Source: Spirochaetaceae bacterium
Lineage (GTDB): Bacteria; Spirochaetota; Spirochaetia; Treponematales; Rectinemataceae
Assembly (NCBI GenBank): GCA_025356015.1
Contig: JANXYO010000007.1
Span: 1 to 64,000, forward strand
Direction: 5' to 3'
DNA: 64,000 nucleotides
Positions 1-64,000 of this stretch are shown here, one piece after another (the first letter of the stretch is position 1; each line of letters begins with the position of its first letter). Position numbers and translations under genes: made by a program. A model generated the notes under the pieces. It was not told the origin of the DNA and did no database searches. It saw nothing but the letters and a program-made list of their open reading frames with translations.

Positions 1-66
1 CGGGAATTGAATCGCAGGTGCGATTCAATTCCCGTGACTCCGCGATTTCGTCTTCGACGAAATCGC
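1..66. repeat. Two adjacent perfect hairpins
   Basis: Bases 1-16 and 19-34 are perfect reverse complements (16-bp arms, 2-nt loop). Bases 42-52 and 56-66 are also perfect reverse complements (11-bp arms, loop TTC). The first arm begins at the window edge, so the element may extend leftwards. No run of T follows, so these are not ordinary terminators. A similar run of TTC/TTCG/GAA-loop hairpins occurs at 59380-59512 before a tRNA, which suggests a dispersed structured repeat. Function unknown. Confidence 0.7.
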
Positions 67-181
67 ACTTCTCGATCTGCCGCGACGCTAGCACGTCGGC
101 CGGAGGGGGGTCAAGGGGAAGGCTTTTCGCCGATCCTGGCCACCCCAGGCGATTTCCGCTTCCCATACGGCAGTCCTCGGA

Positions 182-187
182 TATAAT
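182..187 (+). promoter_or_regulatory. -10 element of a leaderless promoter
   Basis: A perfect TATAAT ends 10 nt before the ATG at 198, and no Shine-Dalgarno sequence lies between. Transcription would start at or within a few bases of the ATG. The -35 is weak (CTTCCC at 159-164, 17-nt spacing). Confidence 0.5.
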
Positions 188-197
188 CGGCCGCATT

Positions 198-1232
198 ATG
201 CTTATTGGACTCGTCATCGTCGCCCTCGTCGTCCTCGTTGTCCCGATCACGGTCAAGAAGGCCGAGGAAAACATCGAGCTATTCCTCCTCGCGATGGGCG
301 TCATCGCCATGACCATCGGCTCACGCTGGGACCTCCTCATCGTGAGGGATGCCCTCGTGGAGCCTCTGATGATCACCGGCGCCGTCCTGGTCGCGGGCTT
401 CCTCTTCCGCCTGGCCTATGGAGCCCTTGGGCGCTTCATCGACGTGACCAAGAGGAAGCTCGGGCTTTCCCTCCTCGTCGCCATCACTGTGGTGGTCACG
501 AGCCTCCTCTCGAGCGTCATCACCGCGATCATGGCGGCTTTGGTCCTTGTGGAGATCGTGAACCACCTCAGGCTGCCTAGGACGGCCGAGGTCAAGGTTG
601 TGGTTTTCGCCTGCTTCGGCATTGGCCTTGGCGCCGCAATGACGCCCCTGGGCGAGCCCCTGTCGACCATCACGATTGCCAAGCTGTCGGGCGAGCCCTA
701 CAACGCCGGCTTCTGGTTCCTGGCAGAGAAACTCTGGATGTACATCATCCCCGGCATCCTGGTTAGCGCTTTTCTCGCGGCTGCCTACGTCAGGAAGGTC
801 GCCGAGGACGCAGGCGAGAGCCACGCCGACGGGGCCGAGGGCCTCGGCGCCGTCCTGTTTCGGACATTGAAGGTCTATGTCTTTGTGGCTGCCCTCGTCC
901 TCTTGGGCGCGGGATTCAAGCCCTTCATTGATTCCTTCGTGACCCAGATGCCCTTCCAGGGTCTTTACTGGATCAACGGGATCTCCGCCTTCCTGGACAA
1001 CGCGACCCTGGCGGCCGCCGAGATCGGACCCTCCCTGGCGATACACCAGATAGAATCGGCCCTGCTCGGTCTGCTGATCGCTGGAGGCATCCTCATACCG
1101 GGCAACATCCCGAACATCATCTCCGCAGGCAAGCTGAAGATCGGTGGCAAGGAGTGGGCGAGGGTGGGCGTTCCGACGGGCCTCGCCATGATGACGGTCT
1201 GCTTCGGGGTGATCCTCCTGGTCTACCGCTAA
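198..1232 (+). CDS. DUF1646 family putative cation transporter
   Basis: A 344-residue hydrophobic protein with about nine to ten membrane segments and almost no soluble part. The pattern of the N-terminal segment, the central [16 protein letters not shown] loop and the C-terminal [19 protein letters not shown] stretch resembles the DUF1646 family, which is related to Na+/H+ antiporter-like ion transporters; the true substrate is unknown. The open frame extends upstream to 18, but the ATG at 198 is chosen because the transmembrane protein starts there and a TATAAT lies 10 nt before it. The gene is convergent with the chemoreceptor gene, whose reading frame overlaps its last 116 bases. Inner membrane location is inferred. 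Confidence 0.8.
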
Positions 1233-2883
1233 GGCCCTCGACCTCGCCGACTGACTCGGTGACGCTCCTGACCCCGTCCCTGATCTCGCTCGAGGCCTCG
1301 CTGACCGCGACCGCGCCCGAGGCGACGAGCTCCATCTCCCGGGCGACCTCGGCCGAGGAGGAGGCGAGCTCGTCCATGAGCAGGCCGAGCTCGTCCATCC
1401 TGTCCCTCGCACTCCTCGTCCTCTCCTCGATGGACTGGAAGGCCCCTCCCGTGAGCTTGCCCGCGCTTTGGATCCCGCCGATCCTCGTGGCGATGTCCTG
1501 GATCGTGGAGCCGATGAGGACAGAGTTCTCATTGGTCGACTCGGCAAGCTTGCGGATCTCGTCGGCCACCACGGAGAAGCCCCGTCCCGCCTCTCCGGCG
1601 TGGCCGGCCTCGATGGCAGCGTTCATCGCGAGCAGGTTGGTCTGTTCGGCCACGCCATTGATGATCGCGGTCACGTCGAGTATGCGGTCGACATCCTCGG
1701 CCATCCCGGCTATGAGGGCGTCCGTCTCGTGGAAGCGGTCGAACTCGGTCGCCGAGAGCTCGGCGAGGCTTTGGGCGTCTTCCCTCTGGCGGGCGGCGAT
1801 CTGGGCCGCCTGGGCCACGGCCTGCCCGATCGCTCCCGCCCGACCGCTGGAACCGCGGAGGATGCCGGTCTGCCTGGCGATCCTCTCGTCGAGGGAACCG
1901 ACATTGGCGCCGATGGCCGAGGCGGCAAAGGCCGTGCTGGTGAGCCTCTGGGCCATGTGGCCCACCCTGGTACGGATCGAGCTGATGTTGCCGCCGATCT
2001 GCTCCATGGCCGCCGTGGTCTCGGTGAAGGCGGCGAGGAGCTCCTGCCTGACCGAGCCGCCGGTCTGGGCGGCCTCGGCGACGCCGTCGATGAGGCTCGC
2101 GAAGGCGGCAATGGTGGCGTTGAGCTTGGAGGCGAGCTGGGCGAACTCATCCCTGCCTCCCACCTGGCAGCTGGCGACGTAGTCCCGGGCGTTCCAGGCC
2201 TCGATGGCCGAGCCGAAACCAGCGAAGCTCCGGCGGAAACGCGAGAGGAAGCTGACGATGAAGAGGAAGGAGGAGAGGCCGGCGGCTCCGGTGACTGCCA
2301 GTCCCCATATGGCGAAGATCCGGGTCAGGGACGCCGTCCTAGCCTGGATTGTGGCACTGATCTTCTCGATCGAGCGCTCGAGGGATGTGTCGAGGGTGGT
2401 GACGAGGTAGGAGATTGACCTGATCAGCGACGAGGCCCTTGCGTCGCCGCCCGAGCTCTGCGCGTACATCATCGGATACTGGGGGTCGGTGGCGGCGATC
2501 TTGGCCGCGACACCCGAGGTCTTCGCAGCCATGCTCGAGGCCAGCTCCCACATGCCGGCGAGGGAGTCGAGGGCCTGATGTTCCTCCGCGCTCCGCATGA
2601 GGGATGAGAGCCCCGGGGTGGCGGCGAAGGCGGGAAGGGCGGCGCCCAGCTTGGCCTCGCACTGGGTCCAGGTATCGTAGGTCCGGGCGAAGCTGCCCGA
2701 GGTGATCAGCTCGTTGCTGAGGTACCTGAAGCGGAAGAGCTCGGCCCTGAGGTCGGTGGCCGACTGGCGGTATCCGTAGAGCCGCGAAAAGACGGCCTCG
2801 AAGAGGATCAGGCTGCCGGCGCTGGTCGCGAGGGCCAGCATGGACACGACGAGGATGGTCAGAAGCCTGGATTTGATGTTCAT
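1117..2883 (-). CDS. Methyl-accepting chemotaxis protein
   Basis: A 588-residue chemoreceptor. There is an N-terminal membrane anchor (residues about 5-28), a periplasmic sensor of roughly 170 residues, a second membrane segment (about 205-230), a HAMP-like linker, and a long coiled-coil cytoplasmic domain. The hairpin tip that contacts CheA/CheW is recognisable near residues 405-445 ([15 protein letters not shown] then [19 protein letters not shown]); it reads [11 protein letters not shown] where [11 protein letters not shown] is usual. The ATG at 2883 follows AGAGGA. No che gene is nearby, so this is an orphan receptor with unknown ligand. The last 38 residues are low-complexity, rich in R, S and P, and antisense to the transporter gene, so the natural C-terminus may have been lost or replaced. 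Confidence 0.9.
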
Positions 2884-2914
2884 GGTTCCTCTTGAGTGGA
2901 TGAAATGATGAGGA

Positions 2915-2943
2915 ACTGTAAGACGACTTGTCAAAATTGCCAA
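2915..2943 (-). promoter_or_regulatory. Putative sigma-70 promoter of the chemoreceptor gene
   Basis: Read on the minus strand: TTGGCA, 17 nt, TACAGT, followed by about 30 nt of leader containing the AGAGGA ribosome site. Confidence 0.4.
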
Positions 2944-3023
2944 ATGCCCGAAAGCGGGTCTTTGCGTCTTCTGCTCGGGCCCGGCCTCTTGAATGCGGCC
3001 CCGGCTCCACAGGGGGGCGATCC

Positions 3024-3052
3024 TTGCTCCGCGTTTCCGTCCATGCTACTAT
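3024..3052 (+). promoter_or_regulatory. Putative sigma-70 promoter of the PfkB kinase gene
   Basis: TTGCTC, 17 nt, TACTAT; the ATG at 3081 follows AGGAGG about 28 nt downstream of the -10. Confidence 0.5.
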
Positions 3053-3080
3053 GAGCTGTCCGATCCACCGAGGAGGGCCC

Positions 3081-4043
3081 ATGGAAATCGTCGGCATCGG
3101 CAACGCGCTCGTGGATGTCGTCGCCTACGTCGACGAGGAGTTCGCTCCCTCCCTCGGCTATCACAACAACGCCATTGTCCACCTCGAGCGTGAGCGTCTG
3201 GACGAGGTCCTCGCCCTAATCCCCGAGGCGGGACGCTCGGCCGGCGGGGGAGCGGCGAACACCGTGAGGGCCGTCGCCTTCCTGGGGGAGGGGGCCGCGT
3301 TCGCCGGCTGCGTCGGGGAGGACGATCTCGGCCGGCTCTATCTCGCCGACCTGCGCGCAGCCGCTGTGGAGAGCCTCATCAGGACCTCTCCGGCGCCCAC
3401 GGGGGTCTACTGCGCCTTGATAAGGCCCGACGGCGGCCGGACCCTCCTTGTCGCCCCGAGCGCAGCCCTCGACATAGCCCTCGAGGCCCCCGACCCGCGC
3501 GTCTTCAGGAAGGGGGCCACCCTCTACCTGGAAGGCTTCCTTCTCGGGAACAACAGGGGCTTTTTCATGGACTGCCTGCGCGCGGCACGGGAAGCCTCTA
3601 TGGAGATCGCCCTCGACCTCTGCAGCCAGGGCCTCGTCCACGCCCAGCGCGGGTTCATCCTGGAGCTGCTTCCCGACTTCTGCGACCTCTTGTTCGCAAA
3701 CGAGGACGAGTTCCTGGCCCTCGTGGAGCTCCCCCTCGCCGAGGGCTGCTCCCTCCTGAGCGATCTCGACCTCACCCTGGTGGTGAAGCGCGCCGAGCGC
3801 GGAGCGGTCTGGGCGAGGGGAGGGCGGGTGATCGACAGCCCCGTGCGGGCCGTCGATCCAGTCGACCAGACGGGCGCCGGCGACGCCTTTGCCGCGGGTT
3901 TCCTCGTCGGCCGCTCACGGGGGCTTGCGCCTGAACGCTGTCTGCGTCTTGGCAACAGGCTCGCCGAGGAGGTCCTGGCGGTACCGGGCTTCGGCGTCGA
4001 CCCGGAACGCCTCAGGGACGCGGCAGAAGGGGTTAGCGCCTAG
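3081..4043 (+). CDS. PfkB-family carbohydrate/nucleoside kinase
   Basis: A 320-residue ribokinase-fold ATP-dependent kinase. The N-terminal IVGIGNALVDVVAYV strand, the GGGAANTVRAVAFLG phosphate/sugar-binding stretch and the C-terminal DQTGAGDAFAAGF anion hole with the catalytic Asp are all present, so it should be active. The order of motifs is closest to adenosine kinase or sugar kinase members of the family, but the substrate cannot be fixed from sequence. The ATG at 3081 is preceded by AGGAGG at 3071-3076 and by a good promoter; the frame is open further upstream but without a better start. It stands alone between the chemoreceptor gene and lon. Confidence 0.87.
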   Translation: MEIVGIGNALVDVVAYVDEEFAPSLGYHNNAIVHLERERLDEVLALIPEAGRSAGGGAANTVRAVAFLGEGAAFAGCVGEDDLGRLYLADLRAAAVESLIRTSPAPTGVYCALIRPDGGRTLLVAPSAALDIALEAPDPRVFRKGATLYLEGFLLGNNRGFFMDCLRAAREASMEIALDLCSQGLVHAQRGFILELLPDFCDLLFANEDEFLALVELPLAEGCSLLSDLDLTLVVKRAERGAVWARGGRVIDSPVRAVDPVDQTGAGDAFAAGFLVGRSRGLAPERCLRLGNRLAEEVLAVPGFGVDPERLRDAAEGVSA

Positions 4044-4245
4044 GGCAAAAAGCTTTCTTCGTGGGCAATCCTTCCCGAAAGGCAATCGCGAAGGGCGAAA
4101 CGGCAGGCAAAACCTTGCCAAACTGGGCCAAAAATCGTAGTTTTATAACCGCACACCAATCCGTCGGCCACATGCTCCAGAATCGCGCCTTCTAGCGTCT
4201 CTGGAAGTTTCTGTCGGCCGGTCCACCACAGGGAGGAACTAAGCC

Positions 4246-6594
4246 ATGCCCGAAAACGAGATAATCCCCATCGACCAGCTCCTTCCAAACAAGCTCCCGA
4301 TAATCCCCCTCATGGGCCGCCCTATCTTCCCGGGCATCTTCACGCCGATCATGATCGGCAACCCCGAGGACGTGAAAGTCATAGAGGAGGCGATCTCGGC
4401 CGACGGGATGGTCGGCCTCATCATGATCAAGAACGAGTTCGACAAGCCCAAGGCCGAGGACCTCCACGCCGTCGGGACAGCCGCCAAGATCGTGAAACGG
4501 ATCAACCTCCCCGACGGGGGGGCCAACATCTTCATCTCCACCTTGAAGCGCTTCAAGGTCAAGAAATTCCTCTCCAAGGAGACCCCGATCGTCGCGGCGA
4601 TCACCTACCTGGACGAGGAAGGCGACGACACCGACGAGATCAAGGCCCTGACCCGGGCCCTCCTTGGCGAGATGAAGCAGATCTCGGAGAACAACCCCCT
4701 GTTCTCCGAGGAGATGCGGCTCAACATGATCAACATCGACCATCCGGGCAAGATCGCCGACTTCATCGCGAGCATCCTCAACATCGACAAGAACGACCAG
4801 CAGAAGATCCTCGAGTGCACGAACGTGCGGGAGCGGATGGAGCGGGTCCTCATCTTCATCAAGAAGGAGCAGGAGCTCCTCAAGATCCAGAAGCGGGTCC
4901 AGCAGGAGATCAACGACAAGATCGAGAAAAGCCAGAGGGAGTATTTTCTCAAGGAGGAGCTCAAGGCGATAAAGAACGAGCTTGGCATGCCCACCGACGC
5001 CAAGGGCTCGGACTACCAGCGCTTCAAGGATAAGATCGAGGGTTTCGGCTTCCAGGGCGAGATAAAGGAGCAGGTCGAGCAGGAGCTCGAGAAGTTCAAC
5101 CTCATGGACCCGAACTCTTCCGAGTTCATCGTCACCCGGAACTGGCTCGACCTCATCTGCTCCCTGCCCTGGAAGGCAGCCGTCTCCGGCGACTTCGACC
5201 TGGGCAAGGCCCAGGACATCCTCGAGGGCGACCACTACGGGCTCAAGGACGTGAAGGACAGGATCGTCGAGTATCTAGCCGTCCGCAAGCTCAAGAAGGA
5301 CGCCAAGGGCTCCATCGTCTGCCTCGTCGGTCCCCCCGGAGTTGGCAAGACGAGCGTCGGCAGGTCGATAGCAAGGGCCCTGGGAAAGGAGTTCTTCCGC
5401 TTCTCGGTGGGTGGGATGCGCGACGAGGCCGAGATCAAGGGCCACAGGCGCACCTATGTCGGAGCCCTGCCCGGCAAGATCGTCCAGGGCCTCAAGATCA
5501 CCAAGAGCCGCGATCCTGTCTTCATGATCGACGAGATCGACAAGATGGGGGTCTCCTACCAGGGCGACCCCTCGAGCGCCCTCCTCGAGGCCCTCGACCC
5601 CGAGCAGAACTACAGCTTCCGGGACCACTACCTCGACCTGCCCTTCGATGTGTCCAACGTCTTCTTCATCTGCACGGCCAACACCCTGGACACGATACCC
5701 GCCCCCCTCATCGACAGGATGGAGGTCATACAGCTCCCGGGCTACGTCGACTCCGAGAAGCTCGAGATCGCCAAGCACTACCTGATCCCCAAGAGCCTCG
5801 AGAAGAACGGGATCAGGAAGACCATGGTGCGCTACACTCGCGACGCCCTGCTCCTGATCGCCGAGTCCTACGCCCGCGAGGCCGGGGTGCGGAACTTCGA
5901 GAAGGCCCTCAACAAGATCCACCGCAAGCTCGCGAAGGCGATCGTCCTCGAGGGAAAGGACGGCGAACGCTTCTCGATCGACAAGCCCGCGGTGCTGAAG
6001 CACCTCGGCAAGCCGATGTTCAGGGACGACGACATAAAGCGGGCGACCAGGCCCGGCATGAGCGTGGGCCTCGCGTGGACGAGCATGGGCGGCGACACCC
6101 TGATCATCGAGGCTGTGGAGAACCCCGGCAAGGAAGGCTTCAAGCTCACGGGTCAGATGGGCTCTGTCATGCAGGAGTCGGCAGGCATTGCCTACACCTT
6201 CGTCAGACACGCGGCCGCTGAGATGTACGACATCGGGGCCGACTATTTCGAGGGCAGGCAGATCCACCTGCACATACCCGAGGGCGCGACGCCCAAGGAC
6301 GGCCCTTCGGCGGGCATCACCATGGCGACGGCCCTGCTCTCCCTCGTCACGGGGCGGAAGATCAAGGACCGCCTCGCCATGACGGGCGAGCTCTCCCTCA
6401 CGGGCCAGGTACTGCCCATTGGCGGCCTGCGCGAGAAGACCGTGGCGGCGAAGCGCAACAAGATACGCGACATCATCATACCCGCGGGCAACGAGAAGGA
6501 CCTCGACGACATCCCCGACCACGTCAAGAAGGGGATAAGCTTCCACCCGGTGGAGCGGATGGAGGACGTGATAGCTTTCGCCTTCCCCGAATGA
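4246..6594 (+). CDS. lon: Lon ATP-dependent protease
   Basis: A 782-residue cytoplasmic AAA+ serine protease that degrades misfolded and short-lived regulatory proteins; the length matches bacterial LonA (about 780). Order: N-terminal substrate domain (1-200, beginning at LPIIPLMGRPIFPGIF), coiled-coil (about 200-270), AAA+ module with Walker A GPPGVGKT at 362-369 and Walker B FMIDEIDKMG near 426, and the C-terminal protease with catalytic Ser688 in KDGPSAGITM and Lys731 in GGLREKTVAAKR. GGAGG precedes the ATG. The 200-nt upstream gap is AT-richer than its surroundings and holds TTGCCA at 4115-4120, but no heat-shock (CIRCE) element was seen. Confidence 0.97.
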   Translation: MPENEIIPIDQLLPNKLPIIPLMGRPIFPGIFTPIMIGNPEDVKVIEEAISADGMVGLIMIKNEFDKPKAEDLHAVGTAAKIVKRINLPDGGANIFISTLKRFKVKKFLSKETPIVAAITYLDEEGDDTDEIKALTRALLGEMKQISENNPLFSEEMRLNMINIDHPGKIADFIASILNIDKNDQQKILECTNVRERMERVLIFIKKEQELLKIQKRVQQEINDKIEKSQREYFLKEELKAIKNELGMPTDAKGSDYQRFKDKIEGFGFQGEIKEQVEQELEKFNLMDPNSSEFIVTRNWLDLICSLPWKAAVSGDFDLGKAQDILEGDHYGLKDVKDRIVEYLAVRKLKKDAKGSIVCLVGPPGVGKTSVGRSIARALGKEFFRFSVGGMRDEAEIKGHRRTYVGALPGKIVQGLKITKSRDPVFMIDEIDKMGVSYQGDPSSALLEALDPEQNYSFRDHYLDLPFDVSNVFFICTANTLDTIPAPLIDRMEVIQLPGYVDSEKLEIAKHYLIPKSLEKNGIRKTMVRYTRDALLLIAESYAREAGVRNFEKALNKIHRKLAKAIVLEGKDGERFSIDKPAVLKHLGKPMFRDDDIKRATRPGMSVGLAWTSMGGDTLIIEAVENPGKEGFKLTGQMGSVMQESAGIAYTFVRHAAAEMYDIGADYFEGRQIHLHIPEGATPKDGPSAGITMATALLSLVTGRKIKDRLAMTGELSLTGQVLPIGGLREKTVAAKRNKIRDIIIPAGNEKDLDDIPDHVKKGISFHPVERMEDVIAFAFPE

Positions 6595-6604
6595 CGGGCC
6601 TTCA

Positions 6605-6633
6605 TTGACCGGGCCGTTCTCTTTCTCTATTAT
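6605..6633 (+). promoter_or_regulatory. Sigma-70 promoter of the yej operon
   Basis: TTGACC, 17 nt, TATTAT, about 44 nt before the yejA-like start. A 6-bp GC hairpin (6646-6663, CGCCGG/CCGGCG) lies in the leader just before the GGAGGAGGG ribosome site and could modulate initiation. Confidence 0.65.
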
Positions 6634-6676
6634 CGATATGTGAGGCGCCGGAACACTCCGGCGTGGAGGAGGGAAA

Positions 6677-8482
6677 ATGAAACGGCTCGGTCTCGTCCTC
6701 GCGGGGCTCCTCGTCGCGTCCTTGGGCGCGGTGGCGGCGCCCAAGGTCATCGTGTCGCACGCCCTCGCCCTCCATGGCACGCCGAAGTACCCGGCGCTCT
6801 TCAAGCACTTCGACTATGTGAACCCGGACGCGCCCAAGGGCGGGACCCTCCGGCTGAACGCCATCGGCGCCTACGACAGCTTCAACCTGTATGCCGACCG
6901 CGGCGTCGCCGACGCGTGGAGCGCAAGCTTCTACGACTCTCTCATGACCGGGTCGGACGACGAGATCGAGGTCTACTACGGCCTAGTCGCCGAGAAAGTC
7001 GAGTACGCCGATGACTACAGCTGGATCACCTTCTACATAAATCCAAAGGCGCGCAACCAGGACGGCAGCCCGATCACCGCCGCCGAGGTCGTCTTTAGCT
7101 ACAACAAGTTCTGGAACGAGGGCGTCCCATTTTTCAAGCAGGAGTACGAGACTGTGAGCAAGGTCGAGGCTCTCGACCCCTCCAGGGTAAGGTTCTCCCT
7201 CAAGACCGGCGACAAGGCGATCCTCTTCTCACTCGCCTCGCTCAAGGTCCTCCCCATGCAGTATTGGAAGGATCGCAAGCTGAACGAGCCCCTGACCGAG
7301 GTGCCGCAAGGCTCGGGCGCCTACACGGTCAAGGACTACAAGATGGGCCAGTACGTCGTGATGGAGAGGCTCAAGGATTACTGGGCCAGGGATCTTCCGG
7401 TAAACGTGGGGCAACTCAACTTCGACAAGATCCGCTACGACTACTATCGCGATGAGACGGTGGCCTTCGAGGCCTTCAAGGCAGGCGAGTACGACCTCTA
7501 CCAGGAGAGCATCGCCAAGAACTGGGCCACCCTCTACAATGGCCGCAACTTCGACGGAGGCTACATCCTCAAAGAGGAAATCCCGCACCAGATACCGGCC
7601 CCGATGCAATCCTTTGTGTTCAACACACAGAGACCCATGTTTCAGGACAGACGGGTGCGAGAGGCCCTCGGCTACGCCCTTGACTTCGAATGGCTGAACA
7701 AGAATTTCTTCTATAGCCAGTACACAAGGCTCCGGAGCTACTTCACCAACACCGACTACGCCGCGAAGGGTCTGCCGACCAAGGAAGAGCTCAAGATCCT
7801 GGAACCCATACGCTCGAAGATCCCGGCCGAGGTCTTCGCAAAGGAATATGCCCCGCCCGTGACCGACGGCTCGGGCAACATCCGAGAGCAGACCCGGATC
7901 GCCCTCGACCTGCTCAAGCAGGCGGGATGGGAGGTCAGGAACGAGAAGCTGGTCAATTTGAAGACCGGCGAAGCGATGAGTTTCGAGCTCCTCCTCTACA
8001 GCCCCTCGATCGAGCGCGTCGCCGTCCCGATCCAGAAGAATCTCGAGCGCATGGGCGTGACCATGAACATCCGGGTGGTGGACCCCACCCAGTACACCAA
8101 GCGCATGAGGGACCGCGACTTCGACCTCATCGACCGGGGCTTCGACGCCAACGCCTACCCAAGCCTGGATCTGCGCCTTGTCTGGCGCTCCACCTACATG
8201 GATTCGACGTACAACATGGCGGGGGTGAAGGACCCCGCAATCGACTACCTCATCGACGGCATTGTCGCCAACCAGGATAACGAGAAGGCCCTGCTCGCCT
8301 GGGGCAGGGCCCTCGACCGTGTCCTCACCTGGAACTACTATGTCATGCCGATGTGGGGCCAGTCAAAATTCCGGGTGGCCTATTGGAACAAGTTCTCGAG
8401 GCCGCCGATCAGACCCAAGTACTCGCTAGGCCTCGACAATTGGTGGCTCGACTCGGCCAAGGAAGCGAAGCTCCCCAAATGA
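6677..8482 (+). CDS. yejA: YejA-type peptide ABC transporter substrate-binding protein
   Basis: A 601-residue periplasmic binding protein of the oligopeptide/dipeptide (SBP_bac_5) family. There is a cleavable signal peptide (about 1-20, ending AVAA), then the YejA-like start [20 protein letters not shown] and the [16 protein letters not shown] strand typical of the microcin C/oligopeptide YejA group. The conserved YNTQRPMF-like segment appears as [10 protein letters not shown]. The strong GGAGGAGGG site and a canonical promoter indicate that it is the first gene of a five-gene operon followed by both permeases, the ATPase and a molybdenum enzyme. In Escherichia coli YejABEF imports microcin C and peptides; the substrate here is unknown. 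Confidence 0.92.
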
Positions 8483-8498
8483 CGACAGACCACCGCTC

Positions 8499-9614
8499 AT
8501 GACACGCTATATAATCCGCCGCGTCCTTCTCATGATCCCCACGCTCTGGGCGATCATCACCCTGAACTTCTTCATAGTGCAGATCGCTCCCGGTGGGCCG
8601 GTCGACCAGGCCGTCGCCAACCTGAGCGGCATAAAGACGAGCGCCGCGATGGAGCAGATCTCCGGTCAGGGCCGCAAGGAAATCGCCCCCACCCCGGGCG
8701 CCGGCGGGGCGGGAGGCAAGGAGCAGCCCTCGATGTACCGAGGCGCCCGGGGCCTCGATCCCGAGGTCATCGCGGCAATCAAGAAGCGCTACGGCTTCGA
8801 CAAGCCGCTCATTGTCCGCTACTTCGACATGCTCCGGCAGTACATCGTTTTTGATTTCGGGGACAGCCTTTTCCGCGGGCGGACCGTCGTCGCCCTCATC
8901 ATCGAACGGATGCCGGTCTCGATAACGATCGGTCTGTGGAGCACCTTCCTCATCTACCTGGTTTCCATCCCGCTCGGGATAAGGAAGGCGGTGAGGCACG
9001 GCTCCCGCTTCGACCTCTGGTCGAGCACCATGGTGATCCTCGGCAACACGATCCCCACCTTCCTCTTCGCCATAATCCTCATCATCTTCTTCGCCGGTGG
9101 CTCCTACCTCAAGATCTTTCCCCTGAGGGGCCTGGTCTCGAATGGCTTCGACTCCCTGAGCCTGCTCGGCAAGATCGGCGATTACCTCTGGCACATATGC
9201 CTCCCGGTGGTGGCCGAGGTGATCGGTGGCTTCGCCACCCTCACGATGCTCACTAAGAACTCCTTCCTCGAGGAGATCAACAAGCAGTATGTGATGACCG
9301 CCCGAGCCAAGGGCCTCACCGAGAGGGCCATCCTGCGCAAGCACGTCTTCCGGAACGCCATGCTCCTGGTGATCGCCGGCTTCCCCTCGGCCCTCATCGG
9401 AATGCTCTTCTCGGGCTCTGTCCTCATCGAGGTGATCTTCTCCCTCAACGGCCTGGGCCTCCTGGGCTTCGAGGCGACGATGCAGCGTGACTACCCGGTG
9501 ATGTTCGGGACCCTCTACATGTTCACCCTGCTCGGCCTCCTCCTCGGCCTGCTTGGCGACCTGACCTACACCGTCGTCGATCCCCGGATCGACTTCGAAT
9601 CGAGGCGGACATGA
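8499..9614 (+). CDS. yejB: YejB-type peptide ABC transporter permease
   Basis: A 371-residue inner-membrane permease of the DppB/OppB class. It starts [20 protein letters not shown], the standard first membrane helix of the family, and carries the cytoplasmic EAA loop ([26 protein letters not shown], about residues 265-290) that docks on the ATPase. A hydrophilic insertion of about 50 residues (roughly 50-90, Gly/Pro rich) follows helix 1, as seen in YejB rather than OppB. It begins 16 nt after yejA and overlaps yejE by the four bases ATGA, so the two permeases are translationally coupled. Confidence 0.93.
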
Positions 9615-10648
9615 GGATGCGCTTCGCCATGAGCTCCATGGGGATCGAGCGCTGGAAGCGCTTCAAGGCCAACCGCCGCGGCTTCTACTCCCTGTGGATC
9701 TTCCTCGGCCTATTTGGCCTGTCCCTCTTCGCCGAACTCATCTCCAACGACAAACCCCTCCTCATAAGCTACGGGGGCGGGCTCTACCTGCCCATGGCGA
9801 CGAGCTACACCGAGAAGGCCTTTGGCGGGGAGTTCTCCACCGCCGCCGACTACCGCGACCCCGCGGTGCAGAGCCTCATCAAGGCCAAGGGCTGGATCCT
9901 GTGGCCCCCGATACGCTTCAGCTACAACACCATGAACTATGACCTTCCCAGCCCTGCGCCCTCGCCGCCCACACTGATCAATCCCCTGGGCACCGACGAG
10001 AAGGGCCGCGACATCCTCGCGATCCTCATCTATGGCTTTAGGCTCTCGGTGATCTTCGGACTCACCCTGAGCATCCTCTCCTCGATGGTCGGAGTGGCCG
10101 TGGGCGCGGTCCAGGGCTACTACGGCGGGAAGATCGACATCCTTGGCCAGAGGTTCATCGAGATCTGGTCGGGCATGCCTACACTGTTCCTCCTCATCAT
10201 CCTCTCGAGCGTCGTCCAGCCGAACTTCTGGTGGCTCCTCCTGATAACCCTGCTCTTCGGCTGGATGAGCCTTGTCGGCCTTGTCCGGGCGGAATTCCTG
10301 CGTGCCCGGAACTTCGAGTACGTGCAGGCTGCCAAGGCCCTCGGGGTGAGCAATTCGAGGATCATCTTCAGACACATCCTGCCCAACGCGATGGTCGCAA
10401 GCCTCACCTTCCTGCCCTTCATCCTCGGGGGCTCCATCACGACCCTCACCACCCTCGACTTTCTGGGCTTTGGCCTGCCCGTGGGCTCGCCCTCCCTCGG
10501 CGACCTCCTCTCCCAGGGGAAGAACAACCTGCAGGCGCCCTGGATTGGCATCAGCACCTTCATCGTGATCGCTGGGGTCTTGAGCCTCCTTGTGTTCATA
10601 GGCGAGGCGGTCCGCGACGCCTTCGACCCCCGGAGGGCATACAAATGA
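9611..10648 (+). CDS. yejE: YejE-type peptide ABC transporter permease
   Basis: A 345-residue inner-membrane permease, partner of YejB. The N-terminal [21 protein letters not shown] helix, the long periplasmic loop (residues about 45-125, including [11 protein letters not shown]) and the [20 protein letters not shown] segment match YejE. The EAA loop is seen at [19 protein letters not shown]. It overlaps yejB (ATGA) and yejF (ATGA), so stoichiometric translation of the importer is likely. Confidence 0.93.
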
Positions 10649-12258
10649 ATGCCGGCAGCGGCGCCCCTGCCCCCCTCGTCGAAATACGGGGCCTGCGCAT
10701 CGCCTTTCGCAAGGGCGCTTCCCTCACCGAGGTGGTCCACGGGGCGAGCCTCACGATCGGCCGCAACGAGACCCTGGCCCTGGTCGGGGAGAGCGGCTCG
10801 GGCAAGACCATCACGGCCCAGGCCATCCTGAGGCTCCTGCCTGAATCGCTCATCGCCTATCCCGAGGGCGAGGTCCTTTTCGAGGGCAGGGACGTGCTCA
10901 GGATGTCCCCCCCGGAGCTGCTGGGGATACGCGGCGACAGGATCGGGATGATCTTCCAGGAGCCCATGACCTCGCTCAATCCCCTGCACACCGTGGAGCG
11001 CCAGCTTGACGAGGCCCTCCTGCTGCACCGCGGCCTGGCCCCGGCCAAGGCGAGCCCGGTGAGCCTCGAATGGCTGCGGCGCGTCGGCCTCGAGGCGCCT
11101 GAGAACAAGCTCAAGGCCTACCCCCACCAGCTCTCGGGTGGGGAGCGACAGCGGGTCATGATAGCGATGGCCCTCCTGAACGAACCCGACCTCCTCATCG
11201 CCGACGAGCCCACCACGGCCCTGGACGTCACCATCCAGGCCCAGATCCTGCGCCTCATCAAGCAGCTCCAGGCCGAGCTCGGCATGGCGGTCCTCTTCAT
11301 CACCCACGACCTCGGGATCGTGCGCCGCGTCGCCGACCGGGTGGCCGTCATGCACGACGGCTATATCGTCGAGACGGGCGAGACGACCGGGATCTTCGCC
11401 AAGCCGCAGCACGATTACACAAGGAAGCTCCTCGCGGCCGAGCCCAGGTCCGAGGCCCAGGCCGGGGATCCCTCCCGGCCTGTGGTCCTGCGGGCCACAG
11501 GCCTCAGGGTCTGGTTCCCGATCCAGACCGGGGTCCTGCGAAGGACCACCGACTTCGTGAAGGCTGTCGACGGCATTGGCATCGAGCTCCGTGAGGGCCA
11601 GACTCTCGGCATAGCCGGCGAGAGCGGGTCGGGCAAGACCACGCTGGGACGGGCCCTGCTGCGCCTCGTCAAGAGCGAGGGCGAGATAGAGTTCGACGGC
11701 ATGGCGGTGCACTCCATGGGCAGCGAGGAGCTGCGCGCCCTGCGCCGGAGGATGCAGATTATCTTCCAGGACCCCTTTGGCTCCCTGAACCCGCGCATGT
11801 CGGTGGAGCAGATAATCGGGGAGGGTCTCGAGGTCAACAGGTTGGGCGACCGCGCGGAGCGCGCTTCGGTGATCGCCGACACGATGCGCGAAGTCGGTCT
11901 TGATCCCGAGAACCGCAACCGCTATCCGCACGAGTTCTCCGGCGGCCAGAGGCAGCGCATCGCCCTCGCCCGGGCCCTTGTCCTCAAGCCTTCCCTCCTC
12001 ATCCTCGACGAGCCAACCTCCTCCCTCGACAGGACGATCCAGTTCCAGGTCACCGAGCTCCTGCGCCAGCTCCAGGCCGCCCATTCCCTGAGCTACATCT
12101 TCATAAGCCATGACCTCAAGGTGCTCAAGTCGCTCTGCCACGATCTGGTGATCATGCGCCGCGGCAAGGTGGTGGAGGCGGGGTCGGCCGAGGAGATCTT
12201 CGCCAGGCCCCGGGCCGAGTATACGAAGGAACTCCTGGCGACGGCCTTCGAGTCATGA
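10645..12258 (+). CDS. yejF: YejF-type tandem ATPase of the peptide importer
   Basis: A 537-residue cytoplasmic ATPase with two complete ABC modules in one chain. Each has Walker A GESGSGKT and a signature motif (LSGGERQR in the first half, FSGGQRQR in the second), plus Walker B (LLIADEP, LLILDEP). The double-domain form is typical of YejF/DppDF fusions. The frame is open further upstream but that part is a shadow of yejE; the ATG at 10645 overlaps the yejE stop (ATGA) and follows GGAGG. Its own stop overlaps the next gene's ATG (ATGA). Confidence 0.94.
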
Positions 12259-14381
12259 AGGTCCCCGTGTTCTGCGGCAAGGACTGCGGCGGCGGTGCCT
12301 GCCCCCTCCTCGCCGAGCTAGTTGACGGCAGGGTCCTCGGCATCACGCACAATCCCGAGGCGGGCCGTTTCATCACCGGCTGCGCGCGGGGCTACGGTCT
12401 CGCGCGCTTCCATTACGCGAGGGACAGGCTTCGCATGCCCCTCATCAGGACAGGGGAGCGCGGGTCGGGGAGCTTCCGCGAGGCGAGCTGGGACGAGGCG
12501 CTTTCCCTTGTCGCCGAGCGCCTTGCCTCTGTCCGTGACAGGCTGGGATGCGAATCCATCCTCTCCCTCGCCTCGGCCGGCTCCCTTGGCGCCCTGCACA
12601 ACACGGCTTCCCTCACCAGCCGCTTCCTTGACTGCCTGGGGGTACGGACCAGCCTCCAGGGAAGCTACAGCAACGGGGCAGTGCGCTTCGTCCTGCCCTA
12701 TGTCCTGGGCCAGGACTGGAGGCAGTCCTCGGGCTTCGACCCGGCTACCATGCAGCACGCGAACATGATCATCCTCTGGGGTGCGAACATCCTCGAGACG
12801 AGGCTGGGTGCCGAAGTGCCAGCCCGGCTCCTCGAGGCGAGGCGCAGGGGGATCCCGATCGTGGCCATCGACCCCCGACGCACCGAGACGGCCGAGCGGG
12901 CGGCCACCACATGGCTGCCGATCAGGCCGGGAACCGACACCGCCCTGATGCTCGCCCTCCTGCATGTCCTCATCGCCGAGGGGCTCGTCGACCGCGGCTT
13001 CGTGGACCAGAGGGCAATCGGATTTGGCCAGCTCGAGGCCTATGTGCTCGGCAGGGACGACGGCTTCGCGCGCGACCCCTCCTGGGCCTCGGCCATCTGC
13101 GGCATCGAGGCGCCCGAGATTCGCGCCCTCGCACGCTCATGGGCGGAGACGAAACCGGCGATGCTCATCCCCGGCTATTCGATACAGCGAGTAGAGGGAG
13201 GCGAGGAGACATTCAGGCTCACGGTGGCCCTCCAGCTCGCGACGGGGAACTTCGGCCTGTGCGGGGGATCGACCGGCTCCCCGAACAACTGCCTGCCTGT
13301 TCCCAGGGTAGGGAGGATAGACCCGAGGGCCCGCCCCGGCGGCCCTTCGGTGAGCGTCCTGCGCTGGCCCGACGCGATACTCGAGGGACGCTCCGGCGGC
13401 TACCCGAGCGATATCGCCGCGGCCTACGTGGCCGGCTCGAACTACGCGAACCAGGGAGGCGATGTGCGAAAGAGCCTTGCCGCCTTCGCCCGCCTCGAGT
13501 TCGCGGTCTGCCACGAGATGTTCCTCACCCCGACGGCCCGGCTCTGCGACGTCGTCCTGCCCGCTGCCTCGCCGCTCGAGAAGGAGGACCTCGGCATCCC
13601 CTGGCACGGCAACTATCTTCTTTACAAGGCCCAGGCGGTCGCGGCCGAGGGCCAGGCCCGCTCCGACTACGACATCTTCGCCGAGCTGTCCGACCGCATG
13701 GGTTTTGGAGAGGCATTCAGCGAGGGCAGGACTGCGTCAGAGTGGGTCGAGCTCTTCATCGCGGCTTCAGAGGTCCCCGATCCCCTCGAGTTCAAGCGCA
13801 GTGGCATCTATCTGGCCCCCGAGCAGGAGCGCGTGGGGCTCTCGGAGTTCAGGGCCGATCCAGAGGGCCGGCCCCTTCGCACGCCATCGGGCAAGGTGGA
13901 GCTTGCGAGCGAGGCCTACGCGCGCGACACGGGCGGCAGCCCCATCCCGCTCTGGCGAGGCCTGCGCCTCGACCCGCGCTTCCCCTTGAGCCTGGTGAGC
14001 CCGAAGCTCGCTCTGGCCACCCATTCCCAGGGAAGGGATCCCGCGGGCGCCGGGCCTGCCGCGGCCCAGGCCATCTCCTTGAATCCTGGGGACGCCCGGG
14101 CCCGGGGCATAGCCGAGGGCGACCTGGTGCGGGTTTACAACGACAGGGGCTCGAGCCGCGTCCGGGCCTTGGTCAGAGCCGAAGTCATGGCCGGGGTGGC
14201 TTCGCTGCCCGAAGGCTCGTGGTTCGTCCTCGACGCCTCGCTTGAGGACAGCTCGGGATCGCCTAACCTCTTGACCTCGACCGAAGGAGGGGGGGCCTCG
14301 ACCTCGGCCGTCATGCACGCTGTCGCCGTAGAGGTCGAGCGCTGCCAGGGAAGGGCAGCCACGGAGCAGGGTCCGGGCTAG
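12255..14381 (+). CDS. Molybdopterin-dependent oxidoreductase (DMSO reductase family)
   Basis: A 708-residue enzyme expected to carry a bis-pterin Mo (or W) cofactor and one [4Fe-4S] cluster. Cluster ligands are seen as Cys7-x3-Cys11-x4-Cys16-x26-Cys43. Cofactor-binding features follow: WGANILET and the AIDPRRTETAERA loop in the second domain, and the C-terminal domain with SPKLALATHSQG, NPGDARARGIAEGDLVRVYND and LPEGSW. The residue near the metal may be the Ser in GSYSNGAV (about 140). There is no Tat or Sec signal, so it should act in the cytoplasm. It is translationally coupled (ATGA) to the YejABEF-type importer, which suggests that the imported compound or a product of it is the substrate. 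The exact reaction is unknown. Its stop overlaps that of the convergent pyrophosphorylase gene. Confidence 0.9.
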   Translation: MKVPVFCGKDCGGGACPLLAELVDGRVLGITHNPEAGRFITGCARGYGLARFHYARDRLRMPLIRTGERGSGSFREASWDEALSLVAERLASVRDRLGCESILSLASAGSLGALHNTASLTSRFLDCLGVRTSLQGSYSNGAVRFVLPYVLGQDWRQSSGFDPATMQHANMIILWGANILETRLGAEVPARLLEARRRGIPIVAIDPRRTETAERAATTWLPIRPGTDTALMLALLHVLIAEGLVDRGFVDQRAIGFGQLEAYVLGRDDGFARDPSWASAICGIEAPEIRALARSWAETKPAMLIPGYSIQRVEGGEETFRLTVALQLATGNFGLCGGSTGSPNNCLPVPRVGRIDPRARPGGPSVSVLRWPDAILEGRSGGYPSDIAAAYVAGSNYANQGGDVRKSLAAFARLEFAVCHEMFLTPTARLCDVVLPAASPLEKEDLGIPWHGNYLLYKAQAVAAEGQARSDYDIFAELSDRMGFGEAFSEGRTASEWVELFIAASEVPDPLEFKRSGIYLAPEQERVGLSEFRADPEGRPLRTPSGKVELASEAYARDTGGSPIPLWRGLRLDPRFPLSLVSPKLALATHSQGRDPAGAGPAAAQAISLNPGDARARGIAEGDLVRVYNDRGSSRVRALVRAEVMAGVASLPEGSWFVLDASLEDSSGSPNLLTSTEGGGASTSAVMHAVAVEVERCQGRAATEQGPG

Positions 14382-15931
14382 CCCGGCTCGCCCGCCCTCC
14401 AGCGGCCGCCATCGAGGACGAGGCCGTAGAGGCCTCCCAGTTTCCGCTCGAGGCCGGCGTGCAGCAGCCGCGATATCCGGGCCAGATCCTCGGGGATCCG
14501 CGGGTCGCCATGGCCGACGCCGCTCGTGAGAAGGGTCTCCACCAGGAGCTTGGCGGCGATGAAGCGCTCATACTTGTCCACCGCGAAGGCCAGGAAGTCC
14601 GGCAGAAGGGAACTGACCTCCCAGGTCACCTGCTCGGCCTGGGAATAGCGGCCCGCGTCCTTGTCCTGGTCGGTGAAGCGCACGGGGAGGCGTCTTCCGA
14701 TGTCCTCGATGCGCGGCACGAGCCAGTCGAGGTCGAAGAGCCCCGTCGCGCAATTGAAGAGGATCGAGGCACCAGCCGACTCGAGGCGGGCGACCTCGTC
14801 GAAGGAGATCGCCGGCCCGATGTCGGCGACAGTCCTCGAGCCACCGGCCGTCTCAACGAGGATCCCGCCCTTCACGTCGACCGGAGTCCTGAAGGCGAAG
14901 TCGAAGGCCGCCGGCATCCCGGAGAGGGCGAGCAGGGCAAGCTCGACAGGATCGGGCATGTAGCCCAGGTTGTCCACGTTGCCAAGGTATGCGAAGCGGC
15001 AACCTCCGTCGCGCAACGCGCGCAGGACGCCTGCGAGCACGCGGAAGCACTGGCCGTGCCCGCCGGGGAGGGGGAGGGCCGAATCCTTCTGCCCGTAGGC
15101 CCTGTCGAATATCCGCCGGGGTCTGCCCTCGCTCGAGTGGGTGTAGGCCGAGATCATGCTCTGGATGCCCGTGGCCCACTCGGTCCCCTCAAGGCCGAGG
15201 CGTCGGGAAAGAGGGGCAAGCATGGGGTGGGCCTTGAGCGACTCGTAGGCCTGGGCCAGCTCGGCGTCGTTGGCGACGCTTGTCATCTGGAATAGGGGCA
15301 TGAAGGGCCCCGATCCGGGTTGCCACGCTCCTGCCGCCCTGCAGCGCTCGGCCGCGAGGAGACGGGAGCGCATCTTGAGGAGGAGGAAGCTTTCCCCGGG
15401 ACTGCCGTCGCTGTTGATCCAAGCGGGGGTGATGCCCTTCGGCCTGTCCTTGCACAGCGGCGCGAGGAGGTCGAAGGACCCCTCGAGGGCCGAGAAGACC
15501 TCGCTGCCGAAGGCGAGGTTCTTCTTCGAATCTGCATAGCTTGTCGCCGATCCGCCATTGAGGACGCCCCAGGCACAGCGAGGGAGGAGGAGGGTTCCCA
15601 GCCCTTCGAGTGCCTGCCGCGTGAAGGCCAGCCCCGGCTCGCCGTCCGCCCTGGTCCTCTCCACCCCTCTGGGCAGTTTGGACAAGTAGGCCCCGAGGCC
15701 GAGTGAGGCGAGGCGTTCGCGCACCCGGGCCTCTGGGGCGGCGTAGGGGGGCATCGTGGGTGATATGGCGATGACCCGGGCGCCATCGACCTTGGGGACT
15801 CCCGCCGCCTTCACCGGGGCGACCGAGTCATAGAGCCCCGAGTTCCAGTCATCGAGGATCGAGAGGCTCAGGGAGGCGTCTATGCCCTTCGAGGCCATGT
15901 CGCGCAGGAGGGCGGGGCTCAAGTCTTCCAT
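14378..15931 (-). CDS. UTP--sugar-1-phosphate uridylyltransferase (UDPGP family)
   Basis: A 517-residue cytoplasmic nucleotidyltransferase with the eukaryote-like UDP-glucose/UDP-N-acetylhexosamine pyrophosphorylase fold. The nucleotide-binding LNGGSATSYADSKK loop (about residues 125-138), GHGQCFR near 290 and YLGNVDNLG near 315 are seen. The reaction is sugar-1-phosphate + UTP to UDP-sugar + PPi. Glucokinase lies 13 nt upstream and a phosphohexomutase at 25.3 kb, so UDP-glucose formation is the likely role, although UDP-HexNAc cannot be excluded. The ATG at 15931 follows GGAGAG; the frame is open upstream but only into the glk stop region. A GalU-type enzyme would look quite different. Confidence 0.82.
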   Translation of the reverse strand: MEDLSPALLRDMASKGIDASLSLSILDDWNSGLYDSVAPVKAAGVPKVDGARVIAISPTMPPYAAPEARVRERLASLGLGAYLSKLPRGVERTRADGEPGLAFTRQALEGLGTLLLPRCAWGVLNGGSATSYADSKKNLAFGSEVFSALEGSFDLLAPLCKDRPKGITPAWINSDGSPGESFLLLKMRSRLLAAERCRAAGAWQPGSGPFMPLFQMTSVANDAELAQAYESLKAHPMLAPLSRRLGLEGTEWATGIQSMISAYTHSSEGRPRRIFDRAYGQKDSALPLPGGHGQCFRVLAGVLRALRDGGCRFAYLGNVDNLGYMPDPVELALLALSGMPAAFDFAFRTPVDVKGGILVETAGGSRTVADIGPAISFDEVARLESAGASILFNCATGLFDLDWLVPRIEDIGRRLPVRFTDQDKDAGRYSQAEQVTWEVSSLLPDFLAFAVDKYERFIAAKLLVETLLTSGVGHGDPRIPEDLARISRLLHAGLERKLGGLYGLVLDGGRWRAGEPG

Positions 15932-15944
15932 CGCATTCTCTCCC

Positions 15945-17006
15945 CTAGGCCAGGGTGACTGCGGCGTTGGCCGCGCCATAGAGCGAGATCGAGTAGTCCT
16001 TGACGATCATGACGGGGGTGCGCATGAGGATCTTCTTTATGTGCTCGCGGTAGCTTTTCTCGAACATCACCATGAAGCGCCTGTCCTCGAGGAACCTGGC
16101 CTCGTTCTTGGCCGCGATGCCTCCCGCGAGGAAGACTCCCCCCGCGGGAAGGAAGGCCGCGGTCAGGTCGGCGGCGACCCTGGCGTAGAGTTTCACGAAG
16201 ATGTCCATCGTCCTGGCGCAAAGCCGGTCGGAGCCAGCGGCAGCGGCGGCGAGGGCCGGCCTCTCCTCAAGGGCTGCCTCGAGCACGCCGCGGGCAGCCG
16301 GGCTCAAGGTCTCGCCTCTCGACTCGGCAGCCTCGGCCAGGAAGGCGATGAGGTTCGCGATGCCCTGGCCCGAGACCCCGGCCTCGGCGCCGGGAACAAA
16401 GCCATAGCGCTCCTCGAGCCAGCGCTGGAAGGCGCGGGTCTCGTCGTCGTAGACGGGCAGGGAGATGTGGCCGCCCTCGGATGGCAGGGCCTCGACCTTG
16501 TCCTTGACCCTGACGACATAGCCCACGCCGAGGCCGGTGCCGGCCCCGACGATCGCCCTCACCCCCGGGAGGATCTCTCCGAGGGAGCCGTCGCTGTGGG
16601 GGAGCCTCGTGATCTCCTCGGGCTTCTCAGGGTCGAGGAGGAGGACACCATAGGAGACTGCGGTGAAGTCGTTGATGAGGCGTGTGGGGATCGAGAAGTC
16701 GCGCTCGAGCTCGCGGGCGTCGATGCCCCAGGGCGCGTTCGTCAGCGTTATGCGACGCTCGACCACGGGGCCGGCGCCCGAGATGCAGCAGAGCTCGGGC
16801 CTCATGCCCGGCATCTCGACCCTTGCCTCGTCGAGGAAGCGGCCAAGGGGGGCGGAGAGTGAGGGCTCGTCCCTGGTGGAGTAGTGCCGGTCGAAGAGGA
16901 GGGTGAAGGTCCCGCCCTTCTTCCCGATGAGGGCGAGGTTGGTGTTCGTCCCGCCGATGTCGCCGGCGAGGACGACGAGGTCGTACGATGTGCGCGAGGC
17001 TGTCAT
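15945..17006 (-). CDS. glk: Glucokinase (Glk family)
   Basis: A 353-residue cytoplasmic hexokinase-fold enzyme (ATP + glucose to glucose-6-phosphate). The ATP site GDIGGTNTNLALI lies at about residues 15-27, the catalytic Asp in INDFTAVSYG near 115, then GAGTGLGVGY and SEGGHISLP, which identify the proteobacterial-type Glk family rather than ROK. It is the first gene of a pair with the UDP-sugar pyrophosphorylase. There is no Shine-Dalgarno site. A TATCAT hexamer (minus strand, 17014-17019) lies 7 nt before the ATG with TTTTCA 18 nt further upstream, suggesting a leaderless transcript. A longer frame upstream overlaps the intergenic hairpin and is not believed. Confidence 0.88.
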   Translation of the reverse strand: MTASRTSYDLVVLAGDIGGTNTNLALIGKKGGTFTLLFDRHYSTRDEPSLSAPLGRFLDEARVEMPGMRPELCCISGAGPVVERRITLTNAPWGIDARELERDFSIPTRLINDFTAVSYGVLLLDPEKPEEITRLPHSDGSLGEILPGVRAIVGAGTGLGVGYVVRVKDKVEALPSEGGHISLPVYDDETRAFQRWLEERYGFVPGAEAGVSGQGIANLIAFLAEAAESRGETLSPAARGVLEAALEERPALAAAAAGSDRLCARTMDIFVKLYARVAADLTAAFLPAGGVFLAGGIAAKNEARFLEDRRFMVMFEKSYREHIKKILMRTPVMIVKDYSISLYGAANAAVTLA

Positions 17007-17104
17007 GGTGATGATGATAAGCCGCAGGGCGCTTCCATGAAAAGAGGCGGGAGGTGAGAGCGTGTCTGTGGTTGCTTTCCCGTCTCTTCTGTCCCTACAA
17101 CGCG

Positions 17105-17147
17105 GCGGCCCCCGGTGACTGCCCTTTCTGGCATCGCCGGAGGCCGC
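17105..17147 (-). terminator. Long GC hairpin between the barrel gene and glk
   Basis: Arms 17105-17115 and 17137-17147 pair with one mismatch (10 of 11), with an inner 4-bp stem (17120-17123 / 17130-17133). It lies 25 nt after the stop of the outer-membrane gene read on the minus strand. There is no T-tract, so termination is plausible but unproven. Confidence 0.45.
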
Positions 17148-17172
17148 GCTGGGAGCGGATTCGGTAGGAGGG

Positions 17173-18183
17173 CTAGAACTGGATGCGGGCCATGATGGAG
17201 CCGCCGACGTCCTTGGTCGCGGGGATGACCATCGCCTGGAAGTCCAGCACCACGAGGATGTTGAGGGAGAAGCCTCCGTAGATGCGCAGGACGGGTTTTT
17301 TGCCGTCGACCGAGTAGCGGAAGCCGGTGCCCTGGACATCGATATTCTGGCCCGTCGCTGCCTCATAGGCCGAGACAAAGGCGGCGGTGTTGGATGGGAA
17401 GCCGTTCTTCGTGACGGTCAGGCCGCTGCTCTCGAGCCCGCCAGAGACCGTCGAGGTCCCGAGGGTGAGGCCTGCGCCGATATAGGGCGTGAGGATGAAA
17501 AGGAGGGTCTTGCTCGCCTGGATATTGAAGTCGAAGGTCGTGGACTTCCAGTCCAGCACGAGGTTGGGCGGGGGGAGAGCGAGGACCCAGTTATTGGACA
17601 GGGGGTCGGCATAGCTCAGGCTCTGGGTGCCGCCACTCTTTATTGGCGTGCTCAGATTGCCGGTCTGGTAGTCGATGGCGAGCCCGACGCTGATGTCTGG
17701 CTTGAAGAAGCTTTCCTTCATAAGGGCGTAGCGGAACTGCAGGCCGAAGTTCTTGTAGTCGAAGTCGACGTCCGAGGAGCTCTTGAGAGAGGAGGCGAGG
17801 GGCTTGGGCATGAAGCCGGCCTTGATGCCCACGTCAAAGGGCAGGAAGGGAAGGCCGATCTTGAGGCTGGCCGCCGCGGCCGGGAAGGGGATCCCGCTTT
17901 TCGCCAGGCTGTCCGGAGCCACTTGTCCCAGGGACTGGAACATCCTCTGGACATTGTCCTTGCCCGCGAAGACAACCCCGCCACCGAGTCCCACACCAAA
18001 GTGGGGGAAGGAGCCGATGTATGCGTCTGACCAGTTGTTGCCGATTGTGGAATTGACGGCCAGGGCGCCGGCCATCGAGTCGGCGAAATCGGTGAAGGCG
18101 TTCTGGAATCCTTGGAGGGTCTGGGCGAAAGTTCCTCCACCAAGCAATGCCAGCAATACCACCAGGACAATTAGCTTCTTCAA
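17173..18183 (-). CDS. Outer-membrane beta-barrel protein
   Basis: A 336-residue exported protein: signal peptide MKKLIVLVVLLALLGGGTFA, then alternating amphipathic strands rich in Gly and aromatic residues, and a C-terminal IMARIQF ending in Phe, the usual recognition signal for outer-membrane assembly. No conserved family name can be given; similar spirochaete proteins are annotated as hypothetical outer-membrane proteins. The start codon is TTG (18183), supported by GGGGAGGAAAATC at ideal distance and by the signal peptide starting there. Monocistronic in appearance, with a long hairpin downstream. Confidence 0.85.
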   Translation of the reverse strand: MKKLIVLVVLLALLGGGTFAQTLQGFQNAFTDFADSMAGALAVNSTIGNNWSDAYIGSFPHFGVGLGGGVVFAGKDNVQRMFQSLGQVAPDSLAKSGIPFPAAAASLKIGLPFLPFDVGIKAGFMPKPLASSLKSSSDVDFDYKNFGLQFRYALMKESFFKPDISVGLAIDYQTGNLSTPIKSGGTQSLSYADPLSNNWVLALPPPNLVLDWKSTTFDFNIQASKTLLFILTPYIGAGLTLGTSTVSGGLESSGLTVTKNGFPSNTAAFVSAYEAATGQNIDVQGTGFRYSVDGKKPVLRIYGGFSLNILVVLDFQAMVIPATKDVGGSIMARIQF

Positions 18184-18270
18184 GATTTTCCTCCCCGGTT
18201 CGTGTAACCGACTAATCTGATCATAACGCGCCGGATCCCGGTTTTCAATGAATGTGGCGGTGATTATGTA

Positions 18271-19269
18271 TCATATATCCAGAAGGTCTAATATTTCCAA
18301 GGCTGACAGGGCCCGGTTCCTGGCTGCGTCGAATATCTCGAGATGGACGTGGCCCCCGTGGTCTGGCCGCCGTGCGTTCATCCCCGTGTTTCCACCGGTC
18401 CCGAGGATCTGCCCCCTCGCGACGAGGTCGCCGCAGGCCAGGGCGATGCTCCTGAAATGAAAATACGAAAAATAGCGACGTGTGTCGGGGTCATAGATCA
18501 CGAGTCCGTTTCCTGCGGCTGGGCTGAGGCCCCCGCCCGCCCAGGCCTGGGGGCCGGCCCCGCCCTTCCAGTCACCGGCAGCGGCGACGACGATTCCACC
18601 CGAGATCGCGGGTATCGGGGGCCCTGCCTGTCCATCCCTGCGTTGCGCGAAGTCCTGGAAGAAGAGATCGAGGGCGTAGGGATGGGCGAAGGACATGTCG
18701 CTGATCGTGGGTCTTCGGAAGGCCTTGCGCGGGAAAAGGGGCTCGGGGCGGACCTGGCCATTCCTGGCCGTCTCAGTGCCACGAGGGCCGCCCGAGCGGG
18801 CCTGCTCGGCGCCAATTTCCCGGGCGATCGCGGCGTAGGCAGCCTCGTAGTTGGCCCGCAAGGGGCGGTACTGCAGGGCGAGGGCGGCTGCCCTGCGGTA
18901 GTGGGCTCCCGCCGCTCCCGCGATGGAGGATGATTCGAGAAAGTCATCGATGTCGCGGTCGAGGGCGAGCATGGCAAGGACAGCGTCGCCGCGGGGCAGG
19001 GCTGAGGAGAGGGCTTCCCTCGCGCTCAGACCCGAAAGCCGGGCGCTTCGGACAAGGGAGAGTCCGACCGCCGCTGCGAAATCCGGTCCCGCCAGCGTAA
19101 GGGAGCGCGGCGAGAGGGCCGCATCGAGGATCGACAGCTCGGCCCGGGCCGAGGAGAGGCCGGGGCCCGTCTGGACGGCCGTGACCGGGTAATCGCCGGC
19201 CGCGGCTCCGCCTGCGACGAGGGCGAAGGCAGACACTCCAAGTACGATCGCGCTGACGGACTTCCACAT
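18271..19269 (-). CDS. M23 (LytM-like) peptidase domain protein, exported
   Basis: A 332-residue protein with a signal peptide (about 1-24, ending GGAAA), a central Ala-rich helical region (about 30-180), and a C-terminal M23 fold (about 190-332). Motifs: SFAHPYALDLFF (possible first zinc ligands His and Asp), NGLVIYDPDTRRYFSYFHF, GDLVARGQILGTGGNTG and GGHVHLEIF with the HxH ligand/catalytic pair. The first site is Hx4D rather than the usual Hx3D, so catalytic competence is uncertain; many LytM proteins act as non-enzymatic activators of amidases. The likely role is peptidoglycan remodelling in the periplasm. A TATGAT 9 nt before the ATG and no Shine-Dalgarno suggest leaderless expression. 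Confidence 0.8.
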   Translation of the reverse strand: MWKSVSAIVLGVSAFALVAGGAAAGDYPVTAVQTGPGLSSARAELSILDAALSPRSLTLAGPDFAAAVGLSLVRSARLSGLSAREALSSALPRGDAVLAMLALDRDIDDFLESSSIAGAAGAHYRRAAALALQYRPLRANYEAAYAAIAREIGAEQARSGGPRGTETARNGQVRPEPLFPRKAFRRPTISDMSFAHPYALDLFFQDFAQRRDGQAGPPIPAISGGIVVAAAGDWKGGAGPQAWAGGGLSPAAGNGLVIYDPDTRRYFSYFHFRSIALACGDLVARGQILGTGGNTGMNARRPDHGGHVHLEIFDAARNRALSALEILDLLDI

Positions 19270-19278
19270 CGGAGTTGG

Positions 19279-19308
19279 ATCATAACGAGGCCCAGCCCCG
19301 AGAGTCCA
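19279..19308 (-). promoter_or_regulatory. Putative leaderless promoter of the M23 gene
   Basis: Minus strand: TGGACT (19303-19308), 18 nt, TATGAT (19279-19284), then 9 nt to the ATG at 19269. Confidence 0.45.
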
Positions 19309-19314
19309 CGCCCT

Positions 19315-20553
19315 TTAGGCCACGGGACCCTCGAAGCAGTGTTCGGCCGGAGGGGCATGGCTCAGGAAGGTCGACATGGCCTCGGTGAAGCCGTAGGCTC
19401 CCGTCTGACCCAGCATGAGGAGGTCCCCAGCCTTGAGCCGTGGCAGGAGGAGCTCCCCGAGCCTGTCCAGGGAGCTGCACAGGGGGCCGGCCAGGATCTG
19501 GGGGCTAGCCTGACCCTGGATGCCGGGAGCCTTGGCCGGGAAGCTCTGGCCCGTGAGGAGGGGGCGGAGGAGATGGTTGATCCCTCCCTCGAGGATGACA
19601 AAGCGCTTGCCCCTCGACTCCTTCACCCTGATCACCCGCGCGAGATAGACCCCAATGGGGCCTGCGAGCCAGCGCCCCGGTTCGAGGATGAGGGAGCCCC
19701 TGAACCAGGGGTTCTCCTCGAGGAGGGAGGCGATGCCGGCGCCGAGGGCGGCGATGTCGAGCTCCCCCAGGCCCTCGGCATAGGGAATCCCGAGGCCTCC
19801 GCCCAGATCGATGCAGTCGAGCTCGAGGCCTCGCGAGGACATGGTCCTGCCAATCGCAAGTGCGGTCTGGTGGTTGGAGAGAAGACGCTTCGCATCACGC
19901 TCGTTGCTCGCCGCGAAGACCTGGAGGCCCCTGATCCGCAGACGCTTGAAGACGGCCGCCTCCTCGAGGAAGGAGCCGAGCCCCTCCTCGTCCACACCGA
20001 AGGCCGAGGGTCCCGAACCCCCGATGATGCTGCCGGCTCCGTTGCTCCCCTCGGTGACCCCCGACAGGGGGTGGACGCGCAGGTTTATGGCCAGTGGCCC
20101 CGCCTCCCCGCCTCCCGCCCCGACTCCCGATGCGAGCATGGCCTCGATGCGCTCGAGGTCCTCGATCCCGTCGGCCTGGATCCTCGCGCCAAGCTCGAGG
20201 GCGAGGGCGAGCTCGTCGTCGGCCTTGCCCGGACCCGCGAAGAGGACGCGGGCACCCGAGGCCCCGGCCTCCCTCACGCGCTTCAGTTCTCCGCCCGAGG
20301 CGCAGTCGAACCAGGAGCCGAGGGAGCAGAAGCGGGCCAGGAGGGCAGGGTGGGGGTTGGCCTTGACGGCGAAGGCCAGTCTGACCCTGGAGGGGAGGAC
20401 AGCGGCCAGGGCGCGGAAGCGCGTTTGAGCCTCATCGAGGCGATAGGCGAAACAGGGTGTGCCGCGGCTCTTGGCGATCGCGAGGGCCTCGGCTTCCGTG
20501 AAGGCGAACACGCTGCCGGTCCTTGCCCCCCCGGTCCTGGTGCTCCCGGTCAC
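19315..20553 (-). CDS. LysA-like PLP-dependent decarboxylase, divergent
   Basis: A 412-residue fold-type III PLP enzyme in the position of lysA at the end of the dap operon. The PLP lysine is Lys64 in LAFAVKANPHPAL; CASGGEL, DLGGGLGIPYAEGLG and LEPGRWLAGPIGVYL follow. The C-terminal part reads AGPLCSSLDRLG ... GQTGAYGFTEAMSTFLSHAPPAE. Classical LysA has CES and HFHIGSQ; here they are CSSLD and LQVFAAS, as in the decarboxylase branch near BtrK and exosortase-associated enzymes. Context favours meso-diaminopimelate decarboxylation to lysine, sequence suggests a different branch, so substrate is open. The start is GTG overlapping the dapD stop (GTGA). Confidence 0.75.
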   Translation of the reverse strand: MTGSTRTGGARTGSVFAFTEAEALAIAKSRGTPCFAYRLDEAQTRFRALAAVLPSRVRLAFAVKANPHPALLARFCSLGSWFDCASGGELKRVREAGASGARVLFAGPGKADDELALALELGARIQADGIEDLERIEAMLASGVGAGGGEAGPLAINLRVHPLSGVTEGSNGAGSIIGGSGPSAFGVDEEGLGSFLEEAAVFKRLRIRGLQVFAASNERDAKRLLSNHQTALAIGRTMSSRGLELDCIDLGGGLGIPYAEGLGELDIAALGAGIASLLEENPWFRGSLILEPGRWLAGPIGVYLARVIRVKESRGKRFVILEGGINHLLRPLLTGQSFPAKAPGIQGQASPQILAGPLCSSLDRLGELLLPRLKAGDLLMLGQTGAYGFTEAMSTFLSHAPPAEHCFEGPVA

Positions 20554-21398
20554 CGCAGTGCCCCCTCGAGGGCGGTCGCGGCGTCGGTGCCAGCATCCCT
20601 GTATTTCACGATGCAGGGCGCGTACAGGGATATGCCGCGCTCGAGGGCGAAGCTTCCCCTGGCCGGCCGCGATCCCGGAACGACGACGGCGCCCTCGGGC
20701 AGCTCTCCCGAGAGCTCCCTTCCCTCCACGAGGTCGAAGACCCTCGTCGAGGCGGTGAGGATGAGGCCGGGGGCGAGGACGGCCCTCCGCCTTACCACGA
20801 CGCCCTCGAAGAGGCCGCACAGGGCGCCGATGAAGCAATCGTCCTCGACCACCACAGGCCTCGCCCCCGCGGGTTCGAGGACCCCGCCCACCTGGGCGCC
20901 GGCCGAGAGGTGGACGCGCTCGCCCACCTGGGCGCAGGAGCCGACGAGGGCGTGGCTGTCCACCATGGTCCCCGAGCCGATCCAGGCCCCCACGTTAATA
21001 TAGGAGGGAGGCATCACGACGACTCCCTGGGCCAGGTAGGCGCCTCGGCGTATCGAGTTGCCCCCGGGCACGAGGCGCACCCCGTCCTCGAGGGAGAGGC
21101 GGCGCGGAGGGTAAGCGGCCTTGTCAAAGGCCCCGCCCGGCCAGCCCTCGATCTCGACAGTGCGGCTCGAGCGGAAGCCCGCGAGTATGGCCAGCTTGAC
21201 CCAGGCCTGGGCCTGCCAGAAACCGTCCTCGCCCCGCTCCGCAGCGCGGATATCCCCCCTCTCGAGGGCGTCAAGGAGCTCGCAGTGGAACTCGCCGAGG
21301 CGGGGGTCGGCGACGAGCTCGTCGAGGCTCCGGGTGTAGAAGGAGGCGAGCTCCGGGGCGCCTGTCTTGCGCCTGCTCGCCCCTGCCGCTGCCATCAT
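20550..21398 (-). CDS. dapD: Tetrahydrodipicolinate N-succinyltransferase
   Basis: A 282-residue cytoplasmic acyltransferase that transfers succinyl from succinyl-CoA to tetrahydrodipicolinate. The N-terminal helical domain (about 1-105) is followed by a left-handed beta-helix of hexapeptide repeats (about 110-250) with GVVVMPPSYINVGAWIGSGT and MVDSHALVGSCAQVGERVHL; the GGVLEP and DDCFIGALC segments are the usual DapD marks. It overlaps dapB by ATGA and the LysA-like gene by GTGA, so all three are translationally coupled. A variant N-acetyl (DapH) activity is less likely because length and N-domain match DapD. Confidence 0.92.
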   Translation of the reverse strand: MMAAAGASRRKTGAPELASFYTRSLDELVADPRLGEFHCELLDALERGDIRAAERGEDGFWQAQAWVKLAILAGFRSSRTVEIEGWPGGAFDKAAYPPRRLSLEDGVRLVPGGNSIRRGAYLAQGVVVMPPSYINVGAWIGSGTMVDSHALVGSCAQVGERVHLSAGAQVGGVLEPAGARPVVVEDDCFIGALCGLFEGVVVRRRAVLAPGLILTASTRVFDLVEGRELSGELPEGAVVVPGSRPARGSFALERGISLYAPCIVKYRDAGTDAATALEGALR

Positions 21399-22117
21399 TG
21401 CTCCCCCTTTGCGAACATCGGATCGATGAGTTCGGCCGCGAGCTCGTCAAAGCGGTGAAGGCCCTTCCTGCCCCTGATCCAGAGCATGGCCCGCAGGGCT
21501 CCCGCGGCGAAGAGCTCGCGTGTCTTGGCCTCGTGCGCGAGGCTCAGGGTCTCGGCGGCGGCCTCGAGACGGATCTCGTGGAAGCCTATCTCGGCGCCCG
21601 AGCGGAGGCTCGAGACGGAGACCTTGCCCTCCTGGGCCGCGCCCAGGACCCAGCCATCATAGCGCGGGCAGCCTTCCGCGAGGGCGGCCGCGAGGAGCTT
21701 GGCCGTCCCGCTTGGAGCGTCGGCCTTGTGTTTGTGGTGGCGCTCGACGACGGCCAGGTCGACCTCGGCATCGAGGGCAGCGAGCCGGCCGATGGCCACG
21801 GCGGCGCGGCGCATGAAGGCCACGGCAAGGCTGAAGTTGGCCGAAACCAGGATCCCTATCCCGGCCTCCCTGTAGCCCTCGAGGATAGCCTTGTCCCATC
21901 CCGTCGTGCCGATCACGAAGTCCGTCCCTGTCGAGCTTGCCCATTCGAGATGGCCAGCCACGGCATTGGCGGCGCTGGCGTCGAGGGCGACATCGACCTT
22001 CGAGCCGGGCGGCTCGCCCTTGTCGACGATCCATGCGAGGTCGATGTCCCTGTCCCTCGCCGCGAGGGCGGCGACCGCAGTCCCGAGCTTTCCGTGGCCG
22101 AAAATTCCTATCCTCAT
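21395..22117 (-). CDS. dapB: 4-hydroxy-tetrahydrodipicolinate reductase
   Basis: A 240-residue NAD(P)H-dependent reductase of the lysine/diaminopimelate pathway. The Rossmann motif at the N-terminus is shortened (IGIFGHGKLGTAVAAL, GHGKLG rather than GxxGxMG). The catalytic ERHHKHKADAPSGTA motif is intact near residue 140-155 (HH and K of the active site), and GTTGW precedes it. The ATG at 22117 follows AAGGAGATC; the longer upstream frame is rejected. The gene starts 32 nt after asd and ends in an ATGA overlap with dapD. At 240 residues it is a little shorter than E. coli DapB (273), as is usual in spirochaetes and firmicutes. Confidence 0.93.
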   Translation of the reverse strand: MRIGIFGHGKLGTAVAALAARDRDIDLAWIVDKGEPPGSKVDVALDASAANAVAGHLEWASSTGTDFVIGTTGWDKAILEGYREAGIGILVSANFSLAVAFMRRAAVAIGRLAALDAEVDLAVVERHHKHKADAPSGTAKLLAAALAEGCPRYDGWVLGAAQEGKVSVSSLRSGAEIGFHEIRLEAAAETLSLAHEAKTRELFAAGALRAMLWIRGRKGLHRFDELAAELIDPMFAKGEQ

Positions 22118-22149
22118 GGCGATCTCCTTTTGCGTAGTGCCATCTCCGC

Positions 22150-23199
22150 TCATACCATGCCCCGCGAAAGGGCAAGCTCGGCGTTGAGCACCGACGCCCC
22201 TGCCGCCCCGCGTTCGGTGTTGTGGCCGAGCACCACGAGCTTTGAGCCAAGGATGGGGCAGGAGCGCACCCTGCCCACCTGGATCCTCATGCCCCCGTCC
22301 TCCTCGACGTCCCGCCTCGGCTGGGGCCTGTCCGCCTCGCGCCTGACCTGGAGGAAGAGCCCGGGCGCGCTATACAGGCCCAGGCCGGCTGTGTCGGGCA
22401 CGAAGGCCTCGAGGGCCGCGACCAGGTCGGCGGGGGAGGGCGATCCAGTGAGCCTCATGCTCGCGGCGATCGTGTGGCCCTCGAGGACGGGAACGCGGTT
22501 GCAGGAGGCCGATATCTCGATGCCCGCCTCGGCGATGCCCTCTGGCCCGAGGAGGCCGAGGATCTTCCTCGCCTCGGTCTCGACCTTGTCCTCCTCGCCG
22601 CGTATGAAGGGGACGACATTCGCCGTCGCGTCGATCGAGGATACTCCGGGATAGCCGGCCCCGCTCAGGGCCTGCATGCTCACCGCGAAGACCGCCTGGG
22701 CACCGAAGGCCCTGTGCAGGGGCCCGAGGGCTCCTAGCAGGACGACAGTCGTGCAGTTCGGGTTGCACACGATTCCGCCTGTCCAGCCCCTCTTCCTGCG
22801 CTGGAAGGCGAGGAGCTCAAGATGGTCGGCATTGAGCTCAGGCACGATGAGGGGGATGTCCTCCTCCATGCGGAAGGCCGAGGCGTTGCTGAAGACCAGA
22901 GAGCCCGCCCTCGCGAAGGCGGGTTCGACCGAGAGGGCGACCTCGCAGTCGAGGGCGCTGAACACGATGGGGGAGAAGGCGCGCCCGGGATCGCAGAGCT
23001 CGAGCACGCGGTCGCCCAGGCCAGCCCAGCTCTCGCCCTCGAGCCTCCAGTCGCAGGCATCGGCGTAGCGCATGCCAGCCTTGCGTTCGCTCGCCGTGAG
23101 ATGGGCGATCTCGAAGGATGGATGGCGCGCGAGGCGCCTCACGAAACGCTGGCCGACGGTGCCGGTGGCGCCAAGTATGGTGACGGGAATTCTGGACAT
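22150..23199 (-). CDS. asd: Aspartate-semialdehyde dehydrogenase
   Basis: A 349-residue NADP-dependent enzyme that reduces aspartyl phosphate to aspartate semialdehyde, the branch-point precursor for lysine, methionine and threonine. The Rossmann motif VTILGATGTVGQRFVRRL is at the N-terminus and the catalytic Cys lies in IVCNPNCTTVVL (about residue 155). The sequence order (SALSGAGYPGVSSIDATANVVPFI-like stretch, here QALSGAGYPGV) matches the archaeal/yeast-type Asd group. GAGAGG precedes the ATG. It sits in the lysine-riboswitch operon between a 45-codon ORF and dapB. Confidence 0.93.
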   Translation of the reverse strand: MSRIPVTILGATGTVGQRFVRRLARHPSFEIAHLTASERKAGMRYADACDWRLEGESWAGLGDRVLELCDPGRAFSPIVFSALDCEVALSVEPAFARAGSLVFSNASAFRMEEDIPLIVPELNADHLELLAFQRRKRGWTGGIVCNPNCTTVVLLGALGPLHRAFGAQAVFAVSMQALSGAGYPGVSSIDATANVVPFIRGEEDKVETEARKILGLLGPEGIAEAGIEISASCNRVPVLEGHTIAASMRLTGSPSPADLVAALEAFVPDTAGLGLYSAPGLFLQVRREADRPQPRRDVEEDGGMRIQVGRVRSCPILGSKLVVLGHNTERGAAGASVLNAELALSRGMV

Positions 23200-23229
23200 C
23201 TCAAACCTCTCGCTGCTGCTGTGATTCGG

Positions 23230-23367
23230 CTATTGGTTCGCCCGGCCGGTGCGGGGCTGAGTCAGGCTGAGCGCCATCGCCCTTCGTACGAAGGCTGCAA
23301 TGTCGGCCAGCCTTCGCTTTGCCTTCGCGAGGGTCTTCGCCGCCTTCAGTTCCATGAGCTGCCTCAT
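23230..23367 (-). CDS. Small ORF of 45 codons between dapE and asd
   Basis: A short frame begins 3 nt after the dapE stop: the sequence GGGGGAGATTAGACA precedes its ATG, so the ribosome site overlaps the end of dapE. The predicted peptide is very basic and helical (starts MRQLMELKAAKTLAKAKRRL, ends RTGRANQ) with Leu/Ala on one side and Lys/Arg on the other. It ends 30 nt before asd. It could be a real microprotein, a translational coupler for asd, or chance; no homolog is recognised. Confidence 0.45.
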   Translation of the reverse strand: MRQLMELKAAKTLAKAKRRLADIAAFVRRAMALSLTQPRTGRANQ

Positions 23368-23370
23368 TGT

Positions 23371-24402
23371 CTAATCTCCCCCAAGGCTTGGGGCCAGACG
23401 CCTGAAAAGCTCGATGCCGTCTCTGAGCTCGGCATAGCCGAGGGATTCGTGGTCCGTGTGGGCGAGGGCCGCGGAGCCGGGGCCGGCCAGGACGGCCTTC
23501 GCCCCGGGCGAGATGCCCCGCATGAGGGGAAGGTCGGAGCCGAAAGGCACCGGTCGGCATGCGAAGCCGCCGACCTTGTCGAAGAAGGCGTGGGGCTCCT
23601 CGACCAGGATCTCGACGCTGCCGCACTCGGGTCGGGAGTCCTCGACGGCGGCGCGCAGCCTGCCACCCGGAACAGTCCTGAGGCAGAGCTCGGCGCCCGC
23701 GGCGTCGGGCACGACGTTGGCCGCGCGCCCCCCATCGATGAGACCGAGGTTCCATGCCTCCCTTCCCAGGACGGGATCCTCCCCGGGCAGGGCCGAATCT
23801 ATGGCGTGGATCCAATCAATGAGGGACATGATCGCGTTCCGTCCGAGCTCGGGCATCCCACCGTGGGCGGTCTTCCCGCGGCAGGATAGGCGCATCCTCA
23901 CGAAGCCCTTCTGCCCGGCGGCGAGGGCGCAGTCCGTGGGCTCGCCCACGACGATGGCCACGCAGGCCGAAAGCTCCCTCGCGAGGGAGAGCGAGGCCTG
24001 GGCCCCGCTGGAGTCGCTCTCCTCGCCGCTCAAGCCGAGCCAGGCCAGGTCCTTCCTGCCCGAGCCGAGGAGGATCTCGATGGCGGCGAGCTGGGCCGCG
24101 ATCTGGCCCTTCGCGTCGCAGGCCCCCCTGGCGACAAGGCGGTCCTCCTCAAAGCGGATCGGCAGCTCCGGCGGGACGACGTCGAGGTGGGTGCTGTAGA
24201 GGATGCGGGGTTCTCCCCAGAGGGCCAGGACATTGACAGCGCCTCCACCCAGCTCGCAGATCCTCACGCGCGCGCCGAGACGCTCGAGCTCCGGAAGGAG
24301 GAGGGGGAGGAGGCGGGACTCGCTGCCCGCGGGTGTATACGTGGAGCAGAGCTCCGCCAGGAAATGACGTGCTCTTTGCTCCACGGATTGAAGGCTGGTC
24401 AC
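23371..24402 (-). CDS. dapE: Succinyl-diaminopimelate desuccinylase-like M20 amidohydrolase
   Basis: A 343-residue dinuclear zinc amidohydrolase. Metal and catalytic sites are present: STHLDVVPP (His ligand and Asp), GACDAKGQIAAQ (bridging Asp), SGEESDSSG (catalytic Glu and Glu ligand), GEPTD, the dimerisation-domain TAHGGMPELG and the last ligand AHTDHES. Context (dapD next door, lysine riboswitch) makes N-succinyl-L,L-diaminopimelate the likely substrate; ArgE-type deacylases look similar. The GTG at 24402 is chosen because GGAGGT lies 8 nt upstream. The in-frame ATG at 24435 has no ribosome site and falls inside the leader hairpin. First gene of the dap operon. Confidence 0.85.
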   Translation of the reverse strand: MTSLQSVEQRARHFLAELCSTYTPAGSESRLLPLLLPELERLGARVRICELGGGAVNVLALWGEPRILYSTHLDVVPPELPIRFEEDRLVARGACDAKGQIAAQLAAIEILLGSGRKDLAWLGLSGEESDSSGAQASLSLARELSACVAIVVGEPTDCALAAGQKGFVRMRLSCRGKTAHGGMPELGRNAIMSLIDWIHAIDSALPGEDPVLGREAWNLGLIDGGRAANVVPDAAGAELCLRTVPGGRLRAAVEDSRPECGSVEILVEEPHAFFDKVGGFACRPVPFGSDLPLMRGISPGAKAVLAGPGSAALAHTDHESLGYAELRDGIELFRRLAPSLGGD

Positions 24403-24409
24403 GTGAAGG

Positions 24410-24431
24410 GACCTCCAATCCGATGGAGATC
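24410..24431 (-). promoter_or_regulatory. Hairpin that can hide the dapE ribosome-binding site
   Basis: On the RNA, GATCTCC (24431-24425) can pair perfectly, with one G-U, to GGAGGTC (24416-24410), which contains the Shine-Dalgarno site of dapE. It lies downstream of the lysine aptamer, so it is a candidate part of the expression platform acting on translation. Confidence 0.5.
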
Positions 24432-24499
24432 CCATGAAACCGTCCCGCGCCGACCCTGGGGGTTGCGGCTGTAGCCAAAGGCCGGTTCCGATGGCACTC

Positions 24500-24521
24500 C
24501 GCGGGGACTTAAGGCCCCGCG
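24500..24521 (-). promoter_or_regulatory. Hairpin competing with the lysine aptamer P1 stem
   Basis: CGCGGGG (24521-24515) and CCCCGCG (24506-24500) form a perfect 7-bp stem with an 8-nt loop. Its first strand includes the 3' strand of the aptamer P1, so the two stems are mutually exclusive. No T-tract follows, so it is not a standard terminator. Confidence 0.45.
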
Positions 24522-24666
24522 ACAGCCGCCGGGTCTTGACCCGTGCGTCCAAGGAAGGCGGCGTGGCGGCCGCTATTCCCTTCGGCGATCCTCCCCTTTC
24601 GTCAGGCGTCCTCGGGCGCCATGCCCTCGTGCCGTCCTACTCATGGGGATCGCTCCTCCAGTCGGT
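24517..24666 (-). promoter_or_regulatory. Lysine riboswitch (L box)
   Basis: Read on the minus strand, the leader of dapE carries the conserved blocks of the lysine aptamer in order: GGAGGAGCGA..CCCATGAGTA (compare AGAGGTGCGA..TCAAGAGTA), then a stem, GAAAGGGGAGGATCGCCGAAG (the nearly invariant core), then a variable arm and GGCGGCTGTCGCGG, the last conserved block. CGAC (24664-24661) pairs with GTCG (24523-24520) as P1. The region therefore senses lysine and should lower expression of the dap operon when lysine is abundant. It starts 47 nt after the exonuclease stop and right after a promoter. Confidence 0.85.
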
Positions 24667-24675
24667 ACTATGGAA

Positions 24676-24703
24676 AGTATCATGGGCGGCAGCGCCGTGG
24701 CAA
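24676..24703 (-). promoter_or_regulatory. Putative promoter of the dap operon
   Basis: Minus strand TTGCCA, 16 nt, GATACT; transcription would begin just before the 5' strand of the lysine aptamer. Confidence 0.45.
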
Positions 24704-24713
24704 GGGGAGTGCT

Positions 24714-25316
24714 TTAGTCCGGCTCGAGGATCCCCGCACAGACCAGGAAGAGGGCCATGCAGGTCCTGGCGTCGTCGAGGGCCCGGTGGGCCCGGCCCGT
24801 GTCGAGCTCGAGGTCGGCGGCGAGCTGGGAGAGGCGGTAGCCCCTGCGTGTGGGGAAGGCCGCCTTGGCGAGGAGCCTTGTGTCGAGGACCTCGTTCACG
24901 GCCTCGCCGAGGCCGCAGCGGGCGAGCTCCTCGCGCAGGAAGCCAATGTCGAAGGGCGCGTTGTGCGCCAGGATCGTCGCCCCCTCGCCGAGGGCGAGCA
25001 GGTGCGGGGCGAAGTCCGAGAAGAGGGGGGCGCCCTCGAGCTCCTCGTCGCTGATCCCGTTCACCGCCCGTGCGCCCCTCGAGATCGGCATGCAGGGATC
25101 GACGACCGAGGAGATGTGGCCCTCGTCGCAGGCCCCCCCCTCGGGGCCGACCGAAAAGCGGATCGCCCCGATCTCGACGACCCTGTCGCGCCTGGGGTCG
25201 AGACCCGTGGTCTCGAAATCGAGGGCCAGGTAGTTTTTCGCCTTCCAGTCCCTGCCGAGGGTGGCGCCCTGGTCCCTGGCGCGGCCCGCCCTCGTCTGCG
25301 CCGACTGGGGGCTCAG
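24714..25316 (-). CDS. DnaQ-like 3'-5' exonuclease with probable CTG start
   Basis: A DEDDh exonuclease of the DNA polymerase III epsilon family, about 200 residues. Active-site motifs: LALDFETTGL (Asp, Glu), ILAHNAPFDIGFL (Asp), AHRALDDA (His, Asp). Between the mutase stop and the catalytic domain there is no in-frame ATG, GTG or TTG, yet the frame is open. CTG at 25316-25314 overlaps the mutase stop as CTGA, exactly like the ATGA and GTGA junctions elsewhere here, with AGGG 8 nt upstream. The product would have about 28 linker residues before the exonuclease fold. It may be the proofreading subunit or a repair/RNA exonuclease. Confidence 0.8.
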   Translation of the reverse strand: MSPQSAQTRAGRARDQGATLGRDWKAKNYLALDFETTGLDPRRDRVVEIGAIRFSVGPEGGACDEGHISSVVDPCMPISRGARAVNGISDEELEGAPLFSDFAPHLLALGEGATILAHNAPFDIGFLREELARCGLGEAVNEVLDTRLLAKAAFPTRRGYRLSQLAADLELDTGRAHRALDDARTCMALFLVCAGILEPD

Positions 25317-27082
25317 CCGATGACCCTGCGGATGTCGGCCTCTATCGCGCCCGCCTTGGCGCCCGAGGCCGCCCTCGCCGCGGCAAGGGCGGCTGCGCTG
25401 TTCCCCGCGTGGCCGACCTCGGTCCTCAGGAGCACATAGTACTTGATCTTGGGCTCTGTCCCCGAGGGCCTCACCGTCACCAGGGTGCCGTCGGAGAGCC
25501 TCCACTGGATCACGTCGCTCGCCGGGAGCTCGATCTTCCTCGCCTGCCCCACCTTGCCAGGCTCCCACTCGAGGCCCGTCTTGACGTCGCGGATGCCTAC
25601 GACGCCTATGCCGCCAAGGCTCAAGGGCTGGCCCTTGCGGTAGCCCTCCATGATGCCGCGCATCACGTCCATGCCGCCCGCGCCCTCGAAGTACTTGTTG
25701 ACGCCCCTTTCCTCGAAGTAGCCGTGCTCGAGGAAGAGCTCGTCCAGTCGCTCGAGGAGGCTTTTTCCCTTGGACCTCCAGTAGAGGGTCATCTCGGCGG
25801 TGAGGGCGGCGGCCGAGATGCCGTCCTTGTCCCTGACCTCGTTCTCGATGAGGTGGCCGTAGCTCTCCTCTGTCCCGTAGACGAACTCGTAGCCCCTGCC
25901 ATCGGTCTCGAAGCGGCGCATGAGGTCGGCTATCCACTTGAAGCCGGTGAGGCACTCGAAGGTCCTCGCCCCGTACGAGGCCGCGATCCGGGTCTGGAGG
26001 TCGGTGGTGACGATGGTCTTGATGGCGGCGCTCTTGGCTGGAAGGAGGCCGAGCTCCTTCCTGGTGAGGAGGATGTAGTCGAGATGGAGGGAGCCGAGCT
26101 GGTTGCCGGTGATGAGGGTGAAGTCGCCTCCGGCGCCGGGGACGGCTATCCCGAGCCTGTCGGCGTCGGGGTCGGTGGCCATGACGGCGTCGGCTCCGAT
26201 CTTCTTGCCGAGCTCGAGGGCGAGCTTGAGGGCGGCAGGCTCCTCGGGGTTGGGGAAGGAGACCGTGGGGAAGTCGCCATCGCCCTCGCGCTGCTCGGGG
26301 ACCGTCGTCACCTTGAGGCCCAGCTCTCCCATGATACGCTCGAAGAGATAGGCTCCCGTCCCGTGCAGGGGCGTGTAGACGATCTTGACCGAGGCCGCCA
26401 TCGTCTTGATGAGCTCGGGCCGCAGGAGCTTCGACTTAACCATGGCCACGTAGGGATCGTCGATCTCCTTGTCCATTCGCGCAAGGAGGCCCTTGGCGAC
26501 GGCCTCCTCGCGGCCCATCGTCTTCGCGTTCGCCACCGCGTCGACCATGGCGATGACGCCCTCGTCGTGGGGGGCGATGATCTGGGCCCCGTCGTTCCAG
26601 TAGGCCTTGTAGCCGTTGTACTTTGGCGGGTTGTGGCTCGCGGTGACCACGACCCCAGTGTCGGCCCCGAGCTTCCTTATGGCGTAGGATAGCTCGGGCG
26701 TGGGCCGCATCGAGCTGAAGAGCCAGGCCTTGATGCCGTTGGCCGCGAAGACGAGGGCAGTCGCCTCGGCGAAGCTGTCGGAGTGGTGGCGGGAGTCGTA
26801 GGCGATGCAGGCCGAGAGGGCCTTGCCGGGGAAGCTCTTCTTCAGGTAGTCGCAGAGGCCCTGGGTCGCCCGGGTGACGACGAAGGTGTTCATCCTGTTG
26901 AAGCCCCCGCCGATCACCCCGCGCAGGCCCCCGGTGCCGAACTCGAGATCGCGGTAGAAGCGGTCCTCGAGTTCCTTCCAGTCCCCCTTGGCCATCAGCT
27001 CGACGACCTCGGTCCTGAAGCCGTGGTCGATTTCCCGGGCGATGTAGTCCGTGGCCTTTGTCTTGATCAGGTCATGGTCCAT
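25313..27082 (-). CDS. Phosphoglucomutase/phosphomannomutase
   Basis: A 589-residue alpha-D-phosphohexomutase that interconverts hexose-6-phosphate and hexose-1-phosphate. FGTGGLRGVIGGGFNRMN at the N-terminus, the phosphoserine loop VVTASHNPPKYNGYK (about 140-150), metal loop TDPDADRLGIAV (about 290-300), sugar-specificity loop YGTEESYGHLI (GTEES) and the phosphate loop VRPSGTEPKIKYY are all intact. The length and GTEES fit the PgcA/Pgm2 type (glucose-1-phosphate, possibly pentose phosphates). The ATG at 27082 follows AAGGAG. It lies 39 nt after the phosphatase gene and overlaps the exonuclease gene. Confidence 0.93.
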   Translation of the reverse strand: MDHDLIKTKATDYIAREIDHGFRTEVVELMAKGDWKELEDRFYRDLEFGTGGLRGVIGGGFNRMNTFVVTRATQGLCDYLKKSFPGKALSACIAYDSRHHSDSFAEATALVFAANGIKAWLFSSMRPTPELSYAIRKLGADTGVVVTASHNPPKYNGYKAYWNDGAQIIAPHDEGVIAMVDAVANAKTMGREEAVAKGLLARMDKEIDDPYVAMVKSKLLRPELIKTMAASVKIVYTPLHGTGAYLFERIMGELGLKVTTVPEQREGDGDFPTVSFPNPEEPAALKLALELGKKIGADAVMATDPDADRLGIAVPGAGGDFTLITGNQLGSLHLDYILLTRKELGLLPAKSAAIKTIVTTDLQTRIAASYGARTFECLTGFKWIADLMRRFETDGRGYEFVYGTEESYGHLIENEVRDKDGISAAALTAEMTLYWRSKGKSLLERLDELFLEHGYFEERGVNKYFEGAGGMDVMRGIMEGYRKGQPLSLGGIGVVGIRDVKTGLEWEPGKVGQARKIELPASDVIQWRLSDGTLVTVRPSGTEPKIKYYVLLRTEVGHAGNSAAALAAARAASGAKAGAIEADIRRVIG

Positions 27083-27121
27083 GGCTTGGCTCCTTTTCGC
27101 GCTATCGGCTTCCAATAAAAG

Positions 27122-27802
27122 CTAATGCCTTTCTGCCCGGTCCGATGCGGGAGGCCGGAAAAAATCGAGGAGTTCCAGGGGCGAGCAGAGGACGCGGGAG
27201 GCCCCCGCTGCGAGGAGTTCAGCTGGCCCGCGGAAGCCCCATCCGGCCCCGATGGCCGCCATCCCCGCGGCCCTCGCCGTGTTCATGTCAATGTCAGAGT
27301 CGCCGAGGTAGGCTAGGCGCTCAGGCGGAATGGCCATTGTGGCGGCGATATCGAGGGCCGAGGCCGGGTCGGGCTTGCGCGGAAAGCCGGGGGCTTCGCC
27401 CCTCACCACCACGAAATTCGAGCCGGGGAAGAGGCCCCCCACGACCCTCTGGCAAAGCCCGTGGGGCTTGTTAGACAGGATGGCCATGGGAACCCCGGCC
27501 TCCTCGAGGGCTGAGAGGAGTTCCTTCACACCCCCGTAGGCCCGGGTGGAGACGAGACAGTTCTCCTCGTAGTCCGCGGCGGCTTCGGCCCTGATTTCCT
27601 CGATACGGCCGTGATCCCTCTCGGCCTCGGGCAGGGCCCTGGTGACGAGGATCCTGAAGCCGTCGCCGACCATCTTCCTGTAGGAGTCGAGGGGATGGAC
27701 GGGGTAGCCGTGGCGGCCGAGGGCCCCGTTCACGGCCCTGGCGAGGTCTTCGAGGGTATCGGCGAGGGTGCCATCGAGATCGAATATCACCGCATCGTAC
27801 AT
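27122..27802 (-). CDS. HAD-superfamily phosphatase (phosphoglycolate phosphatase-like)
   Basis: A 226-residue cytoplasmic HAD hydrolase. Motif I is AVIFDLDGTLADT at the N-terminus (nucleophile Asp), motif II AILSNKP, motif III Lys in FPRKPDP, and motif IV YLGDSDIDMNTARAAG. The C1 cap and these motifs fit Gph/PGP-like phosphatases; the physiological substrate may be phosphoglycolate or another small phosphate ester. The start at 27802 follows AAGGG. The frame upstream to 28000 is ignored because DLDGT must be near the N-terminus. First gene before the phosphohexomutase. Confidence 0.88.
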   Translation of the reverse strand: MYDAVIFDLDGTLADTLEDLARAVNGALGRHGYPVHPLDSYRKMVGDGFRILVTRALPEAERDHGRIEEIRAEAAADYEENCLVSTRAYGGVKELLSALEEAGVPMAILSNKPHGLCQRVVGGLFPGSNFVVVRGEAPGFPRKPDPASALDIAATMAIPPERLAYLGDSDIDMNTARAAGMAAIGAGWGFRGPAELLAAGASRVLCSPLELLDFFRPPASDRAERH

Positions 27803-27849
27803 TTCGCGCCCTTCTGGTAAGCCGCATGACGCGCGGCACTGCGCCAAAG

Positions 27850-27879
27850 AGTATCGCGCGGGCCCCGACGAAGCGTCAA
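27850..27879 (-). promoter_or_regulatory. Putative promoter of the HAD-mutase-exonuclease operon
   Basis: Minus strand TTGACG, 18 nt, GATACT, about 48 nt before the phosphatase start. Confidence 0.45.
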
Positions 27880-27958
27880 TTGCCCCCTTAAGATCGCCCC
27901 CCTCCGGATCGCCTCCCACCCAGGAAAGTCCAATCCACCCAGGCAAGGGCGCGCAAGC

Positions 27959-27987
27959 TTGAAAGGTCATCTGGCCTGTGCTAATCT
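27959..27987 (+). promoter_or_regulatory. Sigma-70 promoter of the FtsX-LolA cassette
   Basis: TTGAAA, 17 nt, TAATCT, 60 nt before the GTG of the first permease gene and divergent from the phosphatase promoter. Confidence 0.6.
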
Positions 27988-28047
27988 CGTTGCTGTTCAC
28001 AGACTGAACAATCTTTTGCAGGACAATTCGGCGGGTGGGTACTCACG

Positions 28048-29586
28048 GTGATATTGTTTCGCATAGCCCTTCGGAACCTCCTTCGCCGAAGCCGCAAGAA
28101 CCTGGCCATCGGGGCCCTGATCGCGGTGAGCGTCGCCGTCTTCTTCACGGGAAACGCCATCCTCGAGAGCTCGGTGAGCGGGATCCAGCGAACCTTCTCC
28201 GAGCAGTTCACCGCCGATCTTTCCGTCAGCGCGAAGGCCGAGCAGAGCTTCAGCCTTTTCGGCTCCGACACCCCCGTCATAGGCGACTACGAGGTCCAGC
28301 CCCTCCTCATCAACGCCAGTGAAACCGGGGCGAGGCTCGCCCGGGTCCCCGGTGTCGAGGCTACGGCCTATGTCCTCTCCTCCCCCCTTCTTGTCGAGTC
28401 GGGGGGGGCCAGGGGCGGGGGACTTGGCCTTGGCGTCATCGGTGACGAGTACTTCGCTCTCTTCAGCCAGCTCCGTTTTGTCTCAGGCTCGGCCCCCAAG
28501 CCGGGGAGCTCGGGCTGGGTCGTCATCACCGAGGAGAGGGCCAAGGACATCGAGAAGGCCCAGGGCCGGGCCCCTGCCCCCGGAGATAGGATCCTGCTCT
28601 CAGTCTTCCGCAACCAGAGTTTCGCCATCCGCGAGGCGAGCCTCGCGGGCGTCATACGCTACGAGCCGAGCGCCGAGGCCCTCGCCCAGGTCATCCTTGT
28701 CGACGCACGCATCATCAGGAGCCTGAATGGCTTCGCCCAGACCGATGCCCAGAGTGCAGCCCCCCCAGGCTCGGCGGCGCCCGCCGCCCCGGCCGCCCCT
28801 GCCGCGAGCCAGGACATAGACTCGCTGTTCTCGGAGACCGCCTCTCCCCCCACGGCCCCCACCGTTGCCAAGGGCGAGGCGGGCGCGGGGACCGAAGTCC
28901 CTCCGGCTCCAGTCAGCGTCGACGAGCTTCGTAGGACCTTCCGGGAGGCGAGGACGGCCGGAGAGGCCACGGCCAAGGCCGCGTCGACGCTCAACCACGA
29001 GGGATCCTGGCACTTCATCCTCATAAAGGCGGCCGCCGCTTCCGATAGGAAGCGCGTGGCGGCTGCCATAAGAAGCGAGCTCTCGCTCGCCGGCCTCCCC
29101 GCCCTGGTGCGCGACTGGCGCGGCACTGCGGGCTCGGTAGCCGCCTACGTCTATGTCATGCGATTTGTCTTCGACATCGGCATCGCGATGGTCGCCCTCA
29201 TCGTCCTCATGCTGACGATGAACTCCATCGTCGTGTCGGTGTTCGAGCGGACCGCCGAGATCGGGACCATGCGCGCCCTGGGCGCGAAGCGCAGTTTCGT
29301 AAGGAAGCTTTTCGTGATCGAGACGATAAGCCTTTCCCTGGCCGCGGGCATCGTCGGCGTCGTCCTGGGCCTGGGGGCCGTGGGTCTCATCCGCATCGCC
29401 CCCCTCCATTTCGGCAACGACATACTGATCCTCCTCTTTGGGGGGAGCACGCTGCGGCCCCTGGTGACGGCCGGGAACTTCGCCCTGTCCCTCGCCTCAG
29501 TCCTCGGCCTCGGGACAATCGCGTGGGTGATCCCGGTCCGGCTGGCGCTCAGAATCCAGCCAATCCGCGCCATCATGAAGGGCTAG
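28048..29586 (+). CDS. FtsX/MacB-type ABC permease with DSLF-containing periplasmic domain
   Basis: A 512-residue inner-membrane protein of the LolC/E-FtsX-MacB permease family. One helix near residues 18-40, a large periplasmic domain (about 45-365), then three helices (about 370-395, 430-455, 475-500) with the cytoplasmic ERTAEIGTMRALGAKRSFV coupling segment. Within the periplasmic domain is an Ala/Pro-rich loop (about 236-300) with DIDSLFSE at 256-263, resembling DNLDSLFEN of the barrel protein three genes on. The start is GTG at 28048. It lies 12 nt before the second permease. No ATPase is encoded in the cassette. Likely role: extraction of lipid or lipoprotein from the inner membrane. 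Confidence 0.87.
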   Translation: MILFRIALRNLLRRSRKNLAIGALIAVSVAVFFTGNAILESSVSGIQRTFSEQFTADLSVSAKAEQSFSLFGSDTPVIGDYEVQPLLINASETGARLARVPGVEATAYVLSSPLLVESGGARGGGLGLGVIGDEYFALFSQLRFVSGSAPKPGSSGWVVITEERAKDIEKAQGRAPAPGDRILLSVFRNQSFAIREASLAGVIRYEPSAEALAQVILVDARIIRSLNGFAQTDAQSAAPPGSAAPAAPAAPAASQDIDSLFSETASPPTAPTVAKGEAGAGTEVPPAPVSVDELRRTFREARTAGEATAKAASTLNHEGSWHFILIKAAAASDRKRVAAAIRSELSLAGLPALVRDWRGTAGSVAAYVYVMRFVFDIGIAMVALIVLMLTMNSIVVSVFERTAEIGTMRALGAKRSFVRKLFVIETISLSLAAGIVGVVLGLGAVGLIRIAPLHFGNDILILLFGGSTLRPLVTAGNFALSLASVLGLGTIAWVIPVRLALRIQPIRAIMKG

Positions 29587-29598
29587 AGGGTAGGCATC

Positions 29599-30882
29599 TT
29601 GGTTTTCAAGGTAGCTGCGCGCAACTTCACCCGCAACGCCAGGCGCTTCCTCCTCCTCGGGGCCGCTGTCGCCGCGGGCTTCTTCGTGATCTGCATCATC
29701 CAGAGCCTGGTCGCCGGGGTCACCAACCAGATCAACGAGAGGGGGGCGCGCTTCTACGGCGGCCACCTCGTCGTGCTCGGCTACCAGAAGCACCCTGTGG
29801 TGAGCGCGAGGATCGGGGATGACCGCCCGGTCCTCGAGGCCATCGCCCGCTCGGGAATAAAACCATCCATCGTCTCCCACCGGACCCACGAGGGCAACGG
29901 CCTCGTGTTTTTCAACGGGGAGAAGCTCGCGATGCGCCGCATCATAGGCCTCGACTGGGCCGACGAGGGGCCCGCGATACGGCAGATGGAATTCGTCTCC
30001 GGCGACCCCGACAGGATGAAGGATCCCCGGAGCGTCCTCATCTCGGAGGAGACCGCCAGGCGCCTCGGCGCCAAGGTGGGGGACGAGGTCGTCCTCGAGG
30101 TCGAGCGCGAGGCCGGGGCCATCGACACGAGGAACCTCCTCGTCGCCGCGATCTTCCGCGAGGCGAGCATCTTCGGCTACTTCACCCTCTACATGGACCG
30201 GCGCACCCTCAACTCGGCGAGCGGCATGGATGCCGACGACTGCAACCTCATCGGAATCTACCTCGATGACTACCGCAAGGCACAGGCGGCATCCACACGC
30301 CTCCTCGCGGCCCTGAAGACGGAATTGCCGACCTTCCCGCCCCTCGCCAGCCGCGACGATTTCTACGAGGCCCGCTCGGCCGACTACCAGGGAATCCGCT
30401 ACGGGACGATGACCGTCAGGGGCTTCCTCTCGGAGATCGGGACCATGCTCGAGGCCCTCACGATGGTGAGCTACGGCATCCTCGCCCTCGTCATCGTCGT
30501 TGTCACCGTGGGTATCATGAACATCTATCGCGTCATGATCTACGAAAGGACGCGGGAGATAGGCACGATGCGCGCGATAGGTGTCAGGAGGGCCCAGGTG
30601 CGCAACCTGGTCCTCGCCGAGGCCCTCATGCTCTCGGCCTGCAGCATCGTGGCGGCCCTGGGCTTGAGCGCCCTGGCCCTCTTCTTCGCTTCGCGTATCC
30701 AGCTCGCCGTGGGAGCGGGCTTTGACATCTTCCTCGACCGGGGCCACCTTAGCTGGTTCATCAACGGCGATGTCACGGCGCTCGACGCCGCCCTCATCGT
30801 CCTGGTCACCCTTTTCGGGGCCCTCGGACCCGCAAGGGCGGCTCAGGCCATCGAGCCCGCCGCCGCCCTGCGCAGCGATTGA
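29599..30882 (+). CDS. FtsX/MacB-type ABC permease, second subunit
   Basis: A 427-residue inner-membrane permease paralogous to its upstream neighbour: N-terminal helix (about 15-40, LLLGAAVAAGFFVICIIQSL), periplasmic MacB-like core domain (about 45-280), and three C-terminal helices with YERTREIGTMRAIGVRRAQV between the first two. The start is a TTG (29599) shortly after GAGGGTAGG; MVFKVAARNFTRNARRF is the usual amphipathic entry of this family. The two permeases probably form a heterodimer like LolC/LolE. The stop overlaps the possible TTG start of the next frame, whose better ATG is at 30894. Confidence 0.88.
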   Translation: MVFKVAARNFTRNARRFLLLGAAVAAGFFVICIIQSLVAGVTNQINERGARFYGGHLVVLGYQKHPVVSARIGDDRPVLEAIARSGIKPSIVSHRTHEGNGLVFFNGEKLAMRRIIGLDWADEGPAIRQMEFVSGDPDRMKDPRSVLISEETARRLGAKVGDEVVLEVEREAGAIDTRNLLVAAIFREASIFGYFTLYMDRRTLNSASGMDADDCNLIGIYLDDYRKAQAASTRLLAALKTELPTFPPLASRDDFYEARSADYQGIRYGTMTVRGFLSEIGTMLEALTMVSYGILALVIVVVTVGIMNIYRVMIYERTREIGTMRAIGVRRAQVRNLVLAEALMLSACSIVAALGLSALALFFASRIQLAVGAGFDIFLDRGHLSWFINGDVTALDAALIVLVTLFGALGPARAAQAIEPAAALRSD

Positions 30883-30893
30883 CAGGAGCAGCA

Positions 30894-31703
30894 ATGATCA
30901 GTTCCGGAATATCCCCGAGCCGCCCCAGGCGGCCCCTCCTCGCCCTTGCAGCCTTCCTCTGCCTCCTCCAGGCCCTGGCCGCCCAGATACCCGCCGGGAC
31001 GGACTTCACAGCCCTCCTAAAGAAGGCCGACGCCCTGGTCACCTTCCCGGACACGGACTTCTCGGCCGAGTACACCTTCGTGCAGGAGAGCCCCGGCCAG
31101 GGGAAGAGCACGAAGCAGGCCATGGTCTTCCGCCGGGACAGCGAGAACACCTACCTCATTGTCATGGTCATGCCCGTCGAGGACAAGGGCAAGGGCTATC
31201 TCAAGTCGAACGACAACCTCTGGTTCTACGATCCGGTCTCGAGGCGCTTCACCTTCACCAGCGCGAAGGAGCGATTCCAGAACATGAACGCCCGCAACTC
31301 CGATTTCACCCGATCCAACCTCGCCGGTGACTACAAGGTGACCTCGGCCCGGTGGGAGGCCCTGGGCAAGTACCAGTGCTGGGTCCTCGACCTCTTGGCG
31401 ACCAGCCCCGAGATACCCTCGCCAAAGATGCGCATCTGGATAAGCGACGACGGCCTTGCCAGGAAGACCGAGGACTACAGCCTCTCGGGCCAGAGACTTC
31501 GCACTACGGCCTTCCCCCAGTACCAGGTCGTGGGCACCCGTTTCGTCCCACAGACCGTGGTCATCCTCGACGAGCTTCGGGGCGCGAACATCAATGGGGT
31601 TTTTGTCAAGGAAAGGACGACCTATACGATAACCCGGCCCTCCATGCAGAGCCTGCCCGACGCGACCTTCTCAAAGGCCTGGCTGGAGAAACTCAGTGAC
31701 TAG
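30894..31703 (+). CDS. LolA-like outer membrane lipoprotein-sorting protein
   Basis: A 269-residue periplasmic protein with signal peptide (about 1-31, ending LQALAAQ) and a LolA/LppX-like half-barrel fold (COG2834 type): FSAEYTFVQESPGQGK, NTYLIVMVMPVEDKGKGYLKSNDNLWFYDPVSRRF and the repeated hydrophobic strands that line a lipid-binding cavity. Such proteins ferry lipoproteins or lipids between membranes. It lies between two inner-membrane permeases and an outer-membrane barrel, so it is the obvious periplasmic carrier of this cassette. CAGGAG precedes the ATG at 30894; a TTG 15 nt upstream is less likely. It overlaps the barrel gene by 8 nt. Confidence 0.87.
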   Translation: MISSGISPSRPRRPLLALAAFLCLLQALAAQIPAGTDFTALLKKADALVTFPDTDFSAEYTFVQESPGQGKSTKQAMVFRRDSENTYLIVMVMPVEDKGKGYLKSNDNLWFYDPVSRRFTFTSAKERFQNMNARNSDFTRSNLAGDYKVTSARWEALGKYQCWVLDLLATSPEIPSPKMRIWISDDGLARKTEDYSLSGQRLRTTAFPQYQVVGTRFVPQTVVILDELRGANINGVFVKERTTYTITRPSMQSLPDATFSKAWLEKLSD

Positions 31704-33126
31704 GACGGGCGCCGCACTCCCCGTCCTCCTCCTCCTCGTGGCCCTCTGCCTGCCCGCTGCGGCCCAGACCGGCACGGCCGCGGCCCCTGCCGGAACGGCC
31801 ACCGGCGAGGCGGCGCCCCAGGCCCAGGGCACGGCTGGCAGCGGCGACAACCTGGACAGCCTTTTCGAGAACGGCACGACTCTCCCTCCGGCCACTGTCG
31901 ACAAGAACCCGGTTGAGACCGCCCCGATCCGCCCCGATGACCTCTCGCGCGACGAGAAGATGCGATTCTTCGGCACCTGGAGCGCCTACGCGAACCTCGG
32001 CCCGGGCTGGTCCAATTGGCCCAACTTCTCCCAGCCAAAGCGCTACTTCCTGGTTGACGGCGGCGCCTCGCTCACGGCTGGCCTTGGATTCGAGGTCAGG
32101 CCTGCATCCCAGCTCAGGCTGCGAGGGCTGGCGACCTATAATTTCCCCACCACGGGTCTCCAGGTCACCGAGCTCATCATCGACTACACCCTGAGGAACA
32201 CGATCTTCTTCAGGGCAGGCATTTTCGGCTATGCCTGGGGCGACGCCCAGTTCTCCCAGCTGGGCAATCTTCCGGGGCGGACCCTTCCCTCCTGGTCGAC
32301 CGACACCATCCCGGTGTGGCAGACCACCAATCTCATCACCAATTCCACCACCTCGAACCTGCCCACCTCGGTCAAGGCCTACATCCCGCTTGGACGAAAC
32401 GGCCTCACCTTCCTCGTCAGGGCCGATCCCAACTACTTCGTGAGCCGCACCGAGCCCGACCTCAAGAGCGCGGGCTATGGCCTCGAGTACGACCAGGTGA
32501 CCGGACCCGTCGAGTGGACCCTGGGCGGCTTCTACCAGCGCCTCCTCACTCCGCGGGCCATGCTCGTCGGGAGGTCGACAGTCCTCGGCTGCGCCCTCTC
32601 TGTCGAGACCCTGATGGCCTTCCCCGTGACCTTCAAGGGCACGGGGGCGGTTGCCGTTCCCACGGCTGGCGGTGGTGTCTATATCGGCGGTCCTTTGCAG
32701 CGGGTGTATCCCAGCATGGTCCTTGGCCTCTCGCGCGAGTGGACGGCCCTCAACCTCAAGCTTCACCTCGAGTACACCATCAACAGCGAGCGAGACCCGC
32801 GTGGAGACCAGGCGAACCCCGACTGGCTCCCCGACGCCGTGGGTCCCGGTGGCCACGCCACCGATGTCGCCCTCCACCTCGGCCGTCTCTTTGACAACAG
32901 GAAGATCGGACTGAACCTGCTGTGGCAGCACAACTGGACGACCAGCGCCGGGCTTGCGGCCTCCTTCCTCGAGCTGGCACCCGACTCGGTCCTGACGGTC
33001 CAGATTGGGGCCGAGACGATCTATGGCTCGGACGTGGCCGAAGTCTCGGCCAACAGGCTCCTGCCCGAAAACAACCGCTTCGGCTTCGTGCTCCTGGCCC
33101 GGCTCAACACGAGCTTCAGGGAATAG
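31696..33126 (+). CDS. Outer-membrane beta-barrel of the LolA cassette
   Basis: A 476-residue exported protein: signal peptide (about 1-24, ending LPAAAQ), a disordered Ala/Thr/Pro-rich stretch (25-75) containing DNLDSLFEN at 51-59, and a barrel of alternating strands from about 85 to the end (LNTSFRE). GTG start overlapping the previous stop by 8 nt indicates translational coupling. Genes of this arrangement in other bacteria place a large barrel (DUF1302-like role) next to a LolA-like carrier. A role as outer-membrane acceptor or exit for the exported lipid is inferred from position. Family not recognised with certainty. Confidence 0.82.
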   Translation: MTRTGAALPVLLLLVALCLPAAAQTGTAAAPAGTATGEAAPQAQGTAGSGDNLDSLFENGTTLPPATVDKNPVETAPIRPDDLSRDEKMRFFGTWSAYANLGPGWSNWPNFSQPKRYFLVDGGASLTAGLGFEVRPASQLRLRGLATYNFPTTGLQVTELIIDYTLRNTIFFRAGIFGYAWGDAQFSQLGNLPGRTLPSWSTDTIPVWQTTNLITNSTTSNLPTSVKAYIPLGRNGLTFLVRADPNYFVSRTEPDLKSAGYGLEYDQVTGPVEWTLGGFYQRLLTPRAMLVGRSTVLGCALSVETLMAFPVTFKGTGAVAVPTAGGGVYIGGPLQRVYPSMVLGLSREWTALNLKLHLEYTINSERDPRGDQANPDWLPDAVGPGGHATDVALHLGRLFDNRKIGLNLLWQHNWTTSAGLAASFLELAPDSVLTVQIGAETIYGSDVAEVSANRLLPENNRFGFVLLARLNTSFRE

Positions 33127-33187
33127 GGCCGGGCCGGGCTCAAAGGGCCCCTGGGGCAATCGGCCCAGGCTTGCGCCCGTAGCCTCC

Positions 33188-33217
33188 TTGCCGTCCTCCA
33201 CCGGGCCCCCGTACATT
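33188..33217 (+). promoter_or_regulatory. Putative leaderless promoter of the PAP2 gene
   Basis: TTGCCG, 18 nt, TACATT, then only 6 nt to the ATG at 33224. Confidence 0.45.
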
Positions 33218-33223
33218 CTAGGG

Positions 33224-34144
33224 ATGAGCGAAACCACGATTCCTTCCCCTGTCAGGCCTTCGTCATCCAAGGCGGGCAGGGGCCTTGTCCCCCTGCTCCT
33301 GGCCCTGTGCCTCGCCCTTGTCCCCGGCCTGGGAGGGGCCGCGCAGGAGGCCTCGGTCCCGGCCCAAGCCCAGGTCCCTGGAAGGCCCCTGCCCCCGGCC
33401 GTCCCCGAAGCCTTCCCCTACAGGCTCGGCGCGGTCAGGGAGGCCACGATGGGCGCGACAGCCCTTGGCCTCTATGGCTCGAGCTTCTACTTCAATTCCC
33501 TGAAGCGCTCGGCCAACGCCGCCGACCTCAGGGACTCGAGCATCCCCTTCTTCGACCGCCTCTACACCAGCTCCCACTCCTCGCCGATGGGGACAGCTGC
33601 CGACGTCCTCATGGTCTCGGCCGCCCTTGCCCCCGAACTGGCCGCGGCGGCCTTCGCCCCTGGCCTCGATGGGGGGAAGTTCCTCACGATCGGGGTGATG
33701 TACGTGGAGACCATGGGCCTGGCCTACAGCTCCGCCGAGCTCCTCAAGAGCCTGGTCACCCGCTACAGGCCCTATGGGTATTCCGGCACCGTCGACTTCG
33801 GCGACTCGGAGCTAACCTCGTCCTTCCCCTCCCGTCACGCGATGATCGCCTTCTCCTCGGCGACCTTCGCCGGCTTCGCCTTTGACAAGGTCGCGCCCGG
33901 ATCGCCCTGGAGCCCCCTCGTGTGGGCCTCTGGTCTCGGCCTCGCCACGGCGACCTCGGTGCTCAGGGTTGCCTCGGGCGACCATTTTCCCAGCGACGTG
34001 GTCGCCGGAGCCATTCTCGGCTCCGCCCTTGGCTACCTCGTGCCCCTCCTCCACGAGAAGCGAGGAGGACGCGGTCCTGTGTCCCAGGTCAGCCTCCTGC
34101 CCACGGGGAATGGCCTCCTCCTCGACCTGAGCCTCTCCCCCTAG
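33224..34144 (+). CDS. PAP2-family phosphatase, membrane-associated
   Basis: A 306-residue protein with an N-terminal signal/anchor (about 18-40) and several hydrophobic helices. The three PAP2 motifs are seen: KSLVTRYRP (KxxxxxxRP), FPSRHAMIAF (PSxH) and VASGDHFPSDVVAG (general SRxxxxHxxxD; first Arg in VLRVASGDH). It should dephosphorylate a lipid phosphate such as undecaprenyl pyrophosphate, phosphatidate or phosphatidylglycerophosphate at the periplasmic face. It starts 97 nt after the LolA cassette with its own leaderless-type promoter, so it may be only loosely linked to that cassette. Confidence 0.85.
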   Translation: MSETTIPSPVRPSSSKAGRGLVPLLLALCLALVPGLGGAAQEASVPAQAQVPGRPLPPAVPEAFPYRLGAVREATMGATALGLYGSSFYFNSLKRSANAADLRDSSIPFFDRLYTSSHSSPMGTAADVLMVSAALAPELAAAAFAPGLDGGKFLTIGVMYVETMGLAYSSAELLKSLVTRYRPYGYSGTVDFGDSELTSSFPSRHAMIAFSSATFAGFAFDKVAPGSPWSPLVWASGLGLATATSVLRVASGDHFPSDVVAGAILGSALGYLVPLLHEKRGGRGPVSQVSLLPTGNGLLLDLSLSP

Positions 34145-34151
34145 GGCGCGG

Positions 34152-34182
34152 GCCTTGAGCGGGGCGGGGGCTCCCTCAAGGC
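34152..34182. terminator. Shared hairpin between convergent genes
   Basis: GCCTTGAG (34152-34159) and CTCAAGGC (34175-34182) form an 8-bp stem in the 38-nt gap between convergent PAP2 and DUF6675-like genes. There is no T-run on either side; position suggests bidirectional termination. Confidence 0.45.
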
Positions 34183-35031
34183 TCAGGGCCTGGGCTTGAG
34201 ATAGGCTCCTGATTTCGCGGAGAACCAGGCGAAGAGGGCGGCCGCACGGTTCGAGAAGGACTCCTCGAGCCTGGCGCGGAAGATTCCCGGAGCCTTGGCG
34301 CCGCTCTCGGTGTAGAAGATGATGGCGTCGGCGGCCTGGACCACGAAAAGCCTCGTCTTGAGGGCGCCTGGGGCCGCGATGGGCAGGATGCCATAGCTCA
34401 TCCGGCTAAGGTTGCTGACCTCCACGACCACGGCCCCCTCGATGCCGAGGAAATTGTAGCCGTAGACATTCGAGCCGAAGCTCAGGTCCCTCTGCAGGGC
34501 GAAGAGGCTCTCAGCCGCCGGAATCGCCGAGGCGGGTGGGGGAGGGGGGTCGGGCAGGCGGGTCCTGGTCACCGGATCGTCGATGCGGTAGGACTCAGCG
34601 TACAGGGTCCTCATGGCTCTGTGGCTGGCCGAGTAGTACTGGATGCCCTCGAGGCTGGCAAAGGAGCGAAGGAGGCCGTAGATACCGGCGAGCTCAGCCC
34701 TCAGGCCTGACTCGTCGGAAGGGGCGGCCCGGGGCAGGAGGAAGACAGTCTCGACGAGGATGCCGGGCTTCTCGGCGGCGATGGCGCTACGGATCGTTTG
34801 CGAGCCCGGGCTTGCCGGGAGCAGGGCGGGGAGGCCTGTCTCCGAGGTCCTGACGGCCTTTCCCTTTGAGAGGAGCTCCTCGAAGTAGGGGGCGCAACTG
34901 GCCCTCGCCTCGGCGAGGGCCTTAAGCCCCTCCTTCGCCGCTGGCTGGGGAGAAGTCTGGGCCTGTATCGCGGCCCAGCCGAAGAGGAAGACGAGGACCC
35001 CGGCCGTGGCAAGACGCTGTGGCTGCTGCAT
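34183..35031 (-). CDS. Exported hypothetical protein (DUF6675-like)
   Basis: A 282-residue protein with a signal peptide (about 5-24, ending AAIQAQ). The body has no enzyme motif I can name. It contains the segments SLEGIQYYSASHRAMRTLYA, FGSNVYGYNFLG, AVVVEVSNLSRMSYGI and IFYTESGAKAPGIF, which fit the spirochaete-restricted DUF6675 group as I remember it; that match is tentative. It is probably periplasmic. A TATCAT (minus strand, 35041-35046) ends 9 nt before the ATG and there is no Shine-Dalgarno site. Divergent from the RNA methyltransferase gene. Confidence 0.7.
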   Translation of the reverse strand: MQQPQRLATAGVLVFLFGWAAIQAQTSPQPAAKEGLKALAEARASCAPYFEELLSKGKAVRTSETGLPALLPASPGSQTIRSAIAAEKPGILVETVFLLPRAAPSDESGLRAELAGIYGLLRSFASLEGIQYYSASHRAMRTLYAESYRIDDPVTRTRLPDPPPPPASAIPAAESLFALQRDLSFGSNVYGYNFLGIEGAVVVEVSNLSRMSYGILPIAAPGALKTRLFVVQAADAIIFYTESGAKAPGIFRARLEESFSNRAAALFAWFSAKSGAYLKPRP

Positions 35032-35071
35032 GGTGGGGCGATGATAGCCTGCCGGGGGTGGCGACGCGCAA

Positions 35072-35968
35072 GTGGAGGCGGGAGGCCTGGGGGCCGGGGC
35101 CGGGCTCCAGCCGGTCCTAGACTCTGGCTTCGGGAGCCGCCTATACTCCAGCCTCGTGAAAAAGCTCAAGGCCCAGGGAAGGGAGGCCTTCCAGGACTAT
35201 TACCGCGAGCTCTTCGGCGAGCGCTGGGATGGCTTGGCAGCGGCCCTCGCGGGGGAATCCGATTCCCTGCCCTTCGTCGCCAGCCCGGGCAGCGAGCCCT
35301 ATTTCATGGACTCAGCCTCGGTCTTCGCCGCCTCGGCCCTCGACCTTCCCGAGGAAGGCCGGATCCTCGACGCCTGCGCGGCCCCGGGCGGCAAGACCCT
35401 CGTCCTCGCCTCGAGGCTCGAGCCGACCAGGGCCCGCCTTGTCGCGAACGAGCTCTCGGCCGACCGCCGCCGCCGCCTCGCGGCCGTCCTTGACAGCCGT
35501 CTGTCCCCGGCCCTGCGCGCCCGGGTCGAGCTCTCTGGCCGGGACGCGGCCTCCCTCTGCCGCAGGATGCCCTCCTCCTTCGCCGCCATCCTCCTCGATG
35601 CGCCCTGCTCGAGCGAGAGGCACGTCCTCGCCGACCCGACGGCCCTCTCCGCCTGGAAGGCATCGCGGATAAGGAGCCTCGCGCAGAGGCAGTGGTCCCT
35701 CCTCTCCTCGGCCTTCCTGATGCTCGAGCCAGGGGGCTGCCTCGTCTATTCGACCTGCGCACTGTCCCCGGCGGAAAACGACGCCGTGGTCGAGCGCCTC
35801 ATCAGGAAGGAGGGCGGGGAACTGGCGATCGAGGCCCTGGCCGATCCCCGGTCCGAGGCCACCCTGCACGGCATCCGCTTCCTCCCCGACAGGGCAGGAG
35901 GGGCCGGGCCGATGTATGTCTGCAAGATGAGGCGGGTCCCCGGCCCCGGCCGCGCCCAGGCGGTCTAA
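35072..35968 (+). CDS. RsmB/NOP2-family RNA m5C methyltransferase
   Basis: A 298-residue SAM-dependent methyltransferase of the NOL1/NOP2/Sun family. SAM-binding ILDACAAPGGKTLVLAS (about 97-113), LLDAPCSSERHV with the first catalytic Cys (about 173-184) and VYSTCALSPAEND with the second catalytic Cys (about 224-236) are present, so it should methylate cytosine-5 in rRNA or tRNA. The RsmB N-terminal NusB-like RNA-binding domain and the PUA domain of RsmF are both missing; only a short helical N-terminus precedes the core. The start (GTG at 35072) is uncertain: no ribosome site is seen. Confidence 0.85.
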   Translation: MEAGGLGAGAGLQPVLDSGFGSRLYSSLVKKLKAQGREAFQDYYRELFGERWDGLAAALAGESDSLPFVASPGSEPYFMDSASVFAASALDLPEEGRILDACAAPGGKTLVLASRLEPTRARLVANELSADRRRRLAAVLDSRLSPALRARVELSGRDAASLCRRMPSSFAAILLDAPCSSERHVLADPTALSAWKASRIRSLAQRQWSLLSSAFLMLEPGGCLVYSTCALSPAENDAVVERLIRKEGGELAIEALADPRSEATLHGIRFLPDRAGGAGPMYVCKMRRVPGPGRAQAV

Positions 35969-36070
35969 AAGGCCCCGGCCACCGACAGGGCCCCGGGGCG
36001 ACTCCGGGCGGCCCAAAACCGGCCGTGACCTTGCTGGACATCCTTGCCCCACGATGCGAGACTTGTACTC

Positions 36071-37078
36071 GTGGAAACCAATGCTGGTCACGGTCCCAGG
36101 GGCTCCGAAATCAGGATCTTCGCTGGCAGCTCGAGCCTGGGTTTTGTGGACAGGATGTGCGGCTTCCTCGGCATCGAGCGGGGGCGCTCCGAGGCCTTCC
36201 ACTTCTCCGAGGGCAACTCCTATGTGAAGATCCTCGAGAACGTCAGGCGCAAGGACATCTACCTCGTCCAGACCATAGGCTTCGATTCCAACGACGCCTT
36301 CATGGAGCTCCTGTTCTGGATCGACGCCTTCAGGCGCGCCTCGGTCAATTCCATCACCATCATTATGCCCTATTTCGGCTACGGCAAGGCGGACAAGAAG
36401 GACGAGCCCCGCGTCTCCATCAGGGCGAGGGTCTGCGCCGACTGCATCGAGGTCGCGGGAGCCGACAGGGTCATCTCGATGGATTTCCACAGCCCCCAGA
36501 TCCAGGGTTTCTTCAAGATCCCCGTCGACCACCTGCTGGCCTCCCCCATCCTCTGCCACTATCTGCGCAGCCTCGAGCTGCCCGACCTGGTGGTGGCCTC
36601 GCCCGACGCCGGTTTCGCGAACTCGGCCAGGCGCTACGCCGCCCAGCTCAGCGCTCCCATCGTCATATGCAACAAGACGCGCAGGCGCCACGACGAGAGG
36701 GCCGAGGTCCTCGAGGTCATCGGGGACGCGAGGGGGATGAACGCCTTCATCGTCGATGACTTCGCGCTGAGCTGCGGCACCCTAATCGACGCGGCGCGGG
36801 CCCTCAAGGAGCACGGGGCCGCGAGCGTCTCCGCCATGGTCACCCACGGCCTCATGACCGAGGCAGGCCTTGAGGCCCTGGACTCGAGCGGCCTCGACCG
36901 CCTCATCGTGACCGACACCGTCCACAACCCCGGGGCCCTCGTCCACCCCAAGATCGCGACGATCTCGGTCGCGCCCCTCTTTGGCGAGGCGGTGCGCATC
37001 ATCCACAACATGGAGTCCTTAAGCGCCCTCTTCGACGCTCTGCCGGCGCCCGTGCTCGCAGGCATCGGCAGGCTCTAG
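36071..37078 (+). CDS. prs: Ribose-phosphate pyrophosphokinase
   Basis: A protein of about 335 residues that forms PRPP from ribose-5-phosphate and ATP. Family marks: IRIFAGSSSLGFVDRMC start, PYFGYGKADKKDEPRVSI (ATP-binding flexible loop; usual PYxRQDRK is altered), SMDFHSPQIQGFF (Mg/ribose site, usual DLHxxQIQGFF), SPDAGFANSARRYA and the PRPP-binding VDDFALSCGTLIDAA (usual VDDxxDTGGT, here SCGT). The altered loops suggest a divergent class. No ribosome site is visible; GTG at 36071 gives family-like length, while a TTG at 36044 is also possible. The stop overlaps the next gene's GTG (TAGTG). Confidence 0.83.
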   Translation: METNAGHGPRGSEIRIFAGSSSLGFVDRMCGFLGIERGRSEAFHFSEGNSYVKILENVRRKDIYLVQTIGFDSNDAFMELLFWIDAFRRASVNSITIIMPYFGYGKADKKDEPRVSIRARVCADCIEVAGADRVISMDFHSPQIQGFFKIPVDHLLASPILCHYLRSLELPDLVVASPDAGFANSARRYAAQLSAPIVICNKTRRRHDERAEVLEVIGDARGMNAFIVDDFALSCGTLIDAARALKEHGAASVSAMVTHGLMTEAGLEALDSSGLDRLIVTDTVHNPGALVHPKIATISVAPLFGEAVRIIHNMESLSALFDALPAPVLAGIGRL

Positions 37079-37791
37079 TGGAAAGGCGCTGGTTCCTCGC
37101 GGGCCTTCGGCCCATCGAGTCGGTCTGGACCGACGAGGGTCTCCTCGAGCTCTCGAAGTACGATTGGGAAGGTCACAGGATGGTCGCCGGCCTCGAGTAC
37201 CTGAAGTGGGTGTACTTTGGCCGCGGCGAGATCCACGAGCTGAGGCAGAAGGAGTTCGACGCCGAGTTCGCCCGGCTGCGCAAGCGCAGGGACGAGGGAG
37301 CCATCGACAGGGACATCGCCATCGCCGCCTTCCGCAAGCGATCCCTCCCGGGGAGCAAGGACCCGAGGCGCATCGTCGAGAAGGCCATGGAGGACTATGG
37401 GGGCCAGTTCGGCTATGTCCTCGACATCCTGTCCGACGTGATGGTCTTCGAGGACCTCTCCAAGCTCCTCGCCTACGAGGAGGAGAACCTGGGGAACGAG
37501 GAGGTGGTCCGCGTCGTCAACCGCTTCGACCATCCCCTTCCCTGCGGCTATAGCGACATCATCATGAACCTCGGCCTTCCCAACGGCTTCGTCAGCGAGC
37601 TCCGCCTCGTCACGCGGCCCGTCTTCGAGCTTTGGGACCAGCACCAGGCCGTGGCCGCCGAGGTCGATGGCATCGTCGCCCAGGCAAGGGCGGGGATGCG
37701 CGGCCTGACGCGGGAGGAGACGGCCGTGGTCAGGGAGCTCCTCGAGGACCTGAGACGCAACTATCTCGCGGCGAAGGGCGAGGCGTCGTAG
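37078..37791 (+). CDS. RelA/SpoT-domain-like protein coupled to prs
   Basis: A 237-residue soluble protein with no signal or membrane segment. Its middle and C-terminal parts, VEKAMEDYGGQFGYVLDILSD followed by MVFEDLSKLLAY and GYSDIIMNLGLPNGFVSEL plus RLVTRPVFELWDQHQ, resemble the nucleotidyltransferase-fold part of RelA/SpoT-like proteins, where GYxDxxLNxxxxNGHxxEIQL is typical. The usual Glu/Gln of EIQL is ELRL here. Activity as a (p)ppGpp synthetase is therefore doubtful. The GTG start overlaps the prs stop by one base, so the pair is co-translated. Confidence 0.6.
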   Translation: MERRWFLAGLRPIESVWTDEGLLELSKYDWEGHRMVAGLEYLKWVYFGRGEIHELRQKEFDAEFARLRKRRDEGAIDRDIAIAAFRKRSLPGSKDPRRIVEKAMEDYGGQFGYVLDILSDVMVFEDLSKLLAYEEENLGNEEVVRVVNRFDHPLPCGYSDIIMNLGLPNGFVSELRLVTRPVFELWDQHQAVAAEVDGIVAQARAGMRGLTREETAVVRELLEDLRRNYLAAKGEAS

Positions 37792-37823
37792 GCCTGGCCC
37801 CCTGCCCCAGCTCCGGCCCAAGC

Positions 37824-38384
37824 CTAGCCGGGGAACCTCGCCTGTATGAGGGGGAAGCCCAGGAAGCCGAGGCCAACCGCGGCGACAAAGTCCACGAGGC
37901 TCAGGATGACGAAGGCCGCGAGTGGTCCGCCCGTGTCGAGGCCCGAGAACACCGCAAGAGCGGCGGAGCCGAAGGACGAGACGATGAATATCGAGGCTAT
38001 GACGATCTTCCTCATGAGGATAGGCGTGGTCACCCGCCTGAAGCGGATCTTGCCGTCGAGGAGCCCAGCGGCGAAGGCAAGCATCACCGAGAAGGGCATG
38101 ACGACGGCGAGGACCCTCACCGTGTCGATGATGATGACGCGGAAACCGCCCTCGGCCATCATCAGGGCGGCCGCGAGGGGGATCAGGAAGGCCGCGAAGG
38201 CCTGGGGAAGGTGGACGATGATGGGGTGGATGTGGAGGTCGAGGACGCGGCGCCTCTTGTCCGAGATCTTCTCCTCGTAGGGCTCGAACTGCTTCGCCGG
38301 GACCCCGCAGGCGGGGCACTTGTCGCGGACCCTGCCCGCCTCCATGACGTAGCCGCAGGCCTTGCATCTCACGTGCTGCTTCAT
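37824..38384 (-). CDS. Rubredoxin-like zinc ribbon fused to a DUF2231-like membrane domain
   Basis: A 186-residue protein. Residues 1-35 form a rubredoxin-type metal site (Cys7-x2-Cys10, x12, Cys23-x2-Cys26 in CKACGYVMEAG ... CPACG). After a linker, HIHPIIVHLPQAFAAFLIPL begins a four-helix membrane domain like DUF2231, with His residues that may face haem or metal. The combination suggests a membrane redox protein taking electrons through a rubredoxin-like tip; this is inference. It overlaps the upstream coiled-coil gene by ATGA, so the two are coupled. Confidence 0.75.
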   Translation of the reverse strand: MKQHVRCKACGYVMEAGRVRDKCPACGVPAKQFEPYEEKISDKRRRVLDLHIHPIIVHLPQAFAAFLIPLAAALMMAEGGFRVIIIDTVRVLAVVMPFSVMLAFAAGLLDGKIRFRRVTTPILMRKIVIASIFIVSSFGSAALAVFSGLDTGGPLAAFVILSLVDFVAAVGLGFLGFPLIQARFPG

Positions 38385-38725
38385 CGCTCCTCCTGCAGAT
38401 CCGATTCCTTGCCTCCGAGCTTCCTGTACCTTCCCTCACGCTCCGCGACGGTTTTCTCGAGCTCGGTTATGCGCGCGAGCAGTGCCTTGACCTTCGGGGC
38501 GTCTGCGGCGAGGCTGGGCTCTCCGCGTTCGGCGAAGGCGGCGTAGGCCTCTGCCCCGAGCTGGGCGACAAGTTTCTCGGCCTGGCTCCTGTGCTGGACG
38601 ACCTCGACCTTGAGCAGGCCCATCTCGCCCCAGGTCTGGGCCTGGGAGCTCGCCTTGGCCAGGGCCTCCTTCGAGGCCGCTATCCCCTTGTTCATCAGGT
38701 CCTGTATTTTCTCCGAATAGGTCAT
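38381..38725 (-). CDS. Small coiled-coil protein, hypothetical
   Basis: A 114-residue hydrophilic protein predicted as mostly helix: an amphipathic N-terminal half (MTYSEKIQDLMNKGIAASKE) and a C-terminal coiled-coil (ARITELEKTVAEREGRYRKL). It has no signal peptide or membrane span. GGGAGGT precedes the ATG at 38725, and its stop overlaps the start of the rubredoxin/DUF2231 gene. Possibly an accessory or scaffold of that membrane protein; no family is recognised with certainty. Confidence 0.75.
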   Translation of the reverse strand: MTYSEKIQDLMNKGIAASKEALAKASSQAQTWGEMGLLKVEVVQHRSQAEKLVAQLGAEAYAAFAERGEPSLAADAPKVKALLARITELEKTVAEREGRYRKLGGKESDLQEER

Positions 38726-38812
38726 GCTTGGGTACCTCCCTTTCAACCGCATTTTCGCACATCGGCCATCGGGCGGCAAAGGGCGTTCACGCCAGGGCGG
38801 CCGGTCCCGGCT

Positions 38813-39238
38813 CTAGAGGACGTAGCTGACCATGTAGACTGCCTCCCCCGAAAGGAAAGTGACGCCCCAGAGGAGGAAAGTGAGCTTCGCGAGCCAGCGG
38901 TGGTGGGCGAACATCGCGCCGGTCCTTCGATAGTTGATGGCCGAGACGATGATCCACAGCTCGAGAAGGATGACGACAAGGGCCACAGAGCCGTGGAAGA
39001 CGAAGAAGCCGAACACAAGACCTGTCGGGTGGAAGGCCGAGCCCTGGACCTGGCCGCCGAAACTCCGGTAGAGCATGTAGCCTATGGAGAGCAGGAGGTC
39101 TCCCGCCACGGCGAGGAGCCCCGTGACGCGGTGGGCGGCGGTCTTCCTGAAGCCGCTCGCGAAGGTGTGGACGTACAGGACGGCGACGGGCAGGAGGCCG
39201 AGGGCGACGATCGTGCTTGCGAGGGGTGCTTGGTTCAT
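38813..39238 (-). CDS. Four-helix membrane protein, hypothetical
   Basis: A 141-residue protein with four membrane helices (about 8-28, 40-60, 70-95, 115-138). Histidines sit near the helix ends (YVHTF, AAHRVTG, FHGSVAL, AHHRWLAKL), a pattern resembling DUF420-like or cytochrome-b561-like membrane proteins that bind haem; that is inferred only. GAGG lies just before the ATG at 39238. It is divergent from nrdR and about 90 nt from the coiled-coil gene, so it may begin the operon that includes the rubredoxin-like protein. Confidence 0.7.
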   Translation of the reverse strand: MNQAPLASTIVALGLLPVAVLYVHTFASGFRKTAAHRVTGLLAVAGDLLLSIGYMLYRSFGGQVQGSAFHPTGLVFGFFVFHGSVALVVILLELWIIVSAINYRRTGAMFAHHRWLAKLTFLLWGVTFLSGEAVYMVSYVL

Positions 39239-39270
39239 GCCTCTTCTTTTCGGAATTCCCCCGGGCGCCC

Positions 39271-39299
39271 TTGACAGCTCTTTGGCGGCCTACTATATC
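39271..39299 (+). promoter_or_regulatory. Sigma-70 promoter of the nrd operon
   Basis: Near-consensus TTGACA, 17 nt, TATATC, about 73 nt before the nrdR ATG. Confidence 0.75.
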
Positions 39300-39336
39300 C
39301 TGTAGTCAGAAAACAAAGCACCCCAAGCTATTGTAG
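39290..39336 (+). promoter_or_regulatory. Tandem NrdR-box-like operator sites
   Basis: Two 16-bp sites resemble the NrdR consensus ACACTATATATTGTGT: 39290-39305 (CTACTATATCCTGTAG, 10 of 16, overlapping the -10) and 39321-39336 (CCCCAAGCTATTGTAG, 9 of 16). The 15-bp gap between them equals the usual spacing of paired NrdR boxes. Autoregulation of the nrd operon is likely. Confidence 0.55.
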
Positions 39337-39372
39337 GGCAAGTATGCAAGTACGATACCAACTGGAAGACCA

Positions 39373-39855
39373 ATGCGCTGTCCCCACTGCGGATCCCTCG
39401 ACGACAAGGTCATAGACTCCCGCTCCCTCGCCAACGGCGAGAGCATAAGGCGCCGGCGCGAATGCCTCTCCTGCGGGCTGCGCTTCACGAGCTACGAGAG
39501 GATCGAGGAAAAGCCCCTCATGGTCGTCAAGCGCGACGGGCGGCGCGAGCCCTTCGAGCGCACCAAGCTCGAGCGGGGCGTCATCCGCGCCCTCGAGAAA
39601 CGGCCGGTCTCCCAGCTCAGCATCGAGAACCTCGTCAACGAGATCGAGGATGAGTCAGCCCTCAAGGGCAAGGCGGCCGACGAGATCCCGAGCGTCGAGC
39701 TCGGCGAGATGGTCCTGCGGCACCTGTATGCCCTGGACAAGGTGGCCTATGTCCGCTTCGCCTCGGTGTACCGCAAGTTCGAGACGATGGACGAGTTCAT
39801 CAGCGAGATAGAAAGGCTCGAGCGGAGCTCCGCCGGGTCCGAGGGAGGTCCCTAG
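39373..39855 (+). CDS. nrdR: Transcriptional repressor NrdR
   Basis: A 160-residue repressor of ribonucleotide reductase genes. The N-terminal zinc ribbon (MRCPHCGSLDDKVIDSR ... ECLSCGLRFTSYE, four Cys) binds DNA, and the ATP-cone (about 46-136, VVKRDGRREPFERTKLERGV) senses ATP/dATP. The length and motif order match NrdR throughout. It begins the operon, is followed directly by nrdD (1-nt gap), and has paired NrdR-box-like sites in its own promoter. The C-terminal tail after residue 145 is a little longer than in E. coli. Confidence 0.95.
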   Translation: MRCPHCGSLDDKVIDSRSLANGESIRRRRECLSCGLRFTSYERIEEKPLMVVKRDGRREPFERTKLERGVIRALEKRPVSQLSIENLVNEIEDESALKGKAADEIPSVELGEMVLRHLYALDKVAYVRFASVYRKFETMDEFISEIERLERSSAGSEGGP

Positions 39856-39856
39856 G

Positions 39857-42082
39857 ATGGCTCCGCAGCAATTTTTCCCCGAGTGGAAGACCTTTCTGGG
39901 CGAGGAGGACTCGGGCGCTGCCCCGGTCAGGCAGGTGGCCAAGCGTTCCGGGGAGGTCCAGCGCTATGACCGCAAGAAGATAGCCACCGCCGTCTCCAGG
40001 GCCTTCGCGGCCGCCCTCGAGGCCTCCGGGGGCACCGAAAGCGGCCAGGGCGGCGCGGGGATGGCCGAGCGGGTCGACCGCGTCGTCGCCCTCGTCGAGC
40101 AGAGGCTCTCCGCCCTCATGGCCTCCCGGCACCCGAACTCGATACCCGCGATCGAGGAGATCCAGGACCTCGTCGAGACGGCCCTGGTCGAGGCGGCCGA
40201 GGCGAGGACGGCCAAGGCCTACATCCTCTACCGCGCGCGCCACGAGGCCCTCCGCGACGCCTCGAAGCTCATGCTAGACATAAACTCGACCATGGACGGC
40301 TATCTCTCCCAGGCCGACTGGCGGGTCAAGGAGAACGCCAACGTCAACTACTCCCTGGGGGGCCTCATCCTCCACAACTCGGGGACGATCACAGCCAACT
40401 ACTGGCTGCGCAACATCTATCCCGAGGATATAGCCCGCGCCCACCGCGAGGCCGACTTCCACATCCACGACCTCTCGATGTTCTCGGGCTACTGCGCGGG
40501 CTGGTCACTGCGCCAGCTCATCGCCGAGGGCCTTGGCGGAGTGCCGGACAAGATCAGCTCCCGGCCGGCCAAGCGCCTGTCGACCCTCGTCCAGCAGATG
40601 GTCAACTTCCTGGGCGTCCTCCAGAACGAGTGGGCCGGAGCCCAGGCCCTCTCCTCCTTCGACACCTACCTCGCCCCCTTCGTGAAGAAGGACTCCCTGG
40701 GCGACACCGAGCTCAGACAGTGCATCCAGAGCTTCCTTTTCGGGGTGAACACGCCGAGCCGCTGGGGAAGCCAGGCTCCCTTCACGAACGTCACCCTCGA
40801 CTGGACCTGCCCGGCCGACCTCCGCGCCCGGCAGGCTGTCGCGGGTGGCTCGGAGCTGCCCTTCACCTACGGCGACTGCCAGGCCGAGATGGACAGACTA
40901 AACCGGATCTTCATCGAGCTCATGCTCGAGGGCGACGCCGAGGGCAGGGGCTTCCAGTACCCCATACCCACCTACAACATCACCCGCGACTTCGACTGGG
41001 ATTCGCCCAACGCGCGGCTTCTCTTCGAGATGACGGCCAAGTACGGCACGCCCTACTTCCAGAATTTCGTGAGCTCAGACCTCGACCCCGGCGACGTGCG
41101 CTCCATGTGCTGCCGCCTCCAGCTCGACAAGCGCGAGCTGCGAAAACGCGGCGGCGGCCTCTTCGGCTCGGACGAGCTCACGGGCTCGGTGGGGGTCGTC
41201 TCCCTCAACATGCCCAGGATCGGCTACCTCGCGAAGGGCAGCAGCGGTAAGAACACCCGCGCCGACTTCTTCGCAAGGCTCGACGCCCTGTGCGACCTCG
41301 CCGCGAAGTCCCTGGCCATCAAGCGCAAGGTCATCACACGCCTCCTCGAGGGCGGGCTCTTCCCCTACACGAGGCGCTACCTGGGGAACTTCGACAACCA
41401 CTTCAGCACGATAGGCCTCGTGGGCATGCACGAGTGCTGCCAGAATTTCCTCGGCCGCGGCATCGAGACCGAGGAGGGGAGGGCCTTCGCCCTCGAGGTC
41501 CTCTCCCACATGAGGCAGAGGCTAAAGGAGTACCAGGTGAAGACCGGGGTCCTTTTCAACCTCGAGGCCACCCCCGCCGAGTCCACGAGCTACCGCCTCG
41601 CCAAGCATGACAAGGAGCAGTGGCCCGACATCATCTGCTCAGGCGCCCCGGGCGGCAGCGGCGAGGACGGTTCAGCGGCCGAGCGTCAAGGCACGAGCTC
41701 GGCGGCCGAGCGTCAAGGCACGAGCTCGGCGAGGCCTTTCTATACCAACTCGAGCCAGCTCCCCGTCGACCTCACCGAGGACCTTTTCGACGCCCTCGAC
41801 CAGCAGGAGGAGCTCCAGGCCTCCTACACCGGCGGCACGGTCTTCCACGTCTTCCTCGGTGAGGCGCCGGAAGACTGGAGGGCTGTGCGCGACCTCGTGC
41901 GCACCATAGCCGCGAACTACCGCGTGCCCTACTACACGATCTCCCCGACCTTCTCCATCTGCCCCGTCCACGGCTATCTCTCGGGCGAGCACTTCTCCTG
42001 CCCGCGCTGCAAGGCCGAGCAGGAGGCCCGGCTCCGCGGCGAGATAGAGAGCCTCGAGCGCGAGCTGGCGGCCGCGAGGTGA
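39857..42082 (+). CDS. nrdD: Class III ribonucleotide reductase catalytic subunit lacking the glycyl-radical domain
   Basis: A 741-residue anaerobic NTP reductase large subunit. An ATP-cone lies at about 28-135; the barrel carries NTPSRWGSQAPFTNVTLDW, RSMCCRLQLDKRELRKRGGG, LTGSVGVVSLNMPRIGYLA and STIGLVGMHECCQNFLG, typical of the redoxin-dependent NrdD2 branch. The C-terminal zinc site is present (CPVH ... CPRC), but the protein then ends in a helix (EARLRGEIESLERELAAAR). The glycyl-radical segment that should follow is absent and is encoded by the next gene. A 9-residue in-frame tandem repeat (AAERQGTSS twice, 41675-41728) interrupts a loop near residue 610. GGAGGT precedes the ATG. Confidence 0.93.
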   Translation: MAPQQFFPEWKTFLGEEDSGAAPVRQVAKRSGEVQRYDRKKIATAVSRAFAAALEASGGTESGQGGAGMAERVDRVVALVEQRLSALMASRHPNSIPAIEEIQDLVETALVEAAEARTAKAYILYRARHEALRDASKLMLDINSTMDGYLSQADWRVKENANVNYSLGGLILHNSGTITANYWLRNIYPEDIARAHREADFHIHDLSMFSGYCAGWSLRQLIAEGLGGVPDKISSRPAKRLSTLVQQMVNFLGVLQNEWAGAQALSSFDTYLAPFVKKDSLGDTELRQCIQSFLFGVNTPSRWGSQAPFTNVTLDWTCPADLRARQAVAGGSELPFTYGDCQAEMDRLNRIFIELMLEGDAEGRGFQYPIPTYNITRDFDWDSPNARLLFEMTAKYGTPYFQNFVSSDLDPGDVRSMCCRLQLDKRELRKRGGGLFGSDELTGSVGVVSLNMPRIGYLAKGSSGKNTRADFFARLDALCDLAAKSLAIKRKVITRLLEGGLFPYTRRYLGNFDNHFSTIGLVGMHECCQNFLGRGIETEEGRAFALEVLSHMRQRLKEYQVKTGVLFNLEATPAESTSYRLAKHDKEQWPDIICSGAPGGSGEDGSAAERQGTSSAAERQGTSSARPFYTNSSQLPVDLTEDLFDALDQQEELQASYTGGTVFHVFLGEAPEDWRAVRDLVRTIAANYRVPYYTISPTFSICPVHGYLSGEHFSCPRCKAEQEARLRGEIESLERELAAAR
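41675..41728 (+). repeat. 27-bp tandem duplication inside nrdD
   Basis: Two perfect 27-bp copies (41675-41701, 41702-41728), each encoding AAERQGTSS in frame, in a surface loop just before the PFYTNSSQLP segment. Confidence 0.9.
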
Positions 42083-42090
42083 AGAAAATC

Positions 42091-42119
42091 GAAAGGCACA
42101 CCACGGAGCCACGGAGTCT
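42091..42119. repeat. Dispersed 29-bp repeat, copy 1
   Basis: A 29-bp stretch containing CCACGGAG, between nrdD and the glycyl-radical gene. A second copy (26 of 29 identical) lies at 55012-55040 in an ABC operon, also between two co-oriented genes. Confidence 0.75.
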
Positions 42120-42148
42120 GGCCACGAAGATCACGGAGGGGAATAGAT

Positions 42149-42667
42149 ATGTCTGACCGCAAAAGCATCGAGGCGAGGATAGAGGGTCTCAGGGCCGAGC
42201 TCGCCCAGGTCGAGGGGACGAGCACCGAGGTCTACTCGCGCATCGTCGGCTACTACCGCTCGGTGCGCAACTGGAACGCTGGCAAACGCGAGGAGTACCG
42301 GCTTCGCAAGACCTACGACCTGGCCTCCTGCGCGGGTCATGGGGATGGCCGGAGCGAGGACATCAAGGCAGGCGGGGCGCAGAGCGCCGAAGCGGCCGGG
42401 GAGCTCATGGCCGAGGAGGTCCTCGTGTTCACGCGCGAGACCTGCCCCAACTGTCCCCCTGTGGCGAACTATGTCATGGGCCAGGGCATCGGAGCCATCC
42501 TCGTCGATGTCGACTGCGCCGCGGGCCTCGAGCTGGCGCGCCGCCATGGTGTGCTCTCCACGCCGACTGTCCTTGGCCTCGACTCGCGCGGCAATGAGGC
42601 CTTCAGGGCCTTTGCCCTGGGCGAACTCAAGGCCCGCTTCGGGGACGGCCGGATGGCGAGGGCCTAG
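42149..42667 (+). CDS. Free-standing glycyl-radical domain fused to a redoxin domain
   Basis: A 172-residue protein. Residues 6-22 form a helix (SIEARIEGLRAELAQVE) that resembles the C-terminal helix of the upstream NrdD. Residues 27-56 (EVYSRIVGYYRSVRNWNAGK then REEYRLRKTY) are the class III reductase glycyl-radical motif, with Gly34 as radical site. Residues 91-165 are a glutaredoxin/NrdH-like domain with CPNC at 99-102 and STPTVLGL (cis-Pro). It should complement the radical-less NrdD in trans, be activated by NrdG, and perhaps deliver reducing equivalents. GGAGGGG precedes the ATG, 66 nt after nrdD. The upstream stop and own ribosome site argue against a frameshift. Confidence 0.88.
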   Translation: MSDRKSIEARIEGLRAELAQVEGTSTEVYSRIVGYYRSVRNWNAGKREEYRLRKTYDLASCAGHGDGRSEDIKAGGAQSAEAAGELMAEEVLVFTRETCPNCPPVANYVMGQGIGAILVDVDCAAGLELARRHGVLSTPTVLGLDSRGNEAFRAFALGELKARFGDGRMARA

Positions 42668-42686
42668 GGCGCGGGGCGCAAAGAGG

Positions 42687-43385
42687 ATGCTCAGCCGTCT
42701 CGCCTTCCGCAAGACGAGCCTCATCGACTTCCCGGGCAGAGTCGCCGCGGTTGCTTTCCTGAGCGGCTGCAACTTCCGCTGCCCCTACTGCCACAACGCC
42801 GCCCTCGTGGACCCGCTGCGGGTCAATGCCGAGAAGCTGCCGAGCCTTGGCGAGTTCATGGCCTTTCTCGACGCCCGCAAGGGCCTGATCTCGGGCCTGG
42901 TCATCTCGGGCGGGGAGCCCCTCATCCACGAGGAGGCGCCGAGGCTGGCCAAGGCGGCGCGCGACCGGGGCCTCGCCGTGAAGCTCGACACAAACGGATC
43001 CCTGCCCGACCGGATCCTCGCCCTGGGTCCCGATTACATCGCCCTCGATCTCAAGACGGCCATAGGCGCCTATGCCCGGGTGGCTCCCGGAATGCCAGGG
43101 GCAGGGGAGGCCGTCCTCGAGTCCCTCCGGGTGGTGAGGGCCTCGGGGATAGAGTACGAGCTGCGGGTGACCTGCGCCCCGGGCATCGTCGGCGCGTCGG
43201 AGATCAAGGCCTTGTGCGAGCTCCTCGAGGCCGGCGACCGAGTCGTGCTCCAGGACTTCCGTCCGGGTGGCTGCCTCGACCCGGCCTGGGATTCGGCCAC
43301 GCCATATCCCGATGCCGTCATGGACGGCTTCCTCTCGGCCCTGCGCAAGAGGGCCCCGCTCGCGAGGAGGAGGGGCCAGCCGTGA
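42687..43385 (+). CDS. nrdG: Anaerobic ribonucleotide reductase activating protein
   Basis: A 232-residue radical SAM activase of the NrdG2/PFL-activase-like type. The cluster motif is CNFRCPYC (Cys-x3-Cys-x2-Cys, about residues 28-35), then LVISGGEPL and KLDTNGSLPD. It reduces SAM to make the glycyl radical on the class III reductase. Here its target Gly34 lies on the separate protein encoded just upstream. The ATG at 42687 lies directly behind AAGAGG, so spacing is poor; the frame upstream is a shadow. A 17-bp tandem duplication (43372-43405) begins in the last codons and runs past the stop. Confidence 0.92.
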   Translation: MLSRLAFRKTSLIDFPGRVAAVAFLSGCNFRCPYCHNAALVDPLRVNAEKLPSLGEFMAFLDARKGLISGLVISGGEPLIHEEAPRLAKAARDRGLAVKLDTNGSLPDRILALGPDYIALDLKTAIGAYARVAPGMPGAGEAVLESLRVVRASGIEYELRVTCAPGIVGASEIKALCELLEAGDRVVLQDFRPGGCLDPAWDSATPYPDAVMDGFLSALRKRAPLARRRGQP

Positions 43386-43405
43386 GCAGGGGCCAGCCGT
43401 GAGCA
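43372..43405 (+). repeat. 17-bp tandem duplication at the nrdG-lhr junction
   Basis: Two perfect copies of GGGGCCAGCCGTGAGCA (43372-43388, 43389-43405). Each contains a GTG; the first GTG leads to a stop after six codons (at the duplicated TGA), the second opens the helicase gene. Confidence 0.9.
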
Positions 43406-46400
43406 GGGGCCTCGAGGGCTTCCACCCTCTGGTGCGCGAATGGTTCGAGGAGCGCTACGGCTCGCCCACGGCCGTCCAGGCCGAGGCCTGGCCGAGGATC
43501 GCCGCGGGCGAGCACGTCCTCGCCCTGGCCCCCACGGGCAGCGGCAAGACCCTCACTGCCTTTCTCGGGGCGATATCCCGCCTCGCCTCCCTCGAGCTGC
43601 CCGCCGAGGAATGCACGGTCCTCTATGTCTCCCCCCTCAAGGCCCTCGGCGAGGACCTGCGCCGCAACCTCGAGGAGCCCCTGGCTGCCCTCAAGGCCCT
43701 GTTCGCCTCGCGGGGCGCCGCCTTCCCCGACATACGGGTCGCCACCAGGACAGGGGACACGAGCCAGGCCGAGCGGCGGCGCATGGTGTCGAGGCCGCCC
43801 TCGATCCTCGTGACCACGCCCGAGAGCCTCTGCCTCATCCTGGATTCGCCCATCGCGCGCCAGATCCTCGCAAAGGTCCGCCTCCTCATCCTCGACGAGG
43901 TCCACGCCCTTTGCGACTCGAAGCGGGGCTCCCTCCTGGCCTGCGCGGTCGGAAGGCTCGCCCTTCTCGCGGGGGAGTTCCAGCGCCTCGCCCTCTCGGC
44001 CACCGTGAGACCGCCCGAGGCCATCGCCGCCTTTGTCGGCGGCCGCTCGGTCTCCTGGGAAGGCGGCCAGGCCTCCTGGTCGGTGAGGCCAGTCTCGATT
44101 GTCGCGCCACAGTCCGAGAAGAGGATCGAGCTCCGCGTCGAGTATCCCCCGGCCCCCGAGCCCGGCTCGCCCGATGCCCCTGCGGGGGGATTCGTGGCCG
44201 AGGCCGAAGGCTCCCGCTATTCGGCGTTGATCCCCTTCATGCTCGGCCGCATCCGTTCCCACAGCGGCACCATCGTCTTCACCGACTCCCGGCGCAGGGC
44301 CGAGAGGATAGCCTTCCTTCTCAACGAGGTGGGCGGGGAGGGCACGGCCTGGGCCCACCACGGCTCGCTCTCGCGCGAGGCAAGACGGGTGGTCGAGGAG
44401 AGGATGCGCGCCGGGGAGCTCGCTTGCGTTGTCGCCACGGCCTCCCTCGAGCTGGGCATCGACATAGGCGGGATAGACGAGGTCATCCTGGCGGGCGCTC
44501 CACCCGCGGTGTCCTCGGCCCTCCAGAGGATAGGCCGCTCGGGCCATGGGGTGGGGGAGACCTCCTCGGGCCTCATCCTCCCCTTCCACGGCATGGACCT
44601 CCTGCTCGCGGCGGCGGGTGCCAGGGCTGTCGACGAGCGTGCTGTCGAGGAGTCGAGGCCCCTCTCCTGTCCCCTGGACATCCTCGCCCAGGTCCTCCTC
44701 TCCCTCGCGGTGGAAGCGCCAAGGACGGCGGGCGCGTTGTACGACATCGTCAGGTCCTTCCCCCCCTTCGAGACCCTGCCGAGGGGCCTTTTCGACTCGA
44801 CCCTCGAGATGCTCGCCGGCAGGTACTCAAGCTCGAGGCTCCGGGAGCTCGAGCCCCGCCTGTCCCTTGACCGCGGGAGCGCTGTGGTCACGGCCCGGGA
44901 CGGGGTCAGGTCCCTGCTCTACTCCTCGGGCGGGGCCATCCCCGACCGGGGCCTCTACAGTCTGCGGGTCCACGGCTCGCGCACCCGCATCGGCGAGCTC
45001 GACGAGGAGTTTGTCTGGGAGCGCAAGGTCGGCGATGCCTTCTCCTTCGGGGCCCAGGCATGGAGGATCGTCGACATAGGAAGCGAGGCTGTTGAGGTCG
45101 TCCCCCTCGGCAGGGAGGCCGACTTCATGCCCTTCTGGAAGGCCGAGTCCCGCTTCCGCAGCCCCGAGCTCGCCACGCGTTGTCTCGAGCTCCTGGACAG
45201 GCTCGGGCCCCTCGGGCCGGAAGGGGCGGCGGCCTTCCTCGAGTCTGGCTACCACTTCTCGCCCGAGGCCGCCCTGTCCCTCGCGCTCTTTGTGGACTCC
45301 CAGAAGACGGCTGGCGGCGGGAAGGCCTCCCTCCCAGGCAGCAGGCTGATCGTCATCGAGGCCAATGCCGACCCGGCGAGGCGGGGCGACGCAGTCCGTC
45401 TCCTCGTCCACACCTTGAGGGGGGCCGCCATCAACGAGACCCTCGCCCTGGCCCTCGCCGCCGCCTGGGAGGAGGAGGCCGGCCTGCCGATCCAGGTCCT
45501 CGCCGACGACGACTCGATCCTCGCCCTCGTCCCCCTGGTCGCCGAGGCCGAGGGAGGGGAGCCGGCCGCCGTGGCGGCGCGCCTCATCGCCGCCCTCTCG
45601 GCCCCCGGAAGGCTCGAGGCCCTCCTGCGCTCGAGGCTCGAGGGCACGGGGCTCTTCGGCGCCCAGTTCCGCGAGAACGCGGGGAGGGCCCTCCTCCTGC
45701 CCCGCGGACTCCCCGGGAAACGCACTCCCCTGTGGATCACAAGGCTCCGCGCCAAGAAGCTTTTCGAGGCCGTGCGCGGCTTCTCCGACTTCCCCGTGAC
45801 TGTCGAGACCTGGCGCTCCTGTCTCGGCGACCTCCTTGACCTCGAGGGGACGCGCGACCTGGTCTCGGCCGTCGCCGAGGGCAGGATCGGCGTCTCCTGC
45901 TTCTCCTCGAGGAGCCCCTCTCCCTTTTCCCGCGAGGCGGTCTGGAAGGAGACCAACGAGTTCCTCTACCGCGGCGACGCCCTGGAGTCCCGCAGCTCCT
46001 CCTCGGTCTCCGACCAGGTGGTGGCCGAGGCCCTGCGCTCCTCACGGCTCAGGCCCAGGCTTGATCCGGCCCTCGTCGCCGACTTTGTGGGGCGGCTGAA
46101 GCGTCTCGTCCCCGGCTGGAGTCCCGAGAGCGGCTTAGAGCTCGCGGAGTGGGCGAAGGAGAGGGTGGCCATACCGGTCTCCGAACTGCCCGGCCTCCTC
46201 ACCCTCTCCCCCGCCCTCGCCCAGGCCTACGAGGCCGATCCCTCCTGCGGGGGCGCCCTTTTGCGCATGACGCTCGAGGGAGGATCCGAGGCCCTCCTCG
46301 TCCACGCCGAGTTCGAGCAGGAGCTGCGCGCCGACCCTGCCTCCCTCCTTCCCGAATGGCTCAGGCGCGAGGGCCCGGTCGAGCCGGGCCGGATCACCGA

Positions 46401-47820
46401 GCTTTTCGGCCTCGATGGCGCCAGGCTCGACGACCTCCTTGACGGCCTAGTCGAGGAAGGGACCATTGTCGTCGATGTCCTCCTGCGCGGCTCGGAGGCC
46501 GAGGCTGTCATCGACGCCCAGAACCTCGAGCTCCTGCTAAGGCTCGGCCGCAAGGCGGCCCGGCCCAGGGTCGAGGCGAGGCCGGCAAGCGACCTGCTGC
46601 GTCTCGTGTCGGCCGTCCAGGGCATCGGTGGCGGACGCGAGCTGCCGGCCGTCCTTGAGTCCCTCGCAGGCTACCCGGCTCCCGTCGCCCTCTGGGAGAG
46701 CGAAATCCTTGATGCCCGCGTCCCGGGCTACCGCGAGGCCGAGCTCGATGCCCTCGCAGCTCGGGGGCGTTGGCAGTGGTTCGGCGCGGGCAGGGAGATC
46801 GTGGCCTTCGCCAGGGCCGAGGACCTCGGCCTTTTCCTTGAAAGCGCGGGAACACAGGCCGGAGGGGAGGGCTCCCGCATCATACCCGAGGACTCCGCTG
46901 GCCTTGATTTTTGGGCCCTCCGCGAGCTTTCGGGCGGAAGCGCGAAGGAGGCCGCCCTCGCGCTCTGGGCCGAGGCCTGGAAGGGCCTCGTGGCCTCTGA
47001 CGGCCCGCTTGCCCTTCGCCAGGGTCTGGTCAACCGCTTTGGCGCCGAGCTTGGCGAGCCGGGTCCTGAGTCGGAGCTCCAGGCTCCCGTCTTCGGCGCG
47101 AGGCGGAGGATCCCGAGGGCCCTGCGGGAGCGCTGGAGGGGAGGGGCACCAGTGCCGGGGACCTGGTATCGACTCGATTTCGAGGAGGAGGAAGGGTCCG
47201 AGGAGGCCGATGCCCTTGAGGAGGCCGGACTCGCGGCGCAGAGGGTGAGGGTTCTGGTTGGCCGCTATGGCATGGTCTGCCGCTCCCTTCTCGAGAGGGA
47301 GCTTCCGGCCCTTGGCTGGCAGCTCCTCTTCCCCGCCCTGCGCCGCCTCGAGCTCGCGGGGGGGCTGCTCGCGGGCCGCTTCTTCGAGGGCATCGACGGG
47401 CCACAGTTCATGGGCAGCGAGGCTTTCAGGATCTTCATGGCCCTCGACGAGGAGGCCCCGGCAGAGCCAGTCTGGCTCAACGCCCTCGACCCTGCGGCCT
47501 CGGCAGCCTGGGCGGCGTCTGAGCGCGATGCCCTCCTGCCTGCACGCCTTGGCGCGAACAGGGTATGTTTCCACAAAGGCAGGGCGGTGGCCGTCAGCAC
47601 GAGGTCGCACCGGGCCCTTGTCCTGGCCATGGAACCCCGGGACCCTGTCCTCGCGGCCGTCTTCGCGCATTTCGCGCGCTCGCGCTCGAGGCCGGTCCGC
47701 CCCGAGCGCCGTATCGTCTTCGAGACCGTCAACGCCGAGGGGGCCGCGACCAGTCCCTACGCGGCAGCCCTGCGGGATGCGGGCTTCGAGCCCGACCGCG
47801 GCCGCATGGTACTGTGGTAG
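43399..47820 (+). CDS. lhr: Lhr-type large ATP-dependent helicase
   Basis: A 1473-residue superfamily 2 helicase, the normal size for long Lhr. Motifs: Q-like YGSPTAVQAEAWP, Walker A LAPTGSGKTLTAF (about 40), Walker B LLILDEVHALCDSKRG (DEVH), LALSATVRPPEAIA, and the second RecA fold with IVFTDSRRRAERIAFLL, ATASLELGIDIGGIDEVI and QRIGRSGHG. The winged-helix and long C-terminal beta-barrel Lhr domains follow. The start is the second GTG of a 17-bp tandem repeat. It acts in DNA repair in other bacteria. It lies 14 nt after nrdG, so it may be co-transcribed with the nrd genes. Confidence 0.92.
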   Translation: MSRGLEGFHPLVREWFEERYGSPTAVQAEAWPRIAAGEHVLALAPTGSGKTLTAFLGAISRLASLELPAEECTVLYVSPLKALGEDLRRNLEEPLAALKALFASRGAAFPDIRVATRTGDTSQAERRRMVSRPPSILVTTPESLCLILDSPIARQILAKVRLLILDEVHALCDSKRGSLLACAVGRLALLAGEFQRLALSATVRPPEAIAAFVGGRSVSWEGGQASWSVRPVSIVAPQSEKRIELRVEYPPAPEPGSPDAPAGGFVAEAEGSRYSALIPFMLGRIRSHSGTIVFTDSRRRAERIAFLLNEVGGEGTAWAHHGSLSREARRVVEERMRAGELACVVATASLELGIDIGGIDEVILAGAPPAVSSALQRIGRSGHGVGETSSGLILPFHGMDLLLAAAGARAVDERAVEESRPLSCPLDILAQVLLSLAVEAPRTAGALYDIVRSFPPFETLPRGLFDSTLEMLAGRYSSSRLRELEPRLSLDRGSAVVTARDGVRSLLYSSGGAIPDRGLYSLRVHGSRTRIGELDEEFVWERKVGDAFSFGAQAWRIVDIGSEAVEVVPLGREADFMPFWKAESRFRSPELATRCLELLDRLGPLGPEGAAAFLESGYHFSPEAALSLALFVDSQKTAGGGKASLPGSRLIVIEANADPARRGDAVRLLVHTLRGAAINETLALALAAAWEEEAGLPIQVLADDDSILALVPLVAEAEGGEPAAVAARLIAALSAPGRLEALLRSRLEGTGLFGAQFRENAGRALLLPRGLPGKRTPLWITRLRAKKLFEAVRGFSDFPVTVETWRSCLGDLLDLEGTRDLVSAVAEGRIGVSCFSSRSPSPFSREAVWKETNEFLYRGDALESRSSSSVSDQVVAEALRSSRLRPRLDPALVADFVGRLKRLVPGWSPESGLELAEWAKERVAIPVSELPGLLTLSPALAQAYEADPSCGGALLRMTLEGGSEALLVHAEFEQELRADPASLLPEWLRREGPVEPGRITELFGLDGARLDDLLDGLVEEGTIVVDVLLRGSEAEAVIDAQNLELLLRLGRKAARPRVEARPASDLLRLVSAVQGIGGGRELPAVLESLAGYPAPVALWESEILDARVPGYREAELDALAARGRWQWFGAGREIVAFARAEDLGLFLESAGTQAGGEGSRIIPEDSAGLDFWALRELSGGSAKEAALALWAEAWKGLVASDGPLALRQGLVNRFGAELGEPGPESELQAPVFGARRRIPRALRERWRGGAPVPGTWYRLDFEEEEGSEEADALEEAGLAAQRVRVLVGRYGMVCRSLLERELPALGWQLLFPALRRLELAGGLLAGRFFEGIDGPQFMGSEAFRIFMALDEEAPAEPVWLNALDPAASAAWAASERDALLPARLGANRVCFHKGRAVAVSTRSHRALVLAMEPRDPVLAAVFAHFARSRSRPVRPERRIVFETVNAEGAATSPYAAALRDAGFEPDRGRMVLW

Positions 47821-47843
47821 GGATCGGCACCAAGGGAGGAAGT

Positions 47844-48074
47844 ATGTCAGTCAAGGTCACCGTCAAGCTTTTCGCGAGCCTTCGCGAGGGCCAGTTCGAC
47901 GCGAGGCTCCTGGACCTTGCCGAAGGCTCGAGCCCCGCCACGGTCATCGCCGCCCTCGGCCTGGCCCAGGAAGCCGTGACCGTCGTTTTCGTCAATTCCC
48001 GCCACGCGGCCAAGGACCAGGTCCTCATGACAGACGATGTCCTCGCCCTCTTCCCTCCCGTGGGCGGAGGCTGA
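47844..48074 (+). CDS. MoaD-like ubiquitin-fold sulfur carrier
   Basis: A 76-residue small protein with beta-grasp pattern (MSVKVTVKLFASLREG, TVVFVNSRHAAKDQVLMTD) and C-terminal FPPVGGG, ending in the Gly-Gly that is adenylated and thiocarboxylated in MoaD/ThiS proteins. The next gene encodes the activating ThiF/MoeB enzyme, 2 nt away. The carrier probably supplies sulfur to molybdopterin synthesis; no MoaE is present in the window, so a tungsten-cofactor or other sulfur-carrier role remains possible. GGGAGGAAGT precedes the ATG. Confidence 0.87.
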   Translation: MSVKVTVKLFASLREGQFDARLLDLAEGSSPATVIAALGLAQEAVTVVFVNSRHAAKDQVLMTDDVLALFPPVGGG

Positions 48075-48076
48075 TC

Positions 48077-48895
48077 GTGGCACAGTTGGGCGAATTCCTG
48101 GCAGCCGGAGCGAAGGATGGCCTCGTGCCATGGGCGGTCGAGCTCGAGGCCTCGCGAAGCTTTGGTCTGGGCATCCGCGAGATCGAGGCAGCGGCACTCG
48201 CCGCCGGGACGAGGCCGGCGCGCTATTCGCGCAACGGCACGACCATCGGCCTTGAAGGGCAGAGGAGGCTCCACGCGGCCAGGGTCGCGGTCGTCGGTTG
48301 CGGGGGCCTGGGCGGCTACCTGCTCGAGGAGCTCGCCCGCGCCGGCGTCGGCTGCCTCGTGGCCATCGACGGCGACTCATTCGACGAGACGAACCTCAAC
48401 CGCCAGCTCCTTGCGACAATCGAGACCCTGGGGCGGCCAAAGGCAGAGGTCGCCGCCGAGCGGATCGCCCTCATAAATCCCGCCGTCCAGGTCATCGCGT
48501 GCCGCACAAGGCTCGATGCCCGCAACGCGGCCGGGCTTCTTGCCGGCTGCGATGCAGTCGCCGACGGCCTGGATTCGGTGCCCTCGCGTCTTGAGCTCGC
48601 AGCCGCCTGTGAGGGCCTGGGCCTCCCCCTCGTCCACGGGAGCATCGCCGGATGGTTCGGCCTCGCGAGCACCCAGCTTCCCGGGGGCCGGGGCCTCAAG
48701 GAGCTCTACTCCGATGTCGGCGCCACCAAGGGCATCGAGCTCGCCCTCGGCAATCCCGCCTTCACGCCGGCCATCGCGGCGAGTCTCGAGGTCGCGGAGA
48801 TCTGCAAGCTCCTCACCGGTGCAGGAGCGGCCCTCGCCGGGAAGCTGCTCTCCCTCGACCTCAGAGACATGGAATTCGCGAAATTCGAGCTCTAG
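48077..48895 (+). CDS. ThiF/MoeB-family adenylyltransferase
   Basis: A 272-residue E1-like enzyme that adenylates the C-terminal Gly-Gly of its partner. VAVVGCGGLGGYLLEELARAG (ATP site, about 70-90), DGDSFDETNLNRQLL (Asp and the Arg of NxxRQ), and CDAVADGLDSVPSRL are present. The zinc-binding CxxC pairs of MoeB are not visible, as in some ThiF/MoeB variants. About 65 residues precede the core as an N-terminal extension. GTG start at 48077 with GGAGG upstream. Coupled to the MoaD-like carrier, it may provide cofactor for the molybdenum enzyme at 12-14 kb. Confidence 0.87.
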   Translation: MAQLGEFLAAGAKDGLVPWAVELEASRSFGLGIREIEAAALAAGTRPARYSRNGTTIGLEGQRRLHAARVAVVGCGGLGGYLLEELARAGVGCLVAIDGDSFDETNLNRQLLATIETLGRPKAEVAAERIALINPAVQVIACRTRLDARNAAGLLAGCDAVADGLDSVPSRLELAAACEGLGLPLVHGSIAGWFGLASTQLPGGRGLKELYSDVGATKGIELALGNPAFTPAIAASLEVAEICKLLTGAGAALAGKLLSLDLRDMEFAKFEL

Positions 48896-48910
48896 GTTGA
48901 GCCAATTTGC

Positions 48911-48939
48911 CTGACGAGCCGCCTCTGGCGTCGTATATT
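48911..48939 (+). promoter_or_regulatory. Putative leaderless promoter of the Omp85-like gene
   Basis: CTGACG, 17 nt, TATATT, then 9 nt to the ATG at 48949. Confidence 0.5.
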
Positions 48940-48948
48940 TTGGCGCCT

Positions 48949-50247
48949 ATGCATATTTCATCAATTGCCTCTCTTCGAAACGGAGGGCGCATCCTTGCCA
49001 CCCTCCTGTTCTGCCTCCTCGTCCCGGCCGTGGCCTTGAGCGAGGAGCTCACGAGCGAGGCCGTGAGCCTCCATCCCGGCCTCAGGGTCGAGCGGATTGT
49101 CTACTCGGGCGAGTTCAGGACATCGCGGACCAAGCTCGCCTCGCTGACTGCCCTGCGCGAGGGGATGAGCCTCGCCGAGGTCGATCCTGACGCCGTCCTG
49201 CAGCGCCTGAAGAAGACAGGACTCTACAGCGAGGTCTCCCTCGGCTATGAGAGCGACGGGGCCGGGGCGGTGATCACCGTCGGCCTCAAGGAAAAGATGA
49301 CCCTCGTCCCCCTGCCGATCGCCAGCTATTCCGACGGTTCCGCCACCCTCGGCCTCATCGTCATAGATTCGGATTTCGTGGGCTCGAGGACAATGCTCAT
49401 GGCCGGCGGCATCTGGTCGACCGATGGCTGGACCGGGATCCTCAATTACATCGATCCGACCAGGAACGAAGGGGATCTCTCCATTGTCCTCGCCGCCGAG
49501 GGGGGAAGCGGCACGAGGGACGCGAGCGACATGGAGGGCAGGCCCTACCTGTCGATAGCCGAACGCCGCGCCAGGATGGACGGGATCCTCAGCTTCAGAA
49601 ACAAGAGCCTCCTGCGCCCCATGATCCACGCCGCATATGCCTTCAGCTGCCTCGACGCAGTCGAGGCAGCGGCCTCGGGCCTCGACGCCAGCTACTCCTT
49701 CCTCGAGGGGGAGGCTGGCCTCGTCCTGGAATCACGGCGCAACGAGGGCTGGTACGAGCGGGGCTACAGGCTCTCGATCTCCTACAGCCACGGCCAGTCC
49801 ATCATCTCACCCAGCCGCTATGACGCCGCCGAGGCCCGCTTCGAGCAGAGCAGCCTCATCGCCGGATCTTTCCTCCTCCGTCTCTCGGCCTCGGCCCAGT
49901 ACGGAGACAGGCCAATCGTCGTCGCTCCCCCCTTACGCGGCGAGGGCTTCAGGACCCTGCCCTTCGGCAAGTCCTTCTCCTCGAAATACGCCGCGGCCTC
50001 GGGCGGTCTCGAGCTGCCCTTCGCCAGGCCGGGCTGGGCCATCTTGAGCCTCGTCGCCTTCTACGAGCTCGGGACCTACGAATCAGGTCCGCCCGGCGGG
50101 CTCAGCGCCCAGGTCTTCCATGGCCCGGGAACGGGCTTCCGGCTCTACCTGAAGACCATCGCCCTGCCCGCCCTCGGCGTCGACTTTGCGTACAACGTGC
50201 CGGCGCGCTCCCCTGTGTTCAGCGTCGCCATCGGCATGCACGGCTAG
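48949..50247 (+). CDS. Omp85-like protein with one POTRA-type domain
   Basis: A 432-residue exported protein: signal peptide (about 12-32, ending VALSE), a single POTRA-like domain (about 42-115: LRVERIVYSGEFRTSRTKLA ... LQRLKKTGLYSEVSLGYES), and a beta-barrel from about 120 to the end (IGMHG). BamA has five POTRA and about 800 residues, so this is a compact member such as those seen in TamA-like or patatin-linked groups. It may help insert or secrete an outer-membrane protein or export lipid. No ribosome site but a leaderless-type promoter. It is convergent with the EF-G gene. Confidence 0.8.
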   Translation: MHISSIASLRNGGRILATLLFCLLVPAVALSEELTSEAVSLHPGLRVERIVYSGEFRTSRTKLASLTALREGMSLAEVDPDAVLQRLKKTGLYSEVSLGYESDGAGAVITVGLKEKMTLVPLPIASYSDGSATLGLIVIDSDFVGSRTMLMAGGIWSTDGWTGILNYIDPTRNEGDLSIVLAAEGGSGTRDASDMEGRPYLSIAERRARMDGILSFRNKSLLRPMIHAAYAFSCLDAVEAAASGLDASYSFLEGEAGLVLESRRNEGWYERGYRLSISYSHGQSIISPSRYDAAEARFEQSSLIAGSFLLRLSASAQYGDRPIVVAPPLRGEGFRTLPFGKSFSSKYAAASGGLELPFARPGWAILSLVAFYELGTYESGPPGGLSAQVFHGPGTGFRLYLKTIALPALGVDFAYNVPARSPVFSVAIGMHG

Positions 50248-50262
50248 GGTCAAGGCTCCCAC

Positions 50263-50298
50263 AAAAAAGCCGCGCCCGCCTTCGAGGGCGGACGCGGC
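50263..50298 (-). terminator. Intrinsic terminator of the EF-G paralog gene
   Basis: Minus strand: a strong GC hairpin (12-bp arm pairing, 50298-50287 with 50280-50269) followed by TTTTTT (50268-50263), 32 nt after the stop codon. Classical form. Confidence 0.88.
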
Positions 50299-50329
50299 TC
50301 GCTTTGCGTTCCAGCGGCAGAAAGACGGC

Positions 50330-52423
50330 CTATTCTTCCTCTTCCTCGTGGGTCTTGAAGGCGGCCGCGGCCTTGATGACGTCCTCGGCTATCTTGCCGG
50401 TGATCGGGGCGTAGTGGTCGAACTCCACCTCGAATGAGCCCGTGCTGCTCGTTATCGACTTGAGGTCGATGGCGTAGCGCAGGAGCTCGGCCTGGGGGAC
50501 CTGGGCGTCGATCTCGACGATGCCTCCGCCGATGGGGTTCTGGCCCGAGATCCTTCCGCGCCTTCCCGAGAGGTCCGACATGACGTCGCCGAGGTTCTTC
50601 TCCTCGACGTAGACGGTGAGGTTCATGATCGGCTCGAGGAGGACAGGACCCGCCTGTTTTGTGGCCTCGCGGAAGGCTCCGCGCGACGCGAGCTTGAAGG
50701 CCATCTCGGAGGAGTCGACGGGGTGCTCCTTGCCGTCGGTGATGGCCGTCTTGACGTCCACCACGGGGTAGCCGGCGACGACGCCCATCTCCATCGCCTG
50801 GTGGATTCCCTTCTCGATGCCGGGGATGAAGCCCTTGGACACCGACTGGCCGAAGAGCTTGTTCTCGAATTGGTAGCCGGTTCCGCGCTCGAGGGGCTCG
50901 ACATCGAAGACGACCCGGGCGTACTGACCGTGGCCACCGGTCTGCTTCTTGTGGGTGTACTCGGCGGTCGCCTTCTTGGTGATCGTCTCGCGGTAGGCGA
51001 CGCGGGGCACGCGGGTCTCGGCGGCGATCTTGGTGCCGTTCTTGATCTTGTCGAGGATCATGTTGATCTGGAGCTCGCCCATGCCGGCGATGACGGTCTC
51101 CTTGGTCTCGGCGTTGAACTTCACCTGGAAGGTGAGGTCCTCTTCGGCTGACTTGAGGAGGTTCTCGTTGAGCTTGTCCTCCTCCTTCTTGTTCACGGCC
51201 GACATGGCGAGCATGTGGACGGGCGTGGGGAGGTGGAGATGGGAATAGGCGAAGGGCTTGTCCATCGAGGAGATCGTGTCATTGGTCTTGAGCGCTGTCG
51301 ACTTGGCGATGATGCCGATGTCGCCCGCGGCCAGGTTCGAGGCGTCCTCGAGCTTCTTGCCCTGGAGGGTGTAGAGCTTCGAGAGCTTCTCCTTGCGCCC
51401 GTCGCGGAGGTTGACGATGTCGAGGTCGGGGCTCAGGGTCCCGGTGATCACCTTGACGTAGCTGAGGCGTCCCGAGAACTGGTCGATCTGGGTCTTGATG
51501 ACGAGGGCCGAGGCGGGCTTCGAGGGGTCGACCCCGATCTCGATGTCGCCCGAGCCGTTCTTGACTACCTCGGGCGTCATGTCGAGGGGCGAGGGAGCGT
51601 CGGCGGCGATGAAATCGAGGAGGGCTGTGGTGCCCGTGTTGCGCGCACCCGAACCCGCGAAGGCGGGGATGATGCGGCCGGCCGCGAGGGCCTCGCGCAT
51701 GCCTTTGAGGGTCTCTTCCTGGCTGAGCTCGCCCTGCTCGAGGTATTTCTCCATGAGGACGTCGTCGCCCTCGGCCGCCGCCTCGTAGAGCCTGGAGCGG
51801 TATTCGGCGACCGTCTCCACCATGTCGGCTGGAATGGGCGCGGCCTCTTCCTTCTGGTCGTGGTTCGCGGGCATCAGGTAGGCCTTGCCGTTGAGGATGT
51901 CGATGACACCCTTGAACTCCGGGCCTTCGCCTATCGGTATCGTGATGGCGACCGAAGATACCTTGAACTTTTCCTTTATGTCGTCGAGGGCCTTCTGGAA
52001 GGATGCCCTCTCCTCCTCGAGGCGGTTGACGAAGATCATGCGGGGCTTGGCCCTGGCCTCGAGGTTGCGCCAGAGCTTGATCGTCTCGATCTGGACACCG
52101 GTCCTTCCATCGACGATCACGAGGACCGACTCGCAGGAGCGCAATGCCAGGATGACCTCGCCGACGAAGTCCGAGGATCCCGGAGTGTCGAGGAAATTGA
52201 GCTTGACGTCTTTCCAGGTGGCGTGGGTCAGCGAAGCGTGGATGGAAATTTTCCGGGCGATCTCATCCTCACCGTAGTCGCTCGTCGTCTTTCCCGACTC
52301 GATCGTCTCCGGCTTGGGGATGGCGCCACCCTGGAAAAGGAGGTGCTCGAGCAGGGTAGTCTTACCCGTGCCGCCGTGGCCGGCTATGGCCACGTTCCGG
52401 ATGAAGTCGGTCGAATACGCCAT
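50330..52423 (-). CDS. Elongation factor G paralog (EF-G-like GTPase)
   Basis: A 697-residue translational GTPase with all EF-G domains. The P-loop is GHGGTGKTTL instead of the canonical AHIDAGKTT, switch-2 is FLDTPGSSDFVG in place of DTPGHVDF, and G4 is VNRLEEERA instead of NKMD. These changes mark the EF-G-like paralog common in spirochaetes and thermotogae rather than canonical FusA, so roles in ribosome recycling or a special translocation state are possible. Domains II-V follow (SALVIKTQIDQFSGRLSYVK; GMGELQINMILDKI). AAGGAG precedes the ATG. It has a near-consensus promoter and a strong terminator, hence is monocistronic and probably well expressed. Confidence 0.88.
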   Translation of the reverse strand: MAYSTDFIRNVAIAGHGGTGKTTLLEHLLFQGGAIPKPETIESGKTTSDYGEDEIARKISIHASLTHATWKDVKLNFLDTPGSSDFVGEVILALRSCESVLVIVDGRTGVQIETIKLWRNLEARAKPRMIFVNRLEEERASFQKALDDIKEKFKVSSVAITIPIGEGPEFKGVIDILNGKAYLMPANHDQKEEAAPIPADMVETVAEYRSRLYEAAAEGDDVLMEKYLEQGELSQEETLKGMREALAAGRIIPAFAGSGARNTGTTALLDFIAADAPSPLDMTPEVVKNGSGDIEIGVDPSKPASALVIKTQIDQFSGRLSYVKVITGTLSPDLDIVNLRDGRKEKLSKLYTLQGKKLEDASNLAAGDIGIIAKSTALKTNDTISSMDKPFAYSHLHLPTPVHMLAMSAVNKKEEDKLNENLLKSAEEDLTFQVKFNAETKETVIAGMGELQINMILDKIKNGTKIAAETRVPRVAYRETITKKATAEYTHKKQTGGHGQYARVVFDVEPLERGTGYQFENKLFGQSVSKGFIPGIEKGIHQAMEMGVVAGYPVVDVKTAITDGKEHPVDSSEMAFKLASRGAFREATKQAGPVLLEPIMNLTVYVEEKNLGDVMSDLSGRRGRISGQNPIGGGIVEIDAQVPQAELLRYAIDLKSITSSTGSFEVEFDHYAPITGKIAEDVIKAAAAFKTHEEEEE

Positions 52424-52485
52424 AATCGCTCCTTACACTGGTGCTTGACGCGGTTTTACCCCGTCGCATGTTAGTGAAACGCCGT

Positions 52486-52513
52486 ATTATAAACCGGGTC
52501 TACGCGGTGTCAA
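52486..52513 (-). promoter_or_regulatory. Consensus sigma-70 promoter of the EF-G paralog gene
   Basis: Minus strand TTGACA, 16 nt, TATAAT; both hexamers match consensus perfectly. It lies about 63 nt before the ATG. Confidence 0.85.
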
Positions 52514-52527
52514 CAGGAAAGCTCGGC

Positions 52528-53586
52528 CTATCGCCCGAGGGCCTTGAAGGAGCTCTCGCGCAGCTTGAATATCTCGTAGTTCCAGTTGAGGACCCAGGGC
52601 TCGAAGAGCTCCTCGAGCTCGCTGATGGCGAGGGCGAAGCGGCTGCGGACAAGCCCTCCGCGTGTAGAGCGGGGGAGGACGATGAAGTCGTATTCCTCGA
52701 TGCGGCCGTGGCTTTCCATGCCCCGAGGGGCCTCGAGCCTCGTCTCGTGGCCCGTGAGGACGAGGACCTTCCTCCCCGCATCGAGGCCAAGGATCTCGCG
52801 CTTCACCTGGGTCTCCCCGGAGTTCTCGACAAAGAGCTCCCCCTTGGCGAGGAAGGAGGAGCCCTCGACTATCCAGTCGGCCTCGATGCCGGAGTAGAGC
52901 TCCCGGTTCCGCCCGAGGATGATGTTGAGTACCGGATCCACCCGACCTTCCGGCACAAGGAGCTCGATCCGCTCGGCCAGGGGACCGGGCCTGCCGAGGG
53001 TCTGGATGACGCCCAGGTTGTGGGTGGCCACGCGCCAGGCCCAGGGGAGGGAACAGGCGTTCTCGGCGATGAGCTCGGCGACCCTGCTGACCGTGCTGCC
53101 GGCGCCGAGGAGGATGGTGAGCGGCCTTCGGCTCTGGCCCGCCTCGCGGTCGTTGCGGATGAGGTCGAATACGCCATTGGCGACCCTGATCTTCTGGGTG
53201 ACATAGAGGTGCTGCTTCTGGAAGTAGGTGCGCATGTCCCTGGCGATGCCGAGGGCCAGGCTGCCGTCGCCCCTCTCCTCCTTGCGGAAGAGGGACACGC
53301 CGATCTCCTCCTCGTACTTGTGGAGCTGGGTCGAGATCCAGGCGTCGCTCGTGTAGTCGATGCCCACCCTCTCCCGCAGCTGCCGCCGGAGCTCGCTCAT
53401 CGGTATCTCGAGGTCGAGGATCGAATCGCTTCCACGGGCGTCGTACTCCTCCGAGAAGAGGACGAAGAGGGATGCGACGAGGTCTTTCTGCTTGAGCCTT
53501 CTGCGAAGGCCCTCGGGGGAAGGGTTCTCGGCCATTGTGTGCTTGCATGATATACCCGCTTTTTGCTTAGCAGGCAAGGAAAGCAT
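52528..53586 (-). CDS. DeoR-type sugar-responsive regulator
   Basis: A 352-residue protein with an N-terminal helical region (about 25-110) likely to hold a winged helix, and a C-terminal sugar-binding domain of the DeoR/SorC type: ILLGAGSTVSRVAELIAEN (about 165), VATHNLGVIQTL and SSFLAKGELFVENSG. The N-terminus does not look like a canonical DeoR helix-turn-helix (no obvious E-RxxxI-L), so the DNA-binding part is divergent. The ATG at 53586 is supported by GGAGGAACT. It is divergent from the ABC-transporter operon, which it probably regulates in response to a sugar phosphate. Confidence 0.7.
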   Translation of the reverse strand: MLSLPAKQKAGISCKHTMAENPSPEGLRRRLKQKDLVASLFVLFSEEYDARGSDSILDLEIPMSELRRQLRERVGIDYTSDAWISTQLHKYEEEIGVSLFRKEERGDGSLALGIARDMRTYFQKQHLYVTQKIRVANGVFDLIRNDREAGQSRRPLTILLGAGSTVSRVAELIAENACSLPWAWRVATHNLGVIQTLGRPGPLAERIELLVPEGRVDPVLNIILGRNRELYSGIEADWIVEGSSFLAKGELFVENSGETQVKREILGLDAGRKVLVLTGHETRLEAPRGMESHGRIEEYDFIVLPRSTRGGLVRSRFALAISELEELFEPWVLNWNYEIFKLRESSFKALGR

Positions 53587-53628
53587 AGTTCCTCCGCCGA
53601 GCCTCAGAAGCTCGGGACTGAAATTCGT

Positions 53629-53658
53629 TGCGGGCCGGTCAAAAGACGGGCTAGAGTA
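53629..53658 (+). promoter_or_regulatory. Putative promoter of the sugar ABC operon
   Basis: TTGCGG, 18 nt, TAGAGT, about 80 nt before the GTG of the binding protein, within the 151-nt gap from the divergent regulator. No clear operator palindrome was identified. Confidence 0.35.
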
Positions 53659-53737
53659 GCGCCGGGCCTAAGAGCCGCCCTGGAAGGGTGGCGCATTCCA
53701 GGTCCCGTCCGCTCGTCAGAAAAAGGAGGCTCGCACC

Positions 53738-54994
53738 GTGAAAAGATTCCTGATTGTGACCTTGTTGGTCCTCACAGCCTTTTCCGTCTTCGCCCAGGCG
53801 GCCAAGAAACCCGTCAAACTCGTCATCGCCGGCCGCGACGGCGACTACGGTAACGCCATGCAGGTCGCCGTCGACGCCTACACCGCAGCCCATCCCGAGG
53901 TGAGCATCGAGCTCCTCAAGCTCTCCGGCGATGACATCTACCAGAAATCCGTCATCGATCTGCGCAGCGGAACGGGGAGCTACGACCTCATCCTCATCGA
54001 CGACCCCAAGTCACTCCAGTTCCAGAAGGCCGGCTGGCTCGCCGACCTCGGCGACTACTACAAGAAGGCCGGCAAGCAGGCCGATCCCGACTTCATCCAG
54101 AGCCTCGTGAACCTCTGCCGCTATCCCAACCAGCCCAGCGGCAAGCTCTACGGCCTGCCCTTCGTCGGGAACGTGTCCCTCTTCGCCTACCGCGCCGACC
54201 TCTACAAGAAATACTCGCTTCCCGAGCCCAAGACCTGGACCGATGTCCTGGTGGCCGCGAAGAAGATCTCCGAGAACGAGAGCGGGGTATCGGGCGTCAC
54301 CTTCCGCGGCGTCAAGGGCAACCCGATCGTCACGGCCTTCCTGCCAGTGTTCTGGGCCTTCGGCGGCGAGCTCATCGACGCGAAGGGCCAGCCAAGCGTG
54401 AATTCCCCCGAGGGCATCAAGGCCCTCTCCTACTTCCTCGAGCTCGCCAAGTACGCCCCGAAGGGCGTGTCGATGAACAACACGGCCCAGGTCCGAGACG
54501 GCCTCCTCGCCGGGACCGCCGCCATCGCCCCCGAGGTCTGGCCGGCCTGGCTCGGCAGCATGGACGATCCGACCAAGTCCAAGGTCGCGGGCAACGTGCG
54601 CGTGATGAAGCACCCTGGCGAGGTGACGAAGTCGGCTCCCATGATCGGGATCTGGCACATCGCCATGCCAGCCGCCTCCAAGAACAAGGACGCGGCCTTT
54701 GACTTCCTGGTCTACGTCACGGGCAAGGAAGCCCAGAAGCTCATGGCCATCCAGACCGGCCTGCCCCCGAGCCGCTCCTCGGTCTACGACGATGCCGATG
54801 TCCTCAAGCTCAGGCCCTGGTATCCCGCGGTGCGCGACGCCCTCGTGAACGGCAAGGCCAGGCCCAGGACCATGGTCTGGGGCGAGATCGAGAACGTGCT
54901 CGGCGACTATCTGCAGATGGCCCTGATCGGTGACCTGAAGCCCGACGCCGCGCTGAACGAGGCCAACGCCAAGCTCGTCCAGGTGCTCAAGTAA
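53738..54994 (+). CDS. Extracellular solute-binding protein (family 1)
   Basis: A 418-residue periplasmic sugar-type binding protein. Signal peptide MKRFLIVTLLVLTAFSVFAQ ends in FAQ with no lipobox. Then alpha/beta folds typical of UgpB/MalE-like proteins: DLILIDDPKSLQFQKAGWLADL, GLPFVGNVSLFAYRADLYKK, APEVWPAWLG, and a C-terminal YDDADVLKLRPWYPAV segment. GTG start with GGAGG upstream. It begins a five-gene operon with two permeases, a glycerophosphodiesterase and a PfkB kinase, so a glycerophosphodiester or a sugar-phospholipid head group is a plausible ligand. Confidence 0.92.
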   Translation: MKRFLIVTLLVLTAFSVFAQAAKKPVKLVIAGRDGDYGNAMQVAVDAYTAAHPEVSIELLKLSGDDIYQKSVIDLRSGTGSYDLILIDDPKSLQFQKAGWLADLGDYYKKAGKQADPDFIQSLVNLCRYPNQPSGKLYGLPFVGNVSLFAYRADLYKKYSLPEPKTWTDVLVAAKKISENESGVSGVTFRGVKGNPIVTAFLPVFWAFGGELIDAKGQPSVNSPEGIKALSYFLELAKYAPKGVSMNNTAQVRDGLLAGTAAIAPEVWPAWLGSMDDPTKSKVAGNVRVMKHPGEVTKSAPMIGIWHIAMPAASKNKDAAFDFLVYVTGKEAQKLMAIQTGLPPSRSSVYDDADVLKLRPWYPAVRDALVNGKARPRTMVWGEIENVLGDYLQMALIGDLKPDAALNEANAKLVQVLK

Positions 54995-55011
54995 AGCCAC
55001 AGGCCAAGAGA

Positions 55012-55040
55012 GAAACGCACGCCACGGAGGCACGGAGTCT
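55012..55040. repeat. Dispersed 29-bp repeat, copy 2
   Basis: A second copy of the repeat at 42091-42119 (26 of 29 bases). It occupies the gap between the binding protein and the first permease gene. Confidence 0.75.
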
Positions 55041-55096
55041 AACTCCGCGCCCCTGTGGTGGCTTCTCCAGATAAGCCGATTCCCGGAGACCAAATC

Positions 55097-55975
55097 ATGA
55101 TCCGCGAGACCCGCATGAAGGGCAAAGCCCTCTTCTTCTGGGCGATCCTTTCGCCGGCCCTTGCCCTGATGGTCTGGCTCACGGCCTATCCCATGCTGAG
55201 CGTGGCGGTCACCTCGCTGCAGAACTACAACTACATGACCGACACGAGGAGCTGGGTGGGCCTTGGCAACTATGGTGACATCCTGGGCGACCGCCTCTTC
55301 CTCCAGTCCTTCAGGAACACCCTCGTCTTCTGTCTCGGCACGACCCTCGTCGAGGTCTTCCTGGGCATCGTCCTCGCCCTGGTCTTCTACGGCGACTTCC
55401 GCGGCAAGAGGACCTTCATGATCCTCGCCATCTTCCCGATGATGCTCTCCACGATGGTCGTCTGCGCGGTCTGGAAGACCCTGTTCCACTACGACATAGG
55501 TCTTCTCAACTACACCCTGCAGTCCCTGGGACTGGAGCGCTTCGGCTGGCTCATCGACAAGAACAAGGCCCTCTCATCGCTGGCCCTCGTCGATATCTGG
55601 CAGTGGACCCCCTTCTCCTTCATCGTCATCCAGGCCGGCCTCGCCTCGGTGCCCGCCGAGATCTTCGAGGCCTCCCTCATCGACGGGGCTAGTTCCCGGC
55701 AGAGGGTCTTTCGCATCACCCTGCCCATCCTTCGCGACCAGATCCTCCTGCTCGCCCTCCTGCGGACCATCGACACCTTCAAGGTCTTCGCCAAGGTCTA
55801 CGCCCTCACCGGGGGTGGGCCGGGCAACGCCACCGAGACGACCTCGCTCTTCATCTACCGCGAGGCATTCTCCTACTTCAAATTCGGCCGCTCCTCGGCG
55901 GCGTCCATGATTACCCTCGCCGCGGTGGTCCTGATGTCGGCCTTCTACCTCCGCAAGATCCTCAAGGAGGAATGA
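55097..55975 (+). CDS. Sugar ABC transporter permease (MalF/UgpA type)
   Basis: A 292-residue inner-membrane protein with six helices. MRGKALFFWAILSPALALM-like first helix, NTLVFCLGTTLVEVFLGIVLAL core, and the cytoplasmic EAA loop EASLIDGASSRQRVFRITLPIL at about residues 200-220. The ATG at 55097 follows GGAGA; the longer frame from 55055 is not used because its first residues are hydrophilic and lack a ribosome site. Pairs with the next permease, with 2 nt between stop and start codon. No ATPase gene is in the operon, so a shared MsmK/UgpC-type ATPase elsewhere is expected. Confidence 0.93.
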   Translation: MIRETRMKGKALFFWAILSPALALMVWLTAYPMLSVAVTSLQNYNYMTDTRSWVGLGNYGDILGDRLFLQSFRNTLVFCLGTTLVEVFLGIVLALVFYGDFRGKRTFMILAIFPMMLSTMVVCAVWKTLFHYDIGLLNYTLQSLGLERFGWLIDKNKALSSLALVDIWQWTPFSFIVIQAGLASVPAEIFEASLIDGASSRQRVFRITLPILRDQILLLALLRTIDTFKVFAKVYALTGGGPGNATETTSLFIYREAFSYFKFGRSSAASMITLAAVVLMSAFYLRKILKEE

Positions 55976-55977
55976 CG

Positions 55978-56811
55978 ATGGCCGCCTATGTCGCTAAAAA
56001 GCGCGGGATCCTCTTCCCCCTGGCCCTCGCTTCCATTCTCTTCGTGACCCTGTTCCCGATCTACTGGATCATCGTCACGGCCCTCAAGCCCTCGATCGAG
56101 AACATCTCGCCCGTCCCCTTCCTCCTGCCCCACAATGCCACCCTGGCGAACTTCGCAGCCCTCCTCTCCGGCGGCTATCTGCGGAACCTCCTCAACTCGG
56201 TCTTCGTCACGGGAGCATCGACCCTCCTCTCCCTCGTCCTGGCCCTCCTCGCGGCCTACGCCCTGTGCCGCTACCGCTTCCCCTTCCGGCTCAACCAGGC
56301 CTTCCTCATCTGGATCATCCTCGCCAAGATGCTGCCGCCCGTGGTCCTCGCCGTGCCCATCTACGAGGTCTTCATGAAGGCGAAGTTCCTGAACAGCCTA
56401 TGGGGCCTCGTCCTCGTCTACCAGGTCTACACCCTGCCGTACTGCATCTGGATGCTCTTCGGCTTCGTGAAGTCCCTGCCCCTGGAATACGAGGAGGCCG
56501 CCGAGATCGACGGCGCCTCGCCCCTGCAGGTCCTCGGCCGCATTGTCCTGCCCCTGGTGCGCACCGGCATCGTCGCGACCGCGATATTCACCGTCATCGT
56601 CGCCTGGGACGAGTTCCTCTTCGCCGTCCTCTTCATCAGGAGCCCCGAGCTCCTTACCTTGCCCCTTGTCATCGTCAACTTCATCGGGGAGTTCGAGACC
56701 CTCTGGGGCCAGCTCATGGCCGTGGGTCTCCTCGCGGCCCTGCCCGTCCTCCTCTTCTCGAGGATCGTGTACCGCCACATGAGCACGGCCTATGCCCTGG
56801 GCCTCAAATGA
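55978..56811 (+). CDS. Sugar ABC transporter permease (MalG/UgpE type)
   Basis: A 277-residue inner-membrane permease with six helices. YWIIVTALKPS after helix 1, NSVFVTGASTLLSLVLALLAAY, and the EAA loop EEAAEIDGASPLQVLGRIVLPL (about 185-205) are standard for the MalG/UgpE class. AAGGAGG ends at 55970, so the ATG at 55978 has the better spacing; an ATG at 55972 overlapping the upstream stop is also possible. The stop overlaps the next gene's start (ATGA). Confidence 0.92.
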   Translation: MAAYVAKKRGILFPLALASILFVTLFPIYWIIVTALKPSIENISPVPFLLPHNATLANFAALLSGGYLRNLLNSVFVTGASTLLSLVLALLAAYALCRYRFPFRLNQAFLIWIILAKMLPPVVLAVPIYEVFMKAKFLNSLWGLVLVYQVYTLPYCIWMLFGFVKSLPLEYEEAAEIDGASPLQVLGRIVLPLVRTGIVATAIFTVIVAWDEFLFAVLFIRSPELLTLPLVIVNFIGEFETLWGQLMAVGLLAALPVLLFSRIVYRHMSTAYALGLK

Positions 56812-57488
56812 GGTGGTCCTTTCCCCTCGTCACGGCCCACTCGGGCTGCCTTGGCTCGAGGCCGAACGGGCGCGAGCACATCGGCCTGGCGATCGCCTCG
56901 GGCGCCGACCAGGTAGAGCTGGACATACGCCTGGGCCCAGACGGCCGGGTCGTCCTCGCCCACGACGAGGGCCTCGCGCCGGACGGCAGCGAGGTCCTCG
57001 AGCTCGGCGAGGCCTTCGAGCTCCTGTCCGGGGGCGGCATGGTCATGAACCTTGACGCCAAGGAGCCGGAGGCGGCCATAGCCGCGGCGGGCCTGGCCAG
57101 AAGGCGGGGCTGCGAGGACTCCATCGTGTTCTCGGGCCTCGGGCCCGAGGAGGTGAGTCTCGCGCGGGACCGCATACCCGGCTTCCGCTACCTTCTCAAC
57201 GCCGACTCCCTGCTCCCCGCTTCGGGCTATGGGAGCGGGCAAATCAGGGCCGCCTGCCGCATGGTCGCCGAGTATGCCTGCTGCGGCCTCAACCTGCACC
57301 ATCTCGCCGCGACCAAGGAGCTCATGGACTACGCGCGGCCTCGCTGCGTTCCGGTGATGCTCTGGACCGTCGATACCGAGGATGAGATGATTGCGGCGCT
57401 CGAGCTCGGACCCTACTCCCTGACGACAAACCGGCCCGACCTCCTCGCCCGCCTCATCCGATGCCGCCAAGAAAGGGGATTATCGTGA
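56808..57488 (+). CDS. Glycerophosphodiester phosphodiesterase
   Basis: A 226-residue cytoplasmic GDPD of the UgpQ type that hydrolyses glycerophosphodiesters to sn-glycerol-3-phosphate and an alcohol. Motifs: TAHSGCLGSRPN with the first His, GADQVELDIRLGPDGRVVLAHDEGL (Glu, Asp, second His), MVMNLDAKEP (Glu/Lys) and LWTVDTEDEM near the C-terminus (WTVD). The usual HRG at the first site is HSG here, so the Arg is missing. It has no signal peptide. The ATG overlaps the permease stop (ATGA) and the stop overlaps the next GTG, so it belongs to the transporter operon. Confidence 0.86.
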   Translation: MRWSFPLVTAHSGCLGSRPNGREHIGLAIASGADQVELDIRLGPDGRVVLAHDEGLAPDGSEVLELGEAFELLSGGGMVMNLDAKEPEAAIAAAGLARRRGCEDSIVFSGLGPEEVSLARDRIPGFRYLLNADSLLPASGYGSGQIRAACRMVAEYACCGLNLHHLAATKELMDYARPRCVPVMLWTVDTEDEMIAALELGPYSLTTNRPDLLARLIRCRQERGLS

Positions 57489-58384
57489 ACTACGACATTG
57501 CCATGCTCGGCCACGTGTCCAAGGACGTCATAGTGGACCACCTGGGGAAGGAGACCAGGCTCCTCGGCGGGGCCGTGGTCCAGTCGGCCGCGGCTGCCTC
57601 CCGTGCAGGGGCCAGGGTCCTCGTCGTTACCAAGGCTGCGCCCGAGGACTTGTCGGCGATTGAGCGGCTCGGGGGCGAGGGTGTGGAGCTTATCGTGGCT
57701 GCGAGCCTGGCGACCACCTCGATCCTGAATGTCTTCAGGGGCGCCGACCACGAGCTTCGGGACACAAGCCTCATCTCCAGGGCCGAGCCCTTCGTCGCCG
57801 CAGACCTGCCAACAGACGCGAAGCCCGCCATCATAGACCTCGCAGGGCTCTTTGTCGGGGAGTTGCCCGACAGCCTGATCGAGGAGCTAAGGGGACGGGG
57901 ACGAATCGCCGTCGACGCCCAGGGCCTCCTCCGCAGGGCCTCGCCCGCGGGGGCGATGCTTTTCTCGGACTGGGCCGACAAGAGGCGCTTCCTGCCCTTC
58001 GTCGAATATTTCAAGGCCGACGCCGCCGAGGCTCGTATCCTGACCGGCCTTGAAGACAGGGAGGAGGCCGCCCGCGTCCTGGCTTCCTGGGGAGCCAAGG
58101 AAGTAATGCTGACCCACAACACCGAGGTCATCATCTACTGCGCAGGCAAGATCCACCGCGCGCCCTTCACCCCCTCAAACCTCTCGGGACGGACGGGGAG
58201 GGGGGACACGACCTTCGCCGCCTACCTCGCCCGCCGCAAGGACCACGAAGCCGGAGAGTCTGTCCGCTTCGCCGCAGCCCTGTGCTCGATCAAGATGGAG
58301 AGCCCCGGACCCTTCAGCGGCAGCCTCGATGCCGTCTATGAACGCATGGAGAGGGACAAGCAGAGGCCCCCGGCCCAAGCTTGA
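57485..58384 (+). CDS. PfkB-family sugar kinase
   Basis: A 299-residue ribokinase-fold kinase. MLGHVSKDVIVDHLG at the N-terminus, GGAVVQSAAAASRAGARVLVV with the sugar-binding GG, and GRTGRGDTTFAAYLARR as the anion hole with catalytic Asp (GRGD rather than the usual GAGD). It should phosphorylate a sugar or related alcohol released from the imported compound. The GTG start overlaps the phosphodiesterase stop (GTGA) with AGGGGA upstream. Last gene of the ABC operon; a tRNA-Pro follows 40 nt downstream. Confidence 0.85.
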   Translation: MNYDIAMLGHVSKDVIVDHLGKETRLLGGAVVQSAAAASRAGARVLVVTKAAPEDLSAIERLGGEGVELIVAASLATTSILNVFRGADHELRDTSLISRAEPFVAADLPTDAKPAIIDLAGLFVGELPDSLIEELRGRGRIAVDAQGLLRRASPAGAMLFSDWADKRRFLPFVEYFKADAAEARILTGLEDREEAARVLASWGAKEVMLTHNTEVIIYCAGKIHRAPFTPSNLSGRTGRGDTTFAAYLARRKDHEAGESVRFAAALCSIKMESPGPFSGSLDAVYERMERDKQRPPAQA

Positions 58385-58424
58385 CACGCAGGCAGGCGCG
58401 AAGTTACCGTACGCGGGCGATAGA

Positions 58425-58497
58425 CGGGACGTAGCCTAGGGGCTAAGGCGCTTGCTTTGGGAGCAAGAGATCGGCGGTTCAAATCCGCCCGTCCCGA
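58425..58497 (+). tRNA. tRNA-Pro (UGG)
   Basis: A 73-nt cloverleaf. Acceptor CGGGACG/CGTCCCG with the C1-G72 pair characteristic of bacterial tRNA-Pro, T-arm GGCGG-TTCAAAT-CCGCC, anticodon stem CTTGC/GCAAG with loop TTTGGGA (anticodon TGG, G37). CCA is not encoded. Partial copies of its 3' end lie just downstream. Confidence 0.95.
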
Positions 58498-58534
58498 ATC
58501 CTTGGGGTCGGAACCCTCGTCCTTCGGACTCGGG

Positions 58535-58576
58535 TCCGCCCGTCCCGATAAAGCTTGAGGGACGGGCGGATTTGAA
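58535..58576. repeat. Direct and inverted copies of the tRNA-Pro 3' end
   Basis: Bases 58535-58548 repeat the last 14 nt of tRNA-Pro (58484-58497) exactly. Bases 58559-58576 are an exact reverse complement of 18 nt of the tRNA (58478-58495). Together they form a hairpin (12-bp arm, 12-nt loop) 38 nt beyond the tRNA. A small TTC-loop hairpin (GTCC/GGAC) lies in front. Could be a tRNA-derived terminator or a relic of an integration event. Confidence 0.75.
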
Positions 58577-58630
58577 GCGGAGGGCGCGCGGCGCGGAAGT
58601 GAGGCGGGACGCCCTGATGCCCTCTCAAGA

Positions 58631-59119
58631 TCACTTCCAGGCGAGATTCAGGGTGAGCATGAACTGGCCAAAGTTCTCAGACTCGATGTTCAGGGAGTTG
58701 TAGCGGGCCTCAAGGGCCAGGCCGAGCCCGGTCGAAAGCCATGCCCGCATCGCCCTCGATGTACAATCCCGTCCTCTTGAGATAATAGCGAGTACCAAGA
58801 GACGCAAGATAATAGTTGACCTGGATGTAGGCCGAACTGTCAGAGACCCGGTCCGCGCCAGCGTCCATGCGCACGAGGATGTAGTTTTGCTTGGTAATGG
58901 CGGCTCCGAGCGCGAGGCTGAGTCCCAGCTCCGTCCTGTGCACTCCGGGGCACTGCTCTATGGCTGACATGAGGTACTCGAGTTCCGACGGATTGCTGGG
59001 GGCGTATAGCCCGACGCCGACCTGCAACAGCACGCGACCTGTCCTGTTCTGGGCATAGGCGCCACGTACCACCACTAACATCAGGAAGGCCAGGAAGAGC
59101 GAAGCAACTTGTGATTCAT
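58631..59119 (-). pseudogene. Outer-membrane protein gene with two frameshifts
   Basis: The start is clear: GAGAGGAG then ATG (59119) giving MNHK, but that frame stops after 12 codons. One base later the +1-shifted frame carries a good signal peptide (VASLFLAFLMLVVVRGAYA) and about 110 residues of barrel-like sequence (VLLQVGVGLYAPSNP, YILVRMDAG, YYLASLGTRYYLKRTGLYIE). A second shift near 58728-58740 is needed to reach the C-terminal strands (SENFGQFMLTLNLAWK, ending at 58631). Either a decaying small outer-membrane protein gene or assembly errors. About 160 residues when repaired. Confidence 0.65.
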
Positions 59120-59379
59120 TTTGACTCCTCTCGAACGTTTGAGAATTTTCGACATGCCGCCAGAATAATTTGTACCTGGCCTGAGGGCCAGCGGAATCGG
59201 CTCGCTGGATTTCGACAAGGCCGGGCTCGGGGGGATGCCTACCCGATCTGCCCCGTGGAGACCGGCGTGCTTGATCGGGATGCCTTGAGCTTCTTTGCGC
59301 TTTTTCGTACAATGCGGGCAAGCTGGCTGCCCCAAGGCCCAAAGGGCCGATGGGCCGCCCGGCGCCCACGCGCGGGGCC
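59120..59379. other. Intergenic stretch without recognised gene
   Basis: Between the start of the broken outer-membrane gene and the hairpin cluster. It contains the likely promoter region of that gene and a near-palindrome (CTCGAACGTTTGAG, 59130-59143) overlapping its ribosome site. I see no convincing coding frame or RNA here. Confidence 0.5.
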
Positions 59380-59512
59380 GAGCGCTTTCCATGGAGCGCG
59401 CTCATTCAATCCAGCAATTCCGCGAAGCGGAATGATGGAGCTGCAGTTTTGCGCTTCGGCGCAAAACTGCGATGTGAAGGGATCGCTTTGAACTTCAGAG
59501 CGATCCCTTCAC
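59380..59512. repeat. Cluster of four hairpins upstream of tRNA-Arg
   Basis: Four inverted repeats in a row: 59380-59403 (6-bp arms GAGCGC/GCGCTC), 59417-59433 (7-bp, loop GAA), 59443-59470 (12-bp arms with a C(TTCG)G tetraloop) and 59474-59512 (14-bp perfect arms). The last ends 2 nt before the tRNA. Together they resemble the hairpins at 1-66. They look like a structured repeat element. Confidence 0.75.
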
Positions 59513-59514
59513 CG

Positions 59515-59588
59515 GGGATCATAGCTCAACTGGATAGAGCAGCTGCCTTCTAAGCAGCAGGTCGTGCGTTCGAGCCGCACTGGTCCCA
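59515..59588 (+). tRNA. tRNA-Arg (UCU)
   Basis: A 74-nt cloverleaf: acceptor GGGATCA/TGGTCCC with one G-U, D-arm GCTC/GAGC, anticodon stem GCTGC/GCAGC with loop CTTCTAA (anticodon TCT), T-arm GTGCG-TTCGAGC-CGCAC, discriminator A. CCA is not encoded. Confidence 0.95.
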
Positions 59589-59661
59589 GGAAATGAGTGC
59601 GCTTCCAGGCCCGAAAGGTGGAGGCGCATTTTCATTTGCGGCCCGATCACAGCTCCCCGCA

Positions 59662-59690
59662 TTGCCCGGCCGCCCAACTCACCCTATACT
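59662..59690 (+). promoter_or_regulatory. Putative leaderless promoter of the 7TMR receptor gene
   Basis: TTGCCC, 17 nt, TATACT, then 8 nt to the ATG at 59699; no Shine-Dalgarno site. Confidence 0.5.
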
Positions 59691-59698
59691 TCCGCCTC

Positions 59699-61996
59699 AT
59701 GAGACCCAAGCCCCGTCCGACCGCTGCCTTCTTCGCCCTTCTCCTCTGTCCCCTGGCCCTCTTCGCTGCGCCTCCCCGGGGGCCGCTCTACGTCGACCTC
59801 AACGCAGCGGCACTTTACGCGAGGCCAGGCTTCGACCCCGGCGGAATCATGGCCCTCCCCGGCCCCGGCGCGGCAGGCTGGAAGATCCTGGCCCCCGCAG
59901 GAATGGCGGGGCGCACGGCCAGGCCCGCCGACATGGGCTTTGACGGCTACCCCAGGCGATCGGCCTTTTCCCTGGCCGCCTTCGCTCCCATGCAGTTCAC
60001 CTACCTCATCCCGTTCCGGGTATCCTCCGCGATGCACGCCCTCCTCACTCCGGGGCCGAGCTCGGCCAGGGTCCCGGGGATGCACTTCGCGGGGATCGGG
60101 GATAACTGGGAGATCTTCCTCAACGGGACCCTGGTCAAGTCCGAGATGCACCTGGCGGCCGACGGGAGCATCGCCTCGCACCGCAGCGTGCGCAACGTCC
60201 ACTTCCCCGTCGACGCGAGGCTCTTCCGCGAGGGCGAGAACCTGCTCGCGGTGAGGATCGTGGCCGATCCTGCCTACTCCCCATCGGGCTTCAATCAGGC
60301 CTCGCCCTTCTACATCGACGAGTATGAGAAGATCGAGGCCGCGAACGCCGAGATCTGGCCCATGATCCTCATTGGCCTGTACCTCTTCATCGGCCTCTAC
60401 CACGTCTTCATCTTCCTGGTCAGGACCCAGGACAGGCACAACCTCTTCTACGGTCTGTTCTCCCTCGACCTCGGCTTCTACCTCCTCATGCGGACCTTCA
60501 CGATCACCCAGGTCATCCAGGACAGCAGCATGGTCTCGAGGATCGAGCTCCTTACCGTCGCCCTCCTGTTGCCCCTCGTCGGGGCCTTCCTCGAGACCCT
60601 CAACGAGAGCAGGATCAAGAAGACCACCCTGGTGTATGGGGCCTTCTGCGGCCTGATCGGCCTGGGCATGTTCGTTGCGCCGATGGGCTTCGGCCACGAC
60701 CTCCTCCTCGTCTGGCAGCTCTCGGGCCTCGTTATGGCCTTCTACTACTTCGGTGTGGACATACTCGGCCGTTTCGTGTCCGACGTGATTAGGCGGTGGA
60801 AGCGGGAGAGGGGGACCGAGGAGGGCAGGTCCGTCGCACGGATCTTCTCGAAGGCCCTCGTCAGGACCCCCATCGGCAATCTGGTCATCGGCGGCTTCCT
60901 CCTCTTCGCGACGGCTGTCTTCGACATCGTCGACGCCGTCTACATGCAGTGGGACCTCCTGCTCACGAAATACGGCTTCTTCCTGTTCACCATGGGCACT
61001 GCCCTCATCCTCGCCAACCGCCTTGGCTTCCTCTATGACCGCCTGAACGGGCTCAACAGGACCCTCGAGGACAGGATAGGCAGCCTTACCGAGACCAGCG
61101 CCCGCCTCACCGCGAGCGAGCGTCGCTACCGCAGCCTCTTCGAGGGCAGCTCCGATCCCGTGGCCCTGCTCGGTGAGGACCTCGCCTTCATCGAGGGGAA
61201 CCGGGCAGCCTCGGAGTTCTTCGGCCTGGGGCGGCCGGGGAAGGCCCCGGCCACCCTCCCCGATGCTGTCTATGCCGAGAAGCGCGAGGGCAGCCTCCCT
61301 GTGGAGTTCCTGCGCGCCGCAGCCCGTTCCTTGCGGGACAAGGTCGTGCCGGCCGAGATCGACCTGAGGATAAAGGCGCCCATCGGCGAGCCCAGGGCCT
61401 GCAAGCTCAGGATGGAGCGCATAGACGCCCTCGAGCGCAGGGAGATCCTCCTGCGCGTGATACCCGAGGTCAAGGACGTGCTCGCCGACGCCTTCGTGGA
61501 GGGCAGGGAGCGCTTCGAGGTCGAGTCGAGCCTCTCCGCCGCCGACACGGTCTGCCGCCGCGCCACCACCTACCTTTCCCGCTACACGGACGCCGAGGAG
61601 GCCCGCTTCCTCGCGAGCTGCCTCCGCGAGGTCGTGGTGAACGCGGTGGAGCACGGCAATCTCCAGATTGGCTTCGACGAGAAGAGCGAGAGCATGGGTG
61701 CGGGACGCTACTTCGAGCTTCTCCAGGAGCGCCGCCTCGACCCCCGCTACCGCTCGCTGCGCGTCGCGGTGGAGTACTCGATCTCGTCCACGCGCGCGAC
61801 CTTCCGCGTGACCGACGAGGGGAAGGGTTTCGACCACAGGAAGTACGCCAGAGGCGCCGGGGCCGAGCTCGAGCCCGAGCTCCTCGAGCACGGCAGAGGC
61901 CTCTTCATCACGATGGGCGCCTTTGACCAGGTCGTCTTCAACGAGGCGGGCAACCAGGTCACCCTGGTGAAATACTTCAAGGCCCGGGCATCCTAG
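59699..61996 (+). CDS. 7TMR-DISM receptor with PAS and RsbW-like HATPase domains
   Basis: A 765-residue membrane signalling protein. Signal peptide (about 8-24), extracytoplasmic 7TMR-DISMED2-like beta-domain (about 60-215, NWEIFLNGTLVKSEMHL), seven membrane helices (about 220-440, WPMILIGLYLFIGLYHVFIFL onward), short coiled-coil (about 455-480), PAS-like domain (about 475-590, RRYRSLFEGSSDPVALLGED), and a C-terminal HATPase_c of the anti-sigma kinase type (LREVVVNAVEHGNLQIG N-box; FRVTDEGKGFD; EHGRGLFITMGAFD). No DHp/phospho-acceptor His is seen. It probably phosphorylates or binds a STAS-domain partner encoded elsewhere. The leaderless-type promoter supports the ATG at 59699. Confidence 0.88.
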   Translation: MRPKPRPTAAFFALLLCPLALFAAPPRGPLYVDLNAAALYARPGFDPGGIMALPGPGAAGWKILAPAGMAGRTARPADMGFDGYPRRSAFSLAAFAPMQFTYLIPFRVSSAMHALLTPGPSSARVPGMHFAGIGDNWEIFLNGTLVKSEMHLAADGSIASHRSVRNVHFPVDARLFREGENLLAVRIVADPAYSPSGFNQASPFYIDEYEKIEAANAEIWPMILIGLYLFIGLYHVFIFLVRTQDRHNLFYGLFSLDLGFYLLMRTFTITQVIQDSSMVSRIELLTVALLLPLVGAFLETLNESRIKKTTLVYGAFCGLIGLGMFVAPMGFGHDLLLVWQLSGLVMAFYYFGVDILGRFVSDVIRRWKRERGTEEGRSVARIFSKALVRTPIGNLVIGGFLLFATAVFDIVDAVYMQWDLLLTKYGFFLFTMGTALILANRLGFLYDRLNGLNRTLEDRIGSLTETSARLTASERRYRSLFEGSSDPVALLGEDLAFIEGNRAASEFFGLGRPGKAPATLPDAVYAEKREGSLPVEFLRAAARSLRDKVVPAEIDLRIKAPIGEPRACKLRMERIDALERREILLRVIPEVKDVLADAFVEGRERFEVESSLSAADTVCRRATTYLSRYTDAEEARFLASCLREVVVNAVEHGNLQIGFDEKSESMGAGRYFELLQERRLDPRYRSLRVAVEYSISSTRATFRVTDEGKGFDHRKYARGAGAELEPELLEHGRGLFITMGAFDQVVFNEAGNQVTLVKYFKARAS

Positions 61997-62040
61997 GCCC
62001 CGGCCGAGACCCGGGCAGCCCAAGGCCGGCCTCGGGCGCC

Positions 62041-62457
62041 CTAGGTCTTGGGCTTGTCGAAGTTGAGCATCCAGCGTGTGCCGAACCTGTCGGTCAGGTC
62101 GGCATAGACCGAGCCCCAGAACTCGGTCTTGGGCGCGGTATTGATCTTTCCCCCCACGGAGAGCCTGTTGAAGAAGGCGGTGAGCTCGGCCTCGCTCGAG
62201 CAGTTTATCATGAGGCTGATGGCGTTCCCCCTCACAAGGCCCGAGTCGTCCATCATGTCGGAGGCCATGAGGGTGAGCGATCCCTTCACCAGGGAGGAGT
62301 GCATGATGCTCTCCTTCATGCCCGGCGGAAGCTTGGCTGCCATCGCGGAGTCACCCACGGTGTTGAGGCTGAGCTCTCCACCGAGGCAGTCCTTGTAGAA
62401 ATTCATGGCCTCGCGGCAGTTGCCGTCGAAGGTCAGGTAGGCGACGATCTGGGTCAT
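62041..62457 (-). CDS. VOC-family (PhnB/glyoxalase-like) protein
   Basis: A 138-residue cytoplasmic protein of the vicinal-oxygen-chelate fold, PhnB-like branch: IVAYLTFDGNCREAMNFYKDCLGGEL, SLTLMASDMMDD, AISLMINCSSEAELTAFFNRL and FWGSVYADLTDRFGTRWMLNF. The PhnB branch usually lacks the full metal site of glyoxalase I, so function cannot be given. AAGGAG precedes the ATG. It is convergent with the receptor gene. Confidence 0.87.
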   Translation of the reverse strand: MTQIVAYLTFDGNCREAMNFYKDCLGGELSLNTVGDSAMAAKLPPGMKESIMHSSLVKGSLTLMASDMMDDSGLVRGNAISLMINCSSEAELTAFFNRLSVGGKINTAPKTEFWGSVYADLTDRFGTRWMLNFDKPKT

Positions 62458-62550
62458 CTCATCACTCCTTGGGGCCGGCGCCTTCGCTGGGCGGCCCCGT
62501 GGAGGAACTTAGCGCCGGCCCTTCGGCCAAGGCAAGGATTTCAAATCGCC

Positions 62551-63846
62551 TCATTTGGATCGATAGGAAAAGTCCTTCTTCGCCAGGAGCTGCTCCAGGT
62601 ATCGGGAGCGCATCTGCTCGCTCGCCATGATCTGCTTCGCCGGCGGGAGCCTCAGGATCGCCCCGAGGACGGCGGCCATGGCCCTGTGGCTCCAGAGGGC
62701 CTGGTTGTCGAAGATCAGGTTCTGGAGCTTGCCCCTCTCGACGGCCATGAGCACGGTGCGATGCGCGCTATTGACGGGGGTGAGCATCCTGGCTGGCCGG
62801 CTCTCGAGGGCGAGGGCCTTTTTTTGGCAGGCCCTGATGCAGACCCCGCAGCCCAGGCAGATCTCCTCGTTGAGCCTCGCCTTCTTGCGCCTGTCGTTGC
62901 GCGGGTCGCCGGCGGAGACGAGGCTCATCGCCTCGACGGGGCAGGCCTCGACGCACTTGCCGCAGCCGGTGCAGGCCGCCTCGTCGACCTTTGGGATGAA
63001 GTTGGTCGTGGCGATGGGGTTGAGGACGGCGAAGCGCTTTGCGGCGAGCATGGCCTCGCAGCAGCAGCCGCAGCAGTTGCAGATGAAGGACACCGATTCG
63101 CGGACGTTCTCACCGAACTGGACGAGGCCGCTCTCCACGGCCTGGTCGAGGAGCTCGCCGCACTCCTTTGAGTCGACCTGGCGGGCGAGACCGTGCTTTA
63201 TGAGGGAGGAGGCGGTCCCGTTGAAGGTCATGCAGATGTCCATGGGCGCGTCGCAGTTGCGGTCCAGGTGCTGCATCTTGTGCCGGCAGTAGCAGGCCCC
63301 GATGCCGATGTGGCTCGCCGTCTCTATCACCTCGGTGGCGCGCTCGTAGTCGAGGACATGGAGGACATTGTCGGGGCTCAGGGCCCCCTCGCTGACAAAG
63401 ACCCGTCCGAGCTGGGTCTCCCCGCCGACAAAGAGGTTCTTGACGAAATCCTCCTCGACGTTGAGGTACTGGTAGTAGAGCTCTGCCAGGAGCTTCTGGT
63501 CATAGGGCTTGCCGATGCGCATCATCGAGAACTCGAAGAAGCCGGCCATGGGCGGGGGGAGGATGAATAACTGGCCCTCGGGCGTATCCATGTCGAGCAT
63601 CATGCCGCGCGAGGCGAGGGCTTCAAGGACGGTCCGGGCCTCCTTTTCCCCCATCTTCCAGACCCCGGCGGCCACAGAGGCTGTGAAGGGCTTGAAGGGA
63701 AGCTGGGAGACCAGACCAGCCTCCTTCTCCGAGAAGAGGACGGCTAGTATCCTGTCCAGGAGCTCGCCCCGGGGCGCGCCCTGGGGATGGAGGTTCAGGT
63801 GGTCGGCGAGGTTCGAGTAGCCTGTCTTGAGTGCGTTGTGCGCCAT
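62551..63846 (-). CDS. 4Fe-4S ferredoxin-domain protein
   Basis: A 431-residue cytoplasmic protein. The N-terminal third looks helical with a possible winged-helix part (ILAVLFSEKEAGLVSQLP, VLEALASRGMM). Residues about 185-290 hold unusual Cys clusters (GIGACYCRHKMQHLDRNCDAP and FICNCCGCCCEAM), and about 305-365 hold two ferredoxin-type clusters (ACTGCGKCVEACPVEAM and CLGCGVCIRACQKKAL). Such proteins are annotated as 4Fe-4S dicluster proteins and link to electron bifurcation or anaerobic redox; no partner is adjacent. AAGGAGG precedes the ATG at 63846. The ordinary ferredoxin portion is intact. Confidence 0.87.
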   Translation of the reverse strand: MAHNALKTGYSNLADHLNLHPQGAPRGELLDRILAVLFSEKEAGLVSQLPFKPFTASVAAGVWKMGEKEARTVLEALASRGMMLDMDTPEGQLFILPPPMAGFFEFSMMRIGKPYDQKLLAELYYQYLNVEEDFVKNLFVGGETQLGRVFVSEGALSPDNVLHVLDYERATEVIETASHIGIGACYCRHKMQHLDRNCDAPMDICMTFNGTASSLIKHGLARQVDSKECGELLDQAVESGLVQFGENVRESVSFICNCCGCCCEAMLAAKRFAVLNPIATTNFIPKVDEAACTGCGKCVEACPVEAMSLVSAGDPRNDRRKKARLNEEICLGCGVCIRACQKKALALESRPARMLTPVNSAHRTVLMAVERGKLQNLIFDNQALWSHRAMAAVLGAILRLPPAKQIMASEQMRSRYLEQLLAKKDFSYRSK

Positions 63847-63934
63847 GATCTGCCTCCTTGGCTGCCCACAGGATAACCCAAGACAGGTCACGAGCGCAAA
63901 CGACCGACCGCGAGATCAAGCCGCGGCGCCACTG

Positions 63935-63943
63935 TGCTAGAAT
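63935..63943 (+). promoter_or_regulatory. Extended -10 element before the last gene
   Basis: TGC-TAGAAT, 26 nt before the ATG at 63970; no good -35 was found. Confidence 0.35.
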
Positions 63944-63969
63944 GGGGCCGGGATCAGGAGGTTTTGGGA

Positions 63970-64000
63970 ATGGCTGAAAAGAACTACAGGGAGGACCTTG
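63970..64000 (+). CDS. Start of a gene cut by the window end
   Basis: AGGAGG, 8 nt, then ATG with ten codons MAEKNYREDL before the window ends. The product cannot be identified from this much sequence. It is divergent from the 4Fe-4S protein gene, with a putative extended -10 element upstream. Confidence 0.65.
   Translation, partial: MAEKNYREDL

Follow-up and report, generated by a model that had tools for sequence, protein, structure and literature searches.

A short acidic-hydrophobic motif common to a permease and the probable outer-membrane barrel of a putative Lol-like export cassette in Spirochaetota

Introduction

The LolCDE–LolA–LolB system of Escherichia coli and its LolDF variants combine type VII ABC permeases of the LolC/E or LolF kind with a carrier of the LolA fold, and in E. 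coli a periplasmic loop of LolC, the Hook (residues 167–179), recruits and binds LolA (PMC10865981). The Borrelia genes BBJ23–29 form a putative export cluster that encodes a MacB/LolE-like ABC exporter, a LolA-like carrier and an outer-membrane barrel; its BBJ25 product is Omp85-like, its BBJ27 product is a homodimeric permease, and two TPR proteins are also encoded (PMC13078400). AmeABCD of Castellaniella defragrans and related DUF1302–DUF1329–RND cassettes likewise unite an inner-membrane pump, a carrier of the LolA superfamily and an outer-membrane protein, and PDB 3BUU, 3BK5 and 4Z48 have been named as relatives of that carrier (PMC6394551).

Here we describe a gene set of Spirochaetota whose parts are of the kinds known from Lol, BBJ23–29 and AmeABCD, and in which one permease and the probable outer-membrane barrel carry the same short motif, an apparently undescribed candidate for docking. 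No published account of the cassette or of the shared motif was found in the open-licence literature searched and, to our knowledge, docking through a shared motif has not been described for Lol, Lpt or Mla. The locus bears on the delivery of glycolipids and lipoproteins to the outer membrane in spirochaetes, most of which are without lipopolysaccharide, and on the way in which a carrier of the Lol type locates its acceptor in the outer membrane when LolB is absent.

Gene set and comparison with described systems

The window, a stretch of 64,000 nucleotides comprising bases 1–64000 of the contig labelled C149 in a Spirochaetales genome of 4.17 Mb, contains four genes arranged head to tail on the + strand, with stop/start overlaps at both ends of the carrier gene. 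The first (28048–29586) encodes permease 1, a 512-residue FtsX permease (PF02687, 8e-17) of LolC/E-, LolF- and MacB-like type, the family profile of which matches LolF (9w35, 3e-27) and also LolE and MacB. Permease 2 (427 residues, 29599–30882) has FtsX (6e-15) and MacB_PCD matches in Pfam. Pfam and profile matches place an FtsX domain and a large periplasmic domain after TM1, the trait of type VII ABC permeases. The third gene (30879–31703) encodes a periplasmic carrier of 274 residues (LolA_like, PF17131, 4.5e-29) related by sequence to PDB 3buu (2.4e-17). A structure model of moderate confidence (pLDDT 55) retrieves 3buu in Foldseek (1.5e-13) and also resembles the DUF1329 structure 4z48; sequence and model together predict a LolA fold.

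The fourth gene (31696–33126) encodes a protein of 476 residues without any Pfam match, from a family conserved downstream of the carrier. Like the carrier, it begins with a signal peptide that has no lipobox cysteine, and about 70 residues of its mature N-terminus are disordered. Since an AlphaFold2 model made with three sequences was poor (pLDDT 33.5, with long antiparallel strands, unusable for a fold search), its designation as a probable outer-membrane barrel is based on the signal peptide, gene position and strand pattern. The coordinates and Pfam matches agree with an earlier sequence-only reading of this DNA, which had described two FtsX permeases, a LolA-like carrier and a barrel as consecutive open reading frames.

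The cassette resembles the Lol systems in its permease type, in the predicted fold of its carrier, in having a periplasmic loop of one permease as the likely docking site, and in the LolD-type ATPase gene present in most orthologous cassettes, though not beside the copy in the window. Unlike Lol, its outer-membrane end is a barrel rather than LolB, the same motif occurs at both ends, the permeases score 35 and 60 bits against the NCBIfam LolC/E model TIGR02212 (cut-off 362), and a separate LolCDE-like locus (C40) is present in the same genome. Conceptually closest is BBJ23–29, also from a spirochaete and with exporter, carrier and outer-membrane barrel in one cluster. In contrast to that cluster, the cassette has two different permeases and no TPR genes, its neighbours encoding HAD and PAP2 phosphatases, and no Omp85 or POTRA family was matched in 31 barrels (Pfam matches up to E 1). 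AmeABCD differs in its RND (HAE3) pump, where the cassette has FtsX-type ABC permeases; the similarity of the barrel to DUF1302 is marginal, and no shared motif is seen in the accessible part of the AmeABCD report (PMC6394551). With MacAB–TolC the permeases share the MacB-type periplasmic core and the FtsX fold, whereas the cassette has neither a MacA adaptor nor TolC, and has a soluble carrier.

Distribution of the cassette and source of its ATPase

Carrier matches were present in 91 of 99 related genomes, and permeases, carrier and barrel co-occurred in 43 fetched loci, mostly in the order seen in the window; in loci whose barrel escaped the similarity search, the gene after that of the carrier usually encoded an exported protein resembling a barrel. 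The barrel profile matched 63 of 198 genomes sampled over the phylum, and found no member of the family in the small-genome class-mates (f7). All 20 of the barrel-profile regions that were fetched contained the carrier, and nearly all contained both permeases where the contig permitted. Barrel and carrier hence accompany the permeases phylum-wide, the co-occurrence that the sequence-only reading had proposed as a check. One locus (L095, 7915–12652) has permease 2 ahead of permease 1, followed by carrier and barrel, and retains the motif.

The usual order in Spirochaetota is LolD–permease 1–permease 2–carrier–barrel. The LolD-type gene, usually first in orthologous operons, is missing in the window and in about fifteen relatives. 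The sequence-only reading was right that no such gene adjoins the cassette, and the ABC matches listed on the contig are only the two halves of one 738-residue open reading frame at ∼10.7–12.2 kb; its description of the cassette as self-contained was mistaken, as the usual set includes the ATPase. Elsewhere in the genome of the window, LolD genes accompany the paralogous cassettes C109, C133 and C124 and occur in the LolCDE-like locus C40. Ten of ten further genomes checked that lack LolD in the cassette encode a LolD sharing 70–73% identity with its C109 counterpart. The copy in the window, without LolD, presumably borrows an ATPase and, since the ten LolD-less genomes checked have the gene elsewhere, sharing is likely; the simplest reading is that the C149 permeases use an ATPase in common with a paralogous cassette. 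In three loci (L193, L097 and L108) the LolD gene is convergent and lies just behind the barrel gene rather than at the head of the operon; such loci may represent a stage at which the cassette is losing the gene.

A motif shared by permease 1 and the barrel

The periplasmic linker of permease 1 contains DIDSLFSE at residues 256–263 (28813–28836, + strand), with PP at 267, and the N-terminal region of the barrel contains DNLDSLFEN at residues 51–59 (31846–31872, + strand), with PP at 64; permease 2 has no motif. Both copies lie at exactly the residues given by the sequence-only reading. That reading had extended the likeness to a PP and TV(A/D)K tail, and TVAK and TVDK are indeed present in the window's proteins, but this extension is mostly local; what relatives share beyond the Phe is less defined, a patch of hydrophobic residues at positions +5 to +8.

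Conservation in orthologues, also proposed as a check, was borne out: the core, with the consensus hydrophobic-D-[DSE]-[LM]-F, recurs in both places across relatives and is kept through much of the phylum. Its strict form was found in 24 of 36 permease-1 linkers (shuffle mean 0.70, maximum 4 in 2000 rounds) and in 22 of 28 barrel N-termini (shuffle mean 0.55, maximum 5). Identity at Phe261 of permease 1 is 96% in an alignment of 53 permeases, with no variation in an alignment of 21, and Phe57 of the barrel is among three invariant columns in an alignment of 31 barrels that are ∼20% identical. This alignment-based conservation, in segments that are otherwise unalignable, is independent of any bias from the starting matrix of a motif search. 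Searches with a scoring matrix that had been refined on permease 1 detected the motif in 35 of 57 barrels, and those with a matrix refined on the barrels detected it in 34 of 53 permeases, in each case above the 99% level of shuffles run with the same search. The two matrices agree at most positions, an agreement that is not fully independent because both began from a permease-1 matrix.

Examples with the motif in both places (permease 1/barrel) are L085 (DLDDLF/VLDDLF), L100 (DMDSLFAEESDIFVEE/DFDSLFSEAEDIIVEE) and L110 (ADALFGEDVLV/IDSLFGDEVLV). The barrels of L093, L094 and L194 have tandem copies, while some members have degenerate copies only, and L197 is without the Phe in permease 1 and barrel alike.

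The motif is specific to the cassette. None of 75 control open reading frames from the same loci, chosen as exported by a simple signal-peptide heuristic, reached the score attained by 35 of 57 barrels (Fisher p 3e-17). A strict DNA pattern gave 111 matches in 98 genomes, 32 of them no more than 4 kb from a carrier gene where 0.4 were expected. Among 14 matches of a strict DNA pattern in the window's own genome, permease 1 was the sole envelope protein recognised. These controls and matches rule out a general trait of exported proteins. Mimicry of the C-terminal LPDxxF segment of the carrier was likewise rejected, as that segment scores at shuffle level. In the same genome, neither the LolCDE-like locus C40 nor the C124 cassette has the motif in its permeases or outer-membrane protein. 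The C124 set (L106, 2093–7177), which encodes LolD, a LolC/E-like permease, a LolA-like carrier and an exported protein of outer-membrane type, all motif-free, is a divergent cousin of the cassette.

The two copies within one cassette are more alike than overall relatedness would predict. Pairs from the same cassette were more alike than mismatched pairs (20.5 versus 12.7), and this held against relatives with a carrier identity of at least 30–50% (p 0.001–0.04) and in a partial Mantel test that controlled for carrier distance (r 0.15, p 0.001), although these p-values are guides only because species are not independent points. The effect fades against close relatives with a carrier identity of 60% or more (p 0.21), as expected where there is little variation. 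In L200, one and the same 12-mer, SDDDLFGAPETV, is present in permease 1 and in the barrel, encoded with several synonymous codon differences; given the differing codons, the likeness was not put down to gene conversion or to a recent duplication.

A docking model and its alternatives

We propose, with a probability of about 0.5, that the motif is a docking berth for the carrier, at the pump and then at the barrel, in a Lol-like cassette for lipid or lipoprotein export. In this scheme the two permeases form a heterodimeric pump of the type VII ABC kind, driven by a LolD-type ATPase encoded outside the cassette, probably in a paralogous one. The pump would lift an amphiphilic cargo off the inner membrane and pass it to the LolA-fold carrier, which would traverse the periplasm and unload at the outer-membrane barrel. 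The acidic-hydrophobic motif, in the flexible linker of permease 1 and in the flexible N-terminus of the barrel, would be the site at which the carrier docks, first at one membrane and then at the other. We infer both the direction of transport and the lipid nature of the cargo. A more tentative proposal is that pump and acceptor display the same co-evolving motif and that the carrier binds either copy through one docking site, never both at the same time. Docking would then be mutually exclusive, and cargo loading and ATP turnover could set the direction.

The geometry of the barrel points to the carrier as the likely common partner. The linker from motif to barrel has 24–53 residues (median 30) and is too short to reach the inner-membrane pump comfortably, which favours a mobile partner; among the products of the cassette, only the carrier is soluble. 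The linker bearing the motif in permease 1 corresponds to approximately residues 213–223 in LolE numbering, so that its position within the periplasmic domain does not match that of the LolC Hook at 167–179. It is thus not the Hook, and docking of the carrier there would be analogous rather than homologous to that of LolA on LolC.

A different cargo is a somewhat unlikely alternative that is compatible with carrier docking and was weighed apart from it. In a drug or hydrophobe efflux system of the MacAB or AmeABCD kind, the carrier would hand small apolar compounds over to the barrel, which would release them. AmeABCD, a monoterpene exporter, joins a DUF1302 barrel and a DUF1329 carrier of the LolA superfamily to a pump of the RND type (PMC6394551); the resemblance of the carrier model to 4z48 and a weak DUF1302 match in 2 of 31 barrel-family members (best E 0.01) would fit such a role. 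Against it, the pump belongs to the type VII ABC permeases, MacA-like adaptor and TolC are absent from the cassette, and no catabolic or resistance genes were seen as consistent companions.

Two other binding partners are each unlikely. If the motif bound the periplasmic domain of the permease pair, the copy in permease 1 would be an internal pseudo-ligand with which the barrel N-terminus competes, coupling pump and barrel directly in the manner of a TonB box. Short motifs commonly act as internal competitors, and one copy is already on a permease; however, a coil of 24–53 residues spans a few nanometres, whereas the periplasm measures some 15–25 nm, and no such partner surface has been identified. 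Alternatively, both copies might bind a third periplasmic protein encoded elsewhere, such as a chaperone or a scaffold linked to peptidoglycan, with a role in assembling or positioning the system. The motif is conserved as well as core residues are, as this would have it, but no additional constant cassette gene was seen, and a general chaperone would not predict a motif that is absent from all 75 controls and clusters at carrier genes. That the likeness is convergence of low-complexity acidic sequence, without common function, is extremely improbable: in most species the two segments do share disorder and an acidic character, but shuffles of the same segments gave 0.5–0.7 matches against the 22–24 observed, and the invariant Phe stands within otherwise unalignable linkers.

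For carrier docking, a motif common to donor and acceptor makes the matter concrete enough to be settled with peptides and point mutants. The pattern hydrophobic-D-[DSE]-[LM]-F near a mature N-terminus also offers a sequence handle with which to pair barrels with pumps and to separate the paralogous cassettes of one genome.

Neighbouring genes

The cassette is flanked by a divergent gene for a HAD phosphatase upstream and a gene for a PAP2 phosphatase downstream, neither of which lies beside the other cassettes in the 43 loci fetched. The PAP2-family gene (33212–34144, same strand) encodes a signal peptide and begins 86 bases past the barrel gene; its absence beside other cassettes rules it out as a fifth member and makes it probably an accidental neighbour. 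Further along the window, a probable anaerobic ribonucleotide reductase gene (39857–42082) sits behind an NrdR-like gene and contains a tandem duplication of SAAERQGTS at 41672–41725.
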